DNA of 64,000 nt, taken from Citromicrobium sp. JLT1363. Its GTDB lineage: Bacteria; Pseudomonadota; Alphaproteobacteria; Sphingomonadales; Sphingomonadaceae. Position numbers and translations under genes: made by a program. A model generated the notes under the pieces. It saw only the letters and a program-made list of their open reading frames with translations. It was not told the DNA's origin and searched no databases. The stretch is taken from NCBI RefSeq assembly GCF_000186705.1, contig NZ_AEUE01000001.1:124001-188000 (forward strand), in the 5' to 3' direction. Shown in pieces: positions 1 through 64,000 of this stretch. How positions within the stretch are numbered: position 1 is the stretch's first letter; each line of letters begins with the position of its first letter.

Positions 1-495
1 ATCGATACCGAATTCAACGGCACTGGCGGCCAGCTGCTCAGCATCGCTCTGGTGCGGCAGGACGGCGCGCATTTCTACGAGGTGCTCCACGCGCACGAAC
101 TGATCGTGCCGTGGGTGCAGGACCATGTCGTGCCGCATTACGGGCAGGAGCCGGTGGAGCGGCTTCAGGCGGTCAAGAAGATGCAGAAATTCCTCAGGAA
201 AGATAAGGGCCCGCACATCTTCATCGCCGACTGGCCGGAAGACCTCGCGCACTTCAATAGGATGCTGCTGCGCGGCCACGGCAAGCGCAACGATCCCTTG
301 CAATTCGCCTGCCTGCTGCTGAACCTGCCCGGCTTCAGCACGTCGAGCGCCAGCGAAGTGCCGCACAACGCACTGGCCGACGCGCGGGCACTGGCCGATC
401 ATGTCGAGCGCAACCTGTCCGGCGAGCTTGCGACGATGGGCCCGGCCGACCTCTCGCTGGTGCAAAGGGCTTGCGCCGACAGCGATCTTGCCTAG
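1..495 (+). CDS. 3'-5' exonuclease-like protein of the DEDD fold, 5' end cut by window edge
   Basis: The frame is open from base 1 and ends at TAG 493-495, giving 164 visible residues. The acidic motifs of a DEDD (RNase T/DnaQ-like) exonuclease can be read in order: DTEF at visible residues 2-5 (ExoI), an Asp in FIADWPED near residue 77 (ExoII), and HNALADARAL near residue 122 (ExoIII, His and Asp). These residues bind two metal ions and cut nucleotides from 3' ends in this fold. DTEF normally sits very near the N-terminus, so only a few residues are probably missing. Whether RNA or DNA is the substrate cannot be told. thrS follows after 54 nt on the same strand. Confidence 0.75.
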   Translation: MDTEFNGTGGQLLSIALVRQDGAHFYEVLHAHELIVPWVQDHVVPHYGQEPVERLQAVKKMQKFLRKDKGPHIFIADWPEDLAHFNRMLLRGHGKRNDPLQFACLLLNLPGFSTSSASEVPHNALADARALADHVERNLSGELATMGPADLSLVQRACADSDLA

Positions 496-549
496 GCCAC
501 GCGGCGCAAGGCATAGCTCCTTCCCAAGACTTCCCGATGGATTGAACCA

Positions 550-2547
550 ATGACCGAACTGCTCAAGATCAGCCTGCCCGATGGCTCCGTGCGCGAGATG
601 CCCGAAGGCTCCACGCCCGCAGATGTCGCCGCCGAAATCGGCCCCGGTCTCGCCAAGGCCGCGCTCGCTGCGCGCGTGAACGGCGAACTGCGCGACATGA
701 CGCGGCCCTTCGAAGGCGATGCGCAGCTGGCGCTGGTCACCAGCAAGGATGTCGACGAGGCGCTGGAGCTGGCGCGCCACGACTATGCCCATGTCCTCGC
801 CGAAGCGGTGCAGAACCTGTTCCCCGGCACGCAGATCACCTTCGGCCCGGCAACGGATGATGGCTTCTATTACGACTTCGCCCCCCCGGCGGAGCGTGGC
901 GCCTTCACCGAGGAAGACCTCCCGAAAATCGAGGAGGAGATGCGCCGGATCATCGCCGCCGACACGCCCCTGGAGCGCGAGGTGTGGACCCGCACCCAGC
1001 TGATTCAGTGGTTCAAGGACCATGGCGAGAGCTTCAAGGCGGAGTGGGCGGCGGAGCTGCCCGAGGGCGAGGAACTGACGATCTACCGTCAGGGCGACTG
1101 GCTCGACATGTGCCGCGGGCCGCACCTCGCCAGCACAGGCAAGCTCGACCCGCAGGCGTTCAAGCTGACGCGCGTTTCGGGTGCCTACTGGCGCGGCGAC
1201 CAGAAGAACGCGATGCTCAGCCGCATCTACGGCACCGGCTGGCTCAACAAGAAGCAGCTGAAGGAGCATCTCGTCCGGCTGGAAGAGGCCGCCAAGCGCG
1301 ACCACCGCAAGCTGGGCCGCGAGATGGACCTGTTCCACCTGCAGGAAGAGGCACACGGCAGCGTGTTCTGGCACCCGCAGGGCTATCGCATCTGGCGCCA
1401 GCTGGAATCCTACATGCGCCGCAAGATGGACGGCGCGGGCTATCGCGAGATCAAGACCCCGCAGGTGATGGACGCGCGTCAGTGGGAGCAGTCCGGCCAC
1501 TGGGGCAAGTATCGCGAGAACATGTTCGTCATCCCCGACGAGGTGCCCAATACCGAGGACGAGGGCGAGCTGGTGTCGAAGGACGCCGACTGGATGGCCT
1601 TGAAGCCGATGAACTGCCCTGCGCACGTTCTGGTCTTCAAGCAGGGCATCACGTCCTATCGCGAACTGCCGATCCGGCTGGGCGAAATGGGCTGCTGCCA
1701 CCGCAACGAACCGCACGGCGCGCTCCACGGGCTGATGCGCGTGCGCCAGTTCACGCAGGACGACGCGCATATCTTCTGCACCGAGAAACAGGTGGTCGAG
1801 GAAGTGCGTGCCTTCTGCAAGCTGGCCGACGCCGTCTACAAGGATTTCGGCTTCAAATACGCGATCAAGCTGGCGCTGCGGCCCGAACAGCGCCTCGGTT
1901 CGGACGAAGACTGGGACCGGGCCGAGCAGGAACTGCGCGACGCGGTGCGCGATGCGGGCATGATGAACGAGGAATACGGCTGGGAAGAACTGCCGGGCGA
2001 GGGCGCGTTCTATGCGCCCAAGCTCGAATGGCATCTGACCGACGCGATCGGGCGCACCTGGCAGGTCGGCACGATCCAGGGTGACCGCGTGCTACCCGAG
2101 CGGCTCGACGCGAGCTATATCGGCGAGGATGGCGAGAAGCACCGCCCGGTGATGCTCCACCGCGCGATCTTCGGCAGCTATGAACGCTTCATCGGCATCC
2201 TGATCGAACACTTCGCGGGACGTTTGCCGGTATGGCTCGCGCCGACGCAGGCCGTGGTGGCGACCATCGTTTCGGATGCGGACGACTACGCGAAGGACGC
2301 GGTCGGCAAGCTCGAAGCGGCGGGCATCCGCGTCGATAGCGATCTGCGCAACGAGAAGATCAACTACAAGGTGCGCGAACACTCGCTCGCCAAGGTTCCG
2401 CACCTGCTGGTGGTCGGCAAGCGCGAGGCGGAGGAAGGCACCGTCGCCGTCCGCACGCTGGGCGAGAAGGATCAGAAGGTAATGAGCCTCGACGAGGCCG
2501 TCGCGATGCTGCGCGAAGCCGCAACCCCGCCCGACCTGCGCGACTGA
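550..2547 (+). CDS. thrS: Threonine--tRNA ligase
   Basis: Class II aminoacyl-tRNA synthetase that charges tRNA-Thr in the cytoplasm. The 665 residues match the usual full length of about 640-670. In order: N-terminal TGS domain (about 1-65), a second additional domain with the editing site (about 70-230), the class II catalytic core with MNCPAH near residue 354 (its Cys is a zinc ligand) and motif 2 around [12 protein letters not shown], then a C-terminal anticodon-binding domain that includes the VRTLGEKDQ segment. The ATG at 550 keeps the TGS domain complete. The TauE-like gene starts 3 nt after the stop, so the two are probably co-translated. Confidence 0.97.
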
Positions 2548-2550
2548 GGT

Positions 2551-3294
2551 TTGGAACTCCTCGCAGGATTCACGTGGCTGCAGCTGGCGGTCGCGCTCGG
2601 CACGGGACTGGTCGCCGCGTTCATTCGCGGGCTGGCGGGATTCGGCCTGGCAATCCTGCTGGTGCCGGTGCTGGCCCTCGCGCTCAGCCCGGTGGAGGCA
2701 GTGCTGACCACCAATGTGGTCGCCTTGCTGATCGGCGGGCTCGAACTGCCGCGCCTGCTGCGCGAGGCGGAGCGCAGCGTCTGGATCATCATCGGCCTGG
2801 TGCTGCTGACGACCTTGCCGGGCCTGGCGCTGCTGGCCGCGACCCCGCCCGATCTTGCGCGCCTGCTGATCGCGCTGGTGGCGCTTTCGGCCTTTGCTGC
2901 GATCCTCTTCCCCGTGCGCGAACCCGAACGTCCCGGAATGCTGACCACCGGGCTGACGGGCGCGGCGACCGGCATCCTCACCGGATTTGCGGGCATGCCC
3001 GGCCCGCCGGTTGTGCCATACTACGTGGGTCGCGCGATCCCGCGGCAGGTCGCCAAAAGCTCCATGATCCTGATCTTCACCTTCGCGGCGCTGATCGGAA
3101 TCGGGTCGGGCGTAGCGCTGGGCCGGATGGAGTGGCGGCTGGCTCTGCTCGGCGCGCTGCTGCTGCCGGTCGTGCTGATCGGCACCTGGCTTGGGCGACG
3201 CGCGGACGGCTACGTGTCCGACCGGGCATGGCGTATCTTCGTGGGGGTCGTGCTGGCCGCGGCGGCCTTGGCCGCGCTGGCGAAGCTTTTCTGA
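2551..3294 (+). CDS. TauE/SafE-family sulfite exporter-like permease
   Basis: A polytopic inner-membrane protein of 247 residues with about seven or eight hydrophobic segments, arranged as two similar halves separated near residue 125. The GLAGFGLAILLVPVLAL segment near the N-terminus and GFAGMPGPPVVPYY at about residue 145 are typical of the TauE/SafE (DUF81) family, which exports small sulfur-containing or organic anions. The start is a TTG at 2551, only 3 nt after the thrS stop, with GAGG overlapping that stop, which suggests translational coupling. The substrate cannot be inferred from context. Confidence 0.8.
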   Translation: MELLAGFTWLQLAVALGTGLVAAFIRGLAGFGLAILLVPVLALALSPVEAVLTTNVVALLIGGLELPRLLREAERSVWIIIGLVLLTTLPGLALLAATPPDLARLLIALVALSAFAAILFPVREPERPGMLTTGLTGAATGILTGFAGMPGPPVVPYYVGRAIPRQVAKSSMILIFTFAALIGIGSGVALGRMEWRLALLGALLLPVVLIGTWLGRRADGYVSDRAWRIFVGVVLAAAALAALAKLF

Positions 3295-3300
3295 CCGGCT

Positions 3301-3420
3301 CTAGAAGAGCGGAACGAAACGCTCAGCGACGATCAGGGCAAGGGCGCAGGACGTAACGATGATGCCGCGCGCAGCGGCAGTGACGTCGAGGTTGCGGGTG
3401 AGGGAGGTCGCACGGGTCAT
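3301..3420 (-). CDS. Small single-pass membrane protein, 39 residues (hypothetical)
   Basis: An ATG at 3420 on the minus strand opens a 39-codon frame ending at TAG 3301-3303. A GGGGAG ribosome-binding site lies about 10 nt upstream. The product has a basic, Thr/Arg-rich N-terminus and one hydrophobic stretch of about 16 residues (GIIVTSCALALIVAERF). It occupies the gap downstream of the agmatine deiminase gene on the same strand and just past the end of the convergent TauE gene. I recognise no family; the RBS and the hydrophobic helix are the only support. Confidence 0.45.
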   Translation of the reverse strand: MTRATSLTRNLDVTAAARGIIVTSCALALIVAERFVPLF

Positions 3421-3455
3421 GCTGCGCAGTCTCCCCTGCGCGGGTTAACAAAGTG

Positions 3456-4442
3456 CTACCCGGCCACCGGCATTTGCATGCTGGCGCAGTGGAATCCGCC
3501 CCCGCCCGCCAGGATGTTGCGCATCGGCAGGCCGACGGCCGTACGGTCTGGGAACAGCGCATCGATGGCCGCAACCGCCTCTGCATCCTGTGGCACGCCG
3601 AAGGCCGGCACGATGACGAGCGAATTGCAGATCAGGAAGTTGGCGTAGCTGGCGGGCTCCACAAAGGGGCCGCGGCTGATACGCCCGGGCGAGGGGATGG
3701 GCGCGACGGCCAGCCCCGCCCTTTCGAGCCGCGCCTTCGCATCGGCATAGATCGCCGCGTTCGGATCGTCCGCGCCGAACGGCTCGGCCAGCGCCACCGT
3801 GCCGGCCGCCACGAAACGCGCCAGATTATCGACATGACCATCGGTATGATCGTTGAGCAGTCCGTCGCGGAGCCAGATTACGCGGGTAAGGCCGAAATCC
3901 TTAGCCAGCCGATCCTCGATCTGCTCGCGGGTCAGCGAAGGATTGCGGTTGGGGTTGAGCAGGCACTGCTCGGTCGTGAGCACGGTGCCTGCGCCGTCGG
4001 TATCGATCGCCCCGCCTTCGAGCACCCAGTCCGGCCGGTCGAGGTCGAGCCCCGCATCGCGGGCGAGTTCTTCGCCGATGGTCTGGTCGCCCGCCATCAG
4101 GTATTTGCCGCCCCAGCCATTGAAGCCCGGCCGCACGGCTGCGCGTATTCCGGCGCGGTCGAGCACGATGGGCCCCGTATCGCGCAGCCAGATGTCGCCA
4201 TAGCTGCGCCGTTCGAGCGTCACGGCGCCCGAAACCAGCGATCTGGCTCGCGCCTCGTTCGCCGCATCGCGCACCAGCAGGCGCACCTCCTGCCCGCTCT
4301 CCGCCACCGCGTTGGCGAAGCCGGCGACTTCCTCCTGCGCCGCAGCCAGCACGTCCCACTCGTCAGGGTCGTGCGGGAAGCCGATCCACAGCCAGTCCTG
4401 CGGCTCCCACTCGGCGGGGAGCCGCACGTTACTATCGCTCAT
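3456..4442 (-). CDS. aguA: Agmatine deiminase family protein
   Basis: Member of the guanidino-group-modifying (peptidylarginine deiminase-like) superfamily, 328 residues, slightly shorter than typical agmatine deiminases (about 340-370). It opens with the family's PAEWEPQDWLWIGFPH, has the acidic substrate-binding segment LEGGAIDTDG mid-protein, HTDGHVDNLARF with the catalytic His, and ends with GGGGFHC, whose Cys (residue 319) is the nucleophile. The family converts agmatine to N-carbamoylputrescine and ammonia on the way to putrescine. No aguB partner lies beside it. The M28 peptidase gene is 23 nt upstream on the same strand, so they may share a transcript. Activity on another guanidino substrate is possible. 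Confidence 0.88.
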   Translation of the reverse strand: MSDSNVRLPAEWEPQDWLWIGFPHDPDEWDVLAAAQEEVAGFANAVAESGQEVRLLVRDAANEARARSLVSGAVTLERRSYGDIWLRDTGPIVLDRAGIRAAVRPGFNGWGGKYLMAGDQTIGEELARDAGLDLDRPDWVLEGGAIDTDGAGTVLTTEQCLLNPNRNPSLTREQIEDRLAKDFGLTRVIWLRDGLLNDHTDGHVDNLARFVAAGTVALAEPFGADDPNAAIYADAKARLERAGLAVAPIPSPGRISRGPFVEPASYANFLICNSLVIVPAFGVPQDAEAVAAIDALFPDRTAVGLPMRNILAGGGGFHCASMQMPVAG

Positions 4443-4465
4443 CCTGGCGCCTTTCCCGGGGTCGC

Positions 4466-6163
<1,698 letters not shown>

Positions 6164-6294
6164 GGCTTGGATATCTCCGGGTTTCCCAATTCCGGCGCTT
6201 GTTGCAAACCCGGCGGGCGAGGGCAAGTAATCGGGGCCCTGATCGACCTGCCATCGCGCTTGCCATCCCGAGATGGGGCAGGCAGGGCGCCCCC

Positions 6295-8991
6295 ATGGCA
6301 TCCGGGCACGATCACGATTGGGCAGGAGCGATCGCGAGGGCGAGGACGAATGCTCCCTTCCTGGCCCGCACCCTCGATCGGCTGCCTGAACTGGCGGACC
6401 TTCTGCGCGCGGGCGATGTGGACGCAGCCTTCGACTATTGCGCAAAGGCAGGCGCCGGGGCGGAGCAGGGCGTAGCCCTGCGGCGCGAGCGGCTGGCTCT
6501 TGCGCTGACGCTGGCCATCGCCGATCTGGCGGGCGCCTATTCGCTCGACGACGTGATCCAGCGCCTGTCCGCCTTCGCCGATCGCGCGCTGGGTCAGGCG
6601 ATTGCCGAAGCGGCGCGCAAGCGCACCAAGCTGGACAGCGTGGACGGCTTCTTCGCCATCGCGCTGGGCAAGCATGGCGCACGCGAATTGAACTACAGTT
6701 CGGACATTGATCCGATCCTGCTGTTCGATCCCGATGTGCTGGCCGAGGGGGAGCGGTCCGGGCCAGCGGACACCGCGCAGCGCATGGCGCGCGACATCCT
6801 GCGGCTTCTGTCCGACCATACGGAGGAAGGCTACGTCTTCCGGGTCGACCTGCGGTTGCGCCCGGCGGCGGAGATCACGCCGCTGGCGGTGTCCGTCAAC
6901 GCAGCGCTTTCCCACTACGAGAGCGCGGCACTCGCCTGGGAGCGTGCGGCCTTCATCCGCGCGCGCTCGGCCGCGGGCGATATAGAGCGCGGGGAGCGGT
7001 TCCTCGCCACGATCCGCCCCTTCGTGTGGCGGCGCAGCGTGGATTTCGGCACGATCGACGATATTGCCCAACTGCGCCTGCGCATCCGCGAGGCCTATAG
7101 CGGCGAGCCGGAGCTGGGACCGGGCTTCGATCTCAAGCGCGGGCGCGGCGGCATCCGCGAGATCGAGTTCTTCGCGCAGACCCACCAGCTGATCCACGGC
7201 GGACGCGATCCGCGCCTGAGGAGCAGCGATACCCGCGCGGCGCTGTTCGCGCTGGCCCGGGCGGACATCATAGCGGAGGAGACGGCAGGCAGGCTCGCCG
7301 CCGCCTATGCACGCCTGCGCGTGGCCGAGCACCGCATCCAGATGCTGGAGGACCGGCAGACCCACACGATCCCTTCGGGCGATGCTCTGGAGCGGCTCGC
7401 GCATCTGGACGGCTTTGCCGACGGGGCAAGCCTTCTTGCGGACCTCGAACCCCACATGGCGGCCACGGCCAGGGCTTTCGACGGGCTGCTGACGACGAGC
7501 GAGAACCAGCCGCCCAGCGAACGCCCGGTGCGCGAAATGGTGGGCAACAGCCCGCTTGCGACCCAGGATAACCTGGCAGACCGGGTCGCTGGCTGGCTCG
7601 ACGGACGTTACCGGTCCCTGCGCAGCACCGATGCGCAGACCGCCTTTCGCCGGCTTCTGCCGAGGCTGCTGGAAGGTCTTGCCCAGTCGCCCGAGCCGGA
7701 CCGTGCGCTGGTGCGCCTCGAACGGCTGCTGGACGCGATGCCGAGCGGGATCAACCTGTTCCGCCTGCTGGAGGCGCGGCCCGCGCTGCTCGACCAGTTC
7801 CTCGCGATCATCACGCTGGCGCCCCCGCTGGCCAACGATCTTGCGCTGCGCCCGGCGCTGATCGACGCGCTGATCGACCGGTCGGCTCTGGATCTGCCGG
7901 AAGACGTGCCGAACCTGCGGCGCAGGATGATGCGCGCCGAACCGCACGGCAATTACGAGGCCCTGCTCGATCGTATCCGCGTGGTGACGGGCGAGCAGCG
8001 TTTTGCGCTCGGCGTGCAGCTGATTGGCGGCGTGCACGATCCGCTGGATATCGCCCGCGGTTTTGCGACCGTGGCCGAGGCCGCGATGCAGGCGGCGCTG
8101 GCGGGCACCGTCGCCGAGTTCGAGCGCACGCACGGACGGGTGGAAGGCAGCGAGCTGGTCATCCTCGGGCTCGGCAGGCTTGGCGGCGAAGCGCTGACCC
8201 ACGCATCCGATCTCGACATCATCTACCTGTTTACCGGCGATCACACCGCGGAAAGCGATGGCGAACGCCCTCTGGGTGCCACCCGCTATTTCAACCGGCT
8301 CGCGCAGCGGGTCAGCGCGGCGCTCAGCGTGCCGACCGCCGAGGGGCCGCTCTACGATGTCGATACCCGGCTCAGGCCGCAGGGCGCGCAGGGGCCGCTG
8401 GCCGTCAGCGTGGAGAGCTTCGCCCGTTACCAGCGCGAATCGGCGTGGACGTGGGAGCATATGGCGCTCGCGCGCGCGCGCGTGGTCGCAGGCTCGTACG
8501 CGGCGCGGGCCGATGTGGACGACATTATCCGCGAGGTGCTGTGCGCCCCGCGCGATGCGGCCACCTTGCGCGACGATGTCCTGCGGATGCGCGGCGAGAT
8601 GGCGACGCACAAGCCTGCCAAAGGCCCGCTCGATGTGAAGCTGCTGCGGGGCGGGCTGGTCGATATCGAGTTCATCCTTCACTTCCTGCAGCTGCGCGAT
8701 CACGTCGCGCTCGATCCGCGCCTGTCGAGTGCATGCGATACGCTGGTGCGCGCGGGCCACCTGCCCCGCGCCTTCGCCGACGCGCACGATTTCCTCACCC
8801 GCCTGATCGTGGCGGCCCGGCTGCTCGCGCCCGATCTGGAAGTCCCGCCCGGCGCTGCGGGAGCGGCGCTGTCCAGCGCATGCGGTTGCGAGGATACCGG
8901 CGCGCTCTTGCACAAGGTGGAACAGGCACGGCAGGAAGTGGCGCGCAGCTGGCACGACATATTCGACGAGAAACTGGAGATTGACCAATGA
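6295..8991 (+). CDS. glnE: Bifunctional [glutamine synthetase] adenylyltransferase/adenylyl-removing enzyme
   Basis: Controls glutamine synthetase by adding or removing AMP in response to PII state and glutamine. At 898 residues it has the expected two-nucleotidyltransferase layout: an N-terminal adenylyl-removase core with NYSSDIDPILLFD near residue 135 and a C-terminal adenylyltransferase core with THASDLDIIYLF near residue 638. GlnD/PII-UR-like helical regions follow each core, including the paired signatures KRGRGGIREIEF and LLRGGLVDIEFI. The start at ATG 6295 (MASGHDHDW) is chosen because the longer open frame runs into the divergent M28 gene. Its TGA overlaps the ATG of bcp (ATGA). Confidence 0.96.
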   Translation: MASGHDHDWAGAIARARTNAPFLARTLDRLPELADLLRAGDVDAAFDYCAKAGAGAEQGVALRRERLALALTLAIADLAGAYSLDDVIQRLSAFADRALGQAIAEAARKRTKLDSVDGFFAIALGKHGARELNYSSDIDPILLFDPDVLAEGERSGPADTAQRMARDILRLLSDHTEEGYVFRVDLRLRPAAEITPLAVSVNAALSHYESAALAWERAAFIRARSAAGDIERGERFLATIRPFVWRRSVDFGTIDDIAQLRLRIREAYSGEPELGPGFDLKRGRGGIREIEFFAQTHQLIHGGRDPRLRSSDTRAALFALARADIIAEETAGRLAAAYARLRVAEHRIQMLEDRQTHTIPSGDALERLAHLDGFADGASLLADLEPHMAATARAFDGLLTTSENQPPSERPVREMVGNSPLATQDNLADRVAGWLDGRYRSLRSTDAQTAFRRLLPRLLEGLAQSPEPDRALVRLERLLDAMPSGINLFRLLEARPALLDQFLAIITLAPPLANDLALRPALIDALIDRSALDLPEDVPNLRRRMMRAEPHGNYEALLDRIRVVTGEQRFALGVQLIGGVHDPLDIARGFATVAEAAMQAALAGTVAEFERTHGRVEGSELVILGLGRLGGEALTHASDLDIIYLFTGDHTAESDGERPLGATRYFNRLAQRVSAALSVPTAEGPLYDVDTRLRPQGAQGPLAVSVESFARYQRESAWTWEHMALARARVVAGSYAARADVDDIIREVLCAPRDAATLRDDVLRMRGEMATHKPAKGPLDVKLLRGGLVDIEFILHFLQLRDHVALDPRLSSACDTLVRAGHLPRAFADAHDFLTRLIVAARLLAPDLEVPPGAAGAALSSACGCEDTGALLHKVEQARQEVARSWHDIFDEKLEIDQ

Positions 8992-9455
8992 GCATTGGCG
9001 AAGGCGACACCATGCCCGACATCGCGATGGTGCGGCATGATGGTGAAGAGGTGAAACCGTCCGACTATCGCGGCCGCAAGCTGGTGCTGTTCTTCTACCC
9101 GAAGGACAACACGCCCGGCTGCACGACCGAGGCCAAGGATTTCTCCGCGTTGAAGCCCGAATTCGAGAAAGCAGGCGTCGCCCTGCTCGGCATCAGCAAG
9201 GATTCGAGCAGGAAGCACCAGAACTTCATCGCCAAGCACGATCTCACGGTCGATCTGGCGACCGATGCGGAAGAAAACGGCTTGTCGGACGAGCTCGGCG
9301 TATGGGCCGAGAAGAAGATGTACGGGAAGACCTTCATGGGCATGGTCCGCAGTACCTATCTGCTGAATGCCGATGGCACGATCGCGCGCATCTGGCCCAA
9401 GGTGAAGGTGAACGGCCATGCGCAGGAAGTGCTGGAGGCCGCAAAGCAGCCATGA
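8988..9455 (+). CDS. bcp: Thioredoxin-dependent thiol peroxidase (Bcp/PrxQ type), one-Cys form
   Basis: A cytoplasmic peroxiredoxin of 155 residues that reduces peroxides. The peroxidatic site is DNTPGCTTEAKDF with Cys45. E. coli Bcp has a resolving Cys five residues later; here that position is Asp or Lys and the protein contains no other cysteine, so it must work as a one-Cys peroxiredoxin resolved by an external thiol. The Arg that activates the Cys is probably in GMVRSTYLL near residue 120. ATG 8988 overlaps the glnE stop, so translation is probably coupled. Confidence 0.93.
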   Translation: MSIGEGDTMPDIAMVRHDGEEVKPSDYRGRKLVLFFYPKDNTPGCTTEAKDFSALKPEFEKAGVALLGISKDSSRKHQNFIAKHDLTVDLATDAEENGLSDELGVWAEKKMYGKTFMGMVRSTYLLNADGTIARIWPKVKVNGHAQEVLEAAKQP

Positions 9456-9556
9456 CGGAGGCGGGTGCGCCGTATCGCGTGGAGCTTCACCGCACGGCAA
9501 AGCGATGGGATTCGTCGCTGGAGCCGGGCGTGAAAACACGCGCAGCCCCTTGTTAA
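9452..9556 (+). CDS. Possible 34-residue ORF overlapping the bcp stop
   Basis: ATG 9452 overlaps the bcp TGA and opens a frame to TAA 9554-9556. The peptide (MTEAGAPYRVELHRTAKRWD, then about 14 more residues) is polar and has no recognised motif. The only support is the stop-start overlap, which is common in this window between real genes. It may be a chance reading. Confidence 0.25.
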   Translation: MTEAGAPYRVELHRTAKRWDSSLEPGVKTRAAPC

Positions 9557-9802
9557 CCATCGTTTTCCAGAGATGATTAAGCCGCCATTCAACGACTCGA
9601 CCCGTTCCGCAGGCGGTTTATCGCGGTAGCGCCAGGAAGCGCTTGTGGTCTTAACCTAGGCCCGCCTAATCCTCTAACAGACGAAGGCGGGGAAGGTTCC
9701 CGCCGCAAACGAGGGGTCTCGGCGCGCGATGGGATCGCGAACGCGCTTGGGATCGGAACCAGCGGAGCAACCTGCTCCGCCGCCGACAGAGGGACGGACA
9801 TC
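9457..9802 (+). promoter_or_regulatory. Long hairpin-rich leader/promoter region upstream of the M23 peptidase gene
   Basis: About 346 nt lie between bcp and the M23 gene. Visible elements are TTAACCAT at 9553-9560 (identical to a CtrA half-site known from Caulobacter), a GGCGGG/CCCGCC hairpin at about 9686-9706, and a perfect 8-bp hairpin GCGGAGCA-ACC-TGCTCCGC at 9762-9780. The second hairpin ends just before the GAGGGACGG ribosome-binding region (about 9788) and the TTG start at 9803. Whether the hairpins control translation is not known. Confidence 0.4.
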
Positions 9803-10504
9803 TTGCTGACCACTGATCGACTTTTCAGCCGCGCCACCATTCTTTGCACCGCGGCAATTGCCACTTTCGCCATGCCCGCACACGCCAACACCAGCGCCGC
9901 CGCCGCGGTCGACGTCTCTGACGCGGCCAAGGAAGCGCAGAGCCCGCTCGGCAATGGCGACACCCAGTTCCGTCAGCTCTTCGCCAGCTGGCAGAATCTC
10001 GACATCGAACGCAGCCCCGAACCCGCCGTTGCCCTGCCGACGGTTTCCGTGCCTTCGCGCATGCCGGTCGATAATGCCCGGATGAGCAGTGGCTACGGCA
10101 TGCGCAACCACCCGGTGCTGCGCAAGCGCAAGAATCACAACGGCGTCGATCTGGCCGCGCCCTCGGGCACGCCGATCTACGCGACCGCCGACGGCACCGT
10201 CGAGCGTGCGAACTATTTCGGCAGCTACGGCAATTATATCCAGATCGGCCACGGCAACGCGATCGAAACCCGCTACGCCCACCTGTCGCGCATCATCGTC
10301 GCCGACGGGCAGGAAGTGCGCAAGGGCGACCTGATCGGTTATGTCGGCTCGACCGGCCGCTCGACCGGCCCGCACCTCCACTACGAAGTGCGCATCGACG
10401 GCAAAGCGGTCGATCCGCGTCCCTTCATGGTTGAAACCGAAGCGCAGGAAGCCTTCCGTCTGGCCATGGGCCCCGGCGGCATGGGCGGCGGCGGCGACGA
10501 ATAA
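9803..10504 (+). CDS. M23 family metallopeptidase (LytM-type murein endopeptidase)
   Basis: A periplasmic peptidoglycan endopeptidase or LytM-like activator, 233 residues. A signal peptide (about 1-28, ending AMPAHA) is followed by an Ala-rich linker. The M23 domain (about 95-215) has YGMRNHP, HNGVDLAAP (first zinc His and Asp) and GPHLHYEV (catalytic HxH). All metal ligands are present, so it should be active, unlike EnvC-type activators. The tail is Gly-rich (GPGGMGGGGDE). The start is a TTG at 9803, with GAGGGACGG about 10 nt upstream and no better ATG before the signal peptide. Confidence 0.9.
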   Translation: MLTTDRLFSRATILCTAAIATFAMPAHANTSAAAAVDVSDAAKEAQSPLGNGDTQFRQLFASWQNLDIERSPEPAVALPTVSVPSRMPVDNARMSSGYGMRNHPVLRKRKNHNGVDLAAPSGTPIYATADGTVERANYFGSYGNYIQIGHGNAIETRYAHLSRIIVADGQEVRKGDLIGYVGSTGRSTGPHLHYEVRIDGKAVDPRPFMVETEAQEAFRLAMGPGGMGGGGDE

Positions 10505-10537
10505 GTCCTCCGCAATCCGTTTGAACTTCATGTGAAA

Positions 10538-10563
10538 GGCGGTGCTTCGGCGCCGCCTTTTTT
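10538..10563 (+). terminator. Rho-independent terminator after the M23 peptidase gene
   Basis: Stem GGCGGTGC/GCGCCGCC (one G-U pair) around a TTCG tetraloop, followed directly by six T residues. It lies 34 nt after the stop codon. Confidence 0.88.
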
Positions 10564-10611
10564 CTTGCGCGACGCACGCACTTTCCCGAAACTGGCGAAC
10601 GGGAGAGAGAC

Positions 10612-12144
10612 ATGCATCCGATTACACACGCGGCCACGCGGCCCGACCACGCGGCCATTATAGACGCAGCCAGCGGTACTACCGTCACCTATGGCGAACT
10701 GGAGGCCCGGGCCAATCGCATCGCGCGCTGGCTGCGCGCGCAGGGAGTCACACGCGGGACCAGCGTGGGCCTGCTGCTCGAAAACCGGCCGCTCTATCTC
10801 GAGATATTCTGGGCGACCCAGCGGATCGGTGCGATGCTGGTGCCGGTATCCACCCGGCTGACCGCGCCCGAGATCGCCTACATTCTCGAAGATGCCGAAT
10901 GCTCCTTGCTGCTCACGTCGCGCACTTACGCCGATGTGACGCAGGAGCTGGCGCGATCAATGCCCGATCTTCGGATCGTCGATGTCGATAGCGACGCCTT
11001 CTCCGCTGAGGTGTCCGGCCAGTCATCGCAGATGGTGGAAGACCCGGTGCCCGGGCAGTACATGGTCTATTCCTCCGGCACGACGGGGCGACCCAAGGGC
11101 ATCAAGCCGGCCCCTCCGCCGAGCGAGGATATCACCGCGCCCAACCCGCTGGTGGGGCTGGCGACGATGGGCGTGGGCATGCCCGCCGATGGCAGCATGG
11201 TCTATCTCTCGCCCGCACCGCTCTACCACGCGGCGCCGCTCGGCTGGTGCAGCACGGCGCACCGGCTGGGCGGGACCGTTGTCATCATGGACAAATTCAC
11301 GCCCGAAGGCGCGCTCGCCGCGATCGAGCGGTATGGCGTGACCGATAGCCAGTGGGTGCCCACCCATTTCGTGCGCATGTTGCGGCTGCCCGAGGAGGAA
11401 CGGGCGCGCTACGATCTTTCCACCCACCAGCGCGCGATCCATGCCGCCGCGCCGTGTCCGGTGCCGATCAAGCGGGCGATGATCGAATGGTGGGGGCCGA
11501 TCATCCAGGAATATTACGCCGGGTCCGAAGGGATCGGCATGTCGCTGGTGAAGAGCGAGGAATGGCTGGCGAAGCCCGGCACGGTAGGCCGCATGATCTA
11601 CGGCAAGGCGCATGTCTGCGGGCCGGATGGCACCGAGCTGCCGCCTGGCGAGACGGGTCTGCTGTTCTTCGAGAACGAAGTCCTGCCCAGCTATCACAAG
11701 GATCCGGACAAGACGGCCGATGCCATGAACCGTCAGGGCTGGATGACGCTTGGCGATATCGGCCATATCGACGAGGATGGCTTCATCTTCCTGACCGACC
11801 GCAAGAGCCACATGATCATTTCCGGCGGGGTGAACATCTATCCGCAGGAGATCGAGGACCTGCTGGTTTCGCACCCCGACGTGCTCGATGCGGCGGTGAT
11901 CGGCGTGCCCGACGACGATCTGGGCGAGCGTGTGGTCGCGGTGGTGCAGCCGGCGGATATGGACCAGGCGGGCGATGCGATGGAGCAGGCCCTGCGCGAC
12001 TACCTGGAGCCGCAGCTCAGCCGGATAAAAATGCCGCGCCAGTTTGACTTCCGGCCCGATCTCCCGCGCGAGGCCAATGGCAAGCTCTACAAGCGCGAAC
12101 TGCGCGACGAATATGCCCGGCTCGCCGAGACGCAGTCTGGCTGA
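10612..12144 (+). CDS. AMP-forming acyl-CoA synthetase (ANL superfamily)
   Basis: A cytoplasmic CoA ligase of 510 residues that activates a carboxylic acid through an acyl-adenylate. The P-loop-like signature YSSGTTGRPKGI lies near residue 153. Further on are YYAGSEG (acyl/adenine pocket), TLGDIGHIDEDGF (hinge region), DRKSHMIISGGVNIYPQEIE and the C-terminal lysine in EANGKLYKREL. It resembles fatty-acid or aryl/steroid acid ligases of the FadD3 type; the exact acid cannot be read. An acidic or Pro-rich insertion (PAPPPSEDITAPN) follows the P-loop. The gene converges on galU with a 6-nt gap. Confidence 0.88.
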   Translation: MHPITHAATRPDHAAIIDAASGTTVTYGELEARANRIARWLRAQGVTRGTSVGLLLENRPLYLEIFWATQRIGAMLVPVSTRLTAPEIAYILEDAECSLLLTSRTYADVTQELARSMPDLRIVDVDSDAFSAEVSGQSSQMVEDPVPGQYMVYSSGTTGRPKGIKPAPPPSEDITAPNPLVGLATMGVGMPADGSMVYLSPAPLYHAAPLGWCSTAHRLGGTVVIMDKFTPEGALAAIERYGVTDSQWVPTHFVRMLRLPEEERARYDLSTHQRAIHAAAPCPVPIKRAMIEWWGPIIQEYYAGSEGIGMSLVKSEEWLAKPGTVGRMIYGKAHVCGPDGTELPPGETGLLFFENEVLPSYHKDPDKTADAMNRQGWMTLGDIGHIDEDGFIFLTDRKSHMIISGGVNIYPQEIEDLLVSHPDVLDAAVIGVPDDDLGERVVAVVQPADMDQAGDAMEQALRDYLEPQLSRIKMPRQFDFRPDLPREANGKLYKRELRDEYARLAETQSG

Positions 12145-12150
12145 GCGCGC

Positions 12151-13032
12151 CTAGTCGGCCAGCAGCCGTCTCGCCATTGCGCGCACTTCGTCGCCCATAT
12201 CCTTGCGCTCCAATGCCAGCGCCAGGGTCGCCTCCACGAAGCCGACCTTGCTGCCGCAATCGTAGCGGGCGCCGTCGAAGGTGACCGCGTGGAAGGGCTG
12301 CTGCCCGATCATCCGCGCCATCGCGTCGGTCAGCTGGATCTCGCCGCCCGCGCCCTTGCCCTGCGTTTCCAGCACGCGCATCACCTCGGGCTGCAGGATG
12401 TAGCGGCCCGAGATGATCTTGTTCGAGGGCGCCTCGGCCACCGGCGGCTTCTCGACCAGTCCGCGCACTTCGGTCAGCGAGCCGTCTTCCTTGCCCGGGT
12501 CGACCACCCCGTAGCTGGAGACGGTTTCCTGCGGCACCTCGAGCACGCTGATCAGATTGCCGCCGACCTTATCGTAAGCGTCCACCATCTGCTTCATGCA
12601 GCCCGAGCTGCCTTCCCGGCCGATCATCAGCTCGTCGGGCAGGAAGATCGCGAAAGGATCGTCCCCCACGATCGCGCGCGCGCACCAGATCGCATGGCCC
12701 AGGCCCAGCGGGACCTGCTGACGCACGGTGATGATGTCGCCCGGAGTCGCACGGGTGGAATCGAGGATCGCCAGATCCTTGCCGCGTTCCTCCATCGTCT
12801 GTTCGAGTTCGAAGGCGACGTCGAAATGTTCGACGATCGCTGTCTTCCCGCGACCGGTGACGAAGATCATCTGCTCGATTCCCGCCTCGCGCGCCTCGTC
12901 CACCGCATACTGGATCAGCGGACGGTCGACGATCGCCAGCATCTCCTTGGGAATGGCCTTGGTTGCGGGAAGGAAGCGGGTGCCGAGCCCCGCGACCGGG
13001 AAAACGGCTTTCTTGATCGGTTTGTGCGCCAT
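12151..13032 (-). CDS. galU: UTP--glucose-1-phosphate uridylyltransferase
   Basis: Makes UDP-glucose, the precursor for surface polysaccharides and glycolipids. The 293 residues match the usual size. The N-terminal nucleotide-binding signature PVAGLGTRFLPATKAIPKEM and the following DRPLIQYAVDEA are intact, as are VLEVPQETVSSYGVV and the VEKPP substrate-binding segment. It is transcribed away from murA across a 133-nt promoter region. GalU supplies sugar nucleotides of the kind the glycosylation locus near 26-29 kb would need. Confidence 0.96.
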   Translation of the reverse strand: MAHKPIKKAVFPVAGLGTRFLPATKAIPKEMLAIVDRPLIQYAVDEAREAGIEQMIFVTGRGKTAIVEHFDVAFELEQTMEERGKDLAILDSTRATPGDIITVRQQVPLGLGHAIWCARAIVGDDPFAIFLPDELMIGREGSSGCMKQMVDAYDKVGGNLISVLEVPQETVSSYGVVDPGKEDGSLTEVRGLVEKPPVAEAPSNKIISGRYILQPEVMRVLETQGKGAGGEIQLTDAMARMIGQQPFHAVTFDGARYDCGSKVGFVEATLALALERKDMGDEVRAMARRLLAD

Positions 13033-13165
13033 GGCTTGCGAGTATGATGGCCGCTGGGAGGGCGGTCAATGGCGGGCCCGGGAAGCTAGCAATCATTAGT
13101 CGAGGAGAGTCAGCCGATGCGGGCTTCGACTTGTCTTGCCGCGCATGCCCGCTAAACGCTCTGGG

Positions 13166-14449
13166 ATGGACAAGCTAAGCATTACGGGAGGGCAGAGGCT
13201 CTCCGGCACCATCCCGATTTCCGGCGCCAAGAACGCGGCGCTGACCCTCATTCCGTGCGCGCTGCTGACCGACGAGCCGCTCACGCTGCGCAACTTGCCG
13301 CGGCTGGCGGATATCGACAGCTTCCAGCACCTGATGACGCAGTTCGGCGTGTCGGTGAACATTGCCGGGACCAAGCCGGAAGATTTCGGCCGGGTGGTTA
13401 CTTACGAAGCCACCCGCCTCACCTCGACCACCGCGCCCTACGATCTGGTGCGCAAGATGCGCGCATCGATCCTGGTGCTCGGGCCGATGCTGGCACGCGC
13501 AGGGGTGGCCACGGTCTCGCAGCCCGGCGGATGCGCCATCGGCAACCGTCCGATCGACCTGCACCTGTCCGCGCTCGAAGCGCTGGGGGCGGAGATCGAG
13601 CTGGCGCAGGGCTATGTCCGCGCGCATGCGCCCGACGGCGGCCTGCCGGGCGGCGAGTTCGACTTCCCCGTGGTCTCGGTCGGCGCGACCGAGAATGCGT
13701 TGATGGCGGCGGTGCTCGCCAACGGCACTTCGACTTTGCGCAACGCCGCGCGCGAGCCCGAGATCGTCGACCTGTGCAACCTGCTGGTGGCGATGGGGGC
13801 CGAGATCGAGAATATCGGCCAGTCCGACCTCGTCATCCATGGCGTGAAGCGGCTGAACGGTGCGACCTACAAGGTAATGGCCGACCGGATCGAGGCAGGC
13901 TCCTATGCCTGCGCCGCCGCGATCACCGGGGGCGACGCGCGGCTCGAAGGCGCGAAGGCGGACGATATGTCGGCCACCTTGCACGCGCTGCGCAATATCG
14001 GCGTCCACGTGGAAAGCGATGCCAAGGGCGTCAATATTGCTGCCGACGGCAAGCTGCGCGCAGCCAACCTCTCGACAGCGCCCTATCCCGGCCTGGCGAC
14101 CGACATGCAGGCCCAGCTTATGGCCCTGCTGACGGTGGCCGAGGGCACGAGCGTCCTGACCGAAACCATCTTCGAAAACCGCTACATGCACGTGCCCGAA
14201 CTCAAGCGGATGGGCGCCGACATCGAGGTTTCGGGGCGCACCGCCATCGTCAAGGGAGTCGAGGGGCTGACCGGCGCGGAAGTGATGGCGACAGATCTGC
14301 GCGCTTCGATGAGCCTGGTGATCGCGGCGCTTGCGGCAAAGGGCGAATCGCAGATCCGGCGCATCTACCACCTCGACCGCGGATACGAGCGGCTGGAGGA
14401 GAAGCTGCAGGCGATCGGCGCACAAATCGAGCGGGTCGGCGACGAATAG
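13166..14449 (+). CDS. murA: UDP-N-acetylglucosamine 1-carboxyvinyltransferase
   Basis: First committed enzyme of peptidoglycan synthesis, adding enolpyruvate to UDP-GlcNAc in the cytoplasm. Length 427 residues, as expected. The [10 protein letters not shown] motif with the catalytic Lys is near residue 20, and [11 protein letters not shown] carries the catalytic Cys (residue 123), so the enzyme should be fosfomycin-sensitive. Two inside-out alpha/beta barrel halves are apparent. The start MDKLSITGG at 13166 was chosen over an in-frame start 30 nt upstream because it matches the family N-terminus. Confidence 0.97.
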
Positions 14450-14517
14450 CACGCCTGCGCAGGACCCAAAGCCGCGCTCCTTCGTTCGCCAGATAGAACG
14501 ATTATTGGAGACGTGAG

Positions 14518-14745
14518 ATGGGTTTGATTCGCACCGCAATCCTGGGTGGCCTCGGTTACCTGGGTTACAAGGCCTACAAGGACCGCAAGGACGAGAACGG
14601 CGTGGCCTTCGCCAAAGGTCAGCCCGAAGGTGCCTTCCGCGAAGCCGGTTCGGGCGCAACGGCCACCAAGGGCGACAAGATGAGCGAGACCGACGAAGCT
14701 CTCGACGAGACCTTCCCGGCCAGCGACGCAACCGCGAAGTACTGA
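14518..14745 (+). CDS. Small glycine-zipper protein with DETFPASD motif (75 residues, unknown function)
   Basis: A 75-residue protein with a short hydrophobic Gly-rich N-terminus (MGLIRTAILGGLGYLGYKAY) that could insert in or lie on the membrane, then a charged soluble tail ending with DEALDETFPASDATAKY. The DETFPASD motif recurs in small sphingomonad proteins of unknown role. A GGAGACGTGAG ribosome-binding site precedes the ATG. The gene ends one base before the stop of the convergent RHH gene. Confidence 0.7.
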   Translation: MGLIRTAILGGLGYLGYKAYKDRKDENGVAFAKGQPEGAFREAGSGATATKGDKMSETDEALDETFPASDATAKY

Positions 14746-14746
14746 G

Positions 14747-15007
14747 CTAGTCGGACGGGGGCGGGCCTTGCGGTCCGGCCCCGCTCCTCACCTCGGCAAC
14801 GAGGAATTGCCTGATGGCGCTGGCGAGCCCGGTCGGCTCGTCGGCTTCGAGCCGTGCAACATCGATCTGCGCGACGATGGCATTTATCGGTACGCGGCGC
14901 TGTTCGGCCAACTCGCGCAGCAAGTCCCAGAAGACAGGCTCCAGCGAAATGCTGGTCTTGTGGCCGGCGATCTCGACCGAGCGTTTTACGGGTGGGTGGT
15001 AACTCAC
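14747..15007 (-). CDS. Ribbon-helix-helix (RHH_4 type) domain protein
   Basis: An 86-residue protein with the RHH_4 signature KRSVEIAGHKTSISLEPVFW then LLRELAEQRRVPINAIVAQID: a short N-terminal strand that would pair in a dimer, then two helices. RHH proteins usually bind DNA, but the RHH_4 group has no established target. The start is a GTG at 15007 whose GTGA overlaps the stop of the upstream hydrolase gene, implying coupled translation. Confidence 0.8.
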   Translation of the reverse strand: MSYHPPVKRSVEIAGHKTSISLEPVFWDLLRELAEQRRVPINAIVAQIDVARLEADEPTGLASAIRQFLVAEVRSGAGPQGPPPSD

Positions 15008-15822
15008 GGAGCCATCGGCGTATCGCCGGGCGCAAGGGCTTCCGCCGCTTCCCACTGTTGCCAGATCCCGCCCGCAATCGAATCGAGCGGGACCCAGTGG
15101 CCGCCTCCCTTGAGATTGATCCGGGTGATGTTTGGCCCGCCCGCTTCTTCCAGCCGCTCAACCATCTTGGGATCGACCGTCCCGTCTCTCGTGCCGTGCA
15201 GGAGCAGCGCAGGCTCTGTCACGAGAGCAATCGAGGCGAGATTGTCGTAGCGTTCCTTGATGAACGGCCGCGCAAGGAGCGGTGCGGCATCGCGCAGACG
15301 GGTGAACGCGCCCATCGTTGCCACGCCGGCAAAATCGTCACGCGCCGCCATTTGCAGGGCGACTGCGCCGCCCAGCGAAAAACCGAAGAGATAAATCCGT
15401 GCGTCGGGCCTCAGCTCGCGTGCCTTGGCGATCCACGCTTCGGCATCGCTGTAGAGCCCGCCTTCCGAAGGAGTGCCCGGGTTGTCGCCATAGCCGCGAT
15501 AGGAGGCGACCAGCACGCCGCGCCCCCCGATGCGCAGAGGCTCGGCGCGATAGGCAGATACGAGGTGGTTGTAGCCGTTGCCGTGGAACACCACGACAAT
15601 CTGGTCGATGCCCTCTTCTGGCGGCCAGAACGCGCCTTCCAGCTCGAGCCCGTCTCGCGTCTTCGCCTGAATCGGCAAAGGCGGCTCACCGCGAAATTCC
15701 ACCTCGGTCTGGGATAGCGGGACGGGTTGATAGACCCGATCGGAGACCGGGCCGGCATGCGCGGGCGCGGCAGCCGTGCCGATCAGCGAGACCGCGCATG
15801 CCGCCAGGAAAAGTCTGAACAT
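15004..15822 (-). CDS. Exported alpha/beta hydrolase
   Basis: A 272-residue hydrolase with a cleavable signal peptide (about 1-23, ending APAHA). The catalytic triad can be read: the nucleophile Ser in the elbow GFSLGG (near residue 149), an Asp in LLHGTRDGTVDP (near 214) and a His in KGGGHW (near 244). VVFHGNGYN is the oxyanion-hole strand. It resembles periplasmic BAAT/DUF1100-type serine hydrolases; the ester or amide substrate is unknown. The downstream RHH gene overlaps its stop by 4 nt. Confidence 0.85.
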   Translation of the reverse strand: MFRLFLAACAVSLIGTAAAPAHAGPVSDRVYQPVPLSQTEVEFRGEPPLPIQAKTRDGLELEGAFWPPEEGIDQIVVVFHGNGYNHLVSAYRAEPLRIGGRGVLVASYRGYGDNPGTPSEGGLYSDAEAWIAKARELRPDARIYLFGFSLGGAVALQMAARDDFAGVATMGAFTRLRDAAPLLARPFIKERYDNLASIALVTEPALLLHGTRDGTVDPKMVERLEEAGGPNITRINLKGGGHWVPLDSIAGGIWQQWEAAEALAPGDTPMAP

Positions 15823-15891
15823 GGAAGGCGCTCCGCATGATCCTGCAGCTGGCGATACCGTCGGCGCCGCACGGGGGCGCGCCGCGGCGCC

Positions 15892-16614
15892 TCAATACAT
15901 GTGCTGGCCACCATTGATGCTCATGGTCGATCCGGTGACGAAGGCACCATCGTCTGCGGTCAGGAAGGCGACGCCGCGGGCGATTTCCTCTGCCTGGCCA
16001 AGCCGGCCGACGGGAATCTTCGCCACGATCTTCTCCAGCACGTTGTCGGGCACGGCGGCGACCATATCCGTATCGATATAGCCCGGGGCAATCGCGTTGA
16101 CGGTGATGCCGAAGCGCGCGCCTTCCTGCGCCAGCGCCTTGGTGAAGCCGTGGATACCGGACTTGGCGGCGGCATAGTTCACCTGGCCGTACTGGCCGGC
16201 CTGCCCGTTGATCGAGCCGATATTGACGATCCGGCCCCAGTTGCCTTCGCGCATGCCCGGGAAGCATGCCTTGGCCATGTTGAAGCAGCCGCCCAGGTTG
16301 ACCCGCATCACCTCGTTCCAGTCGTCGAAGCTCATCCGGGCGAGCGTGCCATCGCGGGTGATCCCGGCGTTGTTGACGAGGATTTCGACGTGTCCGTGTT
16401 CTTCGGTGATGCGCGAACAGTTTTCGAGACAGGCTTCGTGGTCGCCCACATCCCACTTCATCGCGGTGATGCCGGTGCGCGCGGAGAATTCCTTCGCGCG
16501 TTCATCATTGCCCGCGTAGTTCGCAATCACCGTGCGGCCCTGTTCTTTCAGGGCAAGGCTGATGGCCTCGCCAATCCCGCGCGTGCCCCCCGTCACGACT
16601 GCAACTCGTGCCAT
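15892..16614 (-). CDS. phbB: Acetoacetyl-CoA reductase, NADPH-dependent SDR
   Basis: Short-chain dehydrogenase of 240 residues that reduces acetoacetyl-CoA to (R)-3-hydroxybutyryl-CoA for polyhydroxybutyrate synthesis. It has the Rossmann motif VTGGTRGIGEAI, NNAGITRDGTLARMSFDDW, the catalytic Ser/Tyr/Lys in NIGSINGQAGQYGQVNYAAAKSG (written here as two overlapping parts: NIGSINGQAGQ and GQVNYAAAKSG) and NAIAPGYIDTDM. The Q-rich GQAGQ segment before the active Tyr is characteristic of PhbB rather than FabG. Start at ATG 16614 with GGGAGG 7 nt upstream. PHB depolymerase is at 33.5 kb. Confidence 0.92.
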   Translation of the reverse strand: MARVAVVTGGTRGIGEAISLALKEQGRTVIANYAGNDERAKEFSARTGITAMKWDVGDHEACLENCSRITEEHGHVEILVNNAGITRDGTLARMSFDDWNEVMRVNLGGCFNMAKACFPGMREGNWGRIVNIGSINGQAGQYGQVNYAAAKSGIHGFTKALAQEGARFGITVNAIAPGYIDTDMVAAVPDNVLEKIVAKIPVGRLGQAEEIARGVAFLTADDGAFVTGSTMSINGGQHMY

Positions 16615-16639
16615 CCTCAATCCTCCCATTGCTTTTCAA

Positions 16640-16655
16640 GTCTTTGAACAAAGAC
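16640..16655. promoter_or_regulatory. Perfect 16-bp palindrome upstream of phbB (candidate operator)
   Basis: GTCTTTGAACAAAGAC is fully self-complementary apart from its central AA. It ends 26 nt before the phbB start and lies in the likely leader or promoter. No T-run follows on either strand, so a terminator is unlikely. Which protein binds it is unknown. Confidence 0.4.
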
Positions 16656-16734
16656 GTAGCGTCAGCCGCAGGCGCGGGCAAAGCAAAACGGGAGCGGAGG
16701 AGCTTTTTTCGGCGGCGGGTGCAGCCGGGCGCAA

Positions 16735-17490
16735 TCAGAAGCGCAGCTGCGTGCCGATATAGACCGACTGGCTGTCTTCCGCGCCGTCGGTCAGCGGGGT
16801 CAGCCGGTCGCGTTCCTCGGACAGGCGCACGCCGGCGGTCACATCCAGGTTACGCGTGACGCGGTATGCGCCGCCCAGATCGAGCTGACGCTCTCCGCGC
16901 CCTTCGAGCGTGCGCGGCGCGCGCCCGGGGGTGCGTTCCTGATCGACCGAGATGCGCGGCTGGAACCGGCTCGGTTCATCCTTCACGCCCTGCGAGGGGC
17001 GGAATTCGGAGAGGTCCGGCATGGTAATCTTCGAAACAGACTTGGGCAGTTCGGCCACCGGCTTGGTGAAGCTCTGGTAGCCGCGGGCCACGCCAAGGTC
17101 GAAGGCGGACGGGGCGACCGCGACATCGCGGCGGCCCGGTTCGCTGCGCGCCGAATCGATGGCCGAGCGAATCGAGATCGCGCGCGCCGAATCATCGTCG
17201 AGGCGGACGGCCACCGTCACCGTACGGTCTGAGACAGCCTTCCCGGCGGCAGGCGTGAAAGGCAATGCCTCGCGACGGGCGGCGTAGCGTTCAGCCACGC
17301 GGCGGGCGAGTTCGGGATCGACAGTGGCAGGCGTGAAGCGGGTGCCCTTGGCGTCGGCCCCGGAAACAAGCGTAGGTGCGGTCGCTTCGACCAGGGCGGC
17401 GCCGACCACCGGAGCCGCGACCAGCGCCAGCGCCCCGCCAATGGCGGGTGCAAGCAGCTTGCGCAGTACAGGTGCGGTTTTCTTGCCCAT
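16735..17490 (-). CDS. Exported protein with barrel-like C-terminus (unknown function)
   Basis: 251 residues starting MGKKTAPVLRKLLAPAIGGA at 17490. A basic N-terminus and a long hydrophobic stretch (about 5-35) look like a signal peptide or anchor. The middle is polar. The last 50 residues form short alternating strands (GAYRVTRNLDVTAGVRLSEE, then VYIGTQLRF) ending in Phe, as outer-membrane barrel proteins do for BAM recognition. The piece is too short for a full barrel alone. No named family is recognised. It is divergent from the DUF3576 gene. Confidence 0.7.
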   Translation of the reverse strand: MGKKTAPVLRKLLAPAIGGALALVAAPVVGAALVEATAPTLVSGADAKGTRFTPATVDPELARRVAERYAARREALPFTPAAGKAVSDRTVTVAVRLDDDSARAISIRSAIDSARSEPGRRDVAVAPSAFDLGVARGYQSFTKPVAELPKSVSKITMPDLSEFRPSQGVKDEPSRFQPRISVDQERTPGRAPRTLEGRGERQLDLGGAYRVTRNLDVTAGVRLSEERDRLTPLTDGAEDSQSVYIGTQLRF

Positions 17491-17820
17491 ATCCCCAGTT
17501 CTAACACCGCGAGACTTACACACGGTGAATAGCCACCGAATGCCTCGCCCCCGCTTTCGATCCAGGGTGTTAAGTCATCGCTGGGTGGCTTTCCAGTTTT
17601 TCCACAAGGGGTCGCTTCGCTTGCGACAGAGGTGTTGCAAGAGGCACACAGGGTCGCCGCATGCCCTCGCAAGGTTCATCATGCGTACACCCGCACACGC
17701 CAGCTTGCGCGCAGGAAGGCAGGCGCGCCCTTGCTGCGGTTGGTCCGTGGCGATAGAGGCATCAGCATGCGCGGTCTGCCGACCTGCTCCTTCGCATTTT
17801 TCTTTGGAAAGCCAGCCACG
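17491..17820. other. 330-nt divergent intergenic region
   Basis: Must hold promoters for the leftward exported protein and the rightward DUF3576-leuS-lptE-holA cluster. Visible elements are a small hairpin GTCGC/GCGAC at 17611-17627 and a single TTTTCCACA at 17598-17606, one mismatch from a DnaA box. I see no convincing coding frame, tRNA or terminator. Confidence 0.4.
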
Positions 17821-18264
17821 ATGATCCAGCGCCGCCTCCCGATTGCTTCCGCCAGCCTGCTCGGCCTCGCTGCCGCCCTGTCGGCCTGCGCCAGCGGCAA
17901 CGACCTGCCCAGTGCCGATACCGCCGCCAGCCAGGTGACGACGATCGGCGTCAATTCCTATCTCTGGCGCGCCAGCCTCGAAGCGGTGAGCTTCGCGCCG
18001 CTGCTTCAGGCGGACAGTGCGGGCGGCGTGATCGTGACGGACTGGTTCGCCAATCCGGAAAACCCGGCCGAGCGTGTGAAGCTGACCGTTTCGATCCTCG
18101 ATCAGGATCTGCGCGCCGATGCGCTGCGCGTGGCGGCCAGCCGCCAGGTCAGCCAGGGCGGCGGCTGGGTCGATGCGCCGGTGCAGGCCGCGACCGTGCA
18201 GAAGCTGGAAGACATCATCCTGACCAAGGCACGCGAATTGCGCCGCCAGGCGATCGCCAGCTAA
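17821..18264 (+). CDS. DUF3576 domain-containing lipoprotein
   Basis: A 147-residue lipoprotein with signal and lipobox LAAALSAC (Cys near residue 22) followed by a compact domain with VNSYLWRASLEAVSF, DSAGGVIVTDWF and the closing ILTKARELRRQAI helix, matching DUF3576. The family commonly sits directly upstream of leuS in alphaproteobacteria, as here (30 nt gap). Its function is not established; the neighbouring lptE suggests an envelope role. The start is the ATG just before the signal peptide. Confidence 0.85.
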   Translation: MIQRRLPIASASLLGLAAALSACASGNDLPSADTAASQVTTIGVNSYLWRASLEAVSFAPLLQADSAGGVIVTDWFANPENPAERVKLTVSILDQDLRADALRVAASRQVSQGGGWVDAPVQAATVQKLEDIILTKARELRRQAIAS

Positions 18265-18294
18265 GCCACTCACCTATCCGATAAAGACCCGAGC

Positions 18295-20823
18295 ATGAAC
18301 GATACGCGGTTCGACCCGTCCCAGGCAGATGGCCGCTGGCAGAAAGCCTGGGACGAGGCGCAGTGCTTCCGCGCCGACAGCGCGAGCGACAAGCCCAAGA
18401 GCTACGTGCTCGAGATGTTTCCCTACCCATCGGGCCGCATCCATATCGGCCACGTGCGCAACTACACGATGGGGGACGTGCTGGCGCGCTACAAGAAAAT
18501 GCGCGGGCACGAGGTTCTCCACCCGATGGGCTGGGACGCCTTCGGCATGCCGGCCGAAAACGCGGCGATGGAAAAGGGCGTCCATCCCGGCAAGTGGACG
18601 CGCGAAAACATCGAATCGATGAAGGCGCAATTGAAGCGCCTGGGCTTCGCGCTCGACTGGAGCCGCGAACTGGCGACGTGCGAACCCGACTATTACGGGC
18701 ACGAGCAGGCGCTGTTCGTCGATCTGTTCGAAGCGGGCCTCGTCTATCGCAAGGAAAGCGAGGTCAACTGGGACCCGGTCGACCAGACCGTCCTCGCCAA
18801 CGAACAGGTGATCGACGGCAAGGGCTGGCGGTCCGGCGCGGAGATCGAGAAGCGCAAGCTCTCCCAGTGGTTCCTCAAGATCACCGATTTCGCGCCCGAC
18901 CTGCTCGATGGACTCGCCAGCCTCGACAAGTGGCCCGACAAGGTCCGCCTGATGCAGGAAAACTGGATCGGCCGCAGCCAGGGCCTGCAATTCGCTTTCG
19001 ACCTTTCGACCGGCGAGAAGCTGGAGGTCTACTCGACCCGGCCCGACACGATCTACGGCGCCAGCTTCGTGGCGGTCGCGCCCGATCACCCCGTGGCGCG
19101 CGCATATGCCGAAGGCGACGAGGGAGCGGCCGAGTTCATCGCCGAATGCAAGCGCGGCGGAACGACGGCCGCCACGGTGGAGACGGCGACCAAGCTCGGC
19201 TACCTCACCGGGGTCAAGGCCCGCCATCCCCTGATCGCCGATCACGATCTGCCCGTATTCATCGCGAACTTCGTGCTGATGGATTACGGCACCGGCGCCG
19301 TCATGGGCGTGCCGGGGCACGACCAGCGCGATTTCGAGTTCGCGAAGAAATACCACCTGCCGATCCTGCGGGTGATCGGCGCGAGTGCGGCCGATGCGGA
19401 TCGCCCGCTGGGATCGGGCGCGGAACCGGGCGAGGGCATCCTGGTCAATTCGGGCCCGCTGGACGGGCTCGACGTCGAAACCGCCAAGGGCAAGGTGATC
19501 CGGCGCGCAGAGGCGGATGGCTGGGGCGAAGGCAAGACGGTGTGGCGCCTGCGCGACTGGGGCGTCTCGCGCCAGCGCTACTGGGGCACGCCGATCCCGT
19601 TCATCCATTGCGATTCCTGCGGTATCGTACCGGTCCCCAAGGACCAGCTGCCGGTGGTTCTGCCCGAGGATGTAGATTTCAAGACGCCGGGCAACCCGCT
19701 GGAACGGCACCCGACCTGGAAGAATGTCGCCTGCCCGCAGTGCGGCGCGCAGGCGCGGCGAGAGACCGACACGCTGGATACCTTCGTCGATTCGAGCTGG
19801 TATTTCCTGCGCTTCGCCAGCCAGCCCGCCGACAAGCCCTTCGATCGCCACGAAGTGGCCAAATGGCTGCCGGTCGAGCAGTATATCGGCGGGATCGAGC
19901 ATGCGATCCTGCATCTCCTCTACGCCCGTTTCTGGACCCGCGCGCTCGCGCGACTGGGGCAGATCGACTTTACCGAACCCTTCGCCAGCCTGTTCACGCA
20001 AGGGATGGTCACGCACGAGACCTATTTCCGCCGCGAGCCTGATTCGGGCCGTGTGGTCTATTTCGCCCCCGACGAGGTCGAACGCAGCGGGCAGAGCGCG
20101 GTGCTGAAGGAAGACGGCTTCCCGGTAACCGTGGGCCGCGTGGTCAAGATGTCCAAGTCCAAGCGCAACGTGGTCGATCCCGATACGATCATCGCGCAAT
20201 ATGGTGCGGACGCCGTGCGCTGGTTCATGCTGTCCGACAGCCCGCCCGAACGCGATCTGCCGTGGTCCGAAAGCGGGATCGAGGGCTGCGCGCGTTTCGT
20301 CCAGCGCGTATGGCGCCTGGTTGCGGAGCATGACCCGCAGGCGAGCGGCGAGGATGCGGATCTGGCGCGAAAGACTGCGCGGATCGTCCACGATGTTGCC
20401 GAAACCATCGAGGCGCTGCATTTCAACAAGGCCGTCGCCAGGCTGTACGAACTTGTCTCGGCGATCGAGAAGGCCAAGCCGTCCGCCGACCGCACCAGCG
20501 CCATCGAGGCGCTGTTCCCGCTGGTTGCGCCGATGATGCCGCACCTCGCCGAAGAGGCGTGGCAGGCAATCGGCGGCGAAGGCCTGATTGCCGAGACCGC
20601 GTGGCCCGAAATCGACGAAAGCCTGCTGGAGGACGAATCTGTCACGATCGCGGTGCAGCACAAGGGCAAGCTGCGCGACACGCTGACTGCGCCTGCCGGG
20701 GCATCGAAGGATGTGCTGGAAGAGATGGCTCTTGCCAGCGAGAAGGTTCAGCGGTCGCTCGACGGTGCGCCCATCCGCAAGATCATTGTGGTGCCCGACC
20801 GGCTGGTGAATATCGTCACCTGA
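18295..20823 (+). CDS. leuS: Leucine--tRNA ligase
   Basis: Class I aminoacyl-tRNA synthetase that charges tRNA-Leu in the cytoplasm; 842 residues is normal. [13 protein letters not shown] (HIGH motif) lies near residue 50, the CP1 editing domain spans about 225-415, a zinc-knuckle-like CDSCG...CPQCG pair lies near 440-485, and KMSKSKRN lies near residue 618, followed by the anticodon-binding helices. Its TGA overlaps the lptE ATG by one base. Confidence 0.97.
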
Positions 20824-21314
20824 TGCGAATCGTCTGGTGCCTTTTTGCAGCGTGCGCGCTCTCGGCCTGCGGGTTGCAGCCGATCTATGCGGGCGCGAAC
20901 GGCAGCAGCGCGACGGCCAAGCTGTCCGCCGTGGAGGTTGCGCCGATCCAGGGCCGCACGGGCTGGCTGCTTGCCACTGCGCTGGAGGATCGCGTGGACC
21001 TGCGTGCTTCCGACACCGCGCCGCGCTACCGGCTCGACGTCCAGATCGACGAGAGCCTCGAAAGCCTAGGCCTGCTGACCGACGAGACCGTCAGCCGCGA
21101 AAGGCGCATCCTGCGCGCGCGCTACCAGCTGGTCGACCTCTCGAGTGGTGCGATCCTGCTCGATGCGACGGCGGGATCGGACGCCGGGATCGATGTGGTG
21201 TCTAGCGATTACGCCACGATAGCCGCAGAACGCGCGGCGGCGGAACGGCTGTCGCAGGTGGTTGCGGACCAGATCGTCACGCGGGTTTCGCTGGCGCTGC
21301 GCAATCGCGACTGA
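20823..21314 (+). CDS. lptE: LPS assembly lipoprotein LptE
   Basis: A 163-residue outer-membrane lipoprotein; with LptD it forms the translocon that places LPS in the outer leaflet. The signal ends at the lipobox LSACGLQPIY, and CGLQPIY is the usual LptE start after lipidation. The body has the two-strand plus helix pattern of LptE and ends with RAAAERLSQVVADQIVTRV. Position between leuS and holA is the standard LptE location. The ATG overlaps the leuS stop (TGATG). Confidence 0.9.
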   Translation: MRIVWCLFAACALSACGLQPIYAGANGSSATAKLSAVEVAPIQGRTGWLLATALEDRVDLRASDTAPRYRLDVQIDESLESLGLLTDETVSRERRILRARYQLVDLSSGAILLDATAGSDAGIDVVSSDYATIAAERAAAERLSQVVADQIVTRVSLALRNRD

Positions 21315-21318
21315 TCGC

Positions 21319-22362
21319 ATGGCCAAGGCCCCCTCGTTCAAGGCCAACCAGAACAGCTTCGGTCGCATGGCTGCTCAGGCCGCGCGCGAATGCCATACCT
21401 TCTTCTTCTGCGGGCCGGACGAAAGCGCGGCCTCTGCCGCTGCTGCCGCGATCGTCGCTGGCCTGCCCGATGCGGGCGAGCGGGTCGACATGTCGGGCTC
21501 CGATCTCAGACGCGATCCGGTGCGGCTGGCGGACGAGGCGCGTTCTTCCTCCCTTTTCGGCGATTCGCGGCACATATTCGTCCGCGCGACCGGTGAAGAA
21601 GCGCATGATGCGCTGAAGATCCACTTCGAGGCCGAGGGGGAGGCGTGCCCTGTCCTGGTGGTGGCCACCTCCGCGACAGACAAGTCGCGCACAGCCAAAC
21701 TGGTTGCGGGCGCGGGCAATACGCTGGTGGCGATGTTCTACCCGCCCAACCTGACGGACATGGCCAACACGGTGCGCGATCTGGCGGATCGCAACGGCCT
21801 GCGGCTGGACGGCGATCTGGCGCAGCGCATCGCGCGCGCATCCGGGCTCGACCGGCGGCTGGCGGAGGCCGAGGTGGAGAAGCTGGCGCTGTACCTCGAT
21901 GCCGCGCCTGATACGCCGCGCAAGGCCGATCTTTCGGCATGGGACGCGGTTGGCGCGACGAGCGAGGAAGACGGCTTCATGCCGCTGGTGAACGCAGCGC
22001 TGAGCGGCCACGCGAAACGGCTGCCGGGTGAGTTGGCGCGGCTCAACACGCTTTCGCTCAATCCGGTGGGCGTCGCCCTGGCGTTCGAGCGCCGCGCGGC
22101 GCAGCTTGCCCAGCTATCCGCGCGGATGCGCCCGGGCGAGGATGTCGGCTCTTTCGTCGAGGCACAGAAGCGCGCGCGGCGCATCTTCTTCAAGGACGAG
22201 CGCGACATTGCCGAACAGCTGCGCATCTGGCGCGGCAAGCGGCTGGACCGTCTCGTGTCGCGGCTGACCGCGCTGCACCAGGCCCTGCTCGCCAACAGCC
22301 AGCAGGCCGAACTGCTGCTTGCCCAGGAAATCGCGTGGATCGCGCGCGCCGCCTCCCGTTAG
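21319..22362 (+). CDS. holA: DNA polymerase III subunit delta
   Basis: Delta subunit of the clamp loader, 347 residues, which opens the beta clamp during loading. It has the N-terminal AAA-like fold without a Walker A motif: FFFCGPDESA, then SLFGDSRHIFVRATGEE (part of the family LF.....V pattern) and the C-terminal collar helices ending LLLAQEIAWIARAAS. Start at ATG 21319, 4 nt after lptE; the three genes form one unit with leuS. It faces lptA tail to tail with a 17-nt gap. Confidence 0.92.
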   Translation: MAKAPSFKANQNSFGRMAAQAARECHTFFFCGPDESAASAAAAAIVAGLPDAGERVDMSGSDLRRDPVRLADEARSSSLFGDSRHIFVRATGEEAHDALKIHFEAEGEACPVLVVATSATDKSRTAKLVAGAGNTLVAMFYPPNLTDMANTVRDLADRNGLRLDGDLAQRIARASGLDRRLAEAEVEKLALYLDAAPDTPRKADLSAWDAVGATSEEDGFMPLVNAALSGHAKRLPGELARLNTLSLNPVGVALAFERRAAQLAQLSARMRPGEDVGSFVEAQKRARRIFFKDERDIAEQLRIWRGKRLDRLVSRLTALHQALLANSQQAELLLAQEIAWIARAASR

Positions 22363-22379
22363 GGGGCAGTGTCGGGCAC

Positions 22380-22931
22380 CTAGTTCTGGGGAACGGAAAA
22401 GCTGCCGGTCACCTGGCCACCATCCGCAGCGCCGCCCGCACCGTCGATGCTGGAAAGGCCGGTTTGCAGGTCGATGGTCAGCCGACCGCCGTTCAGCGTG
22501 TCGGACCCGCGCCGCAGCCGGACATCTCCGGTCAGGGTGATGATCCGGCGGTTGAAGTCATACACCGCGACGCTGCCGCGCGCGCTTTCGTCGCCCCGGG
22601 TGACGGTGACGCCGCCCGTGGCCGAAATGCGCTGGATGCTGAGCGAACCGCTGTCCGAATAGTCGACGATGGTGCGCGCCGCGGTCATCCGCAGGTTGGC
22701 CTGATCGATCACCACGTTGCCGGAAAGGACCACCCGGTCCTGCCGATCCTGCAGCTCGATCCGGTTGGCGGCGTAGTTGACCGGAGCGTTGGAGTTGTGC
22801 GCGGCGATGGCCTGCGCGTGAAGCTGCAGGCCCGCCACGGTGCACGCGGCCAGCGCGACACCGGCCATGCCGGATCTCAGCGCGAGGCGACCATGGGTCT
22901 TGGTGAAAAGGGACATAGGGCGGCGGTTCAT
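22380..22931 (-). CDS. lptA: LPS transport periplasmic protein LptA (OstA-like)
   Basis: A 183-residue periplasmic bridge protein for LPS transport, with a signal peptide in the first 45 or so residues. The OstA beta-jellyroll follows: VNYAANRIELQDRQDRVVLS, GNVVIDQANLRMTAAR, GGVTVTRGD and GDVRLRRGSDTLNGGRL. ATG 22931 overlaps the lptC stop (ATGA). An in-frame ATG 15 nt downstream is an alternative start. No lptB follows here, so the ATPase must be encoded elsewhere. Confidence 0.92.
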   Translation of the reverse strand: MNRRPMSLFTKTHGRLALRSGMAGVALAACTVAGLQLHAQAIAAHNSNAPVNYAANRIELQDRQDRVVLSGNVVIDQANLRMTAARTIVDYSDSGSLSIQRISATGGVTVTRGDESARGSVAVYDFNRRIITLTGDVRLRRGSDTLNGGRLTIDLQTGLSSIDGAGGAADGGQVTGSFSVPQN

Positions 22932-23596
22932 CGCATGCTCTCCAGTGCGCCGGGCACCATGCGCAGGCGCGCGTTCCCGTCAAGCAATATAGTACGTGTT
23001 TCCAGGTCCACCCGAAGGCTGTTGGCAGAGAACGTGCCCGCAGGGACCGCGCCGGAAACGCCATCGTCGCCGATCAGCAACTGGTCCTTCAGGTCCACCG
23101 AAACGCCGCGCGCGACCAGTTCGTATCCGTCGGTCGCCCGCAACATTACGGGGCCCTGCACGTTCAGCAGTTCCTCGTCGATGGTATAGGCGCCCCCTTC
23201 GGCAGAGATGCGGGCCGGGCCGTCGCGCAGCAAGATCTGCGCGACCACATCGTCCAGCCGAACGATCCCTTCCGCGCTCGATTGCTGCACGGCCCTGTCG
23301 GAGGTGAGCGAGAAGGGGCGGCCCTGATTGTCCGATCCGCGATAGGTCGCCTTGTCGATCCGCAGGCGTTCGTCGATCTGCTCCACCTTGTCCCGGTCGA
23401 GGATGAAGGACACCTCGCTGCGCGGGGCGAGCGGGGTCAGCACCAGAAAGGCGACGATGGCGCCCGTGGCCATTGGCAGCCCGATCGCCAGGATCTTGAT
23501 CAGGCGGTCGTGGAAGCCGCCGGGCGCCGCCTGGCGTTGCCGCCCGCGGCGCTGCCTGCGCGCTTCCTTCGTTTCTTCCACCGGATCGTGATGCAT
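22928..23596 (-). CDS. lptC: LPS export ABC transporter periplasmic protein LptC
   Basis: 222 residues: a basic cytoplasmic tail (RRQRRGRQRQ), one transmembrane helix at about 35-57 (ILAIGLPMATGAIVAFLVL) and a periplasmic jellyroll with DNQGRPFSLTSDRAVQQSS and DGYELVARGVSVDLKDQ. LptC anchors LptA to the LptB2FG exporter. It lies between nrnC (18-nt gap) and lptA (4-nt overlap) in the common sphingomonad order. Confidence 0.9.
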   Translation of the reverse strand: MHHDPVEETKEARRQRRGRQRQAAPGGFHDRLIKILAIGLPMATGAIVAFLVLTPLAPRSEVSFILDRDKVEQIDERLRIDKATYRGSDNQGRPFSLTSDRAVQQSSAEGIVRLDDVVAQILLRDGPARISAEGGAYTIDEELLNVQGPVMLRATDGYELVARGVSVDLKDQLLIGDDGVSGAVPAGTFSANSLRVDLETRTILLDGNARLRMVPGALESMR

Positions 23597-23614
23597 GGCG
23601 CTGGGACCTGAGGC

Positions 23615-24235
23615 CTACTCGTGGCTGAAAATGTCGGCGTTGGGCCACCCGGCAAGGTCCAGCCGCGCACGGGTCGGCAGGAAATCGAAACACGCCTGCG
23701 CAATCGGCATACGCTGTTCGCGCAGCAGGCGTTCCTCGAAGATGTCGCGCAGGCGGTGCAGGTAGCGCACGTCGGAGGCGGCATATTCGCGTTGCGCGTT
23801 GTTGATCTCGGGCGCGCCCCAGTCCGAGCTTTGCTGCTGCTTGGAAATCTCTTCACCCAGCAGTTCGTTGACGAGATTCTTCAGCCCGTGCCGGTCGGTA
23901 TAGGTGCGCGTCAGCTTGCTGGCGATCTTGGTGCAGAACACGGGTGCGGCGGTTACGCCCAGCCAGAACTCGATCGCGGCGAGATCGAACCGCGCGAAGT
24001 GATACAGCTTCACCCGCGCAGGATCGGCAAGCACCGCCTTGAGGTTGGGCGCATCGTAGCTGCTGCCGACGCCGAAGCGGACCAGGTGTTCATCCCCCTG
24101 CCCGTCGCTGATCTGCACAAGGCACAGCCGGTCACGATGGGTGATGAGGCCCATGGTCTCGGTGTCGACGGCCAGCGCCGCGCCTTCGGCCAGAACGCCC
24201 TCGGGCAGGTCTTCTTCGTGAAAATGTACGGCCAT
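23615..24235 (-). CDS. nrnC: NrnC-type oligoribonuclease (often labelled ribonuclease D)
   Basis: 206 residues, just one DEDDy exonuclease domain. Metal-binding acids are visible: Asp24/Glu26 in VDTETMGL, the Asp of YHFARFDLAA, and Tyr...Asp in YAASDVRYLHRL. True RNase D is about 370 residues with HRDC domains, which are absent. The length and layout equal alphaproteobacterial NrnC, which finishes RNA decay by cleaving dinucleotides. The annotation as NrnC rests on size and lineage. Confidence 0.82.
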   Translation of the reverse strand: MAVHFHEEDLPEGVLAEGAALAVDTETMGLITHRDRLCLVQISDGQGDEHLVRFGVGSSYDAPNLKAVLADPARVKLYHFARFDLAAIEFWLGVTAAPVFCTKIASKLTRTYTDRHGLKNLVNELLGEEISKQQQSSDWGAPEINNAQREYAASDVRYLHRLRDIFEERLLREQRMPIAQACFDFLPTRARLDLAGWPNADIFSHE

Positions 24236-24353
24236 CGAAATCCTTTATCCGTGTTGGGGGCAGCCTGCTGCCTTTGCTCCCGCACCTAGGCCGATTGGGG
24301 AAAGAGTAAAAGGGCGTCTGGCGCGCGGCGTGCTCTGGCCATAGCGGTGGTCC

Positions 24354-25052
24354 ATGGCCGAAGACCTTCCTGCAAGCTGGGCCCCCGTGCTTGAACCCGT
24401 GCTGACCACGCCCGAAGCGCGGCGACTGGGCGGCTTCCTGCGTGCCGAAGAAGCGGCAGGCAAGGCGATCTATCCACCGCAGGGCCGCCGCCTGCGCGCG
24501 CTCGAGCTGACGCCATTGCAGGAGGTGAAGGTCGTGATCCTGGGGCAGGACCCGTATCACGGGCCGGGGCAGGCAATGGGCCTGAGTTTTTCGGTGCCGG
24601 ACGGCGTGCCGCACCCGCCATCGTTGCGGAACATATTCAAGGAACTGGCGGACGATTGTGCGATCCCCGCACCGACGAGCGGCGATCTGACGCCTTGGGC
24701 AAGGCAGGGCGTCCTGCTGCTCAACAACAGCCTGACCGTGGAGGGCGGGCAGGCGGGCAGCCATGCCGGGCGCGGCTGGGATGCGATTACCGATGCCTGT
24801 GTCGCCGCAGTGGCCCAGCGGGACGAGCCTGCCGTTTTCATCCTGTGGGGCAGCCATGCGCAGAAGAAGGCCTCGCGCATTGCGGAATTGAACGCGCCGA
24901 CACGCCATTGCGTCATTCGCTCGCCGCATCCCAGCCCGCTATCGGCGCATCGCGGGTTCTTCGGTTCCAGGCCGTTCAGCCGCGCGAATGCCTTTCTGGA
25001 GCAGGCCGGGCGGGGGGCCATCGACTGGCGGCTGGAGGGCGAAGCGCCCTAA
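24354..25052 (+). CDS. ung: Uracil-DNA glycosylase, family 1
   Basis: Removes uracil from DNA to start base excision repair; 232 residues. The catalytic motif GQDPYHGPGQAMG carries the water-activating Asp near residue 66, LLLNNSLTVEGGQAGSH is the uracil-binding strand with its Asn, and HPSPLSAHRGFFGSRPF near the C-terminus holds the catalytic His and the minor-groove loop. The gene stands alone and converges on the acidic membrane protein gene with a 19-nt gap. Confidence 0.96.
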   Translation: MAEDLPASWAPVLEPVLTTPEARRLGGFLRAEEAAGKAIYPPQGRRLRALELTPLQEVKVVILGQDPYHGPGQAMGLSFSVPDGVPHPPSLRNIFKELADDCAIPAPTSGDLTPWARQGVLLLNNSLTVEGGQAGSHAGRGWDAITDACVAAVAQRDEPAVFILWGSHAQKKASRIAELNAPTRHCVIRSPHPSPLSAHRGFFGSRPFSRANAFLEQAGRGAIDWRLEGEAP

Positions 25053-25071
25053 GGCGCGCTGCCCGTCGCCT

Positions 25072-26244
25072 TCAGGCCACGTCGTCGAGCCGGGAAAGGC
25101 GGTCCAGCGCGCCGCGCAGCGCACGGTCGACGTCCGGACCAGCCCGGTTGGCCGGGGCGAGTGCGGATTCGTGGCGGTGCTGGCCGGTGCGGGCGGGGGC
25201 GCGCTGCGTTTCGGAGGGCGCTGGCTGCGATGGCCGATCCTGCGATTTCTGCTGGCTCTGCAGGGCGCGGGCGAGGCGTTCCACCAGTTCGGCCACACCC
25301 AGTTCCTTGAGAGTCGGCTCTTCCGCTCGCGGCGCGGGCCATGCAGGTGGCGGCGGCGCGGAAAAGGTCGCAGACGCGGCAGGTTCTGGAGTCGGCTGCG
25401 ATTCGAGGGATTCTCTCGGGAAGGGGTCGGCAGGCTGCGGTTCCTCCGCCTCGGAGGTGTCGAAGCCATCCGCAGCATCGTCCTCGTCCACGCGCACCAT
25501 GTCGGCGAAGGGGTTGTACCGTGAAGGCCGCGCGGGCGCGGACGCTGGGCCCGGCGCCCATTCGTGCGGGGCGGGGTTGGTCTGCTCCGTCTGGAAGGAG
25601 ATGGAGGCCTCGTCGAACTGCTCCTCCTCGAAGTCCTCGGAAGGGCGCACCGGTCGATAGGTGTCCGAATCGCTCCACGCAGAGGCGAAATGCGGATCGT
25701 CGATCGGGGCAGCGAGACGTTCGGACGCCGGATCGCAGGGGTCGGAATCGTGGGAGAGGTTTTCTTCCGTCAGCTCAAGATCGTCATCCCCTGCGCGCTC
25801 TGACGGTCGATCATCGTGCTGATCCTCCTCCTCGTCGTCTTCGTCGTCGAGATCGTAATGGCTGCTGCCAAGCCCCAGCGCGGCGCGCACGTCCAGCGGT
25901 GGGCGGGGGTCGTCCTTGCGCGACTTTTTCCTGGTCCTGGGTACGGACTGCGCCGGTTCGGGGGCATCGGTGCGCACCTGCCGGGCGATCAGCAGGCCCA
26001 GCACCAGCCCGATTCCCGCAGCGACCAGCGCGAATACGATGCGGGTCTGCGGCCCGAAGGGGGCCGCATCGCCCAGAATAGCGTCGAACAGGGCGGGAGG
26101 CAGAAACAGGCAGCCGCCGCCGAACAGCGCGGCGAACCACAGGGCAACCAGCGCGGGAAAGGCGGAGCTGGAGGTCAGCCCACCCGACGGCGCGTCGGTC
26201 TCTTCCGCAGGAGTGTCGATATCGGCCACGGTGCCTTCCTTCAT
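25072..26244 (-). CDS. Acidic two-helix membrane protein coupled to a glycosyltransferase (unknown function)
   Basis: 390 residues from ATG 26244. Two hydrophobic helices lie at about 25-52 (FPALVALWFAALFGGGCLFL) and 62-88 (FALVAAGIGLVLGLLIARQV). A basic patch (RTRKKSRKDD) and a long acidic, Pro/Ser-rich, probably disordered region follow, with DDEDDEEEDQHDD near residue 135. Two short amphipathic helices near the end (LKELGVAELVERLARALQSQ and VDRALRGALDRLSRLDD) could be docking sites. I recognise no family. ATG overlaps the glycosyltransferase stop (ATGA), so it is made with that enzyme. Confidence 0.75.
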   Translation of the reverse strand: MKEGTVADIDTPAEETDAPSGGLTSSSAFPALVALWFAALFGGGCLFLPPALFDAILGDAAPFGPQTRIVFALVAAGIGLVLGLLIARQVRTDAPEPAQSVPRTRKKSRKDDPRPPLDVRAALGLGSSHYDLDDEDDEEEDQHDDRPSERAGDDDLELTEENLSHDSDPCDPASERLAAPIDDPHFASAWSDSDTYRPVRPSEDFEEEQFDEASISFQTEQTNPAPHEWAPGPASAPARPSRYNPFADMVRVDEDDAADGFDTSEAEEPQPADPFPRESLESQPTPEPAASATFSAPPPPAWPAPRAEEPTLKELGVAELVERLARALQSQQKSQDRPSQPAPSETQRAPARTGQHRHESALAPANRAGPDVDRALRGALDRLSRLDDVA

Positions 26245-27515
26245 CCCGGGCCGCCCTCGTGGGCGTGAAGGCCGTCTGGCGATGGCCTCCACGCCCCGCT
26301 TTCGGGCGACCGATCCACCGCCCGGCCTAGCAGGCGATGGTAAACGCCGAGATAACGACGCGCGTTGAGCGACCAGTCGCGGTGCGTGGCGACATAGCTT
26401 TGCGCACGCTCGCGAATGGCGGGCCAGGTCTCTTTCGCGTCGAGCAGGTCGGCCAGCGCCTGCGCCACGCCTGCCGGGTCGTCGGCGGGGAACAGCACCC
26501 CGGTTTGCCCGTCGGCAATCAGTTCCTCGTGTCCGCCCACATCCGAGGCGGCGACGATCCGCCCCTGCGCCATCGCTTCGAGCGGCTTCAATGGCGTGAC
26601 CAGTTCGGTCAGCCTGCTGCGTTTGCGGGGAAAGGCGAGAATGTCGATCAGGGCATAGTACTGCGCGACCTCTGCGTGCGGCACGCGGCCGGTGAAGATG
26701 ATCGAATCGCTCGCGGGGGACGCGGCGGCCTGTTCGCGCAGCGCCGCGTCCTGCGGCCCGCCGCCTACCAGCAGCAGGCGGGTATCGGGGTGGCGCGCGC
26801 GCAGGGCGGGCAGGGCGGCGATCAGATCGTCGAGGCCTTCATAAGGGTAGAAGCTGCCGATGAAGCCGATCACCGGGCCGCCGTTCAGACCCAGCTTCGC
26901 GGCCAGGGCGGGATCGCGCTCTGCCGGCGTGCCGAACTGCGTCAGGTCGACCGCATTGGGCGATATGCCGATCTTTTCGGGCGGGAATCCGCGCGCGATC
27001 AAATCGCTGCGCAGCCCCTCGCAAATGGTGAAGACGGCGTCGGCGCGTTTGACGACGGCGTTTTCGAGCATGCGGGTCAGCCGGTAGCGGGGCGAACCCT
27101 CGCGCCCGGTCCCGTTGCCCACGGCCGCATCCTCCCAGAAGGCGCGAATCTCGTACACTACCGGAATGCCGAGCTTCCTCCCCGCGCGAATCGCGGCAAG
27201 GCCGGACAGGGCGGGCGAATGCGCATGCAGCACGTCGGGCCGCCAGTCCCTGGCAACCGCCACGATGGCATCGCCATGTGCGGCAACCTCGCGCCATTCG
27301 CGCAGGCCAGGCGGGCCGCTGACGGATTGCGGAGTACGGTGGAAGTGCAGCCCCTCGCAGGTTTCCTCCGCCGGACCCTGTGCCGAATGGCGTGGGCCGG
27401 TGATCCCGCGCACCTCCAGCCCGTCGTCCATCTGCGCGCGCATGATCGCACGGGTACGGAAGGCATAGCCGCTGTGCAGCGGAAGCGAATGGTCGAGAAC
27501 ATGAAGCACGCGCAT
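26241..27515 (-). CDS. Exosortase-A-associated family 4-type glycosyltransferase
   Basis: GT-B fold transferase of 424 residues. The N-terminus MRVLHVLDHSLPLHSGYAFR, with RTRAIMRAQ and GITGPRHS, matches the TIGR04063 group found in exosortase A (PEP-CTERM/XrtA) polysaccharide loci. The donor-binding half has GFIGSFYPYEGLDDLI, LLLVGGGPQ and the E-x7-E-like LTELVTPLKPLEAMAQG. It probably adds a sugar to an exopolysaccharide repeat at the inner membrane. It is divergent from the small ORF and O-glycosylation ligase at 27.6-29.2 kb. The assignment to the exosortase group is by recalled signature, not a search. Confidence 0.85.
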   Translation of the reverse strand: MRVLHVLDHSLPLHSGYAFRTRAIMRAQMDDGLEVRGITGPRHSAQGPAEETCEGLHFHRTPQSVSGPPGLREWREVAAHGDAIVAVARDWRPDVLHAHSPALSGLAAIRAGRKLGIPVVYEIRAFWEDAAVGNGTGREGSPRYRLTRMLENAVVKRADAVFTICEGLRSDLIARGFPPEKIGISPNAVDLTQFGTPAERDPALAAKLGLNGGPVIGFIGSFYPYEGLDDLIAALPALRARHPDTRLLLVGGGPQDAALREQAAASPASDSIIFTGRVPHAEVAQYYALIDILAFPRKRSRLTELVTPLKPLEAMAQGRIVAASDVGGHEELIADGQTGVLFPADDPAGVAQALADLLDAKETWPAIRERAQSYVATHRDWSLNARRYLGVYHRLLGRAVDRSPESGAWRPSPDGLHAHEGGPG

Positions 27516-27641
27516 AGCGTGGGCTTGCCTAGCGCGGATGTGCTTAACGGGCCGTCAACTCCACCCTGCTAGCCGGTCTTGCGATGCTGGCGCAGGGTGC
27601 GACCGGCGCAGCCCGGCCTTGAGACAGGAGCCCGTGCCCGC

Positions 27642-27788
27642 GTGATCGACATGGCAGTCATTGTGGCGATTCACGGCCTCCTGCTGATTGCGGGCTATCG
27701 CCTGATGCTGCGCGACGATCTGGACGAGGATCCGCTGCTGGAAGGCGATGGCGATGGCGACGGCGCGGCGGACGAGCGGACGCTATGA
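27642..27788 (+). CDS. 48-residue single-pass membrane protein preceding the O-glycosylation ligase
   Basis: GTG 27642 lies 11 nt after an ACAGGAG ribosome-binding site. The product has one helix (MAVIVAIHGLLLIAGYRLML) and an acidic tail rich in Asp and Gly (DDLDEDPLLEGDGDGDG). An alternative ATG at 27651 removes three residues. Its TGA overlaps the ATG of the ligase gene (ATGA). No family is recognised; the context suggests a small partner of the ligase. Confidence 0.55.
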   Translation: MIDMAVIVAIHGLLLIAGYRLMLRDDLDEDPLLEGDGDGDGAADERTL

Positions 27789-29194
27789 CCGACCTGTTCC
27801 TGCTCGGCTTCTTCGCTGTCTTCCTGCTGTTGGGGCTGAAGCGCCCGTTCCTCTGGGTCTGCCTGTACCTCTACGTCGATATCCTGGCCCCGCAGAAGAT
27901 GGGCTACGGTCCGATCACCAGCGTGCCCGTATCGCTGATCGCCTTCGCGGCTGCCTTCGGCGGGTGGCTGATGATGGACAAGAAGACGCGTCCCACCTTC
28001 ACCTTCCGCCAGGCGCTGATGCTGTTCCTGCTGGTCTGGGCATGGTTCACGATGCAGGGTGCGCAATTCCCGGTAGAGGCCGTCGGCAAATGGGACTGGG
28101 TATGGAAGACGCTCGTCTTCGCGATTTTCCTGCCCTTCACAGTGACCACGAAGCTTCGGTTCGAGGCGGCTGCGCTCGTCATGGTGCTCACGGCGGGGGC
28201 AATCATCATCTCCGGCGGGATCAAGACCGTCTTCGGCGGCGGCGGCTACGGCACGCTCTCGCTTTTCGTGAACGACAATAGCGGGATCTACGAAAGCTCC
28301 ACGATCTCCACCGTGGCCATCGCGATCATTCCGCTGCTCTACTGGTTCACCCGCTACGGCACGGTGTTCAAGCCGAGCCTGCCGGTCAAGCTGTTCGCCG
28401 CAGGGCTTGCCGGGGCGTGCCTGCTGATTCCGATCGGTACGGAAGCGCGCACCGGGCTGGTGTGTATCGCCATGCTCGGCCTGCTGGTCCTTCGGGAAAG
28501 CCGCCACAAGCTGCTGCTGATGGTCGGCGGCGTGCTGCTGTGCATCGCCGCCTTCCCCTTTCTGCCGCAATCCTATGCCGATCGCATGGCCACCATGCTG
28601 ACCGCTGAGGAAGACGAGAGCGCCTCGACCCGCGTGGCGGTGTGGAAATGGACCATCGACTACGCAAAGGAACGCCCGCTCGGCGGCGGGTTCGAGGCCT
28701 ATCGCGCGAACAGCTTCACCTACCGCATGCCGCAGACCACGGGCGAGGGGAACATGACCACCACTCGCTACGATGAGGTGGTGGATGAAGGGCGCGCGTA
28801 CCACTCCGCAATTTTCGAGATGCTGGGCGAACAGGGTTGGCCGGGGCTTGGTGCATGGCTGCTGCTGCAGGCGTTGGGTCTGATCCAGATGGAGCGGCTG
28901 CGACGGCGCATGCGCAGGAAGGGTGATCCGAACCTGGCATGGCTCGGCCATCTCGCCATCGCGCTGCAATATGCGCAGGTGATCTATCTGGTCGGCGCGA
29001 CCTTCCAGGGCATCGCCTGGCAGCCCTTCATCATGATGCTGGCGGGGCTTCAGATCGCGCTCGTCATCTACGCCAAGCGCCATGATTCGCCTGCCGAGGC
29101 CACCATCGGGGCGCGGCTGGCGGCGGAGCGAGAGGCGGGACAGCCGCATGCCGTAGCGACAGGCGCAGGAGCGGCCAGCCCTCCATTGCGCTAG
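27785..29194 (+). CDS. Putative O-glycosylation/O-antigen ligase, exosortase A system-associated
   Basis: 469 residues, a polytopic membrane protein of the Wzy/WaaL class. The N-terminus (LKRPFLWVCLYLYVDILAPQ, then GYGPITSVPVSLIA) resembles the TIGR03097 group of exosortase-A-associated ligases. About ten hydrophobic segments flank a large outside loop (about 280-350) with RVAVWKWTIDYAKERPLGGG, the Wzy_C region. Such enzymes polymerise or transfer glycans on the periplasmic side. It is paired with the divergent glycosyltransferase at 26.2-27.5 kb. No exosortase gene lies in the window. Confidence 0.82.
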   Translation: MTDLFLLGFFAVFLLLGLKRPFLWVCLYLYVDILAPQKMGYGPITSVPVSLIAFAAAFGGWLMMDKKTRPTFTFRQALMLFLLVWAWFTMQGAQFPVEAVGKWDWVWKTLVFAIFLPFTVTTKLRFEAAALVMVLTAGAIIISGGIKTVFGGGGYGTLSLFVNDNSGIYESSTISTVAIAIIPLLYWFTRYGTVFKPSLPVKLFAAGLAGACLLIPIGTEARTGLVCIAMLGLLVLRESRHKLLLMVGGVLLCIAAFPFLPQSYADRMATMLTAEEDESASTRVAVWKWTIDYAKERPLGGGFEAYRANSFTYRMPQTTGEGNMTTTRYDEVVDEGRAYHSAIFEMLGEQGWPGLGAWLLLQALGLIQMERLRRRMRRKGDPNLAWLGHLAIALQYAQVIYLVGATFQGIAWQPFIMMLAGLQIALVIYAKRHDSPAEATIGARLAAEREAGQPHAVATGAGAASPPLR

Positions 29195-29247
29195 GCATTT
29201 TCATCCTGCATGGAATGCGCGCAATGCAAGACTAAGGAGAGGCGCGC

Positions 29248-29697
29248 ATGACCCCCCAGGACATCGCCGCAAAGGTGGGCGAACAGATCGGCACCAGCGA
29301 ATGGATCGAGATTTCGCAGGATCGGATCAACAAGTTCGCCGACGCGACGGACGATCACCAGTTCATCCATGTGAACGAGGAAGCGGCCAAGATGACGCCG
29401 TTCGGCGGCACGATTGCCCACGGCTTCCTGACGCTTTCGATGATCCCCTATCTCACCCAGAAAAGCGACGTGCCCCGGCCCGACGGGATCAAGATGGCCG
29501 TCAACTACGGTGGCAACAAGACGCGTTTCCTCAACCCCGTGAAATCGGGCAAGCGCATCCGTGGCCACTGGAAACTGCTGGGCATGGAAGAAAAGCGCCC
29601 CGGCCAGTGGCAGCACACGGTCGAGATCACCATCGAGATCGAGGGGGAGGAAAAGCCCGCCCTGATCTGCGAATGGATGTCGATGTTCTACGTCTAG
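29248..29697 (+). CDS. MaoC family (R)-specific enoyl-CoA hydratase-like dehydratase
   Basis: 149-residue hot-dog-fold enzyme. The hydratase-2 motif is present: DATDDHQFIHVNEEAAKMTP then FGGTIAHGFLTLSM, with catalytic Asp and His in the first part. The family hydrates enoyl-CoA to (R)-3-hydroxyacyl-CoA, linking beta-oxidation to PHA, or dehydrates related substrates. An AAGGAGAGG ribosome-binding site precedes ATG 29248. A thiolase gene follows on the same strand beyond a hairpin-rich spacer. Confidence 0.88.
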   Translation: MTPQDIAAKVGEQIGTSEWIEISQDRINKFADATDDHQFIHVNEEAAKMTPFGGTIAHGFLTLSMIPYLTQKSDVPRPDGIKMAVNYGGNKTRFLNPVKSGKRIRGHWKLLGMEEKRPGQWQHTVEITIEIEGEEKPALICEWMSMFYV

Positions 29698-29700
29698 GAT

Positions 29701-29845
29701 CCCTCCCCTTCCCTTCGGGGTTAGGGGATTGAGGGGTGGGGGCGCTGGCGCAACGCATGCCGGGCCCCACCCTGCTGCGACGAGGGCTTGCGTCGCAAAC
29801 CCAGGTTTCGCTGTCCCTCCCTTGAAGGGGAGAGGCAAGTTCAGT
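29701..29845. repeat. GC-rich palindromic intergenic element
   Basis: Three inverted repeats are packed into about 145 nt: GGGTGGGG/CCCCACCC (about 29735-29772, with GCGCTGGCGC inside), TGCGACG/CGTCGCA around AGGGCTTG (about 29776-29797), and CTCCC/GGGAG around TTGAA (about 29816-29832). The C/G-run composition is like extragenic palindromes scattered in sphingomonad genomes. No T-run marks it as a terminator. No second copy was noticed in this window. Confidence 0.5.
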
Positions 29846-29862
29846 TTCAAGGAGTTCACATT

Positions 29863-31041
29863 ATGCGCAGCGCAGTCATCGTATCCACCGCACGCACCGC
29901 CATCGGCCGTGCCTACAAGGGCGGCTTCAACGACACCAAGGGTGCCACCCTCGGCTCCTACTCGCTCGCCCCCGCGATCGAGCGTGCGAAGATCGAAGCA
30001 GGCGAAATCAACGATGTCGTGTGGGGCGCCGCGCTCCAGCAGGGCGCGCAGGCGGGTAACCTCGGCCGCCAGGTCGCGCTGCGTTCGGGCTGCCCGATCG
30101 GCGTTTCGGGCATGACGATCGACCGCCAGTGCTCTTCGGGCCTGATGGCGATCTCGACCGCCGCGAAGCAGATCATGGTCGACAACATGGATATCGTCGC
30201 TGGCGGCGGTCAGGAATCGATCAGCCTCGTGCAGACGCCGGACATGCGCGTGATGCCCGACCCCGAACTGATGGCGATGCACAACGCGGTCTACATGCCG
30301 ATGCTGCAGACGGCGGAAACCGTCGCCCAGCGCTACGGCATCAGCCGCGAGGCGCAGGACGAATACGCTCTGCGTTCGCAGCAGCGCACCGCCGCCGCTC
30401 AGGAAGCGGGCAAGTTCGATGACGAGATCGTGCCCGTCACCGTCACCATGAAGGTGAAGGACAAGGAAACCGGCGAAGTTTCCGAGAAGGAAGTGACCGT
30501 CGCGAAGGACGAAGGCAACCGGCCCGACACCAAGCTGGAAGGCCTCGCCTCGCTCAACCCCGTGCTCGGCCCCGACACCACGATCACTGCGGGTAACGCC
30601 AGCCAGCTGTCCGACGGTTCGTCCGCCAGCATTCTGATGGAAGAAAAGCTGGCCGAAAAGCGCGGCCTGACCCCGCTGGGCCGCTATGTCGGCATGGCGG
30701 TCGCGGGCACCGAGCCCGACGAGATGGGCATCGGCCCGGTCTTCGCGATTCCCGCCGTGCTCGAACGCACCGGCCTGAAGATGAGCGACATCGGCCTGTG
30801 GGAACTGAACGAAGCCTTCGCGGTGCAAGTGCTCTACTGCCGCGACAAGCTCGGCATCCCCGACGAAGACCTGAACGTGAACGGCGGCTCGATCTCGATC
30901 GGCCACCCCTATGGCATGACGGGCGCGCGCTGCGTCGGCCACGCGCTGATCGAAGGCAAGCGCCGCGGTGCGAAGTATGTCTGCGTCACCATGTGCGTCG
31001 GCGGCGGCATGGGCGCAGCGGGCATCTTCGAGGTCCTGTGA
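29863..31041 (+). CDS. Acetyl-CoA C-acyltransferase (thiolase)
   Basis: 392 residues, full length for thiolases. The acylated Cys is Cys90 in [29 protein letters not shown] carries the second catalytic His, and [12 protein letters not shown] the deprotonating Cys. Cytoplasmic; cleaves 3-ketoacyl-CoA or condenses acetyl-CoA. The start at ATG 29863 follows a clear AAGGAG 8 nt upstream. A second, distinct thiolase is at 42.7-43.9 kb. Whether this one serves degradation or PHB synthesis cannot be decided. Confidence 0.93.
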
Positions 31042-31063
31042 CCCCCGCATAACGGAGACTGAC

Positions 31064-32035
31064 ATGGCTGGACGGTGGCCCGCACTCGATTTCGAGGCCG
31101 AGAAATCGGTTTACGCCACCGTCCACGCCTACCTCCAGGTGGTCGGCAAGCTGCCGACCCGTGCCTTGCCGTGGTGCAACCACAGCTGGCATCTCGCCCT
31201 TCTGGTGGTGCCGCAGGGCTTTCGGACCTACCCGGTCGTGACCGAGACCGGCGAGGCCGAGATTCTGTTGGACTGTGTTTCCTCGCGGCTTGTCCTGACG
31301 ACGTCGGACGGGCGCGAGCGGGCGATGGACCTGACCGGCCAGAGCGTCGCCGCCTTCCATGCCGAGCTAGCCGGATTGCTGCGCGAGGCGGGGATCGCGA
31401 CCTCGATCGAGGGTGGTCCCAACGAAGTCGAGGACGCGGTTCCCTTCGCCGAGGACGAGCGTGAACGCGCGTGGGACGGCGATGTGATCCGGCGTTTGCA
31501 CCGTGCCTTCGCCGATGCGGCACGGGTGCTCTATCATTTCCGCACAGGCTTCGTCGGGAAGTCGAGCCCGGTGCATCTCTTCTGGGGCAGCTTCGACCTC
31601 GCGGTGACGCGCTTTTCGGGGCGCGAGGCACCGCTTCACCCCGGCGGTTTCCCCAATCTTCCCGACGCAGTCACGCGCGAGGCTTACAGCCATGAGGTTG
31701 CGAGCTGCGGCTTCTGGCCGGGTGGCGGCGGGGTCGAGGAAGCAGCGTTCTACGCCTATGGCTACCCGGCGTCGGACGGGCTTGGCGACACGCCGATAGA
31801 ACCCGAAGAGGCGTTCTGGCATGCCGGGCTGGGTGAATTCGTGCTGCCCTATGCTGCGGTTCGCGCCGCCGATAATCCCGACGCGGCCCTGCTGCGCTTT
31901 CTCGAAACAAGCTATCGCGAGATTGCATCGCGTGCCGGGTGGGACCGCGCGAGCCTCGAAATTCCGACCGGCCTTTTCGGCAGGCCCTATGATGTCGCCG
32001 CCCGTCACAAGAGCCTGAGAACCAAGCCCGACTGA
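31064..32035 (+). CDS. DUF5996 family protein
   Basis: 323 residues beginning WPALDFEAEKSVYATVHAYL, followed by QVVGKLPTRALPWCNHSWHL and FRTYPV, which match the DUF5996 start pattern (helix with W, then HLYLQIVGK and a conserved N-H-x-W). Later FWGSFDLAVTRFSGR and PEEAFWHAGLGEFVLPY are also family-like. No catalytic role is established. An AACGGAG site precedes the ATG and the thiolase gene ends 22 nt upstream, so they may be co-transcribed. Confidence 0.85.
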   Translation: MAGRWPALDFEAEKSVYATVHAYLQVVGKLPTRALPWCNHSWHLALLVVPQGFRTYPVVTETGEAEILLDCVSSRLVLTTSDGRERAMDLTGQSVAAFHAELAGLLREAGIATSIEGGPNEVEDAVPFAEDERERAWDGDVIRRLHRAFADAARVLYHFRTGFVGKSSPVHLFWGSFDLAVTRFSGREAPLHPGGFPNLPDAVTREAYSHEVASCGFWPGGGGVEEAAFYAYGYPASDGLGDTPIEPEEAFWHAGLGEFVLPYAAVRAADNPDAALLRFLETSYREIASRAGWDRASLEIPTGLFGRPYDVAARHKSLRTKPD

Positions 32036-32165
32036 TCCAATCGTCGAACCGGGTATTGTCGGATGCGCTCGTGTGTACGCGAAGCGCAGCAGCGCAAACA
32101 GCTGACTTGTGCGGGACCCAGGAGCTGGGGCGGCGCATTGTCTCGATAACCAACGGGAGAATTTC

Positions 32166-32804
32166 ATGCGCTTGCCCCTTTCCACCCTGTCGCTGGCATT
32201 GGCCGCGACAGCACTGACCGCTTGCGGCGAGACCGTACCTGCCGATCAGGCGCGCGAGAGCAGCGTCGAGGATGTGACGATCGATGAACCGCAAGTCCCG
32301 CCGATCGGGGAGACGGCTTCCGGAGAGACCCCGGACGAGCGTTTCGCCTCCGCCTATGGCACGCTCGATCTCGACCAGTGCGAAGTCCTCACGCAGCAGG
32401 AAGAGGGTGAGGGCGCGACCTTCCGCTGCGGTCTGATAGCCGGGGTACCGATCTTCGTGCAGGCGGGCGATGGGCGTTTCGATCTCGATGCAGGGGTCGA
32501 GAACGATCAGTTCCAGACGATCGCTGCCTTCAACGAGATCGCGCCGCGGATCGAGATTCGCAGCGACGAGGGCGCACCTTTCGCGGTCATCTTCCGCTAC
32601 CAGGACGCCAGCCTGCAATCCAACAATCGCAGCGTTATCGCGGTCGAACGGATTGGGACGCGCGACGATCCCGGCTGCCGCATCGCGCAGATCGGTGGCG
32701 GATCGGGCGCGGCCAACCAGCGCGCACGCGAGATTGCCGATCTGGCAGCCGATGGCGAGACCGATTGCACTGCCGAACCGCAGGTGATTGGCGACGCTGA
32801 ATGA
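32166..32804 (+). CDS. Lipoprotein of unknown function
   Basis: 212 residues with a lipoprotein signal ending LTACGE (Cys near residue 20), an acidic linker, and a domain with two internal Cys (DQCEVL and FRCGLIAG) and a further pair near the end (DPGCRIAQ, GETDCTAEP). These could form two periplasmic disulphides. No family is recognised. The ATG follows AACGGGAGAAT. Confidence 0.65.
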   Translation: MRLPLSTLSLALAATALTACGETVPADQARESSVEDVTIDEPQVPPIGETASGETPDERFASAYGTLDLDQCEVLTQQEEGEGATFRCGLIAGVPIFVQAGDGRFDLDAGVENDQFQTIAAFNEIAPRIEIRSDEGAPFAVIFRYQDASLQSNNRSVIAVERIGTRDDPGCRIAQIGGGSGAANQRAREIADLAADGETDCTAEPQVIGDAE

Positions 32805-32868
32805 AGCGCCGGGCCCGGGGGCCGAAGTTCGCTGATCGCGCTCGCGCAAACGTGCTATAGGCACGCCC

Positions 32869-33474
32869 ATGGGCATCATCGAACTGCTTGGGCTGGCGGG
32901 TAGCGTCAGCCTGCTGTCGGGCTGGCGGCTCTACGCAACCGTCCTCATCACGGGGCTGGCGATGCGATCCGGCTGGGTGCCGCTGCCCGAACAGTTGCAG
33001 ATGCTGGACGTGCTCGCCAATCCCTGGGTGCTCGGCATTGCAGGCGTCGGCGCGGTGATGGAATTCTTCGCCGACAAGGTGATGTGGCTCGATTCGATCT
33101 GGGACGCGGTGCATTCGCTGATCCGGCCTGTCGGCGGCGCGCTGCTGGCGCTGGCGATCGTCGACCCGGGCGATCCCACCTGGCAGGTGATCGCCTTTCT
33201 GCTGGGCGGCGGTGCGGCGTTCGCGGCGCATGCGGGGAAAGCCAGTGCGCGCGCCGCGGTCAACACCAGCCCGGAGCCGGTCAGCAACGTGATGGTCTCG
33301 ACGGCGGAGGATGTGGCCACCGTGGGCCTGCTGGCGCTGGCCATCGCCAATCCGGTGATTGCGGCGGTGATCGCGGTGGGGCTGCTGGTATTCAGCATCG
33401 CGCTGATCGTGCTCGTCGGGCGCACGCTGCGACGCATCTTACGCCCCAGGCCGCGCCAACCCGGCGCGCCCTGA
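32869..33474 (+). CDS. DUF4126 domain-containing membrane protein
   Basis: 201 residues with four or five hydrophobic helices. The N-terminal GLAGSVSLLSGWRLYATVLI, with EFFADKVMWLDSIWDAVHS and RPVGGALLA, are family features of DUF4126. The tail is strongly basic (RTLRRILRPRPRQP). Function unknown. It converges on phaZ with a 26-nt gap. Confidence 0.85.
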   Translation: MGIIELLGLAGSVSLLSGWRLYATVLITGLAMRSGWVPLPEQLQMLDVLANPWVLGIAGVGAVMEFFADKVMWLDSIWDAVHSLIRPVGGALLALAIVDPGDPTWQVIAFLLGGGAAFAAHAGKASARAAVNTSPEPVSNVMVSTAEDVATVGLLALAIANPVIAAVIAVGLLVFSIALIVLVGRTLRRILRPRPRQPGAP

Positions 33475-33500
33475 GCCGGACACGACTGGCGCCTTGCGGC

Positions 33501-34736
33501 TCAGCCGTGGGTGGCGATGAACTGTTCCACCACCGGGGCCACCTTGGTGCGCCACTTGCTGCCGTTGAAGATGCCGTAATGGCCCGCGCCCTCGGCCATG
33601 TAGTAGCGCTTCTTGTCTTCGGAGAGGTTGCGCGCCAGCGGCAGCGCGGCCTTGGTCTGGCCGAGACCGGAAATATCGTCACGCTCGCCCTCGACCGCCA
33701 GCAGCGCGGTCTGCTTGATATCGCCAAGGTCGATCACCTTGCCGCGATGTTCGAAGGCGTTGTTCGGCAGCGAGTGCTCCTGGAACACCTCCTCCACGGT
33801 CTGCAGGTAGAATTCGGCCGTCATGTCGCAGACGGAGCGGTATTCGTCGTAGAAATCCTTGGTCTGCTGCGCGCTTTCATCGTCGCCCGCGACCAGATGC
33901 TTGTACATCTCGTAATGACTCAGTATGTGGCCGCCCAGGTTCATGCTCATGAAGCTGGCGAGCTGCATGAAGCCGGGATAGACGCGGCGGCCCGCGCCCG
34001 GATACTGGGCCGGGACGGTCGCGATCACGTTCTGGCGGAACCAGCTGAGCGGGCGCTTCATCGCCATGTCGTTGACGGTGGTGGGGCTTTCGCGCGTGTC
34101 GATAGGCCCGCCCATCATGGTGAGGGTTTTCGGCGTTGCCTTGTCCTTCGCGCCGTTCATCAGCGCGGTCGCGGCCAGCGCCGGGACGGAGGGCTGGCAC
34201 ACCGCGACCACGTGCGCGGGGGCGCCTTCGTTGCGCTCTGCGATCGTCTGCAGGAATTCGATGATGTAATCGATGTAGTCGTCCAGATCGAAGCGCCCTT
34301 CGGACAGCGGAATGTCGCGCGCATCGTGCCAGTCGGTGATGTAGACTTCCGCGTTCTCGACCATCCGTTCCACCGTGCCGCGCAGCAGCGTGGCGAAATG
34401 CCCGCTCATCGGGGCGACGATCAGGACGGATGGCGCATCATCGGGCAGGTTCGCGCGGCGGAAGCGCTTCAGATCGCCGAAGGCGCGGTGCAGCACCAGC
34501 GTTTCGGCAACCGGATCGTCCTTGCCCTTCACGTTCACGCTTTCGATATCGAACTGCGGCTTGCCCCGGCGGATGGTCGCGTGCGCGAACACCTCCAGCG
34601 CGGAGCCCGCGACCGGGCCGATTCCGCTGTAGGCCAGCGGATTGCGCGGGTTGGTCAGCCATTCGGACCCGATCGAGGCCATGGCACTGGCGCTGTTGAG
34701 CCAGGCGGTCTGGAGTTCGTGGGCGTGGTAGAGCAA
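33501..34736 (-). CDS. phaZ: Intracellular polyhydroxyalkanoate depolymerase
   Basis: 411 residues. Degrades stored PHB granules in the cytoplasm. The N-terminus MLYHAHELQTAWL is the family start (MLYH...), which places the start at TTG 34736 behind an AAGAGG site. The lipase-like box has Cys as nucleophile in VVAVCQPSVPALAA, and GHYGIFNGSKWR near the end carries the catalytic His. The frame stays open far upstream but with no sense relation to the family. Its promoter region holds a perfect palindrome (34807-34823). Confidence 0.93.
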   Translation of the reverse strand: MLYHAHELQTAWLNSASAMASIGSEWLTNPRNPLAYSGIGPVAGSALEVFAHATIRRGKPQFDIESVNVKGKDDPVAETLVLHRAFGDLKRFRRANLPDDAPSVLIVAPMSGHFATLLRGTVERMVENAEVYITDWHDARDIPLSEGRFDLDDYIDYIIEFLQTIAERNEGAPAHVVAVCQPSVPALAATALMNGAKDKATPKTLTMMGGPIDTRESPTTVNDMAMKRPLSWFRQNVIATVPAQYPGAGRRVYPGFMQLASFMSMNLGGHILSHYEMYKHLVAGDDESAQQTKDFYDEYRSVCDMTAEFYLQTVEEVFQEHSLPNNAFEHRGKVIDLGDIKQTALLAVEGERDDISGLGQTKAALPLARNLSEDKKRYYMAEGAGHYGIFNGSKWRTKVAPVVEQFIATHG

Positions 34737-34806
34737 GGGAAGCCTCTTGGAATATTTGCCGGTTAGCGTGGCGGATATATTGGTATTGCCTGCTCCCCTT
34801 ACCATC

Positions 34807-34823
34807 CTTGTGCAATGCACAAG
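34807..34823. promoter_or_regulatory. Palindrome CTTGTGCA-A-TGCACAAG upstream of phaZ (candidate PhaR-type operator)
   Basis: Eight-base arms are perfectly inverted around one A, 71 nt upstream of the phaZ start and 79 nt upstream of the divergent ABC transporter gene. The core TGC-AAT-GCA fits the TGC-N3-GCA layout described for the PHB regulator PhaR in alphaproteobacteria. The link to PhaR is inference. Confidence 0.5.
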
Positions 34824-34901
34824 AGAATTTGTCGCTTCCTCCCCTGCCGAAACGCAAGGGGCGTGGATTTTGCGGGCGGCCCCCGCTAGGCGGGCATCCT
34901 G

Positions 34902-36737
34902 ATGGCACGCGACAACCCCGGATTGAGTCGAAGCAAGCGGATCGACGCTTCCCAGGCCGACGAACCGGCGGAAAAGGCGCGCTCGCTGGCGCCCCTGCGC
35001 CTCATTTTCAGCGAGGCGCTGCGCTACCCGGACAAGGTGGCCTACGCGCTGCTGGCCCTGATGGTTACGGCCGCGGCCACGCTTGCCATTCCTGCCGCGC
35101 TGCAATTGGTGATCGACCGCGGGTTCGCCGATGGCGGCGATCCGGGCAGCATTGCGCGCTGGTTCCGTTACCTGTTCCTGATCGTATGCGTGCTGGCGCT
35201 TGGCACCGCCCTGCGGTTCTATTTCGTCAGCTGGCTGGGCGAACGCGTGGTCGCCAACCTGCGGCTGAAGGTGCAGCAGAACCTGCTGCGGCAGGAACCG
35301 GCCTTCTACGAGGCAAACAGCCCCAAGGAAATTTCCAGCCGGCTGACCAGCGATACCGCGATCATCGAACAGGTGGTCGGCACCACGCTGTCGGTCGCGC
35401 TGCGCAACGTGCTGATCGCCGTCGGGGGCACGATCTACCTCTTCGTGCTGGCACCCAGGCTGACCGCGATGCTGATTATCGCCATTCCGGTGATCATCGT
35501 GCCGATCACGCTGTTCGCGCGCCGCCTGCGCTCGGTCAGCCGGGCGAGTCAGGATCGGGTCGCGGATGTCGGCTCGCTGATCACAGAGACGCTGTCCGCC
35601 ATGGCCATCGTGCAGGCGTTCACCCAGGAACGCCGCGAGCAGGACCGGTTTGCGCAAGCGGTGGAGCGGATATTCGACACCGCCCGGCGGCGCATTCTCA
35701 TCCGCTCGATGATGACGGGCGTGGTCATCACGCTGGCCTTCGGGGCCATCGTGCTGCTGATGTGGCGCGGCGCTGTGGCCGTAACCGAAGGGACGATCAC
35801 GGGCGGCACGATCGGGTCCTTCGTGCTGACCGGCGTGTTCGTGGCAGGCGCATTCGGCGCGCTGACCGAGGTTTACGGCGACCTTCTGCGCGGTGCCGGC
35901 GCGGCGGACAGGCTGGCCGAACTGCTGCGCGCCAAGCCCCAGATCGCCCCGCCTGCGAGCCCGCAGCCGCTGCCCGTCCCCGCCCGGGGCAGCCTGTCTT
36001 TCCGCAACGTGCATTTCAGCTACCCCACGCGCCCCGGCGAGACCGTGATCGAAGACCTCACACTCGAGATCGAGCCGGGGGAAACGGTCGCGCTGGTGGG
36101 GCCATCGGGCGCCGGCAAGTCGACTCTCTTCATGCTCGCGCAGCGTTTCTACGACCCGGACGAGGGCACGATAAGGCTGGATGGCATCGCCTTGCCCAGT
36201 GCCGATCCCGCAGAAATCCGCCAGCGGATGGCCTTCGTCCCGCAAGCGGGTACGCTGTTTTCCGGCAATGCGCGCGACAACCTGCGCTACGGCCGCTGGG
36301 ATGCGAGCGACGAGGAAATCTGGGAAGCCGCCCGGCTCGCCAATGCGGCCGATTTTCTGGAAGCGCTGCCGCAGGGTCTCGACACCAATCTGGGTGAAGA
36401 CGGCACGCGGCTTTCGGGCGGTCAGCAGCAGCGGCTGGCCATAGCCCGCGCTATCCTGCGCGATGCGCCGATCCTGCTGCTGGACGAGGCGACCAGCGCG
36501 CTCGACGCCGAGAGCGAGCGGCTGGTGCAGGATGCGCTGGCGCGCGTGATGCGCGGGCGCACCACGCTGGTGATCGCGCATCGTCTTGCCACGGTGCGCG
36601 AGGCTGACCGGATCGTGGTGATGGACCAGGGCCGGATCGTGCAGCAGGGCACCCATTCCGAACTGCTCGCGCGGGGCGGTCTCTACGCCAAGCTGGCCCG
36701 TCTCCAGCTCGATCCGGCAGGTCCCGACGCGGGCTGA
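34902..36737 (+). CDS. ABC exporter, fused permease and ATPase
   Basis: 611-residue half-transporter acting as a homodimer in the inner membrane. About six transmembrane helices occupy residues 40-320. The nucleotide-binding domain has Walker A GPSGAGKST near 400, a Q-loop at FVPQAGTLF, the signature LSGGQQQRLAIARA and Walker B ILLLDEATSALD. It resembles MsbA/LmrA-type lipid or drug exporters; the cargo is unknown. The N-terminal 30 residues are charged and probably cytoplasmic. Divergent from phaZ. Confidence 0.92.
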   Translation: MARDNPGLSRSKRIDASQADEPAEKARSLAPLRLIFSEALRYPDKVAYALLALMVTAAATLAIPAALQLVIDRGFADGGDPGSIARWFRYLFLIVCVLALGTALRFYFVSWLGERVVANLRLKVQQNLLRQEPAFYEANSPKEISSRLTSDTAIIEQVVGTTLSVALRNVLIAVGGTIYLFVLAPRLTAMLIIAIPVIIVPITLFARRLRSVSRASQDRVADVGSLITETLSAMAIVQAFTQERREQDRFAQAVERIFDTARRRILIRSMMTGVVITLAFGAIVLLMWRGAVAVTEGTITGGTIGSFVLTGVFVAGAFGALTEVYGDLLRGAGAADRLAELLRAKPQIAPPASPQPLPVPARGSLSFRNVHFSYPTRPGETVIEDLTLEIEPGETVALVGPSGAGKSTLFMLAQRFYDPDEGTIRLDGIALPSADPAEIRQRMAFVPQAGTLFSGNARDNLRYGRWDASDEEIWEAARLANAADFLEALPQGLDTNLGEDGTRLSGGQQQRLAIARAILRDAPILLLDEATSALDAESERLVQDALARVMRGRTTLVIAHRLATVREADRIVVMDQGRIVQQGTHSELLARGGLYAKLARLQLDPAGPDAG

Positions 36738-36873
36738 CGCTGGCGGATGGCCGGACCCAATCGACGAGCGACATTGAGCGCCCGACAAACGTCGGCACTG
36801 GTCGGGCTTCGCGGTCTATGTCAGCTTCACGATCCATGCGCCGTTCATCCGGTCTGGCGCCAGAGGGTAGCTT

Positions 36874-36885
36874 GAAAACGTTTTC
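36874..36885. promoter_or_regulatory. Palindrome GAAAACGTTTTC upstream of the M13 peptidase gene
   Basis: A 12-bp perfect palindrome with central CG, 18 nt before the ATG of the M13 gene. Central-CG, A/T-flanked palindromes are the usual operator shape of LacI-family repressors. Its position between promoter and start would suit repression. No LacI-type gene is in the window. Confidence 0.4.
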
Positions 36886-36903
36886 CAAACAGAGGGTTCA
36901 GTC

Positions 36904-39078
36904 ATGATCCGTACCATCCTTGCCACCACCGCCAGCGTCGCCGCATTAGCGATGGCCGCACCCGCCGTCGCGCACGAGGGCGACGACCAGGGCGGGATCG
37001 AGATGCTGCTGCAGGATAGCGGCGCCAGCGAAGGCGCGACCGAGACGCCGACGATGAGCTTCGGCGAATGGGGCGTGGATACCTCGCTCCTGTCGGACGA
37101 GATCGATCCGGGCGACGACTTCTTCGCCTACGTCAACCAGGAATGGCTCGATGCCAATCCGCTCCCGGCCGAATACAGCCGCTTCGGCGCGTTCAACCTG
37201 CTGCGCGAGAAATCGACCAGCGATGTGAAGACGCTGGTCGACAGCCTGCTCGCCAAGCCCGAGGCGCAGCTGACCGGTGACGAGAAGCGCATCGTCGATG
37301 CGTATAATGCCTATTTCGACACGTCGGCGATCGACGCTGCGGGCCTGAGCCATGCGCAGCCCTACCTCGACAAGATTCGGGGCGCGAGCACGCTGGCGGA
37401 ACTGGCCACATTGTGGGGCCAGCCGGGCTATTCCTCTCCCCTCGGCGGCGGCGTGAGCGTCGATTCCAAGGAACCGACGCGTTATTCGGTCTATGTCGGC
37501 TCGGGCGGCCTCGGTCTTCCCGACCGCGATTACTATCTGGACGAGAGCGAGAAGGGGCGGGAGATCCAGTCCAAGTATCGCGACTATCTCACCTTCCTGA
37601 TGGATGAGGCGGGCTACGAAGACCCGGCCGCAATGGCGCAGTCGATCTACGATTTCGAAGACACGATTGCGCGCACCGTATCCTGGGATCGTGCGACCAG
37701 CCGCAATCGCGACCTGACCTATAATGCGCTGAGCCCCAGCGAGCTGGGCGAGCTGGCCGAGGGCTTTCCCCTCGCCGCGCTCCTGACCGCCAGCGGTTTT
37801 GCGGAAACCGACCGGTTCATTGTCGGCGACCTTCCGCCGAGCCTGGAAGAGGCCGAGGAACTGGGGCTCGATCAGGATACGCTCGACAAGATCGGCGGGG
37901 GCACGCCCGCGATGATGGCGCTTGCCGTCAACACGCCGGTCGAGGTTCTGCAGGCCTGGACGATCAAGGAATTCCTCGAAAACAACGCGTCGGTCCTGCC
38001 TTCGCGTTTCGACGAGGCCGATTTCGCCTTCTACGGCCAGACGCTGCAGGGCACGCCGGAACAGCGCCCGCGCTGGAAGCGTGCCATCGGCGAGACCGAA
38101 GGTCTGCTGGGCGAACTTCTGGGCAAGTCCTATGTCGCGGAATACTTCCCCGCAGAGAACAAGGCCGCGATGGAAGAGCTGGTTGCCAACCTGCGCGTTG
38201 CGCTGCGCGAATCGATCGGCGAGATCGGCTGGATGGGCGAGGACACCAAGGAACAGGCTCTCGCCAAGCTCGACAGTTTCGATCCGAAGATCGGCTATCG
38301 CGACAACCTGGAAACCTATGAAGGTCTGGCCATCCGCCCCGGCGATCCGATTGCCAATCGCATGGCGGCGGCGCGGTGGAACGCAGAGGAAAATCTGGCC
38401 AAGCTGGGCGGCCCGATCGACCGGACCGAGTGGTTCATGCTGCCGCAGACGGTCAACGCCTATTACAACTCGACCAAGAACGAGATCGTCTTCCCGGCCG
38501 CGATCCTGCAGCAGCCGTTCTTCGCCTTGTCGAACGATCCGGCGGTCAACTACGGGGGCATCGGCGGGGTGATCGGGCACGAGATGGGCCATGGTTTCGA
38601 CGACCAGGGCTCCAAGTCCGACAGCACCGGCATGCTGCGCAACTGGTGGACCGATGCCGACCGCGCCGCGTTCGACGAACTGGGCGATGCGCTGGTGGAA
38701 CAGTACAACAGCTACTGCCCGCTCGACGATGGCGAAACCTGCGTCAACGGGCGCCTCACGCTGGGCGAGAATATCGGCGATCTTGGCGGCCTGAGCCTGG
38801 CCTACCGCGCCTACAAGCTCAGCCTGGGCGGCAAGGAGGACAAGGTGATCGACGGGCTGACCGGCGATCAGCGTTTCTTCCTCGCCTGGGCGCAGGTCTG
38901 GCGCAGCCAGCAGCGCGAGGAAGCGGCCCGCAGCCGTCTGCTGACCGATCCGCACAGCCCGGAGGAATTCCGGGTCAACGGGATCGTGCGGAACATGGAT
39001 GCCTGGTACGAGGCGTTCAACGTATCCCCGCAGGACGATCTCTACCTGCCGCCGGAAGAGCGCATCTCGATCTGGTAA
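36904..39078 (+). CDS. M13 family zinc metallopeptidase (neprilysin/PepO-like)
   Basis: 724 residues, exported: signal peptide MIRTILATTASVAALAMAAP, cleaved near AVAHE. DPGDDFFAYVNQEWLDANPL is the family N-terminal signature. The catalytic zinc site VIGHEMGHGFDDQGSKSD (His559, Glu560, His563) and the downstream ENIGDLGG (third ligand Glu) are complete, as is VNAYYNSTKNEIVFPAAIL (NAYY substrate-binding motif). It cleaves peptides in the periplasm or outside. A strong hairpin terminator follows. Confidence 0.95.
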   Translation: MIRTILATTASVAALAMAAPAVAHEGDDQGGIEMLLQDSGASEGATETPTMSFGEWGVDTSLLSDEIDPGDDFFAYVNQEWLDANPLPAEYSRFGAFNLLREKSTSDVKTLVDSLLAKPEAQLTGDEKRIVDAYNAYFDTSAIDAAGLSHAQPYLDKIRGASTLAELATLWGQPGYSSPLGGGVSVDSKEPTRYSVYVGSGGLGLPDRDYYLDESEKGREIQSKYRDYLTFLMDEAGYEDPAAMAQSIYDFEDTIARTVSWDRATSRNRDLTYNALSPSELGELAEGFPLAALLTASGFAETDRFIVGDLPPSLEEAEELGLDQDTLDKIGGGTPAMMALAVNTPVEVLQAWTIKEFLENNASVLPSRFDEADFAFYGQTLQGTPEQRPRWKRAIGETEGLLGELLGKSYVAEYFPAENKAAMEELVANLRVALRESIGEIGWMGEDTKEQALAKLDSFDPKIGYRDNLETYEGLAIRPGDPIANRMAAARWNAEENLAKLGGPIDRTEWFMLPQTVNAYYNSTKNEIVFPAAILQQPFFALSNDPAVNYGGIGGVIGHEMGHGFDDQGSKSDSTGMLRNWWTDADRAAFDELGDALVEQYNSYCPLDDGETCVNGRLTLGENIGDLGGLSLAYRAYKLSLGGKEDKVIDGLTGDQRFFLAWAQVWRSQQREEAARSRLLTDPHSPEEFRVNGIVRNMDAWYEAFNVSPQDDLYLPPEERISIW

Positions 39079-39107
39079 GCGGGTAAAAGCTTGCCATCAT
39101 GGCATTG

Positions 39108-39145
39108 GGGGGCCGCGCGAGGTTGACTTGCGCGGCCCCCTCTTC
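39108..39145 (+). terminator. Rho-independent terminator after the M13 peptidase gene
   Basis: Perfect 11-bp stem GGGGGCCGCGC/GCGCGGCCCCC with an 11-nt loop, followed by TCTTC. The T-run is short. The stem ends just before the uppP ribosome-binding site, so it could also affect uppP expression. Confidence 0.7.
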
Positions 39146-39158
39146 ATGAGGCTTGGCC

Positions 39159-39968
39159 ATGAGCACAATCGTCACCGCCATCCTGCTCGGCATCCTCGAG
39201 GGGCTGACCGAATTCCTCCCGGTCTCTTCGACCGGGCACCTGATCCTCGCGCAGGCGTGGTTCGGTTACGATCCGGCGCAGTGGCGCCAGTTCAACATCG
39301 TCATCCAGCTGGGCGCGATCCTGGCCGTGGTGGTGACCTATTTCAGAACCTTCTGGACCATGGGGACAGGGCTGCTCCGGGGCGAGCGGACCTCGCTGAT
39401 GTTCGTGCGCAACATCCTGCTCGCCTTCATGCCTGCAGCAGTGATCGGGCTGCTGATCCTCGACATCATCGATGCCATGCTGGAAAGCCCGACAGTCGTT
39501 GCCATTGCGCTGATCGTGGGCGGCATCGCGATCCTGGTGCTCGAAAAGGCCATCCCCACGCGCGAGGAACAGGGCGTGGAATCGCTCTCCTGGAAGGCGG
39601 CCATCGGGATCGGCCTGGTCCAGTGCCTGGCGATGATCCCCGGCACCAGCCGATCGGGCGCGACGATCATGGGTGCGCTGGCGATGGGCGTCGGGCGCAA
39701 GACGGCGGCGGAATTCTCCTTCTTCCTTGCGGTGCCCACCATGCTGGGCGCGGCGACGGTGAAGATCCTGCAGGAGCCCGAATTGCTGGCCGGGACCGCG
39801 ACCATCGGCTGGAGCGAGATTGCGCTGGGCTTCATTGCCAGCTTCCTCGTCGCGCTGGTCGTGGTGCGGGCCTTCGTCGCCTATGTCAGCAAGCGCGGCT
39901 TCGCGCCCTTTGCCTGGTATCGCATCCTGATCGGTTCGATCACACTGATCTGGCTGTACGCGTGGTGA
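39159..39968 (+). CDS. uppP: Undecaprenyl-diphosphatase
   Basis: 269-residue inner-membrane phosphatase (BacA type) that recycles undecaprenyl pyrophosphate for peptidoglycan and polysaccharide synthesis. The two active-site motifs are GLTEFLPVSSTGHLIL at about residue 15 and MIPGTSRSGATIMGAL at about 165; both acids/Ser/Arg are intact. Eight hydrophobic segments are visible. Start at ATG 39159, with GAGG 7 nt upstream; an in-frame TTG six bases earlier lacks spacing. Confidence 0.95.
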   Translation: MSTIVTAILLGILEGLTEFLPVSSTGHLILAQAWFGYDPAQWRQFNIVIQLGAILAVVVTYFRTFWTMGTGLLRGERTSLMFVRNILLAFMPAAVIGLLILDIIDAMLESPTVVAIALIVGGIAILVLEKAIPTREEQGVESLSWKAAIGIGLVQCLAMIPGTSRSGATIMGALAMGVGRKTAAEFSFFLAVPTMLGAATVKILQEPELLAGTATIGWSEIALGFIASFLVALVVVRAFVAYVSKRGFAPFAWYRILIGSITLIWLYAW

Positions 39969-40054
39969 GCTGTCTGCGCGGCTGGTAAACGCGCGGGAAC
40001 CAAAGTCCGTCTTTCCTGTTCCCACTTAACGAACAGCAACTTTCGACGGATTCG

Positions 40055-40309
40055 ATGGGTATTCTGGTACTTCTCTGCAGCGGCGCGGTCCTTGGCTGGC
40101 TCGTTGCGCTTGTCACCGGCGCGGAAGATCACCGGGCCGCCTGGCTGCGCGTCGGGCTGGGTGCGGGCACCACGGTCCTGTCGGGCATCCTGGTGAGCGA
40201 TGCGCCGCTGATCGAGACCCTCGGCGCGCGTGCCCTGATCGTCGCGCTGGCGAGCGGCTGCGTGGTCCTCGGCCTGCTTTCCGTCGTCGGCCCCTACGCG
40301 CGCCGCTAG
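40055..40309 (+). CDS. Small membrane protein, GlsB/YeaQ-like in outline
   Basis: 84 residues with three hydrophobic stretches (MGILVLLCSGAVLGWLVALV, a central GLGAGTTVLSGILV, and ALASGCVVLGLLSVV). The N-terminal MGI...GxxxGWL resembles the transglycosylase-associated (GlsB/YeaQ) group, but the conserved G-rich C-terminal half is not obvious. Function unknown; confidence is in the gene rather than the family. Confidence 0.55.
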   Translation: MGILVLLCSGAVLGWLVALVTGAEDHRAAWLRVGLGAGTTVLSGILVSDAPLIETLGARALIVALASGCVVLGLLSVVGPYARR

Positions 40310-40425
40310 AGCGCCCGTCTCACTTCAGCACAGCCCCCTGCCTCATGCGATTGAGGCAAGTTCGGGGTATCCGTGTGGCGAAAACGTGGCTATGCGGGAC
40401 TCCCAATCCTAAGAGGGGAAGACCA

Positions 40426-40686
40426 ATGAAGACCACTTTCAAAGCCGCTCTGATCGCTTCGACCGTTGCTCTGGGCCTCGGCGTCGCTGCTTGCGGCGAA
40501 ACCGAAACCGCCGAAGACACCACCGCTGAAGAAACCATGGCCGAAGACACCATGGCGGAAGACACCATGGTCGAAGACACCATGGCCGAAGACGCGATGG
40601 CCGAGGACACGATGGCTGAAGACACCATGGCCGAAGACACCATGGAAGACGAAGCCGCGACCGAAGAAGCTGCCGAAGAAGAGTAA
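40426..40686 (+). CDS. Acidic pentapeptide-repeat lipoprotein (AEDTM repeats)
   Basis: 86 residues. A lipoprotein signal with lipobox GVAAC (Cys23) is followed by nine consecutive five-residue units from residue 29 to 73: AEDTT, AEETM, AEDTM, AEDTM, VEDTM, AEDAM, then AEDTM three times. The tail is EDEAATEEAAEEE. The only basic residues are Lys2 and Lys6, so the mature protein is entirely acidic. Met falls at every fifth position. No family is recognised; metal or cation binding is a guess. AAGAGGGGAAG precedes the ATG and a strong terminator follows. Confidence 0.8.
   Translation: MKTTFKAALIASTVALGLGVAACGETETAEDTTAEETMAEDTMAEDTMVEDTMAEDAMAEDTMAEDTMAEDTMEDEAATEEAAEEE
40510..40644 (+). repeat. 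Nine tandem 15-bp units coding AEDTM-type pentapeptides
   Basis: Units of the form GCCGAAGACACCATG, mostly differing at third codon positions or by single substitutions, run without a break. Such in-frame 15-bp repeats can change number by slippage without breaking the frame. Confidence 0.85.
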
Positions 40687-40734
40687 TCTTCTCGCGCTTC
40701 CCTCAGGGGAAGTGCCGGCATCTTGCCAAAAGCG

Positions 40735-40771
40735 ACCGGCCCCGAAGCGATTCGGGGCCGGTTTCTTTTTT
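40735..40771 (+). terminator. Strong rho-independent terminator after the acidic lipoprotein gene
   Basis: Perfect 12-bp stem ACCGGCCCCGAA/TTCGGGGCCGGT with GCGA loop, then TTCTTTTTT. On the minus strand a shorter T-run (CGCTTTT) follows the same stem, so it may also stop transcripts from phhA. Confidence 0.9.
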
Positions 40772-40812
40772 GCCGGCTGGAATGCTCGGGCGCAGCGCCC
40801 CGGGGCGCAGTA

Positions 40813-41751
40813 TCAGACCGGGCGCGCTCCGCTTCCGCGCCCGCCGCGCAGCAGATATTCCTGCGTGCCGACATTCACGACATTGTCGACGTCTATGACG
40901 GCCGAGTTCGCGTAGGTGAACGAGGGCGACAGCGATTTGTACAACCGCTCGAAATCGCGCTCCACCGTCTTGCGATAGAGATCCTCGAAGCTCTCGATCA
41001 CGAAGTAGGTCGGCTGAAGGTCGGAGATGACATAGTCGGTCCGCATCACGCGATCGACATTGAGCATGATCCGGTTCGGGCTCTTCGCCTCGACCGAAAA
41101 TACCGCCTCGGTCGGGCCGGACAGGATGCCCGCACCATAGGCACGCAGCCCCGCCTCTTCCTGCACCAGACCGAATTCGACCGTATACCAGTACAGCGCG
41201 CCCAGGGCCTTGAGGCGATTATGCTCCATCGCCCGGAAGCCCGCGCGGCCATATTCCTGCATGTAATCCGCGAAGACCGGGTTGGTCAGCATGGGCACGT
41301 GGCCGAACACGTCGTGAAACACATCCGGTTCCTGGATGTAGTCGAAGGTCTCGCGCGTGCGGATGAAATTGCCCGCAGGGAAACGCCTGTTGGCGAGGTG
41401 CCAGAAGAAGATGTGATCGGGGATCAGCATCGGCACGGGCACCACGCTCCACCCGGTCAGCTTGTCCAGCGCCTCCGACAGATCGCCGAAATCGGGCACG
41501 CCGCCGGTGCCGAGGTCGAGCCGGTCGAGCCCTTCCATGAAGGCGCTCGCCGCGCGGCCGGGCAGAATCTCCATCTGCCGCGCGAAGAGATCGTTCCAGA
41601 TCGCATCGTCTTCGCTGTCGTACTCGGTCTGCTTGGGTTCCAGCCAGTCCTCGCCGACATGCGCGGGCCGCTTGAGGGGTGCGGTGAACACGTCCTCCGG
41701 CATGGTTGGAATTTCTGCGAATTCGCTGTCGTTTTCGATCACTGCATCCAT
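40813..41751 (-). CDS. phhA: Phenylalanine 4-monooxygenase
   Basis: 312-residue non-haem iron, tetrahydropterin-dependent enzyme that converts phenylalanine to tyrosine. The iron ligands are the two His of PDVFHDVFGHVP and the Glu of YWYTVEFGLVQE. ADYMQEYGRAG and the C-terminal SPNRIMLNVDRVMRTDY are family segments. The start MDAVIENDSEF at 41751 was chosen; a longer frame begins 12 codons earlier. No phhB (pterin dehydratase) lies nearby. It is the last gene of the leftward acyl-CoA operon, 45 nt after the dehydratase. Confidence 0.94.
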   Translation of the reverse strand: MDAVIENDSEFAEIPTMPEDVFTAPLKRPAHVGEDWLEPKQTEYDSEDDAIWNDLFARQMEILPGRAASAFMEGLDRLDLGTGGVPDFGDLSEALDKLTGWSVVPVPMLIPDHIFFWHLANRRFPAGNFIRTRETFDYIQEPDVFHDVFGHVPMLTNPVFADYMQEYGRAGFRAMEHNRLKALGALYWYTVEFGLVQEEAGLRAYGAGILSGPTEAVFSVEAKSPNRIMLNVDRVMRTDYVISDLQPTYFVIESFEDLYRKTVERDFERLYKSLSPSFTYANSAVIDVDNVVNVGTQEYLLRGGRGSGARPV

Positions 41752-41796
41752 GCCGGCACAGATAGCATCTTGCGCGGGCGCGCACAATTTGACGTT

Positions 41797-42657
41797 TTAC
41801 ATGCCGCCTGGCGTCGCACTGGCCGTGGTCAGCAGCTCCCCCGCATCGTTGAGCGCTGCGAGATCGAGCGTATCGCCCTCCTGCCTGACCGCGAGATGCA
41901 GTGTGTCGCCCGCAATCGCGGGCGAACGCGCAGTAAAGGCGAAACTGCGCAACGCGTTGGGGCCCACCAGATCGGCGGCAAGCTGCAGCAGAAGGGACGA
42001 GATCAGCGGGCCGTGCACCACAAGGCCGCGATAGCGCTCCACCTCGCGTGCATAGGGCGCATCGTAGTGGATGCGGTGCGTGTTGAAGGTGAGCGCGGAA
42101 AAACGGAACAGCAGCGCTTCGGACGGCGCGAGCGTGCGCACCCGGTCCCACGCGGCGGGATCGAACAGCGAATCGGTCACTTCAGGCGGTACCAGCGGCG
42201 AATCGGACGGCGATGCGTCGCGGTAGACGAGAGTCTGCGTCTCGCGGATCGCCGCCTCTGTGTTCGCCGAGATGGAGTGTTCCAGCTTCAGAAAGGCGAG
42301 CCGCCCGCTGCGCCCTTCCTTCTCCTCAATCGACGTCACGCGGCTCAGCTTGTCGATCCGGTCGCCCAGCGCAAGCGGGCGCAGGAAGGTGATCTCGCTG
42401 CCCGCCCACATGCGCCGTGGCAGGTCTATCGGCGGATAGAGGCTGGCCGGATCGTCGGAGCGGGCAGGATGTCCGTCCTCGCCCAGCATCGCGGTGGGTG
42501 CCTGCGGGGTGCACAGCGCGAAGTGGATGCCCTGCGGCATGTCCGCGCCGTCGGGCGCGCCCAGATCGAGCGTCGCGAGCCAGCGCGCCGCCAGCGCTTC
42601 GTCGAGCCGGTCGGCGCTGCGTTGCTCGCGCCCGATCCAGTCGGACCAGTCGCTCAT
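41797..42657 (-). CDS. FAS1-like/HTD2-type MaoC dehydratase
   Basis: 286 residues with two hot-dog halves. The N-terminal half has RRMWAGSEITFLRPLALGDR; the C-terminal half has LLFRFSALTFNTHRIHYDAP and YRGLVVHGPLISSLLL, the H/D hydratase-2 motif. This layout matches mesaconyl-C4-CoA or itaconyl-CoA hydratase-like proteins. ATG 42657 overlaps the thiolase stop (ATGA). It probably hydrates an unsaturated acyl-CoA made by the operon's dehydrogenase; the exact substrate is unknown. Confidence 0.85.
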   Translation of the reverse strand: MSDWSDWIGREQRSADRLDEALAARWLATLDLGAPDGADMPQGIHFALCTPQAPTAMLGEDGHPARSDDPASLYPPIDLPRRMWAGSEITFLRPLALGDRIDKLSRVTSIEEKEGRSGRLAFLKLEHSISANTEAAIRETQTLVYRDASPSDSPLVPPEVTDSLFDPAAWDRVRTLAPSEALLFRFSALTFNTHRIHYDAPYAREVERYRGLVVHGPLISSLLLQLAADLVGPNALRSFAFTARSPAIAGDTLHLAVRQEGDTLDLAALNDAGELLTTASATPGGM

Positions 42658-43874
42658 GCTGCGCGTTCGAACAGCGCGGCGAGGCCCTGGCCGCCGCCGA
42701 TGCACATCGTCTCCAGCGCAAAGCGCCCCTCGCGCCGGTGCAGTTCATGCGCCATGTCGGCCAGAATGCGCCCGCCGGTCGCCCCGATCGGGTGGCCCAG
42801 CGAAATGCCCGAACCGTTGACGTTGAGCATGTCGCGGCGCGAATCGTCCTCGCTCCAGCCCCAGCCCTTGAGCACCGCGAGCACCTGCGGCGCGAAAGCC
42901 TCGTTCAGTTCGACCAAGTCGATATCGTCCCAGCCCCTGCCGGTGCGGGCGAACAGCTTTTCCGTCGCGGGCACAGGGCCGATCCCCATGCGTGCAGGAT
43001 CGCACCCCGCAGCGGCCCACCCTTCGAACCACAGCATGGGCTCGAGGCCCAGCTCGTCCAGCTTGTCTTCCGCGACCACCAGACAGGCGGCGGAGGCATC
43101 GTTCTGCTGGCTGGCATTGCCCGCCGTCACGATGCCGTCCTTCTCGAGCGCGCGCAGGCCGCCAAGGCTCTCCATCGAGGCATCGGGGCGGAAGCCCTCG
43201 TCGCGCGCGAAGTGGATCGGATCCTTGCGGCGCTGGGGTACGTCGATCGGCACGGTGTGCGCGTCGAACTTGCCCGCATCCCATGCAGCTGCGGCCTTCT
43301 GGTGGGAAGATACGGCGTATTCGTCCGCTGCTTCGCGGCTGATGTCGTAATCCTTCGCGAGGTTCTCCGCCGTCTCGATCATGCCCGAGATCACGCCGAA
43401 GCGTTCGATCGGCTGGCTCATCAGCCGTCCGCGCGTCAGCCGGTCCCACAGCGCGACATCGCCCATCTTGGTGCCGTGGCGTGCGCCGGTGGTGTAATGC
43501 TCCACGTTGGACATCGATTCGACGCCGCCCGCCAGCACGCAATCCGCCGCGCCGGTCTGCACCATCATCGCGGCCTCGATTACCGATTGCAGGCCGGAGC
43601 CGCAGCGCCGGTCCAGCTGGAAGCCCGGGACCTCGATCGGCATGCCCGCCGCTAGCCACGCCCAGCGCCCGATGGCCGGCGCCTCGCCGCTGCCATATCC
43701 TTGCGCGAACACGACATCGTCGACGCGCGCGGGATCGACGCCCGTTCGCTCGACCAGCGCCTTGATGATGTGTGCGGCCAGCGGGCCGGCCTCCAGCGGG
43801 GTCAGCGTGCCGAGGAAGCGGCCCACGGGCGTGCGGATGGGCGATACGATCGCAGCGCGGCGGAGCTCGGCCAT
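42654..43874 (-). CDS. Acetyl-CoA C-acyltransferase (thiolase), second copy
   Basis: 406 residues with the acylated Cys91 in QLDRRCGSGLQS, NVNGSGISLGHPIGATGGR (His), and CIGGGQGLAALFE (second Cys). The start is ATG 43874, which overlaps the acyl-CoA dehydrogenase stop (TGATG). It is more FadA/acetyl-CoA acetyltransferase-like than the 29.9-kb thiolase, with GIGPVPATEKLFARTG. It should cleave the 3-ketoacyl-CoA made in this operon's pathway. Confidence 0.93.
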   Translation of the reverse strand: MAELRRAAIVSPIRTPVGRFLGTLTPLEAGPLAAHIIKALVERTGVDPARVDDVVFAQGYGSGEAPAIGRWAWLAAGMPIEVPGFQLDRRCGSGLQSVIEAAMMVQTGAADCVLAGGVESMSNVEHYTTGARHGTKMGDVALWDRLTRGRLMSQPIERFGVISGMIETAENLAKDYDISREAADEYAVSSHQKAAAAWDAGKFDAHTVPIDVPQRRKDPIHFARDEGFRPDASMESLGGLRALEKDGIVTAGNASQQNDASAACLVVAEDKLDELGLEPMLWFEGWAAAGCDPARMGIGPVPATEKLFARTGRGWDDIDLVELNEAFAPQVLAVLKGWGWSEDDSRRDMLNVNGSGISLGHPIGATGGRILADMAHELHRREGRFALETMCIGGGQGLAALFERAA

Positions 43875-45049
43875 CAGCTCTGCACCCCGGCGGCGAATTC
43901 GCGCAGCATGTGCTTGGCGACCTGCAATTGCAGGATCTGCGTGGTCCCTTCGTATATGCGGTAGAGCCGCGCATCGCGGAAGAATCGCTCCGCATCGTAC
44001 TCGGTCAGGTATCCGGCACCACCGTAGATCTGCACCACCCGGTCGACCACGCGGCCGCACATTTCGGAGGCGAAGACCTTGAACGCGGCGGCATGCTTGA
44101 TCGTGTTCTCGCCGCGATCGACCCGTGCCGTCACATCGGCCATCATCGCCTCGGCAGCGTAGATCTCGGTCCAGCTTTCGGCGAGCATCTGCTGGATCAG
44201 CTGGAAATTGGCGATGGGTTCGCCAAAGGCCTGGCGTTCGTTGGCGTAGCGCAGCGCGCTGTCGAGCGCGCGCTTGGCATAGCCGGTGCTGGCCGCGCCG
44301 ACCGAGATTCGGCCATTGTCGAGGCTCTGCATGGCAAAGCGGAAACCCTGGCCGGTCTCGCCGCCGAGCAGCGCATCGGCAGGCACCTTCACATCTTCGA
44401 GGTAGACGTCGGACACCAGGCTGCCCGCCTGGCCCATCTTGTGATCGGGGCTTCCGGTCGACATGCCGGGCGTATCCATCGGCACGATGAAGGCGCTGAC
44501 ATGCGCGTTCTTGGGCAATGCCTCTTTTTCGGTCCGGGCCATGATCAGCGCGACGTCGGCATGCGGCGCGTTGGTGATGTAGCGCTTGGAGCCGTTGAGG
44601 ATCCAGCCATCGCCATCGGGATCGGGCTTCGCGGTGGTCTGCATGGCCGCACTGTCCGATCCGCTGCCCGGCTCGGTCAGGCCGAAACAGGCGATTTCGC
44701 CGCCCGCGATCCGGGGCCACCATTCGGCCTTCTGCGCTTCGGTGCCGCCGTTCTTGATCGCCGAATTGAACATGCCGACATTGATCGAGAAGATGGAGCG
44801 GAAGGCGGGGGCCGCATAAGCCATTGTCTTCACCGTGCGCGCATATTGCGTGACGGAGAGGCCCGCGCCACCGTATTCCTCGGGCACGGTCAGGCCGAAC
44901 AGGCCCATTTCCTTCATTTCATCGACGATGTCGGCGGGAATCGCGTCATTCGCGATCACGTCCTTTTCGGCCGGGATCAGCCGCTCGCGGACATAGCGCT
45001 CCAATTGTTCGTGAAACTGCTCGAAGGTGTCCGCGTCCATTCCCGACAT
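43874..45049 (-). CDS. Acyl-CoA dehydrogenase
   Basis: 391-residue FAD flavoenzyme that introduces a trans-2 double bond in acyl-CoA. It has IACFGLTEPGSGSDSAAM (acyl-binding signature), WILNGSKRYITNA, and the C-terminal YGGAGYLTEYDAERFFRDAR with YEGTTQILQLQVAKHML, where the catalytic Glu is in YEGT. The start was set at ATG 45049 (MSGMDAD); ATG 45040 is also possible. First gene of a compact four-gene leftward operon ending in phhA. Confidence 0.93.
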   Translation of the reverse strand: MSGMDADTFEQFHEQLERYVRERLIPAEKDVIANDAIPADIVDEMKEMGLFGLTVPEEYGGAGLSVTQYARTVKTMAYAAPAFRSIFSINVGMFNSAIKNGGTEAQKAEWWPRIAGGEIACFGLTEPGSGSDSAAMQTTAKPDPDGDGWILNGSKRYITNAPHADVALIMARTEKEALPKNAHVSAFIVPMDTPGMSTGSPDHKMGQAGSLVSDVYLEDVKVPADALLGGETGQGFRFAMQSLDNGRISVGAASTGYAKRALDSALRYANERQAFGEPIANFQLIQQMLAESWTEIYAAEAMMADVTARVDRGENTIKHAAAFKVFASEMCGRVVDRVVQIYGGAGYLTEYDAERFFRDARLYRIYEGTTQILQLQVAKHMLREFAAGVQS

Positions 45050-45130
45050 AGTGCTACTCAACTCCGGTATTCACATAACATCATGGGCGGCCCGCCCTGC
45101 AGGCCGCCCACGCCCAACTTGCCGACAAAC

Positions 45131-45460
45131 TCAGTTTTCGGCGCTCATCTTGTCGAGTTCGGCCTGGATTTCGGCTGCCGTCGCTTCGGCTGCCGCGGCT
45201 TCATCCTCGACCGAGCGGCGCACGGCTTCCTGGCGTTCCTCGTCGGTCTGCGTTTCGACCGGTTCGGGGGCAGGGGCGGGCTCGGGCGCGGCGACCTCGT
45301 CGTCCATCATCGGTTCGTCCGTCACGTCGCTCATCGCGTCGTCGGCCGGGATTTCGACATTGTCGGCAATCACTTCATCGCTGGCATCATCGGAATCGCC
45401 GCAGGCAACGAGGGCCAGTGCGCTCGCGCCGATCAGGCCCGCACGGATTGTGAATTTCAT
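45131..45460 (-). CDS. Acidic lipoprotein (unknown function)
   Basis: 109 residues. A signal with lipobox ALVACGDSDD (Cys20) is followed by an acidic, Pro-rich chain with DDAMSDVTDEPMMDD and EPAPAPEPVET, and a charged helix (EERQEAVRRSVEDEAAAAEA). Composition recalls the AEDTM lipoprotein at 40.4 kb but without a regular repeat. An AGGATGGGCAG region precedes the ATG; an in-frame start 15 nt upstream is an alternative. Confidence 0.65.
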   Translation of the reverse strand: MKFTIRAGLIGASALALVACGDSDDASDEVIADNVEIPADDAMSDVTDEPMMDDEVAAPEPAPAPEPVETQTDEERQEAVRRSVEDEAAAAEATAAEIQAELDKMSAEN

Positions 45461-45627
45461 CTGCCCATCCTCCATCTGAAATAGGTGCACCAAATTGCGG
45501 GCTGCGCCCGAACGTGCCGGCACAAGCTAAGCAGACCGCATGCGTGGGATCAAAGGGAAATATGGGGCGTGAACACCGGGCCGCGCCTTAGCGGGTGGTT
45601 AACCATTATGCCTTAGCAATTCCCCGC

Positions 45628-46638
45628 ATGACCGAGGCACGCGACCAGACCCAGCCCCCTTTTGCCCAGCGCACCACGCTGGCGCGTCCAACGATGATTG
45701 CTGCCGGCGTTGTCGCCGCCGTGGCGGTAGCGCTGATTCCGCTCGCCGCATTGATGGCGCAGCCTGCGCCCGCGCCTTTCACCGTGGTCGAGACCAATCG
45801 CGGATTCTCGACGCTGCAGGGCGCGGTCGATGCAATCGGATCGGGCGAGGGCAGCATTGCCATTGCGCCGGGCACCTATCGCCAGTGCGCGGTGCAGAGC
45901 GAAGGGCGCGTTGCCTTTCTCGCGACCGAGCCGGGCCAGGTCGAATTCACCGCCACCGCATGCGAAGGCAAGGCCGCGCTGGTGCTGCGCGGGGCCGAGG
46001 CGAGCGTTTCGGGCATTATCTTCAGCCGCATTGCGGTTGCCGACGGCAATGGCGCGGGCATTCGCCAGGAAGCGGGCAATCTGACCGTGGCGAACAGCTG
46101 GTTCCGCGACAGCCAGCAGGGCATCCTGACCGCGCATGACGAGATGATGCGGCTGGTGGTGGACCGTTCCACCTTCACCCGCCTCGGCACCTGCGAGAAT
46201 TCGGGCGGGTGCGCCCATTCGATCTACACCGGCGATATCGGCCACCTGCGCGTGACCCGCAGCCGGTTCGAGGAAGGCACCGGCGGCCATTACCTGAAGG
46301 CGCGTGCCGCCGTGGTCGAAGTCGCGGCCTCCAGCTTCGACGATTCCAACGGGCGCGCGACCAATTACATGATCGACCTGCCGCAGGGCGCGCGCGGGCA
46401 GATCACGAACAACTGGTTCGTGCAGGGCCGCGACAAGGAAAACTATTCCGCCTTCATCGCGGTCGGCGCCGAAGAGCAGACGCACAGTTCCGAAGGGCTG
46501 ACGATCGCGGGCAACGATGCGCGCTTCGTGCCCTCGCTGGCGCGCAAGTCGGCCTTCGTGGCAGACTGGACCGGCGCGAACCTGCGTATCGCCGACAACC
46601 GCCTGGGCAATGGGCTGACCCCGTTCGAGCGGCGCTGA
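45628..46638 (+). CDS. Anchored right-handed parallel beta-helix protein
   Basis: 336 residues. An N-terminal helix at about 22-45 (MIAAGVVAAVAVALIPLAAL) anchors or exports it. The rest has the beta-helix rhythm: NRGFSTLQGAVDAIGSGE (typical entry), then regular turns with NLTVANSWFRDSQQGIL, GDIGHLRVTRSRFEEGTGGH and ITNNWFVQGRD. Cys in RQCAV, TACEG, GTCENSGGCAHS could form disulphides. Such folds bind or cleave polysaccharides, but I cannot point to catalytic acids with confidence. TTAACCAT lies 29 nt upstream. Confidence 0.75.
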   Translation: MTEARDQTQPPFAQRTTLARPTMIAAGVVAAVAVALIPLAALMAQPAPAPFTVVETNRGFSTLQGAVDAIGSGEGSIAIAPGTYRQCAVQSEGRVAFLATEPGQVEFTATACEGKAALVLRGAEASVSGIIFSRIAVADGNGAGIRQEAGNLTVANSWFRDSQQGILTAHDEMMRLVVDRSTFTRLGTCENSGGCAHSIYTGDIGHLRVTRSRFEEGTGGHYLKARAAVVEVAASSFDDSNGRATNYMIDLPQGARGQITNNWFVQGRDKENYSAFIAVGAEEQTHSSEGLTIAGNDARFVPSLARKSAFVADWTGANLRIADNRLGNGLTPFERR

Positions 46639-46657
46639 GCGCGCGCTCTTCTGCGGC

Positions 46658-47374
46658 TCACGCCCCTGCGTCCGGGGTTTCTTCGAGTTCGACCAGAATA
46701 TCGAGGCCGAGCGTATCGGCTATCTCCGAAGCGCGGCGCGCGATCGCCCGCTCGTCGGCGGCATCGCCCAATGCGCCCAGGGCTGCATCGAGCGCACCGC
46801 CACCTTCCCCATTGCCCATCGCAGCGGACAGGAGGAACCAGGCGGCAGCCTCTTCCCGGTCCGGTTCCACACCCTCGCCGTTCCAGATCATCACGCCCAC
46901 GCCGCGTGCCGCGTGATCGCTCCCCAGAGCGGCCGCGGCCATGTAGTTCCGAAGAGCTGCGGCGTAATCCTGCGCGGTGCCACGGCCCGTCGCCTGCATC
47001 ACCGCGAGGCTGACCACCGCCTGAAGATAGTTCTCCGCGGCTGCCTGCCGGAACAGCGCGACCGCCTCTTCCGGCTCTCCGGGGGTTTCGCCCTGGTCGA
47101 TCATGACCCCAAGCCGCCAGCGCGCGTGGTTTTCGCCCTGCGCGGCAGCCGCCCGGTAATAGCGAGCGGCCATCGCCGGATCGCGTTCCACGCCATTGCC
47201 GAGTTCGTAGAACCAGCCCAGCCAGTCGAGCGCTTCGGGGTCGCCAGCCTCGGCGGCTTCGCGCGCGATCGAGAATGCGGCCGCGTATTCGCCCCTGTCC
47301 GCCAGGGCTTCGATTTCGTCGCCGGTATTGCCCAGGCAGGCCAGCGCAGCGATTGCCAGCAGGATCTTGCGCAT
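46658..47374 (-). CDS. Sel1-like repeat (TPR) protein, exported
   Basis: 238 residues with a short signal peptide (MRKILLAIAALACLGN). Five or so Sel1-type repeats follow: DPEALDWLGWFYELGNGVER, NHARWRLGVMIDQGE, YLQAVVSLAVMQATGRG, DHAARGVGVMIWNGEGVEPD and a degenerate last one. Sel1 proteins act as scaffolds in the periplasm. It converges on the beta-helix gene with a 19-nt gap. Confidence 0.85.
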   Translation of the reverse strand: MRKILLAIAALACLGNTGDEIEALADRGEYAAAFSIAREAAEAGDPEALDWLGWFYELGNGVERDPAMAARYYRAAAAQGENHARWRLGVMIDQGETPGEPEEAVALFRQAAAENYLQAVVSLAVMQATGRGTAQDYAAALRNYMAAAALGSDHAARGVGVMIWNGEGVEPDREEAAAWFLLSAAMGNGEGGGALDAALGALGDAADERAIARRASEIADTLGLDILVELEETPDAGA

Positions 47375-47431
47375 GTCATTCCCCCATTGCGCGGGTTCTG
47401 AAGACAGCCTGCCGTAAAGTGCTGTCGCTGC

Positions 47432-47953
47432 CTAGTCTTTCGGACGGAGGCCGAAGGCGGGCGCGTAGATTACGGTGCCCTTGGGGCGCGGACCTTCGCC
47501 GAACATGCGGATCTGAAAATACTCGGGCGGGAAGCCGGGCAGGATGAGGTCGGGATCGGGGTGGAAGCCGTAGCGCGCGTAATACCCCGGATCGCCCAGC
47601 AGGACGACGCCCTGCGCCCCGAACGCGCGGATCCGCGCGATGCTCTCTTCCGCGAGCTGCGAACCGATCCCGGTGCGCTGGCGCATGGGCATCACCGAAA
47701 TCGGCCCGGCTGCGTACCAGCCGGGGGTGCCGTCCGAGATTTCGACCGGGGAGAAGGCGATATGGCCGATGACCGCCTCGTCCATATTGGTCGCCACCAG
47801 AGAGAGCGTGAGGTCGCCATCGGCGCGCAGCGCATCGATGATATCCTGCTCGTTCCCGTCGGATTGCTTCGCCTTGGCAAAGGCGGCGCGGGTCAGGGCG
47901 TGGATGGATGCGATATCGCCGGGCTGTTCTTCCCGGATAGTCAGCTTCCTCAT
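47432..47953 (-). CDS. GNAT family N-acetyltransferase
   Basis: 173 residues with the GNAT fold: acyl-CoA-binding loop RQRTGIGSQLAEESIARIR (R-x-x-G-x-G) and VVLLGDPGYYARYGFHPDPD, the C-terminal segment of YhbS-like acetyltransferases. The acceptor is unknown. ATG 47953 overlaps the ribA stop (ATGA), so it is translated with ribA; a link to flavin synthesis is not implied by the family. Confidence 0.85.
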   Translation of the reverse strand: MRKLTIREEQPGDIASIHALTRAAFAKAKQSDGNEQDIIDALRADGDLTLSLVATNMDEAVIGHIAFSPVEISDGTPGWYAAGPISVMPMRQRTGIGSQLAEESIARIRAFGAQGVVLLGDPGYYARYGFHPDPDLILPGFPPEYFQIRMFGEGPRPKGTVIYAPAFGLRPKD

Positions 47954-49035
47954 GGAAGGAGGTGGCCGGAACGATCGCGTTTGGTCGCCAGATAGCGGGT
48001 GTTGTGAGGATTGGTGCCCGTGTCCAAGGGAAGCCTTTCGACGATTTCGACGTTCTGTTCTTCCATCGCGGTAAGCTTCGCGGGGTTGTTCGTCAGCAGG
48101 CGGATACGTGAAATCCCCAGTAGTAAAAGCATCCGTCCCGCAATGGGAAAGTCTCGCGCCTCGTCGGGCAGGCCGAGCCGCTGGTTCGCCTCCACCGTGT
48201 CGTAGCCCTGCTCCTGAAGCTGGTACGCGCGCAGCTTGTTCACGAGGCCGATCCCGCGCCCTTCCTGCCGCAGGTACAGGACCACCCCGTAGCCGCCTTT
48301 TTCCGCCTCCTGCGCGAAGGCGTGCAGCGCGCTGTCGAGCTGCGGCCCGCAATCGCACTTCAGGCTGCCGAAGACATCGCCGGTCAGGCATTCGGAGTGA
48401 ATCCGCACGAGCGGAACCTTGTCCGCGCTCTGGCGCCCGATGATGAGCGCGGCATGTTCGCGCAGATCGGCGGGGGAACGGAAGATCGCGATTTCCGCCT
48501 GCTCCGCCGCCGCGGTGGGCAGGCGGGTGCGCGCAGCGATGCGCAGGCTCTCGGGGGCGGCGAATGCGGCAAGGTCCGCCGTGGCCACGGCCACCGGCTG
48601 GTCCGCCGGTGCCGGATCGAGCATGAAGGCCGGCAGGATGCCCGCGTGGCGCGCGATTTCGAGCGCGGTCGCGGGCCACTCCGTCCCCGGCAGCGCGAGC
48701 GCGCGAAACGGACCTTTCATCGGGCTTGCCAGATCGAGCGCGGGATCGCCCACGCTTCGTGCCAGATCGAGCGTGAAGGGCTCGCCACCCTCGATCAGGA
48801 CGGGTGCGTGGGGCACCGCGGCTTCCCGCTGGTTGGCCAGCTTAAGCGTCTGCGCACGCGCCGCGGAAATCAGCATCGTGTCTGAATGTATATCGGGGCT
48901 GGGCGCGGTTTCGACCGGCAGCAGCACCGGGCCATCGTCCACCGCGATCGGCCAGCCGTGGCGCAGCGCGTCTATCGCCTGCGCCAGCGCCCGCGCGTTG
49001 CCAGGCGCGGCGCCGCCCGTATCCCTCCCGCTCAG
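47950..49035 (-). CDS. ribA: GTP cyclohydrolase II, long form with degenerate RibB-like N-terminal domain
   Basis: First step of riboflavin synthesis from GTP. The C-terminal half (about 190 residues) is a standard GTP cyclohydrolase II: HSECLTGDVFGSLKCDCGPQ with three zinc Cys, RQEGRGIGLVNKLRAYQLQ and NNPAKL. About 160 residues precede it and look like a decayed DHBP synthase: AIDALRHGWPIAVDDG then LEIARHAGILPA, without the catalytic acidic stretch. The true start is unclear: the frame passes the xthA stop with an in-frame CTG at 49035 overlapping it, and the first GTG is at 48942 (330 residues). The chosen end is the CTG because the similarity to RibB-like sequence starts upstream of the GTG. 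Confidence 0.85.
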   Translation of the reverse strand: MSGRDTGGAAPGNARALAQAIDALRHGWPIAVDDGPVLLPVETAPSPDIHSDTMLISAARAQTLKLANQREAAVPHAPVLIEGGEPFTLDLARSVGDPALDLASPMKGPFRALALPGTEWPATALEIARHAGILPAFMLDPAPADQPVAVATADLAAFAAPESLRIAARTRLPTAAAEQAEIAIFRSPADLREHAALIIGRQSADKVPLVRIHSECLTGDVFGSLKCDCGPQLDSALHAFAQEAEKGGYGVVLYLRQEGRGIGLVNKLRAYQLQEQGYDTVEANQRLGLPDEARDFPIAGRMLLLLGISRIRLLTNNPAKLTAMEEQNVEIVERLPLDTGTNPHNTRYLATKRDRSGHLLP

Positions 49036-49829
49036 AGGTCGAACTCCGTGGTCAGCGGAACATGGTCGGACGGACGCTCCCAGTTGCGCGCCTCTTCCAG
49101 GATGGAATGCTTGGTGGCCTGCTTCGCGAGTTCGGGGCTGGCCCACATGTGGTCGAGTCGGCGGCCCTTGTCGTTGGTCTGCCAGTTGGGATTGCGATAG
49201 CTCCACCAGCTGTAATAGCGCTCCGGCGCGGGCACATGCTCGCGGCCGATATCCCTCCAGCCGTGCGCATCCATGAAGCGCTGCAGCGCCTCGACCTCTA
49301 CCGGCGTATGGCTCACCACCTTCAGCAGCTGCTTGTGGCTCCACACGTCGCTTTCCAGCGGGGCGATGTTGAAATCGCCCACGATCAGCGTCGGCTGGTC
49401 GACCGTGTCGGCCCAGCGCGCCATCCGCTCCAGAAAATCGAGCTTCTGGCCGAACTTGGCGTTCACCTCGCGGTCGGGCACGTCGCCGCCTGCGGGCACG
49501 TACACGTTCTCAACCACCATGCCCTGGTGCGCGGGATCGGTCAGGCGCACGCCGACATGGCGGGCCTCGCCATTATCCTGCCAGTCGTGGCGGGAGATTT
49601 CCTCGAACGGGACGCGGCTGACCGTGGCCACCCCGTGGTATCCCTTCTGCCCGTGGATCGCGATATGATCGTAGCCCAGTTCGCGGAAGGCCTTGGCGGG
49701 GAACTGCTCCTCCACGCACTTGATCTCCTGCAGGCACAGGATGTCGGGCGCGTGGGCCGTGAGAAACTGCTCCACCAGCGGCATGCGCAGGCGGACCGAA
49801 TTGATGTTCCAGGTAGTGACAGAAACCAT
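49032..49829 (-). CDS. xthA: Exodeoxyribonuclease III (AP endonuclease)
   Basis: 265 residues of the EEP fold, acting in base excision repair. TWNINSVRLR (Asn), LCLQEIKC (metal Glu near residue 33), VYVPAGGD, VGDFNIAPLESDVW (Asp/Asn), and RLDHMW with the terminal PSDHVPL (catalytic Asp-His) are all present. The start at ATG 49829 matches the family N-terminus; ribA follows with overlap. Confidence 0.95.
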   Translation of the reverse strand: MVSVTTWNINSVRLRMPLVEQFLTAHAPDILCLQEIKCVEEQFPAKAFRELGYDHIAIHGQKGYHGVATVSRVPFEEISRHDWQDNGEARHVGVRLTDPAHQGMVVENVYVPAGGDVPDREVNAKFGQKLDFLERMARWADTVDQPTLIVGDFNIAPLESDVWSHKQLLKVVSHTPVEVEALQRFMDAHGWRDIGREHVPAPERYYSWWSYRNPNWQTNDKGRRLDHMWASPELAKQATKHSILEEARNWERPSDHVPLTTEFDL

Positions 49830-49963
49830 GCGCGCGGACTTAGGGCGCGTATCGGCACGCGGCAAGCCGGAGCGGCAGGCGCGGCGCGTGCGACACGCAG
49901 TTGTCTCATTGATGCGCAATGGGCATAGGCGCTTAGCTAAATTGCCGCGCCAGGGAGCCTGCC

Positions 49964-51427
49964 ATGATCCGCACCGATAGCCATCACGCCAAGCGCTGGG
50001 CGACCGCGCTGGCAGCACTCGTTTCGCTGCCGCTCGCGGCGTGTACCACCACGACCAACTATTACGGCGAGGAAGCACAGGCCCGGGCCGCCCCCGCACC
50101 GATTGCTGCGGAGCGCAAGGCGAAGAACGTGATCCTGTTCGTCGGCGACGGCATGGGCATTTCCACGATCACCGCCGCGCGCATCCTGGCCGGGCAGCAG
50201 CAGGGCCAGCCGGGCGAGGACTACCAGCTGAGCTTCGAGAAGTTCGACAATGTGGCGCTGGTGAAAACCTACAACACCGATGCGCAGGTGGCGGACAGCG
50301 CGGGCACGGCTTCCGCCCTCAATACCGGCACGAAGACGCGGATCGGCGTCATCAACACCGCCCCCGACGTTCCCCGTGGCGATTGTGCCGCTGCGCAGGG
50401 CCACCTGCTGCAGCCGATCGCGGTCGAGGCGCAGGAGCGGGGCAAGGCGGTCGGCATCGTCAGCACCGCAAGGCTTACCCATGCGACCCCGGCGGCGGTC
50501 TACGGCCATAACCCGGATCGCAACTGGGAAGCCGATTCGGACATTCCCGAAAGCCAGCGCGCGCTGGGCTGCACCGATTTCGCGCAGCAGCTGGTCGAAT
50601 TTCCCTTCGACCTCGCCCTGGGGGGCGGTGCGCGCAAGTTCTACGGCAGCGCCAGGGGGGGCAGCCGCGCGGACGCGAATGCCGATCTCCCCGCGCAGTG
50701 GGCAGCCCGGACGGGCGGCACCGTCGCCACCAGTACCGCCTCGATGCGGCAGGCTCCGCTCGGTACGCCGGTGCTGGGCCTGTTCTCGGCCAGCCACATG
50801 ACCTATCAGCTGGACCGGACCGCGCAGACCGAAGAACCGACACTGACGGAAATGACCGCCGAATCGATCCGGCGCCTCTCCGACGATCCCGACGGCTATT
50901 ACCTGATGGTCGAAAGCGGACGGATCGACCACGGGCATCATGCCGGGCAGGCCGGCTACGCGCTGGAGGAAACGGTCGAGTTCGCCCGCGCGATCCAGTA
51001 CGCGGTCGACAACACCGATCCCGAAGAGACGCTGATCCTGGTCACTGCGGACCACAGCCACGTCTTCACCATTGCGGGCTATCCCAAGCGGGGCAATCCG
51101 ATCCTGGGCCTGGTCCATCCGCCCGAAAGCGGTGACGAGGACCATCCCGGCGCCGCGAACGACGAACCGATCCTTGCCGCCGACGGCAAGCCCTACACCA
51201 CTCTGGGCTACGCCAACGGCCCCGGTGCGGTGCAGGGCGAGCGACCGGTGCCGGAGACGCGCCCCGATGCCCGCCAGCAGGCGCTGGTGCCGCTGGGCGC
51301 GGAAACCCACGGGGGCGAGGACGTCGCGCTGTTCGGCACCGGTCCGGGAGCGCAGCGCGTCCGCGGGGTGATCGAGCAGAACCGCGTCTACGACATCATG
51401 CGCGCCGCGTTCGGCTGGGACGAATAG
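49964..51427 (+). CDS. phoA: Alkaline phosphatase, lipoprotein
   Basis: 487 residues, exported with a lipobox LPLAACTTTT. Periplasmic phosphomonoesterase. Metal and nucleophile sites are present: ILFVGDGMGISTI (Asp), QVADSAGTASALNTG with the nucleophile Ser in DSA, ESGRIDHGHHAG (Glu, Asp, His), VTADHSHVF (Asp, His) and ETHGGEDVALF (His). The site reads DSAGTAS where E. coli PhoA has DSAAS. It is divergent from xthA. A Pho-box was not recognised. Confidence 0.93.
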   Translation: MIRTDSHHAKRWATALAALVSLPLAACTTTTNYYGEEAQARAAPAPIAAERKAKNVILFVGDGMGISTITAARILAGQQQGQPGEDYQLSFEKFDNVALVKTYNTDAQVADSAGTASALNTGTKTRIGVINTAPDVPRGDCAAAQGHLLQPIAVEAQERGKAVGIVSTARLTHATPAAVYGHNPDRNWEADSDIPESQRALGCTDFAQQLVEFPFDLALGGGARKFYGSARGGSRADANADLPAQWAARTGGTVATSTASMRQAPLGTPVLGLFSASHMTYQLDRTAQTEEPTLTEMTAESIRRLSDDPDGYYLMVESGRIDHGHHAGQAGYALEETVEFARAIQYAVDNTDPEETLILVTADHSHVFTIAGYPKRGNPILGLVHPPESGDEDHPGAANDEPILAADGKPYTTLGYANGPGAVQGERPVPETRPDARQQALVPLGAETHGGEDVALFGTGPGAQRVRGVIEQNRVYDIMRAAFGWDE

Positions 51428-51450
51428 GGCGAGGCTCTATCGCTGCCACT

Positions 51451-51471
51451 CCGGTCCGCATCCCGGACCGG
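51451..51471. repeat. Inverted repeat after the alkaline phosphatase gene
   Basis: CCGGTCCG-CATCC-CGGACCGG is a perfect 8-bp hairpin 24 nt past the stop, followed by CAAAAG rather than a T-run. Could help stop or stabilise the mRNA but is not a standard intrinsic terminator. Confidence 0.5.
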
Positions 51472-51542
51472 CAAAAGCGCGCGAGCGCATGGATAGCCGG
51501 CACGCGAATGCGCGCACTGGCGCCTGAGGCACATCGAAAAGG

Positions 51543-51563
51543 AAAAACCCCCGCGCCGGGGGC
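51543..51563 (-). terminator. Intrinsic terminator ending a minus-strand transcript
   Basis: On the minus strand, CCCCCG-GCG-CGGGGG is followed by TTTTTCC and further T residues. It lies about 200 nt beyond the lolA stop and directly after the closing helix of the candidate RNA. Confidence 0.85.
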
Positions 51564-51714
51564 TGTGGCACGGGGGTTCCCTACGAGCGTTCGTCACGCT
51601 TGCGACAAGGCCCTGGTATGAGGGAACTGCGGGGCAACAGGGGGGAAACCCGCAGATTCGTCAGGCCTTGTGATTTGGAAATTAGGCCGCCGTGCCTTGC
51701 CTACGCATGAACAT
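51543..51714 (-). ncRNA. Candidate structured small RNA, 6S-like in outline
   Basis: A 332-nt gap without a gene (51428-51759) holds nested complementary segments. A closing helix GGCACGG/CCGTGCC joins 51567-51573 and 51690-51696. Inside are CAAGGCC/GGCCTTG (51606-51612 with 51664-51670), CTGCGGG/CCCGCAG (51627-51633 with 51649-51655), AGCGT/ACGCT (51586-51600), and an alternative GTTCCCT/AGGGAAC (51576-51582 with 51621-51627) that excludes or pseudoknots with the first. On the minus strand the closing helix is followed after 4 nt by the terminator at 51543-51563, and a TAAAAT -10-like box lies at 51722-51727, predicting a transcript of about 170 nt. Closing stem, open centre with a 3'-side hairpin and apical stem is the plan of 6S RNA, but I cannot match the sequence. 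Confidence 0.55.
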
Positions 51715-51759
51715 GGCGGGCATTTTACCGCTCACACCGGGCATCGCTCGACGAACGGT

Positions 51760-52425
51760 TTAGCGCGGTCGACGGGATGCGCGGCGCGGGTCCTTGTAGG
51801 TGAACGTCGAGTTGCTCACCGACACGCCATAGCGCTGGTTGGCCAGCCGCACCGTGGTGCGGTTGTTCTGCGCATCCAGCGCCACCCAGTTGGTCAGCTC
51901 CCAGCCGCCCGGCGCCTTGCCGTTGCGCACGAAGATCAGCGTGATCATGCCGTATTCGGGCTTGTTCGGGTCGCGCACCTCGACCGAAAGCACGTCCGGA
52001 TTGCCAGTGTTGCGCAGCTTGCCGTACTTCTTCACGTCACGATTGGGATCGAGCAGAGCGCCCAGCGGCGAATTGCTGATCGGCCAGCGCTGGACCTGAT
52101 TGACCTCGTAATCGATCATGGTCAGCGACTTGCCGTTGGAGACGATCAGCAGCGGCACATCGTCGGCATATTCGAAGCGAATCTTGCCCGGACGCTTCAG
52201 CGTCATCTTGCCGCGCACGGTCTGCCCGCTGCGGTCGGTCTGGGTGAAGTCGGCGCGCATCGTCTCGATCCCGCGCAATGCGGCCACCGCATTATCGAGC
52301 GTGCCCGATGCGGCAAAAGCGGGAGCAGGCAGCGCGATGGCGCCCGCGACGGGCACGGCGCCGATCAGGGCGAGACTGGCAAGCCCGGCGAACGGGCGGC
52401 GAAGCGTGGATTTCATGGTCGTCAT
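51760..52425 (-). CDS. lolA: Outer-membrane lipoprotein carrier protein LolA
   Basis: 221 residues, exported (signal ending APAFAASG). Carries lipoproteins from the LolCDE exporter to the outer membrane. MRADFTQTDRSGQTVRGKMT, LKRPGKIRFEYADDVPLLIV, SNGKSLTMIDYEVNQVQRWP are the LolA strand pattern. Many lipoproteins in this window would be its cargo. The start MTTMKST at 52425 has ACGGAG upstream; an in-frame ATG 9 nt downstream is an alternative. Confidence 0.92.
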   Translation of the reverse strand: MTTMKSTLRRPFAGLASLALIGAVPVAGAIALPAPAFAASGTLDNAVAALRGIETMRADFTQTDRSGQTVRGKMTLKRPGKIRFEYADDVPLLIVSNGKSLTMIDYEVNQVQRWPISNSPLGALLDPNRDVKKYGKLRNTGNPDVLSVEVRDPNKPEYGMITLIFVRNGKAPGGWELTNWVALDAQNNRTTVRLANQRYGVSVSNSTFTYKDPRRASRRPR

Positions 52426-52534
52426 GGCGGACTCCGTAAAGGTCTCGGAGTGAACCGCGTGTGAGCGAGCCGGTTCCGCCCGAGCAAGGCGGGAAAACTC
52501 GCCAGCAGCGCGCGATGCACGCGCCACCGGGGGC

Positions 52535-52702
52535 TTACTTGATCTTGGCTTCCTTGAACTCGACGTGCTTGCGCACGACGGGATCGTATTTGCGGAAGGT
52601 CATCTTCTCGGTGATGTTCCGCGGGTTCTTCTTCGTCACGTAATAGAAGCCGGTGTCCGCGGTCGACACGAGCTTGATCTTGACGGTTGCGGGCTTCGCC
52701 AT
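52535..52702 (-). CDS. rpmG: 50S ribosomal protein L33
   Basis: 55 residues: [20 protein letters not shown], then YVTKKNPRN and [20 protein letters not shown]. This is the standard L33 length and sequence, of the zinc-free type since no Cys is present. It lies 109 nt upstream of lolA on the same strand. Confidence 0.95.
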
Positions 52703-52779
52703 AACTCAATCCTGCCAGTTCAAGGGCCCGGCCATCGGTGACTTGCTCCGTCGGAGTTCCACGATGTGCAGCGGGTGAA

Positions 52780-52811
52780 AAAACAACAGGCGGCGCACAC
52801 GGCACCGCCCG
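52780..52811 (-). terminator. Intrinsic terminator between arfB and rpmG
   Basis: On the minus strand, stem GGCGGTGC/GCGCCGCC (one G-U pair, 5-nt loop) is followed by TGTTGTTTTTT. It would end the pabBC-rluA-arfB transcript. The arms equal those of the terminator at 10538-10563. Confidence 0.72.
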
Positions 52812-52851
52812 ATCGCACGCGCTAATGTGCGCGAGGCGTGGAAAAGTCAAG

Positions 52852-53268
52852 CTACCAGTCGCTGCGCGTCGGCTTGGAGCGTTTGGCCTTCACATCGCCC
52901 CGGGCCTTCTTCGCTTTCAGCCGCTTGGTCTTACCCACCCGGTTGAGCCGCGTCTTCGCGCGCTTCTTGGGTCTGCGGTGCGCTTCGCGCAGCAGGTCTT
53001 CCAGTTTCTCCCGCGCAAGCCCCCGATTCGCTTCCTGCGTGCGGTGCTCGCGCGCGACGATCAGGATATCGCCCGAATCGGTCAGCCGGTTGCCCGCGAC
53101 CTCACCCAGCCGGCGGAAGGCGAAGGGCGACAGGCGCAGCTTGTAGGCGTTGACGCGCAGCTGGACTTCGGTGGCCACCTTGTTGGCGTTCTGCCCGCCG
53201 GGGCCGGAGCCTGCGACGAAGCGCTCCTCCGCCAGCGAATGCGCGCGGGCGATGATCTCGTCGATCAT
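52852..53268 (-). CDS. arfB: Alternative ribosome-rescue factor ArfB (peptidyl-tRNA hydrolase)
   Basis: 138 residues. Releases nascent chains from ribosomes stalled on broken mRNA. The GGQ motif is at residues 24-26 in GSGPGGQNANKVATEVQLR. A basic tail from about 100 onwards (KKRAKTRLNRVGKTKRLKAK) would occupy the empty mRNA channel. ATG 53268 overlaps the rluA-type gene's stop (ATGA). Confidence 0.93.
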   Translation of the reverse strand: MIDEIIARAHSLAEERFVAGSGPGGQNANKVATEVQLRVNAYKLRLSPFAFRRLGEVAGNRLTDSGDILIVAREHRTQEANRGLAREKLEDLLREAHRRPKKRAKTRLNRVGKTKRLKAKKARGDVKAKRSKPTRSDW

Positions 53269-53918
53269 CCGTCGGCAAAGCCCAGCGCTGCAAAATCGGC
53301 GGGCAATGGGCTGGTCGCGGCGATATCGGGCTTGCCTTCGCGCGCCACGGTGATCGCGCTGGCGTGCAGCATCGTACGCGCGGCACCGCTGCGCGAGCCG
53401 TAGACCGGGTCCCCCAGCAGCGCGATGCCGATCCCGCTGGCGGCATGCACGCGGATCTGGTGCGTGCGCCCGGTCGCGGGGCGAAACTCCACCAGCGTGC
53501 GGCCCTCATGCTCGGCGACGACGCGCCACTCGGTGAGCGAGGGCTTGCCCTTCCTGGCCGGAATCATCCGCCAGCCCTTTTCCGCGCTGCTGATCTTCGC
53601 CAGCGCCAGCTCGATGCGCCCTTCGCTATCCTGTGGCACGCCCGCGAGTACGCCATGATAGACTTTGGTGACCGCCTGCGCCTCGAACGCGGCGGCGAAG
53701 CGCTTGTGCGCCTTGGGATTGCGGGCGAGCAGCAGGCAGCCGCTGGTATCCGTGTCCAGCCGGTGGACCGGCGTGGGCGCGCGCTGGAAGCCCAGCTTCA
53801 GCGAATCGAGATGGTCTTCCAGGCACTCGCCACCCTTGCGCGGGCGGTCGATCGGCAGGCCGGCGGGCTTGTCGATCACCAGCGCCTCGCCGTCTTCGTA
53901 GAGAATGGGAATGTTCAT
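53265..53918 (-). CDS. RluA-family pseudouridine synthase
   Basis: 217 residues. The catalytic motif is HRLDTDTSG with Asp55; EALVIDKPAGLPI and RPATGRTHQIRVHAASGIGI are the family's motif I and III. It lacks an N-terminal S4 domain, like RluA/RluE-size enzymes that modify rRNA or tRNA uridines; the target is unknown. It is coupled to both neighbours: the pabBC stop is upstream of its ATG by overlap and its own stop overlaps arfB. Confidence 0.92.
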   Translation of the reverse strand: MNIPILYEDGEALVIDKPAGLPIDRPRKGGECLEDHLDSLKLGFQRAPTPVHRLDTDTSGCLLLARNPKAHKRFAAAFEAQAVTKVYHGVLAGVPQDSEGRIELALAKISSAEKGWRMIPARKGKPSLTEWRVVAEHEGRTLVEFRPATGRTHQIRVHAASGIGIALLGDPVYGSRSGAARTMLHASAITVAREGKPDIAATSPLPADFAALGFADG

Positions 53919-55735
53919 ATGAGTCTCGCGCGCATCAGCCCGCGCACGGCATTGCCGATCAGGAAACCTCCCGAGAGGTCGTCCAGCGTCACCTCGCCTT
54001 CCACCGCGCGACCTTCGGCGATCAGCGATTCGCGGAAGACTCCCGGCAGCAACCCGTGCGCGAGCGGCGGGGTGACGAGCGTGCCGTCACGCTCCACGAA
54101 CACGCTGGTCCAGCTGCCTTCGGTCACGCAGCCATCATCGCGCACCAGCAAGGCCTCGTGTGCGTCCATTTCGTGCGCTGCGGCGAGCGCGTCTGCATAG
54201 AAGCCGCGATCCGTCGTCTTGTGGCGCAGCCGCCAGTCGCCCCGATCGACGGGCAGGGGCAGGGCGATACAGTCGAGCGGCTCGGTCGGCGTCGCGGGCA
54301 GTGGGCCGACCTGAATCGCGCTCGTCCCCGAACGCGCGCAGGTGAGGCGCACGCGCGCCGCATGGTCGAGATCGAAGCACAGCGTCTGGATCTGGTTGCG
54401 CGCCGCGTGCCGGTCGAACGCGAAGCCCAGTTCGTTCGCGCTGGCGGAAATCCGCGCGAGGTGCCCTTCGAGCAGCGGAATGCCTTCCTCCGGATCGAAG
54501 CGCATGGTCTCGATCAGGTCGAAGGCGGGGGCGCGATTTTCCGGCCCGCTCTTGCGGATGAAGCCCGCCTTGATCTGCGCCTCGCGCCATTCGGCATGCG
54601 CGTCGCTGTCCGCCACGATTCCCGCGCCCACGCCCAGCACCGCGCTGCCGTGGCCGTTCTCAATCGGGGTCAGCCGCAGCGTGCGGATCGCCACGTTGAA
54701 GCTGGCCCGGCGATCAGCGCCATAGGCGCCGATCGCGCCGCAGTAGGGGCCGCGCGCATCGCGTTCCAGCCGGTCGATCAGCTCCATCGCACGGATCTTG
54801 GGCGCCCCGGTGATCGATCCGCAGGGGAACAGCGCCTGCACGATGTCGGCCAATCCCGCGTCCGGCTTCAGATCGCCCCGCACCGTGCTGACCATCTGGT
54901 GCACGGTGGGGAAGCTCTCCACCGCGAAGGGCTCTTCCACACGCACCGACCCTGCTTCGGCCACGCGCGACAGATCGTTGCGCATCAGATCGACGATCAT
55001 CAGGTTTTCGGCGCGGTCCTTTTCGGACGCCGCGAGTTCTTCCGCCGCCGCCTGATCCGCCGCTGCGTCCGCGTGGCGTGGCCGCGTGCCCTTCATGGGC
55101 CGCGCGCTCAGCGTTCCGCCATCGGTTTCGAAAAACAGTTCGGGCGACAGGCTGACCAGCGCATGGCTGCCATCCCATACCACGCCGCCGTGGCCTGCGT
55201 GCGACGCCCCGCGCAGCGCGGCGTAGAGCGCCAGCGGATCGCCGCGATAGGAACCCGTCAGCCGCAGGGTCAGGTTGGCCTGGTAGATATCTCCCGCAGC
55301 GATGTGCCGCTGCAGCTCGGCGAAGCGTTCCTGCCATTGCGCGAGAGAGATGGCCGGTTCGAGGGGGCCAAGGCTGGCCGCGCCCGTCGCGTGCTGCGCC
55401 AGCCACGCATCGACCTCGTCCGCTGAAATCGTCTGCTCACGCTCGAACAGGCCCAGCCATACCAGCGGGCCCGCCGCGCCGGTGCGCGCGTCGGCCAGCG
55501 GGCGCAGCTTCGGCTCCAGCGCAAGCCCTGCCTCGTAGCCGATGAAGCCCGCCAGCGTTCCGCCCCGCTCGGCCTGCGCGGCCTCGGCTGCGGCGAGCGT
55601 CTCCACCACTTCCTCGGGCCGAAGCGCGCGGAACACCTCCAGCGGCGATTCGAACAGGCGCGCGCCGGTCGAGCCGCCGCCGGACGCGGAAGCGCGCGCA
55701 TCGTCGAGCAGGATGAAAGGGTCGGCCATCGGCAT
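53915..55735 (-). CDS. pabB: Fused aminodeoxychorismate synthase component I / aminodeoxychorismate lyase
   Basis: 606 residues made of two enzymes of p-aminobenzoate synthesis for folate. Residues about 1-375 are Pab[66 protein letters not shown] and [16 protein letters not shown]. Residues about 385-606 are the PLP-dependent PabC lyase: [35 protein letters not shown] and [11 protein letters not shown]. The fusion is known in many bacteria. ATG 55735 (MPMADPF) or 55729 is the start. No pabA lies beside it. Confidence 0.92.
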
Positions 55736-55838
55736 CGTGTCCGCTCTATCGCACGGGCCGCGAATTGGAACCATCTTGACGCCCAAGTGGCCACGCGCCC
55801 AAACCGCAAAGCTGCATCGAGGCGGGGAGACACGGCGG

Positions 55839-57413
55839 GTGAGCACGATTTTTCTGGGGCGCGATTCGCAAGGCGAAGCGCAGGAACTGCTGCTGTCGCG
55901 CGCCAACCGCCACGGGCTGATCGCGGGCGCGACCGGCACGGGCAAGACGGTGACGTTGCAGGGTCTTGCCGAAAGCTTCTCCGCGCAGGGCGTGCCGGTG
56001 TTCGTGGCGGACGTGAAGGGTGATCTTGCCGGGCTCGCCGTGCCCGGTTCCTCGACGTTCAAGCATGCCGACAAGCTGGAGGCGCGCGCGGCCGAGCTTG
56101 GGATGGAGGATTATGCCTATGCCGATTTTCCGGTGATCTTCTGGGACCTGTTCGGGCAGCAGGGCCATCCGGTGCGCACCACGATTTCGGAGATGGGTCC
56201 GCTGCTGCTGGCCCGTCTGCTGGACCTCAACGATACGCAGGAAGGCGTGCTGCAGATCGTATTCCGCTACGCCGACGATAACGGCCTGCTGCTGCTCGAC
56301 TTCGCGGACCTGCGCAGTCTGCTCGCCCATGCTGCCGACAACACCGATGCGGTGGGCGGCGAGTACGGGCGCATTTCGAAGGCCTCGATCGGCGCGATCC
56401 AGCGCCGCCTGCTGAGTTTCGAAAGCGAGGGGGCGGATCGCTTCTTCGGCGAACCCGCGCTGGAAGTGGACGATCTGTTCCGCATCGATTCGGGCGGGCG
56501 CGGTTTCATCAATATCCTCGCCGCCGACCGGCTGATGCGCAGCCCCAAGCTGTATGCGACCTACCTGTTCTGGCTGCTCGCCGAGCTGTTCGAGACGCTT
56601 CCCGAGGTGGGCGACCAGGACAAGCCGAAGCTGGTGTTCTTCTTCGACGAGGCGCACCTGCTGTTCGACGATACGCCGAAGGCCTTCCAGGACACGATCG
56701 AGACGGTGGTGCGCCTGATCCGGTCCAAGGGCGTGGGCGTGTTCTTCGTGACGCAGAATCCGATCGACATTCCGGACGAGGTCGCGGGCCAGATCGGCAA
56801 CCGCGTGCAGCACGCGCTGCGCGCCTTTACCCCGCGCGACCAGAAGGCAATCAAGGCCGCCGCGCAGACCTTTCGCATCAATCCCGATCTCGATGTGGCG
56901 CAGGCGATCACCGAGCTGAAGGTAGGCGAGGCGCTGGTCTCTACCCTGGGCGATGACGGTGCGCCCTCGGTGGTGCAGCGCACGCTCATCAAGCCGCCCC
57001 GGAGTCGCCTGGGGCCGCTATCGCCGGGCGAACGGGCGGTGATCCTCGGCGCGAGCCCGCTGGCAGGCAAGTACGACGAGGCGGTGGACCGCGAAAGCGC
57101 GGCAGAGGTGATCGCGCAGAAGATGGTCGATGCTGCCGAGACCGCCGAGGAGGTGGAGGAACAGGGCGAAGCCGAGGTTCGCAAGCGCCCGCGCAAGAGC
57201 AGGAGCATCTGGGAAAAGGCGATGTCGCGCGGGGCGAAGGTTGCCGCCGGGTCGGCTGCCGGGATGGCGGCGCGCAAGGTGCTGGGCAAGAAATCGCGCG
57301 CCAACCCGATGGCCTCTGGTGTTACCTCTGCCGCGGGCTCCATCGCGACGGACCTCGCCGGGCCCATCGCGGGGCGCTTCGTGCGCAATCTCGTGGGCGG
57401 GCTGATGCGCTAG
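55839..57413 (+). CDS. HerA-like ATPase (DUF853)
   Basis: 524 residues starting at GTG 55839 behind GGGGAG. Walker A is [10 protein letters not shown] with Lys36, then [36 protein letters not shown], and Walker [31 protein letters not shown] is the sensor strand. The tail has [20 protein letters not shown], basic and Gly/Ala-rich. The DUF853 family is HerA/FtsK-like, with DNA translocation inferred from the fold only. Divergent from pabBC. Confidence 0.9.
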
Positions 57414-57438
57414 TTCGCGGGATCGGCGCCGTCCGGGA

Positions 57439-58878
57439 TCAGCGCGCCAGTGGCAGGCGCATCTCGGCCCGCAAACCGCCTTCGGCGCGGTTGGAGAGGA
57501 GCAATTCCCCGCCATGTTCGCGCATGATCGCGCGCGTGATCGTGAGGCCGAGGCCCGCGCCGCCCGTGTCGCGATTGCGGCTCGCCTCGCCCCGGCGGAA
57601 AGGTTCGAGCATCGCGGCCATTTCTTCGGCCGGGATGCCGGGGCCTTCGTCCTCGACCGCGATCACCGCCATGTCGCCCTCCCTCGCAAGCGACACTTGC
57701 GCCGCTTCGCCATAGCGCAGCGCGTTGCCGATCAGGTTGCGCAGCGCGCGCCGCAGCCACGTGACCTGTGCGGGCGCCACCAGCCGCTCGCTGTGCGCGA
57801 TGGCGACGGGCTTGCCCATATCCTCGAACTCCTCGACCACGCTGGCGACCAGCGCCGATAGCTGGACGGCCTCGGGCGGGTCCTTCGCGCGGCCGATCCG
57901 GGCCAGCGACAGGATATCGTCGAGCGATCGGCGCAGGTCCTCGATGGTTTCGGCCATGCGCGCGCGCTGGGTTTCGTCCGACACCGATTCGATCCGCACC
58001 CTCAGCGCAGAAAGCGGCGTCTTGAGATCGTGCCCGATCGCGCCGAGCATCACGTCCTTCTCGTCCAGCAGGCTGGCGATGCGCGATTCGAGCATGTTGT
58101 GCGCCGCGATCAGGCGGCTGACGTCTTCCGGCCCTTCGGGGGGCAGAGGCTCGCCCGCGTGCTGCGTGCGGGCGAAGCTTTCGACCCGCCGGGTGAGCCG
58201 CGCGAGGGGCCGCGTGATCCGCCGCAGCACCAGATAGGTGCCGCCCAGCAGAACCAGGAACAGCAGCACCGTCTGCCCCGCGATCAGCAGGAGCGCGCCG
58301 GCCTCCACCGGGGGGCGGACCGTGCGCGCGACGATCCAGCGCTCCTCGCCCGGCTGGCGCATCGCGGCCACCAGCAGATCGCCCTGCGTGTCGGCCATGC
58401 GCGCGCGGAAGCGCGGCCGGACCTGCGCGATCTCGGCAAGCAGCGGGTCGCTCTCTATCGGGCGCAGCGTGACCTGCAGTTCATCCGCCACGATGCCCTG
58501 CCGCGCCAGGATCTCCCGCAAGCGGCCTTCGGCGGCGGAGTCGCGCTCTTCTCCAGGGAGCAGGGGCGAGGCATCGGCAAGGGTGCCCGACACCGGCGGC
58601 GGCAGATGACGCCCCGATCCGCGGCTCTGCCGGCCGAGACCGAAGGGCGAGTCCGCCTCGCGGCGGCGCAGGGCGCGGCGAATGGCGCGGACCGAGCCTT
58701 CGTCTCGGCTGGCGGTGCGCAGCAGGTGGAAGGCCGCGGCATTGGCGCTGGCCGTATCGCGCCGTTCCTCCACCGCCCGGTAGAGCAGCAGGCCAGAGAC
58801 CGCCTGGCCGATCAGCAGCGTCACCGCGATGGCGAGCAGGCTTTGGCCCAGAAGGCTTTTGGGGAGCAGGCGCGGCAT
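57439..58878 (-). CDS. Sensor histidine kinase
   Basis: 479 residues. Two transmembrane helices at about 12-34 and 196-220 flank a periplasmic sensor of about 160 residues, which is Arg-rich and shows no known domain. A HAMP linker follows (LRRITRPLARLTRRVESFAR), then the H-box AIGHDLKTPLSALR with His283, the N-box NLIGNALRYG, G1 VEDEGPGIP and G2 GGAGLGLTI. EnvZ-like architecture. Transcribed after the response regulator with an 8-nt gap. Confidence 0.93.
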   Translation of the reverse strand: MPRLLPKSLLGQSLLAIAVTLLIGQAVSGLLLYRAVEERRDTASANAAAFHLLRTASRDEGSVRAIRRALRRREADSPFGLGRQSRGSGRHLPPPVSGTLADASPLLPGEERDSAAEGRLREILARQGIVADELQVTLRPIESDPLLAEIAQVRPRFRARMADTQGDLLVAAMRQPGEERWIVARTVRPPVEAGALLLIAGQTVLLFLVLLGGTYLVLRRITRPLARLTRRVESFARTQHAGEPLPPEGPEDVSRLIAAHNMLESRIASLLDEKDVMLGAIGHDLKTPLSALRVRIESVSDETQRARMAETIEDLRRSLDDILSLARIGRAKDPPEAVQLSALVASVVEEFEDMGKPVAIAHSERLVAPAQVTWLRRALRNLIGNALRYGEAAQVSLAREGDMAVIAVEDEGPGIPAEEMAAMLEPFRRGEASRNRDTGGAGLGLTITRAIMREHGGELLLSNRAEGGLRAEMRLPLAR

Positions 58879-58886
58879 GGAACCCG

Positions 58887-59627
58887 TCAGCCAGAGGTCG
58901 TGCGGGTGACGTCGGCGGCGAAGCGATAGCCCCCGCCGCGCACGGTCTGGATGAACTGCGGGTGGCGGCTGTCTTCCTCGATCTTGCGGCGCAGGCGGCT
59001 GACCTGGTTGTCCACCGCCCGATCGAACAGATGCGCCTCGCGCCCCTGCACCATGTCCAGCAGCCGATCCCGGTCGAGCACGGCGCGCGGATGATCGAGA
59101 AAGGCGCGCAGCATGCGAAATTCAGCGGTGGAGATGGGGATCACTGCCCCCTCGGGATCGGTCAGCCGCTGCTTGAGCGGATCGAGCAGCCAGCCTTCGA
59201 ACAGATAGGGCGCGTCCTCGTCCCCCCGCTCGGGCGAATGGCGGCCCGCGCGCCTGAGGACGGAGCGGATGCGCGCAACCAGTTCGCGCGGTTCGAACGG
59301 CTTGGTCACGTAATCGTCCGCACCGATTTCCAGCCCCACGATCCGGTCGGTCGCTTCGCCCATGGCGGTGAGCAGGATGGTCGGCAGTTTTTGCGCCTCG
59401 ATCAGGTGGCGGGTGAGCGACAGACCGTCCTCGCCCGGCATCATGATGTCGACCAGTGCCAGATCCGCGCGGTGTTCGCGCAGCAGGCTGCGCGCGGCAG
59501 CCGCGCTCTCCGCTTCCAGCACGACGAACCCCTGGCCGACCAGATAGTCGACCAGGGGTTCGCGAAGGCTGCGTTCGTCATCGACGAGCAGCAGGGTGGT
59601 GGCCGTAGTGTCTTCGGGCGTGGCCAT
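58887..59627 (-). CDS. OmpR-family response regulator
   Basis: 246 residues. Receiver domain with LLLVDDERSL (acidic pocket), phosphorylated Asp60 in LVDIMMPGEDG and Lys in VTKPF, then an OmpR winged helix with EFRMLRAFLDHPRAVLDRDR, DRAVDNQVSRLRRKIEED and TVRGGGYRF. Start at ATG 59627; longer in-frame starts extend into the EF-hand gene. It lies 10 nt after that gene's stop, so the three are probably one operon. Confidence 0.93.
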   Translation of the reverse strand: MATPEDTTATTLLLVDDERSLREPLVDYLVGQGFVVLEAESAAAARSLLREHRADLALVDIMMPGEDGLSLTRHLIEAQKLPTILLTAMGEATDRIVGLEIGADDYVTKPFEPRELVARIRSVLRRAGRHSPERGDEDAPYLFEGWLLDPLKQRLTDPEGAVIPISTAEFRMLRAFLDHPRAVLDRDRLLDMVQGREAHLFDRAVDNQVSRLRRKIEEDSRHPQFIQTVRGGGYRFAADVTRTTSG

Positions 59628-59637
59628 GGGCGCTACG

Positions 59638-60228
59638 TTACTGGCTCGCGCGCTCGGCGCGGCGCTGCTCACGGCGTTCCTGCCGTTCGGCACGCATCGC
59701 GGCGCGGGCGGCCCGGCGTTCATCTGCCGTGACCGTGCCATCGCTGTTGGTATCGATGCGGTCGAAGCGGGCGAGGGCGTGGGCCTGCATTTCCTGCAGC
59801 GTGATGCGGCCGTCGCCGTTGGCGTCGGCGCGCACCATCATGCGGCCGCCCATCATGCCGCGATGTCCGCGCATGCCCCGCTTCCAGCGTTTGCCATGCC
59901 CGCGCCGGTCACTGTCGACACCGCGCGCTTCGCGGCGTTCGGCGCGGCGTGCCTGGCGCGCTTCGCGGGCGGCTTCGCGCTCGGCAGCGCTGATCGCCCC
60001 GTTGCCGTCGGTATCGATCCGGGCGATGCGCTGCTGGCGGCGCAGTTCACGATCGGCCAGATCGAGCACGCCGTCATCGTTGAGGTCCATCTTCTGGAAG
60101 CGTTCTGCGGCCTTCTGGCTCATGTCGGCGCGGGTCATTGGTGTCGCGCCACGCTCGGCAGGCTGGGCGATGGCGGCGGTGCCTGCCAGCAGCGAGAGAC
60201 CGGCTGCGGCGAGAATGGGAGCTTTCAT
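59638..60228 (-). CDS. Exported EF-hand protein with four Ca2+-binding loops
   Basis: 196 residues with a signal peptide (cleaved near AAIAQ). Four canonical 12-residue EF loops are visible: Asp48-Asp59 (DLNDDGVLDLAD), Asp72-Glu83 (DTDGNGAISAAE), Asp135-Glu146 (DANGDGRITLQE) and Asp159-Glu170 (DTNSDGTVTADE). Between pairs lies a basic Arg/His/Met/Gly linker (about 84-134), and the tail is again Arg-rich. Placement directly before a two-component system suggests a periplasmic calcium role in sensing, which is inference. Confidence 0.88.
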   Translation of the reverse strand: MKAPILAAAGLSLLAGTAAIAQPAERGATPMTRADMSQKAAERFQKMDLNDDGVLDLADRELRRQQRIARIDTDGNGAISAAEREAAREARQARRAERREARGVDSDRRGHGKRWKRGMRGHRGMMGGRMMVRADANGDGRITLQEMQAHALARFDRIDTNSDGTVTADERRAARAAMRAERQERREQRRAERASQ

Positions 60229-60421
60229 CGGGTGGTTCTCCTGAGGTTACGATGGGAAGAGCTGCACGACGGGGAGGGGTAGGGGGGAGATCGAAACCCG
60301 CCGCGCAGCTCATGACACCCTTTCTAGCCGGCCTTTGTCGCATGGATTTGCCACGATCGGGCTCGATTGTAACGCTTTGTCGCGCGATCGGGCCCACGTT
60401 CACACCACCGCAATCCGCGTC

Positions 60422-60820
60422 TCAGCGGGAACGGTGCTGTGTTCCCTCGCCAGCCGTGATGAACAGCGCGGTTGCCTGCCCGGCGACATCCGCCGTGTGC
60501 CACACACCGGGATCGTTGACCGCATAGTCACCCGGGCCCAGCGTCAGCTTTTCGATCTGCCCATCCGGATATTCCTGGATCAGCGTGATCTCGCCCGCCG
60601 TACACACGACCACCTCTTGCCCGCTGGGGTGCATTTCCCAGCTGTCCCAGCTTTCCGAAAAGCTGTGCATCGAGACGAGCCGGCCCTCCGCGCCATCGGC
60701 AGCGTTGCGTTGGCCATATTCCTCGTACCAGTCCATCCCGGTGAAGGGCGGCTGCGCTTCGGCAGTCGCCCCCAGGCCGAGATGGATCGGGTTTTCGGAG
60801 AGCTTGCGCGGTTCAGCCAT
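60422..60820 (-). CDS. Cupin domain-containing protein
   Basis: 132 residues with one cupin barrel: SWDSWEMHPSGQEVVVCTAG (His/Glu-type metal site, first motif, partly degenerate) and LGPGDYAVNDPGVWHTADV (second motif with His). Enzyme or binding role is unknown. It follows the VOC gene by 8 nt on the same strand, so the two are probably co-transcribed. Confidence 0.82.
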   Translation of the reverse strand: MAEPRKLSENPIHLGLGATAEAQPPFTGMDWYEEYGQRNAADGAEGRLVSMHSFSESWDSWEMHPSGQEVVVCTAGEITLIQEYPDGQIEKLTLGPGDYAVNDPGVWHTADVAGQATALFITAGEGTQHRSR

Positions 60821-60828
60821 CCGCCCCG

Positions 60829-61224
60829 CTACCCATGGGGTGCCATGCAGAAGGCGTTGAGCTTGTTGCCGTCGCGGTCGCGGAAATAGGAGGCGTAGAA
60901 TACCAGTCCATTCTCGTCCGCCTCCCCGCGCGGGCCGGGCTCGCCCTCGTCGGTGCCGCCGTTGGCGAGCGCGATTTCGTGAAGGCGGTGGACCTGTTCC
61001 TTGTCCTTCGCCTGCAGCGCCACCATCGTGCCGTTGCCCACGGTGGCGGTCTTGCCGTCATAGGGCCTGGTCAGGGCAACGCCCGCCGCGCCGTCAGGCT
61101 CTCCCCAGGCGATGAAACTGTCGAACTCCATCATCCGGCCAGTGCCCATTTCCCTGGCGATGGCATCGTAGAAGGGCGCGTTGCCCTGCAGATCGTTGGT
61201 GCCCAGCGTAACGTAACCGATCAT
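60829..61224 (-). CDS. VOC family (glyoxalase-like) protein
   Basis: 131 residues with the paired beta-alpha-beta-beta-beta units of the vicinal oxygen chelate fold: MIGYVTLGTNDLQGNAPFYD (opening unit), SFIAWGEPDGAAGVALTRPY, and FYASYFRDRDGNKLNAFCMA with the closing metal-Glu position changed to Asn/Ala (usually DPDGN.IE). That loss hints at a binding rather than a metal-dependent catalytic role. Transcribed just before the cupin gene. Confidence 0.82.
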   Translation of the reverse strand: MIGYVTLGTNDLQGNAPFYDAIAREMGTGRMMEFDSFIAWGEPDGAAGVALTRPYDGKTATVGNGTMVALQAKDKEQVHRLHEIALANGGTDEGEPGPRGEADENGLVFYASYFRDRDGNKLNAFCMAPHG

Positions 61225-61312
61225 GATCTCATTCTCCCGAGTCGCGACCCTCGCAAGAACGGAACATTACGCGAACACGGGCTGGCAGACAAGCGCCCTT
61301 AGAGCGGCTGGC

Positions 61313-63157
61313 TTAGAGCGGCTGGGTGTGCCGCTCCAGCCAGTCGGTCGCCTGCGTGTCTCCGGTTTGGGCAAGGCGCGCGCCCAGGATTTCGCGGCAG
61401 CAGGCGTGATAGTGGTCGACCCAGTCGCGTTCCTCGGGCGTCAGCAGATCGACATCGATCAGCGTGCGGTCGATCGGCACCCAGGTCAGGTTCTCGAACC
61501 CGAACCACGTGCCTTCATCCGCGCCCTCGATCTGGCGCTCCTCGATCAGGACGAGATTCTCGATCCGGATGCCGAATTCACCCGCCTTGTAGTAGCCGGG
61601 CTCGTTCGAGCAGATCATGCCCGCCGCCAGCGGCTCTGTCGTGCCGCCCTGCGATCCGGTGGTCTTGGCGATCCGCTGCGGGCCCTCGTGTACGCCCAGC
61701 GCGCTGCCCACGCCGTGGCCGGTGCCATGTGCGTAGTCGCAGCCCACCTGCCACAGCGCATGCCGTGCCAGCGTATCGAGCTGGCCGCCCGTGGTGCCTT
61801 CGGGGAAGATCGCCTGCGCAATGGCGATATGGCCCTTCAGAACGCGGGTGAAGCGGTCCTTCATCTCCGCCGTCGGCTGCGCCTTGCCGTCCTTGCTGCC
61901 GACCCACACGGTGCGGGTAATGTCGGTCGTGCCAGCGCCGGTCTCGCCGATGTACTGGCCGCCCGAATCGCACAGGAAGATGCTGCCCGGCGGGATCGTG
62001 ATATTGCTGTCCTCGTCCACCTTGTAGTGCGGCAGCGCGGCGTGGCCCGCCGCGGCCGAAATGGTGTCGAAGGAGGTATCCTTCAGGTCGCCATCGACCG
62101 ACCGGAATTCCAGCAGCTTGGCCGCTGCGGTCAGCTCGTCGATCTCGCCCGAGGGCGCTTCGGCCTCGACCCAGGCGAGGAAGCGGGAGACCGCGGCCCC
62201 GTCGCGCGCCTGTGCATCGCGGTGGCCGTCGATCTCGGCTTCGTTCTTGATCGCGCGCGGCAGAATCGTGGGGTCGCGCGTCTCGACCACCTTCGCGCCG
62301 CCCGCTTCCAGCGCCTGCGCAATGGCAGCAACGCCGTATTCCGGGTCGAGCGCGATGCGCTTGTCGCCCACTTCGCCCAGCGCAGTCTCGAATTCGGCGC
62401 GGGGGCGGATGCTCACCGCATTGCCCAGATGCTGCTTCAGCTCGGGCGAGACCTTGTTCTCGTCGATGAACAGCTGCGCCGTGCCGTCCTGCGAAACCAG
62501 CGCGAAGGCCATGGCAACGGGCGTATGCGCGATGTCGGCCCCGCGAATGTTGAAGGCCCAGCCGACCGAATCGAGCGCGCTCAGCACGACCGCGTCGAGC
62601 TTTTCCTCGGTCAGCCAGTCGGCGATGGCCTGCCGTTTGTCCTGCGCATTGCGGCCTGCATGTTCGTCTGCATGGACCCGCGCGGCCGCATCGCTTTGCG
62701 CGGGCTGGTCCTGCCACACCGCGTCGATCGGGTTGCCCTCGACCGCGACCAGTTTCGCGCCGACCTTTTCCAGCGCGGCCGTGGTGGAGCGGACCCAGCC
62801 GGGGGTGGCGAGCCACGCGTCGTAGCCGATCTTTGCGCCTTCCTGCGCATTGCGGGCCAACCAGGCCGCCGGGCTGTCTTTCGGAACGCCGCGGTATTCG
62901 AACAGGCGTTCTTCCACCTGGTCGCGCACCTGCACGGTGTAGCGCCCGTCGACGAAGATCGCCGCCTTGTCGAGCAGCACCGCCGCGCTGCCGGCAGAGC
63001 CACCGAAACCGGTCAGCCAGCGCAGACGCTGCGCATCCTCGCCCACATATTCGCTCATGTGGGCATCGGCGATGGGCACGCAGAACCCGTCCAGCCCGCG
63101 CTTTTTCAGTTCCTCGCGCAGGGCGGAAAGGCGGGCTTCGTGGGTCTGCATCAGCAT
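61313..63157 (-). CDS. pepP: M24B Xaa-Pro aminopeptidase, three-domain type
   Basis: 614 residues, like eukaryotic-style XPNPEP1: two creatinase-like N-terminal domains (about 1-160 and 165-310), then the pita-bread domain. Metal ligands: the Asp of FLCDSGGQY (397) and of TTDITRT (412), His in THGTGHGVGS-type segment YAHGTGHGVGSALG, Glu in SNEPGYYKAGEFGIRIEN and in that segment's end. The two Asp ligands are separated by 14 residues (canonical 10), an insertion of four. It removes N-terminal residues before Pro. No signal peptide, so cytoplasmic. Divergent from the S9 peptidase. Confidence 0.9.
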   Translation of the reverse strand: MLMQTHEARLSALREELKKRGLDGFCVPIADAHMSEYVGEDAQRLRWLTGFGGSAGSAAVLLDKAAIFVDGRYTVQVRDQVEERLFEYRGVPKDSPAAWLARNAQEGAKIGYDAWLATPGWVRSTTAALEKVGAKLVAVEGNPIDAVWQDQPAQSDAAARVHADEHAGRNAQDKRQAIADWLTEEKLDAVVLSALDSVGWAFNIRGADIAHTPVAMAFALVSQDGTAQLFIDENKVSPELKQHLGNAVSIRPRAEFETALGEVGDKRIALDPEYGVAAIAQALEAGGAKVVETRDPTILPRAIKNEAEIDGHRDAQARDGAAVSRFLAWVEAEAPSGEIDELTAAAKLLEFRSVDGDLKDTSFDTISAAAGHAALPHYKVDEDSNITIPPGSIFLCDSGGQYIGETGAGTTDITRTVWVGSKDGKAQPTAEMKDRFTRVLKGHIAIAQAIFPEGTTGGQLDTLARHALWQVGCDYAHGTGHGVGSALGVHEGPQRIAKTTGSQGGTTEPLAAGMICSNEPGYYKAGEFGIRIENLVLIEERQIEGADEGTWFGFENLTWVPIDRTLIDVDLLTPEERDWVDHYHACCREILGARLAQTGDTQATDWLERHTQPL

Positions 63158-63267
63158 TTGGTCGATCCTGTCATTCGAAAGTCTGGCTATGGGGATGATC
63201 TGGGGTCATACCCCGGCAAAGCAAGGCTTTCAAAGCCGCGTCGCATCGCCCAGAGGGGGAGCCGAAC

Positions 63268-64000
63268 ATGAGCAAGCTTTTCACCGCAGCCATCGCAATC
63301 ACCGCATTGACCATGCCGGCAATGGCAGCGGCCCAATCCAGCGGAGCCGATACCAGCGTGAGCGAGACAGCGCCTACTTCCCCCCCCGTGGCAGAGCGCC
63401 GCGACTATTCCTTCACCACCCACGGGATCACGCTGAGCGATCCGTATCACTGGCTGAAAGACCAGTCCTACCCGGTCGTCGATGACGAGGATGTGCTCGA
63501 ATATCTGAAGCAGGAGAACGCCTGGTTCGAGGCGCAGATGGCGCCGCATCAGGCGCTGGTCGACACGCTGTTCGAGGAGATGAAGGGCCGGATCAAGGAA
63601 GACGATTCCACGGTGCCGCAGAAGGATGGCGACTGGCTCTACTGGTCCGAATTCGAAGAGGGCAAGGAATACCGCCTGCACTACCGCAAGCCCGTGGCGG
63701 GCGGCGATCCGCAGCTGCTGCTGGACGAGAACCAGCTGGCGCAGGGCAAGGACTATTTCCGCCTCGGCGCGTTCTCGATCAGCAAGGGCGGGCGCTACCT
63801 CGCCTATTCCGCCGACGACAATGGGTCCGAACGCTACACCGCGCGGATCAAGGATCTCGAGACGGGCGAACTGCTGCCCGACGAGCTGACCAATCTGCGC
63901 GGCGGCCTCACCTGGGTCGCGAACGACAGCGCGCTGGTCTACGGCCCCTCGACCGAGGAGTGGCGCACGCTCGAAGCCAAGCTGCACGTGATCGGCACGC
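63268..64000 (+). CDS. S9 family (oligopeptidase B-like) serine peptidase, 3' end cut by window edge
   Basis: 244 residues are visible from ATG 63268. A signal peptide (MSKLFTAAIAITALTMPAMA, cleaved near AAAQS) is followed by the N-terminal propeller region: ITLSDPYHWLKDQSYPVVDD, LFEEMKGRIKEDDSTVPQKD and GDWLYWSEFEEGKEYRLHYR, all typical of prolyl oligopeptidase/oligopeptidase B. The catalytic Ser/Asp/His domain lies beyond the edge. A CAGAGGGGGAG site precedes the ATG. Confidence 0.9.
   Translation, partial: MSKLFTAAIAITALTMPAMAAAQSSGADTSVSETAPTSPPVAERRDYSFTTHGITLSDPYHWLKDQSYPVVDDEDVLEYLKQENAWFEAQMAPHQALVDTLFEEMKGRIKEDDSTVPQKDGDWLYWSEFEEGKEYRLHYRKPVAGGDPQLLLDENQLAQGKDYFRLGAFSISKGGRYLAYSADDNGSERYTARIKDLETGELLPDELTNLRGGLTWVANDSALVYGPSTEEWRTLEAKLHVIGT

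Follow-up and report, generated by a model that had tools for sequence, protein, structure and literature searches.

What does the gap between an alkaline phosphatase gene and lolA encode in Citromicrobium sp. JLT1363? The window analyzed here is a stretch of 64,000 nucleotides of this genome (contig NZ_AEUE01000001.1, positions 124,001 to 188,000), and coordinates below are positions in it unless a locus or contig is named. A preliminary description, made from the letters of the window, had proposed that the gap holds a structured small RNA on the minus strand with its own terminator. This proposal is strongly supported by covariation, by the spread of the RNA over the order, by its fixed neighborhood and by the lack of a common open reading frame. 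It is close to certain that the locus is a real conserved RNA gene. As we outline it, the gene occupies 51543..51671 on the minus strand and would yield an RNA of ~129 nt; a covariance-model match spans 51544-51674 at 134.3 bits, and 96 homologues were aligned. The 5′ end near 51671 was placed by means of a -10-like box and the 3′ end by the T run. The strand and the terminator of the RNA first drawn are thus retained, but its outline is replaced by one running from ~51671 to 51543 with three hairpins.

The upstream neighbor is lolA (51760..52425, minus strand; PF03548, E 4e-24), and a convergent alkaline phosphatase gene (49964..51427, plus strand; PF00245, E 5.2e-111) adjoins the RNA on the other side. 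Beyond it, at 49032..49829 on the minus strand, lies what we take to be xth (exodeoxyribonuclease III), named from its sequence and from the locus description in the paper on RusT, a small RNA of Caulobacter crescentus discussed below. This gene is the usual downstream neighbor of the RNA, and in the lineage of the window the phosphatase gene separates the two (49829-51543). Of the 96 homologous loci, 94 have lolA upstream in the same orientation as the RNA, and in 92 of the 94 it is no more than 450 nt away. On the downstream side, 62 loci continue with xth in that orientation and 28 with a convergent phosphatase gene; in the stretch examined for the remaining 6, neither xth nor a phosphatase gene was found. 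A position in the lolA-xth gap, on the same strand as lolA, is the placement of RusT.

Structure and conservation of the RNA

The RNA is predicted to form three hairpins: a long 5′ hairpin, a nearly invariant second hairpin and a terminator hairpin, all on the minus strand. Hairpin 1 (51606..51670), which comprises helices 1 and 2 of the alignment and also appears in single folds, has an outer stem of CAAGGCC (51670-51664) paired with GGCCTTG (51612-51606) and an inner stem of CTGCGGG (51655-51649) paired with CCCGCAG (51633-51627). Its conserved C-rich loop is UUUCCCCCCUGUUG, and the C-rich stretch UUUCCCCCCUGUUGCC (51633..51648), whose final CC is also part of the inner stem, is the presumed seed for pairing with mRNAs. 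Hairpin 2, AGCGUGACGAACGCU (51586..51600), is nearly invariant with the core letters GCGUGACGAACGC and is possibly a site for Hfq or for targets. Hairpin 3, the terminator (51543..51578), joins arms at 51578-51567 and 51557-51546 around the loop ACAGCCCCC (51566-51558), which holds a conserved GCCCCC, and ends in the T run at 51547-51543. The GC stem and minus-strand T run already noted in the preliminary description proved to be the sole terminator-like site of this kind in 51400-51900, where 0.4 would be expected from shuffles.

The minus strand of 51697-51543 folds at -65.7 kcal/mol, a value equaled by 3 of 200 dinucleotide shuffles (z -2.78). The fold of the full 172 nt was matched by 2 of 200 shuffles for the minus strand and 3 of 200 for the plus strand; because the two strands score alike against shuffles, folding energy alone cannot give the strand. 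When 18 loci were folded singly, hairpin 1, hairpin 2 and the terminator appeared in the same order, with the interior of hairpin 1 varying.

Covariance among homologues had been named as a check on the proposed structure. In an alignment of the 96 loci (A4; 93 distinct rows), whose fit to the covariance model R1 makes its pair counts lean toward the modeled structure in a way that the 18 single folds do not, compensatory changes were found at 29 of the 31 modeled pairs, and standard pairs filled 94.4% of the cells of these pairs. Both-sided changes numbered 494 cells compared with 121 in shuffles, and controls with slid partners gave at most 50.3% paired cells and 113 compensatory cells. Helices 1 and 2 of hairpin 1 carried compensatory changes at 12 of 12 modeled pairs (90.9% and 85.0% of cells paired, respectively), as did helices 4 and 5 of the terminator at 14 of 14. 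The stems of hairpins 1 and 3 thus vary in letters and keep their pairing. Conserved letters were found at three places: CCCCTGTT of the C-rich loop in 92 of 96 homologues, the hairpin 2 motif GCGTGACGA[AG]CGC in 84, and GCCCC near the 3′ end in 95. At L105, L112, L128, L129 and L380, hairpin 2 is altered or absent and the terminator loop is kept. The contrary outcome that had been named in advance, a protein-coding gap, is rejected, as the homologues have no reading frame in common and their lengths fall into all residues modulo 3.

All of the complementary stretches listed in the preliminary description are present in the sequence, and homologues sort them. The CAAGGCC/GGCCTTG helix, now the outer stem of hairpin 1, has compensatory changes at 7 of 7 pairs in the 96 homologues. 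The long-range closing helix, GGCACGG/CCGTGCC, did not survive this comparison: over the 79 of 96 loci passing filters, a mean of 3.33 of 7 pairs could form, against 3.41 with shuffled partners, and all seven pair only in the window (L001) and its near-twin (L002). The 5′ half of this helix, GGCACGG, lies upstream of the conserved -10-like box, and CCGTGCC belongs to the terminator stem as its inner left arm. The GTTCCCT/AGGGAAC pairing, offered as mutually exclusive or pseudoknotted with the outer stem, exists in the window, but a run of 6 or 7 of its pairs is seen in just 10 of the 96 loci, and 8 of these 10 belong to the window's genus; the mean run is 3.45 compared with 3.31 in shuffles, and 7 of 200 shuffles reach it. 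This pairing is at most a genus trait, and the idea that the RNA acts as a switch has little support because the alternative helix occurs mainly in the genus.

The 96 loci are a selection spread over genera and drawn from several searches rather than the full set of matches. From 103 matches, A4 omits seven as spurious (L146 twice, L147, L148, L149, and second matches in L073 and L108). One genome carries the RNA in two identical 3.1-kb stretches (G017:C2:14701-14809 and 2573860-2573968; L019 and L010), which are probably an assembly overlap, and L019, being equal to L010, was excluded from the set.

Distribution in the Sphingomonadales

A DNA search found the RNA in 18 of 40 genomes, the window's own included, and R1 was built from 15 of those 18 loci (training alignment A2; L002, L005 and L006, omitted there, are present in A4). 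Applied to 296 genomes of the order, R1 matched 212 at E <= 0.01, of which 209, again including the window's own, belong to its family and 3 lie outside it. At least four genomes of the family were without a match among the genomes listed, besides which there are 64 other non-matching genomes. With laxer filters, three of those four matched at E <= 1.5e-5, and G014 was still without a good match.

In a sample of the class, R1 matched 18 of 385 genomes, five of them in the window's family and the other 13 weakly, and nothing credible appeared outside the order in these 385 genomes, where four outside loci were inspected. The outside matches L146-L149 were rejected, matching mainly the terminator and having neither lolA nor xth nearby. 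A pattern of the two best-kept parts of the RNA occurred in 5 of the 385 class genomes, all of the window's family. In a named collection the same pattern was found in at least 119 stretches, and 71 of the 80 loci listed are from Sphingomonadales. Seven others of the 80 listed are assigned to Tannerella, Mangrovihabitans, Phycisphaerales, Paenibacillus, Williamsia, Burkholderia and Verrucomicrobiia, and these may be chance matches or contamination.

A second covariance model was run on 40 genomes from other families of the order and matched 6 at E <= 0.1, two of these matches (G025 and G050) being members of its training set. The new loci L378 (40.4 bits), L379 (30.2 bits) and L380 (24.3 bits) each lie between lolA and xth, and this fixed place supports homology where the sequence alone is weak. 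L381 (20.7 bits), without a credible lolA or xth match, was taken as chance. Judged by such matches, the predicted RNA gene is kept across the family to which the window belongs, and two other families of the order have it too. An RNA that at least 209 genomes of a single environmental family carry, in a fixed place and with nearly invariant loops, is probably a core regulator. No Rfam 15 family matched the RNA at gathering scores, in the window or at 20 homologue loci. In the open-access literature, a scope that most subscription papers fall outside, we recognized no description of this RNA in sphingomonads.

A promoter element shared with a cyclophilin gene

Upstream of the RNA lies a putative promoter element, GTTCAT (51712-51707) followed after six bases by GCAAG (51700-51696), which together span 51696..51712 on the minus strand. 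After GCAAG come eleven bases, the -10-like box TAATTT (51679..51684, minus strand) and then the start of the RNA. The preliminary description had instead pointed to a TAAAAT box (51727-51722), which is found at about this distance in only 5 of 96 homologues, the window and its near-twin among them; TAATTT is the box that is conserved, the conservation lying in its leading TA (T 96% and A 97% in column counts over 91 loci, which were anchored on TTCA, making that motif 100% by construction, with 5 of the 96 loci lacking a full-length row and row L063 anchored on the wrong TTCA). At 79 of 96 loci TTCA, GMMA and TA follow one another at fixed spacing, and 62 of the 96 have the full pattern, RTTCAT-N6-GMMAG-N11-TA.

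All 10 genomes of the genus, the window's own included, carry exactly two sites of the full pattern, one ahead of the small RNA and the other ahead of a gene for an exported cyclophilin. The cyclophilin gene of the window's genome (L287:779-1462, on G000:C21, minus strand) encodes a cyclophilin-type peptidyl-prolyl isomerase with a signal-peptide-like start. The cyclophilin-gene site was also found in G011 and G013; G012 combines the RNA site with a different second site, the single full-pattern site of G014 precedes a small secreted protein, and in G010 the full pattern is absent. Three full-pattern sites were found among nine genomes of other families, and one or more of the three fall within a coding frame; the reversed pattern, used as a control, occurred once over all 24 genomes. 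This element, common to the RNA and one cyclophilin gene, offers a handle on the regulator.

The two half-sites stand 11 bp apart and end 11 nt before the -10-like box, a layout that resembles the sites of PhoB-type regulators, which replace a -35 box by a comparable placement of half-sites. ChvI was rejected as the regulator, since its motifs as given in the available part of a report on it, TTGC-N3-GCAA and GCC-N8-GCC, do not fit the element (PMC9731502). The CenR motif, again from the accessible part of its report, is TGA-N8-TGA (PMC9275681). Set against it, an element with GACAG as its second half-site, the form found ahead of the cyclophilin gene, gives TGT-N8-TGA in reverse complement; with the window's half-site, GCAAG, it does not.

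Relationship to RusT and alternative explanations

The comparisons above establish, at the level of sequence, a covarying non-coding RNA gene with a terminator behind lolA, and a promoter element with one other site in the genus. As described in the available text of its report, RusT (CCNA_R0199) of C. crescentus is a 118-nt, Hfq-bound RNA encoded between lolA and xth; it has four stem-loops, an Hfq site at nt 72-87 and a seed at nt 45-57, is under NtrX control and responds to zinc and to iron chelation by induction; the TonB-dependent receptors and OmpW are among what it represses (PMC11005374). That text, so far as available, places homologues in Caulobacteraceae and does not contain the string 'Sphingomon' (PMC11005374). 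Because the lolA-xth gap is the RusT locus, a RusT-like trans-acting small RNA is the best reading, and we hold with reasonable confidence that the rusT locus here carries the gene of a trans-acting small RNA. Action in trans is likely in itself.

The sphingomonad RNA shares with RusT its gap and a similar length (~129 compared with 118 nt), a terminator with a U tail, a hairpin directly before the terminator, and an unpaired stretch that is conserved and presumably acts as the seed. Counted from a 5′ end at 51671, nt 72-86 would form hairpin 2, compared with nt 72-87 for the Hfq site of RusT. In contrast, it has three hairpins and RusT four stem-loops, the last being the terminator in both; its C-rich loop lies at about nt 24-39 and not at nt 45-57; and it has conserved loops and a promoter element of its own, whereas RusT is under NtrX. 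In sum, the place, the size and the two 3′ hairpins fit RusT; for the seed and the 5′ half a fit is not obvious. Kinship of the two RNAs is probable, resting on the place, the size and the order of the 3′ hairpins.

The differences in hairpin number and in the place of the C-rich loop, together with the lack of a credible R1 match outside the order, could also indicate a Sphingomonadales small RNA family with C-rich loops that does not descend from RusT, the gap having gained a small RNA twice. We consider such an independent origin unlikely, though it is the alternative to be taken most seriously; the same gap between the same genes, the similar length and the hairpin just before the terminator in both RNAs speak against it. 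The strand and the close position behind lolA in 94 of 96 loci would also suit a processed 3′ end of the lolA transcript or an elaborate lolA terminator. This seems improbable given the conserved promoter-like element between lolA and the RNA, and given conserved loops, an invariant hairpin 2 and a covarying 5′ hairpin that would be superfluous for termination.

A leader or attenuator of xth, which the 62 loci with xth downstream on the same strand might suggest, is very improbable: a convergent phosphatase gene intervenes in 28 of 96 loci, the window included, the 3′ hairpin is a terminator, and members of the family do not generally keep the alternative helix. Least probable of all, with hardly any likelihood in our view, is 6S RNA or a 6S-like RNA, which the preliminary description had sketched as a closing stem, an open center and an apical stem. 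That closing stem is not conserved; RF00013, the Rfam model proposed as a check, had no match in the window at its gathering score and none in the gap up to E 10; and the genome has a separate 6S gene elsewhere (G000:C21:315681-315849, L043), which scores 47.9 bits with RF00013, narrowly above the cut-off. In 36 of 40 relatives RF00013 had a match at E <= 1.

The history of the RNA may be extended tentatively, with rather more doubt than conviction: an ancient small RNA in the lolA-xth gap of Alphaproteobacteria would predate the split of Caulobacterales and Sphingomonadales, and in Sphingomonadales it would keep a strict C-rich seed and belong to a small regulon, with the exported cyclophilin, under an envelope-sensing regulator.

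Proposed mode of action and targets

There is a fair probability, by analogy, that the RNA works like RusT or like GsrN (see below). In the mechanism we propose, a response regulator would act at RTTCAT-N6-GMMAG upon a disturbance of the envelope (or of iron supply), and the RNA would bind Hfq through its U tail and perhaps through hairpin 2. Hairpin 1, through its C-rich loop, and perhaps the terminator loop too, would then pair with G-rich stretches close to the ribosome-binding sites of target mRNAs. This pairing would mostly lower the translation of the targets, much as RusT in Caulobacter acts on the mRNAs of outer-membrane transporters. The likely mechanism is a response to envelope or metal stress in which the C-rich loops, together with Hfq, pair with ribosome-binding sites that are rich in G. 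Since its place is shared with RusT, a role of the RNA in outer-membrane remodeling under stress is directly testable in strains that are easy to grow.

Searches for targets gave no convincing candidate. The window's genome has 12 copies of the loop complement AACAGGGGG, one of them at the RNA's own locus, compared with 9 occurrences of the reversed pattern. Three sites lie just before start codons, those of a YbjN-family protein, an unknown protein and an HU/IHF-family protein; a further site is 41 nt ahead of an rpoH-like start. Perfect loop complements of 9-10 nt were seen at L280:1500-1822 (the HU/IHF-family start, and likewise in the near-twin G007) and at L276 (rpoH-like). Over 24 genomes, AACAGGGGG followed by ATG within 2-18 nt was found 112 times against 20 for the reversed pattern, an excess that purine-rich ribosome-binding sites alone would give. 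A few of these sites recur within the genus (one, for example, stands before a gene in G003, G005 and G009), and no target common to the relatives was found among the AACAGGGGG sites of the 24 genomes. The mRNAs of TonB receptors, targets of RusT, paired with the loop no better than background: their mean energy was -10.8 kcal/mol (30 genes, out of 37 plug-domain matches, with starts set by crude rules and two of the 30 doubtful) versus -9.9 kcal/mol for 56 window genes, and 6 of 30 versus 10 of 56 reached -13 kcal/mol or better.

Other small RNAs

C-rich loops are known from other alphaproteobacterial small RNAs. In GsrN of C. crescentus, as the available part of its report describes it, six C in an exposed 5′ loop pair with G-rich stretches of mRNAs; GsrN is driven by sigma-T (EcfG type), and the same part states that Erythrobacter litoralis has no gsrN-like gene (PMC5869019). 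The RNA described here is like GsrN in its C-rich 5′ loop. It differs in its locus, with lolA and xth or a phosphatase gene as neighbors where genes of the GsrN kind usually lie close to ecfG/phyR, and in the kind of its promoter element; inspection by eye of the 170 bases upstream of the RNA revealed no EcfG-type promoter site. PmaR of Agrobacterium tumefaciens, according to the accessible text, also acts on mRNAs through a C-rich loop, forms one long stem with a single loop, and is limited to Agrobacterium and one Rhizobium strain (PMC6234868). The C-rich loop is common to both, but three hairpins here stand against one long stem there. From the available parts of two descriptions of Zymomonas small RNAs, none could be mapped onto the small RNA locus (PMC6970203, PMC7064620).

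The best sub-threshold Rfam match, anti-hemB (RF02837; 23.2 bits, E 0.0029), was rejected against a gathering score of 49.5; it leans on the GC-rich terminator. In one relative, a suhB/mmgR small RNA (RF00519, 45.5 bits; L105:544-619) lies ~0.9 kb from the lolA-side RNA.
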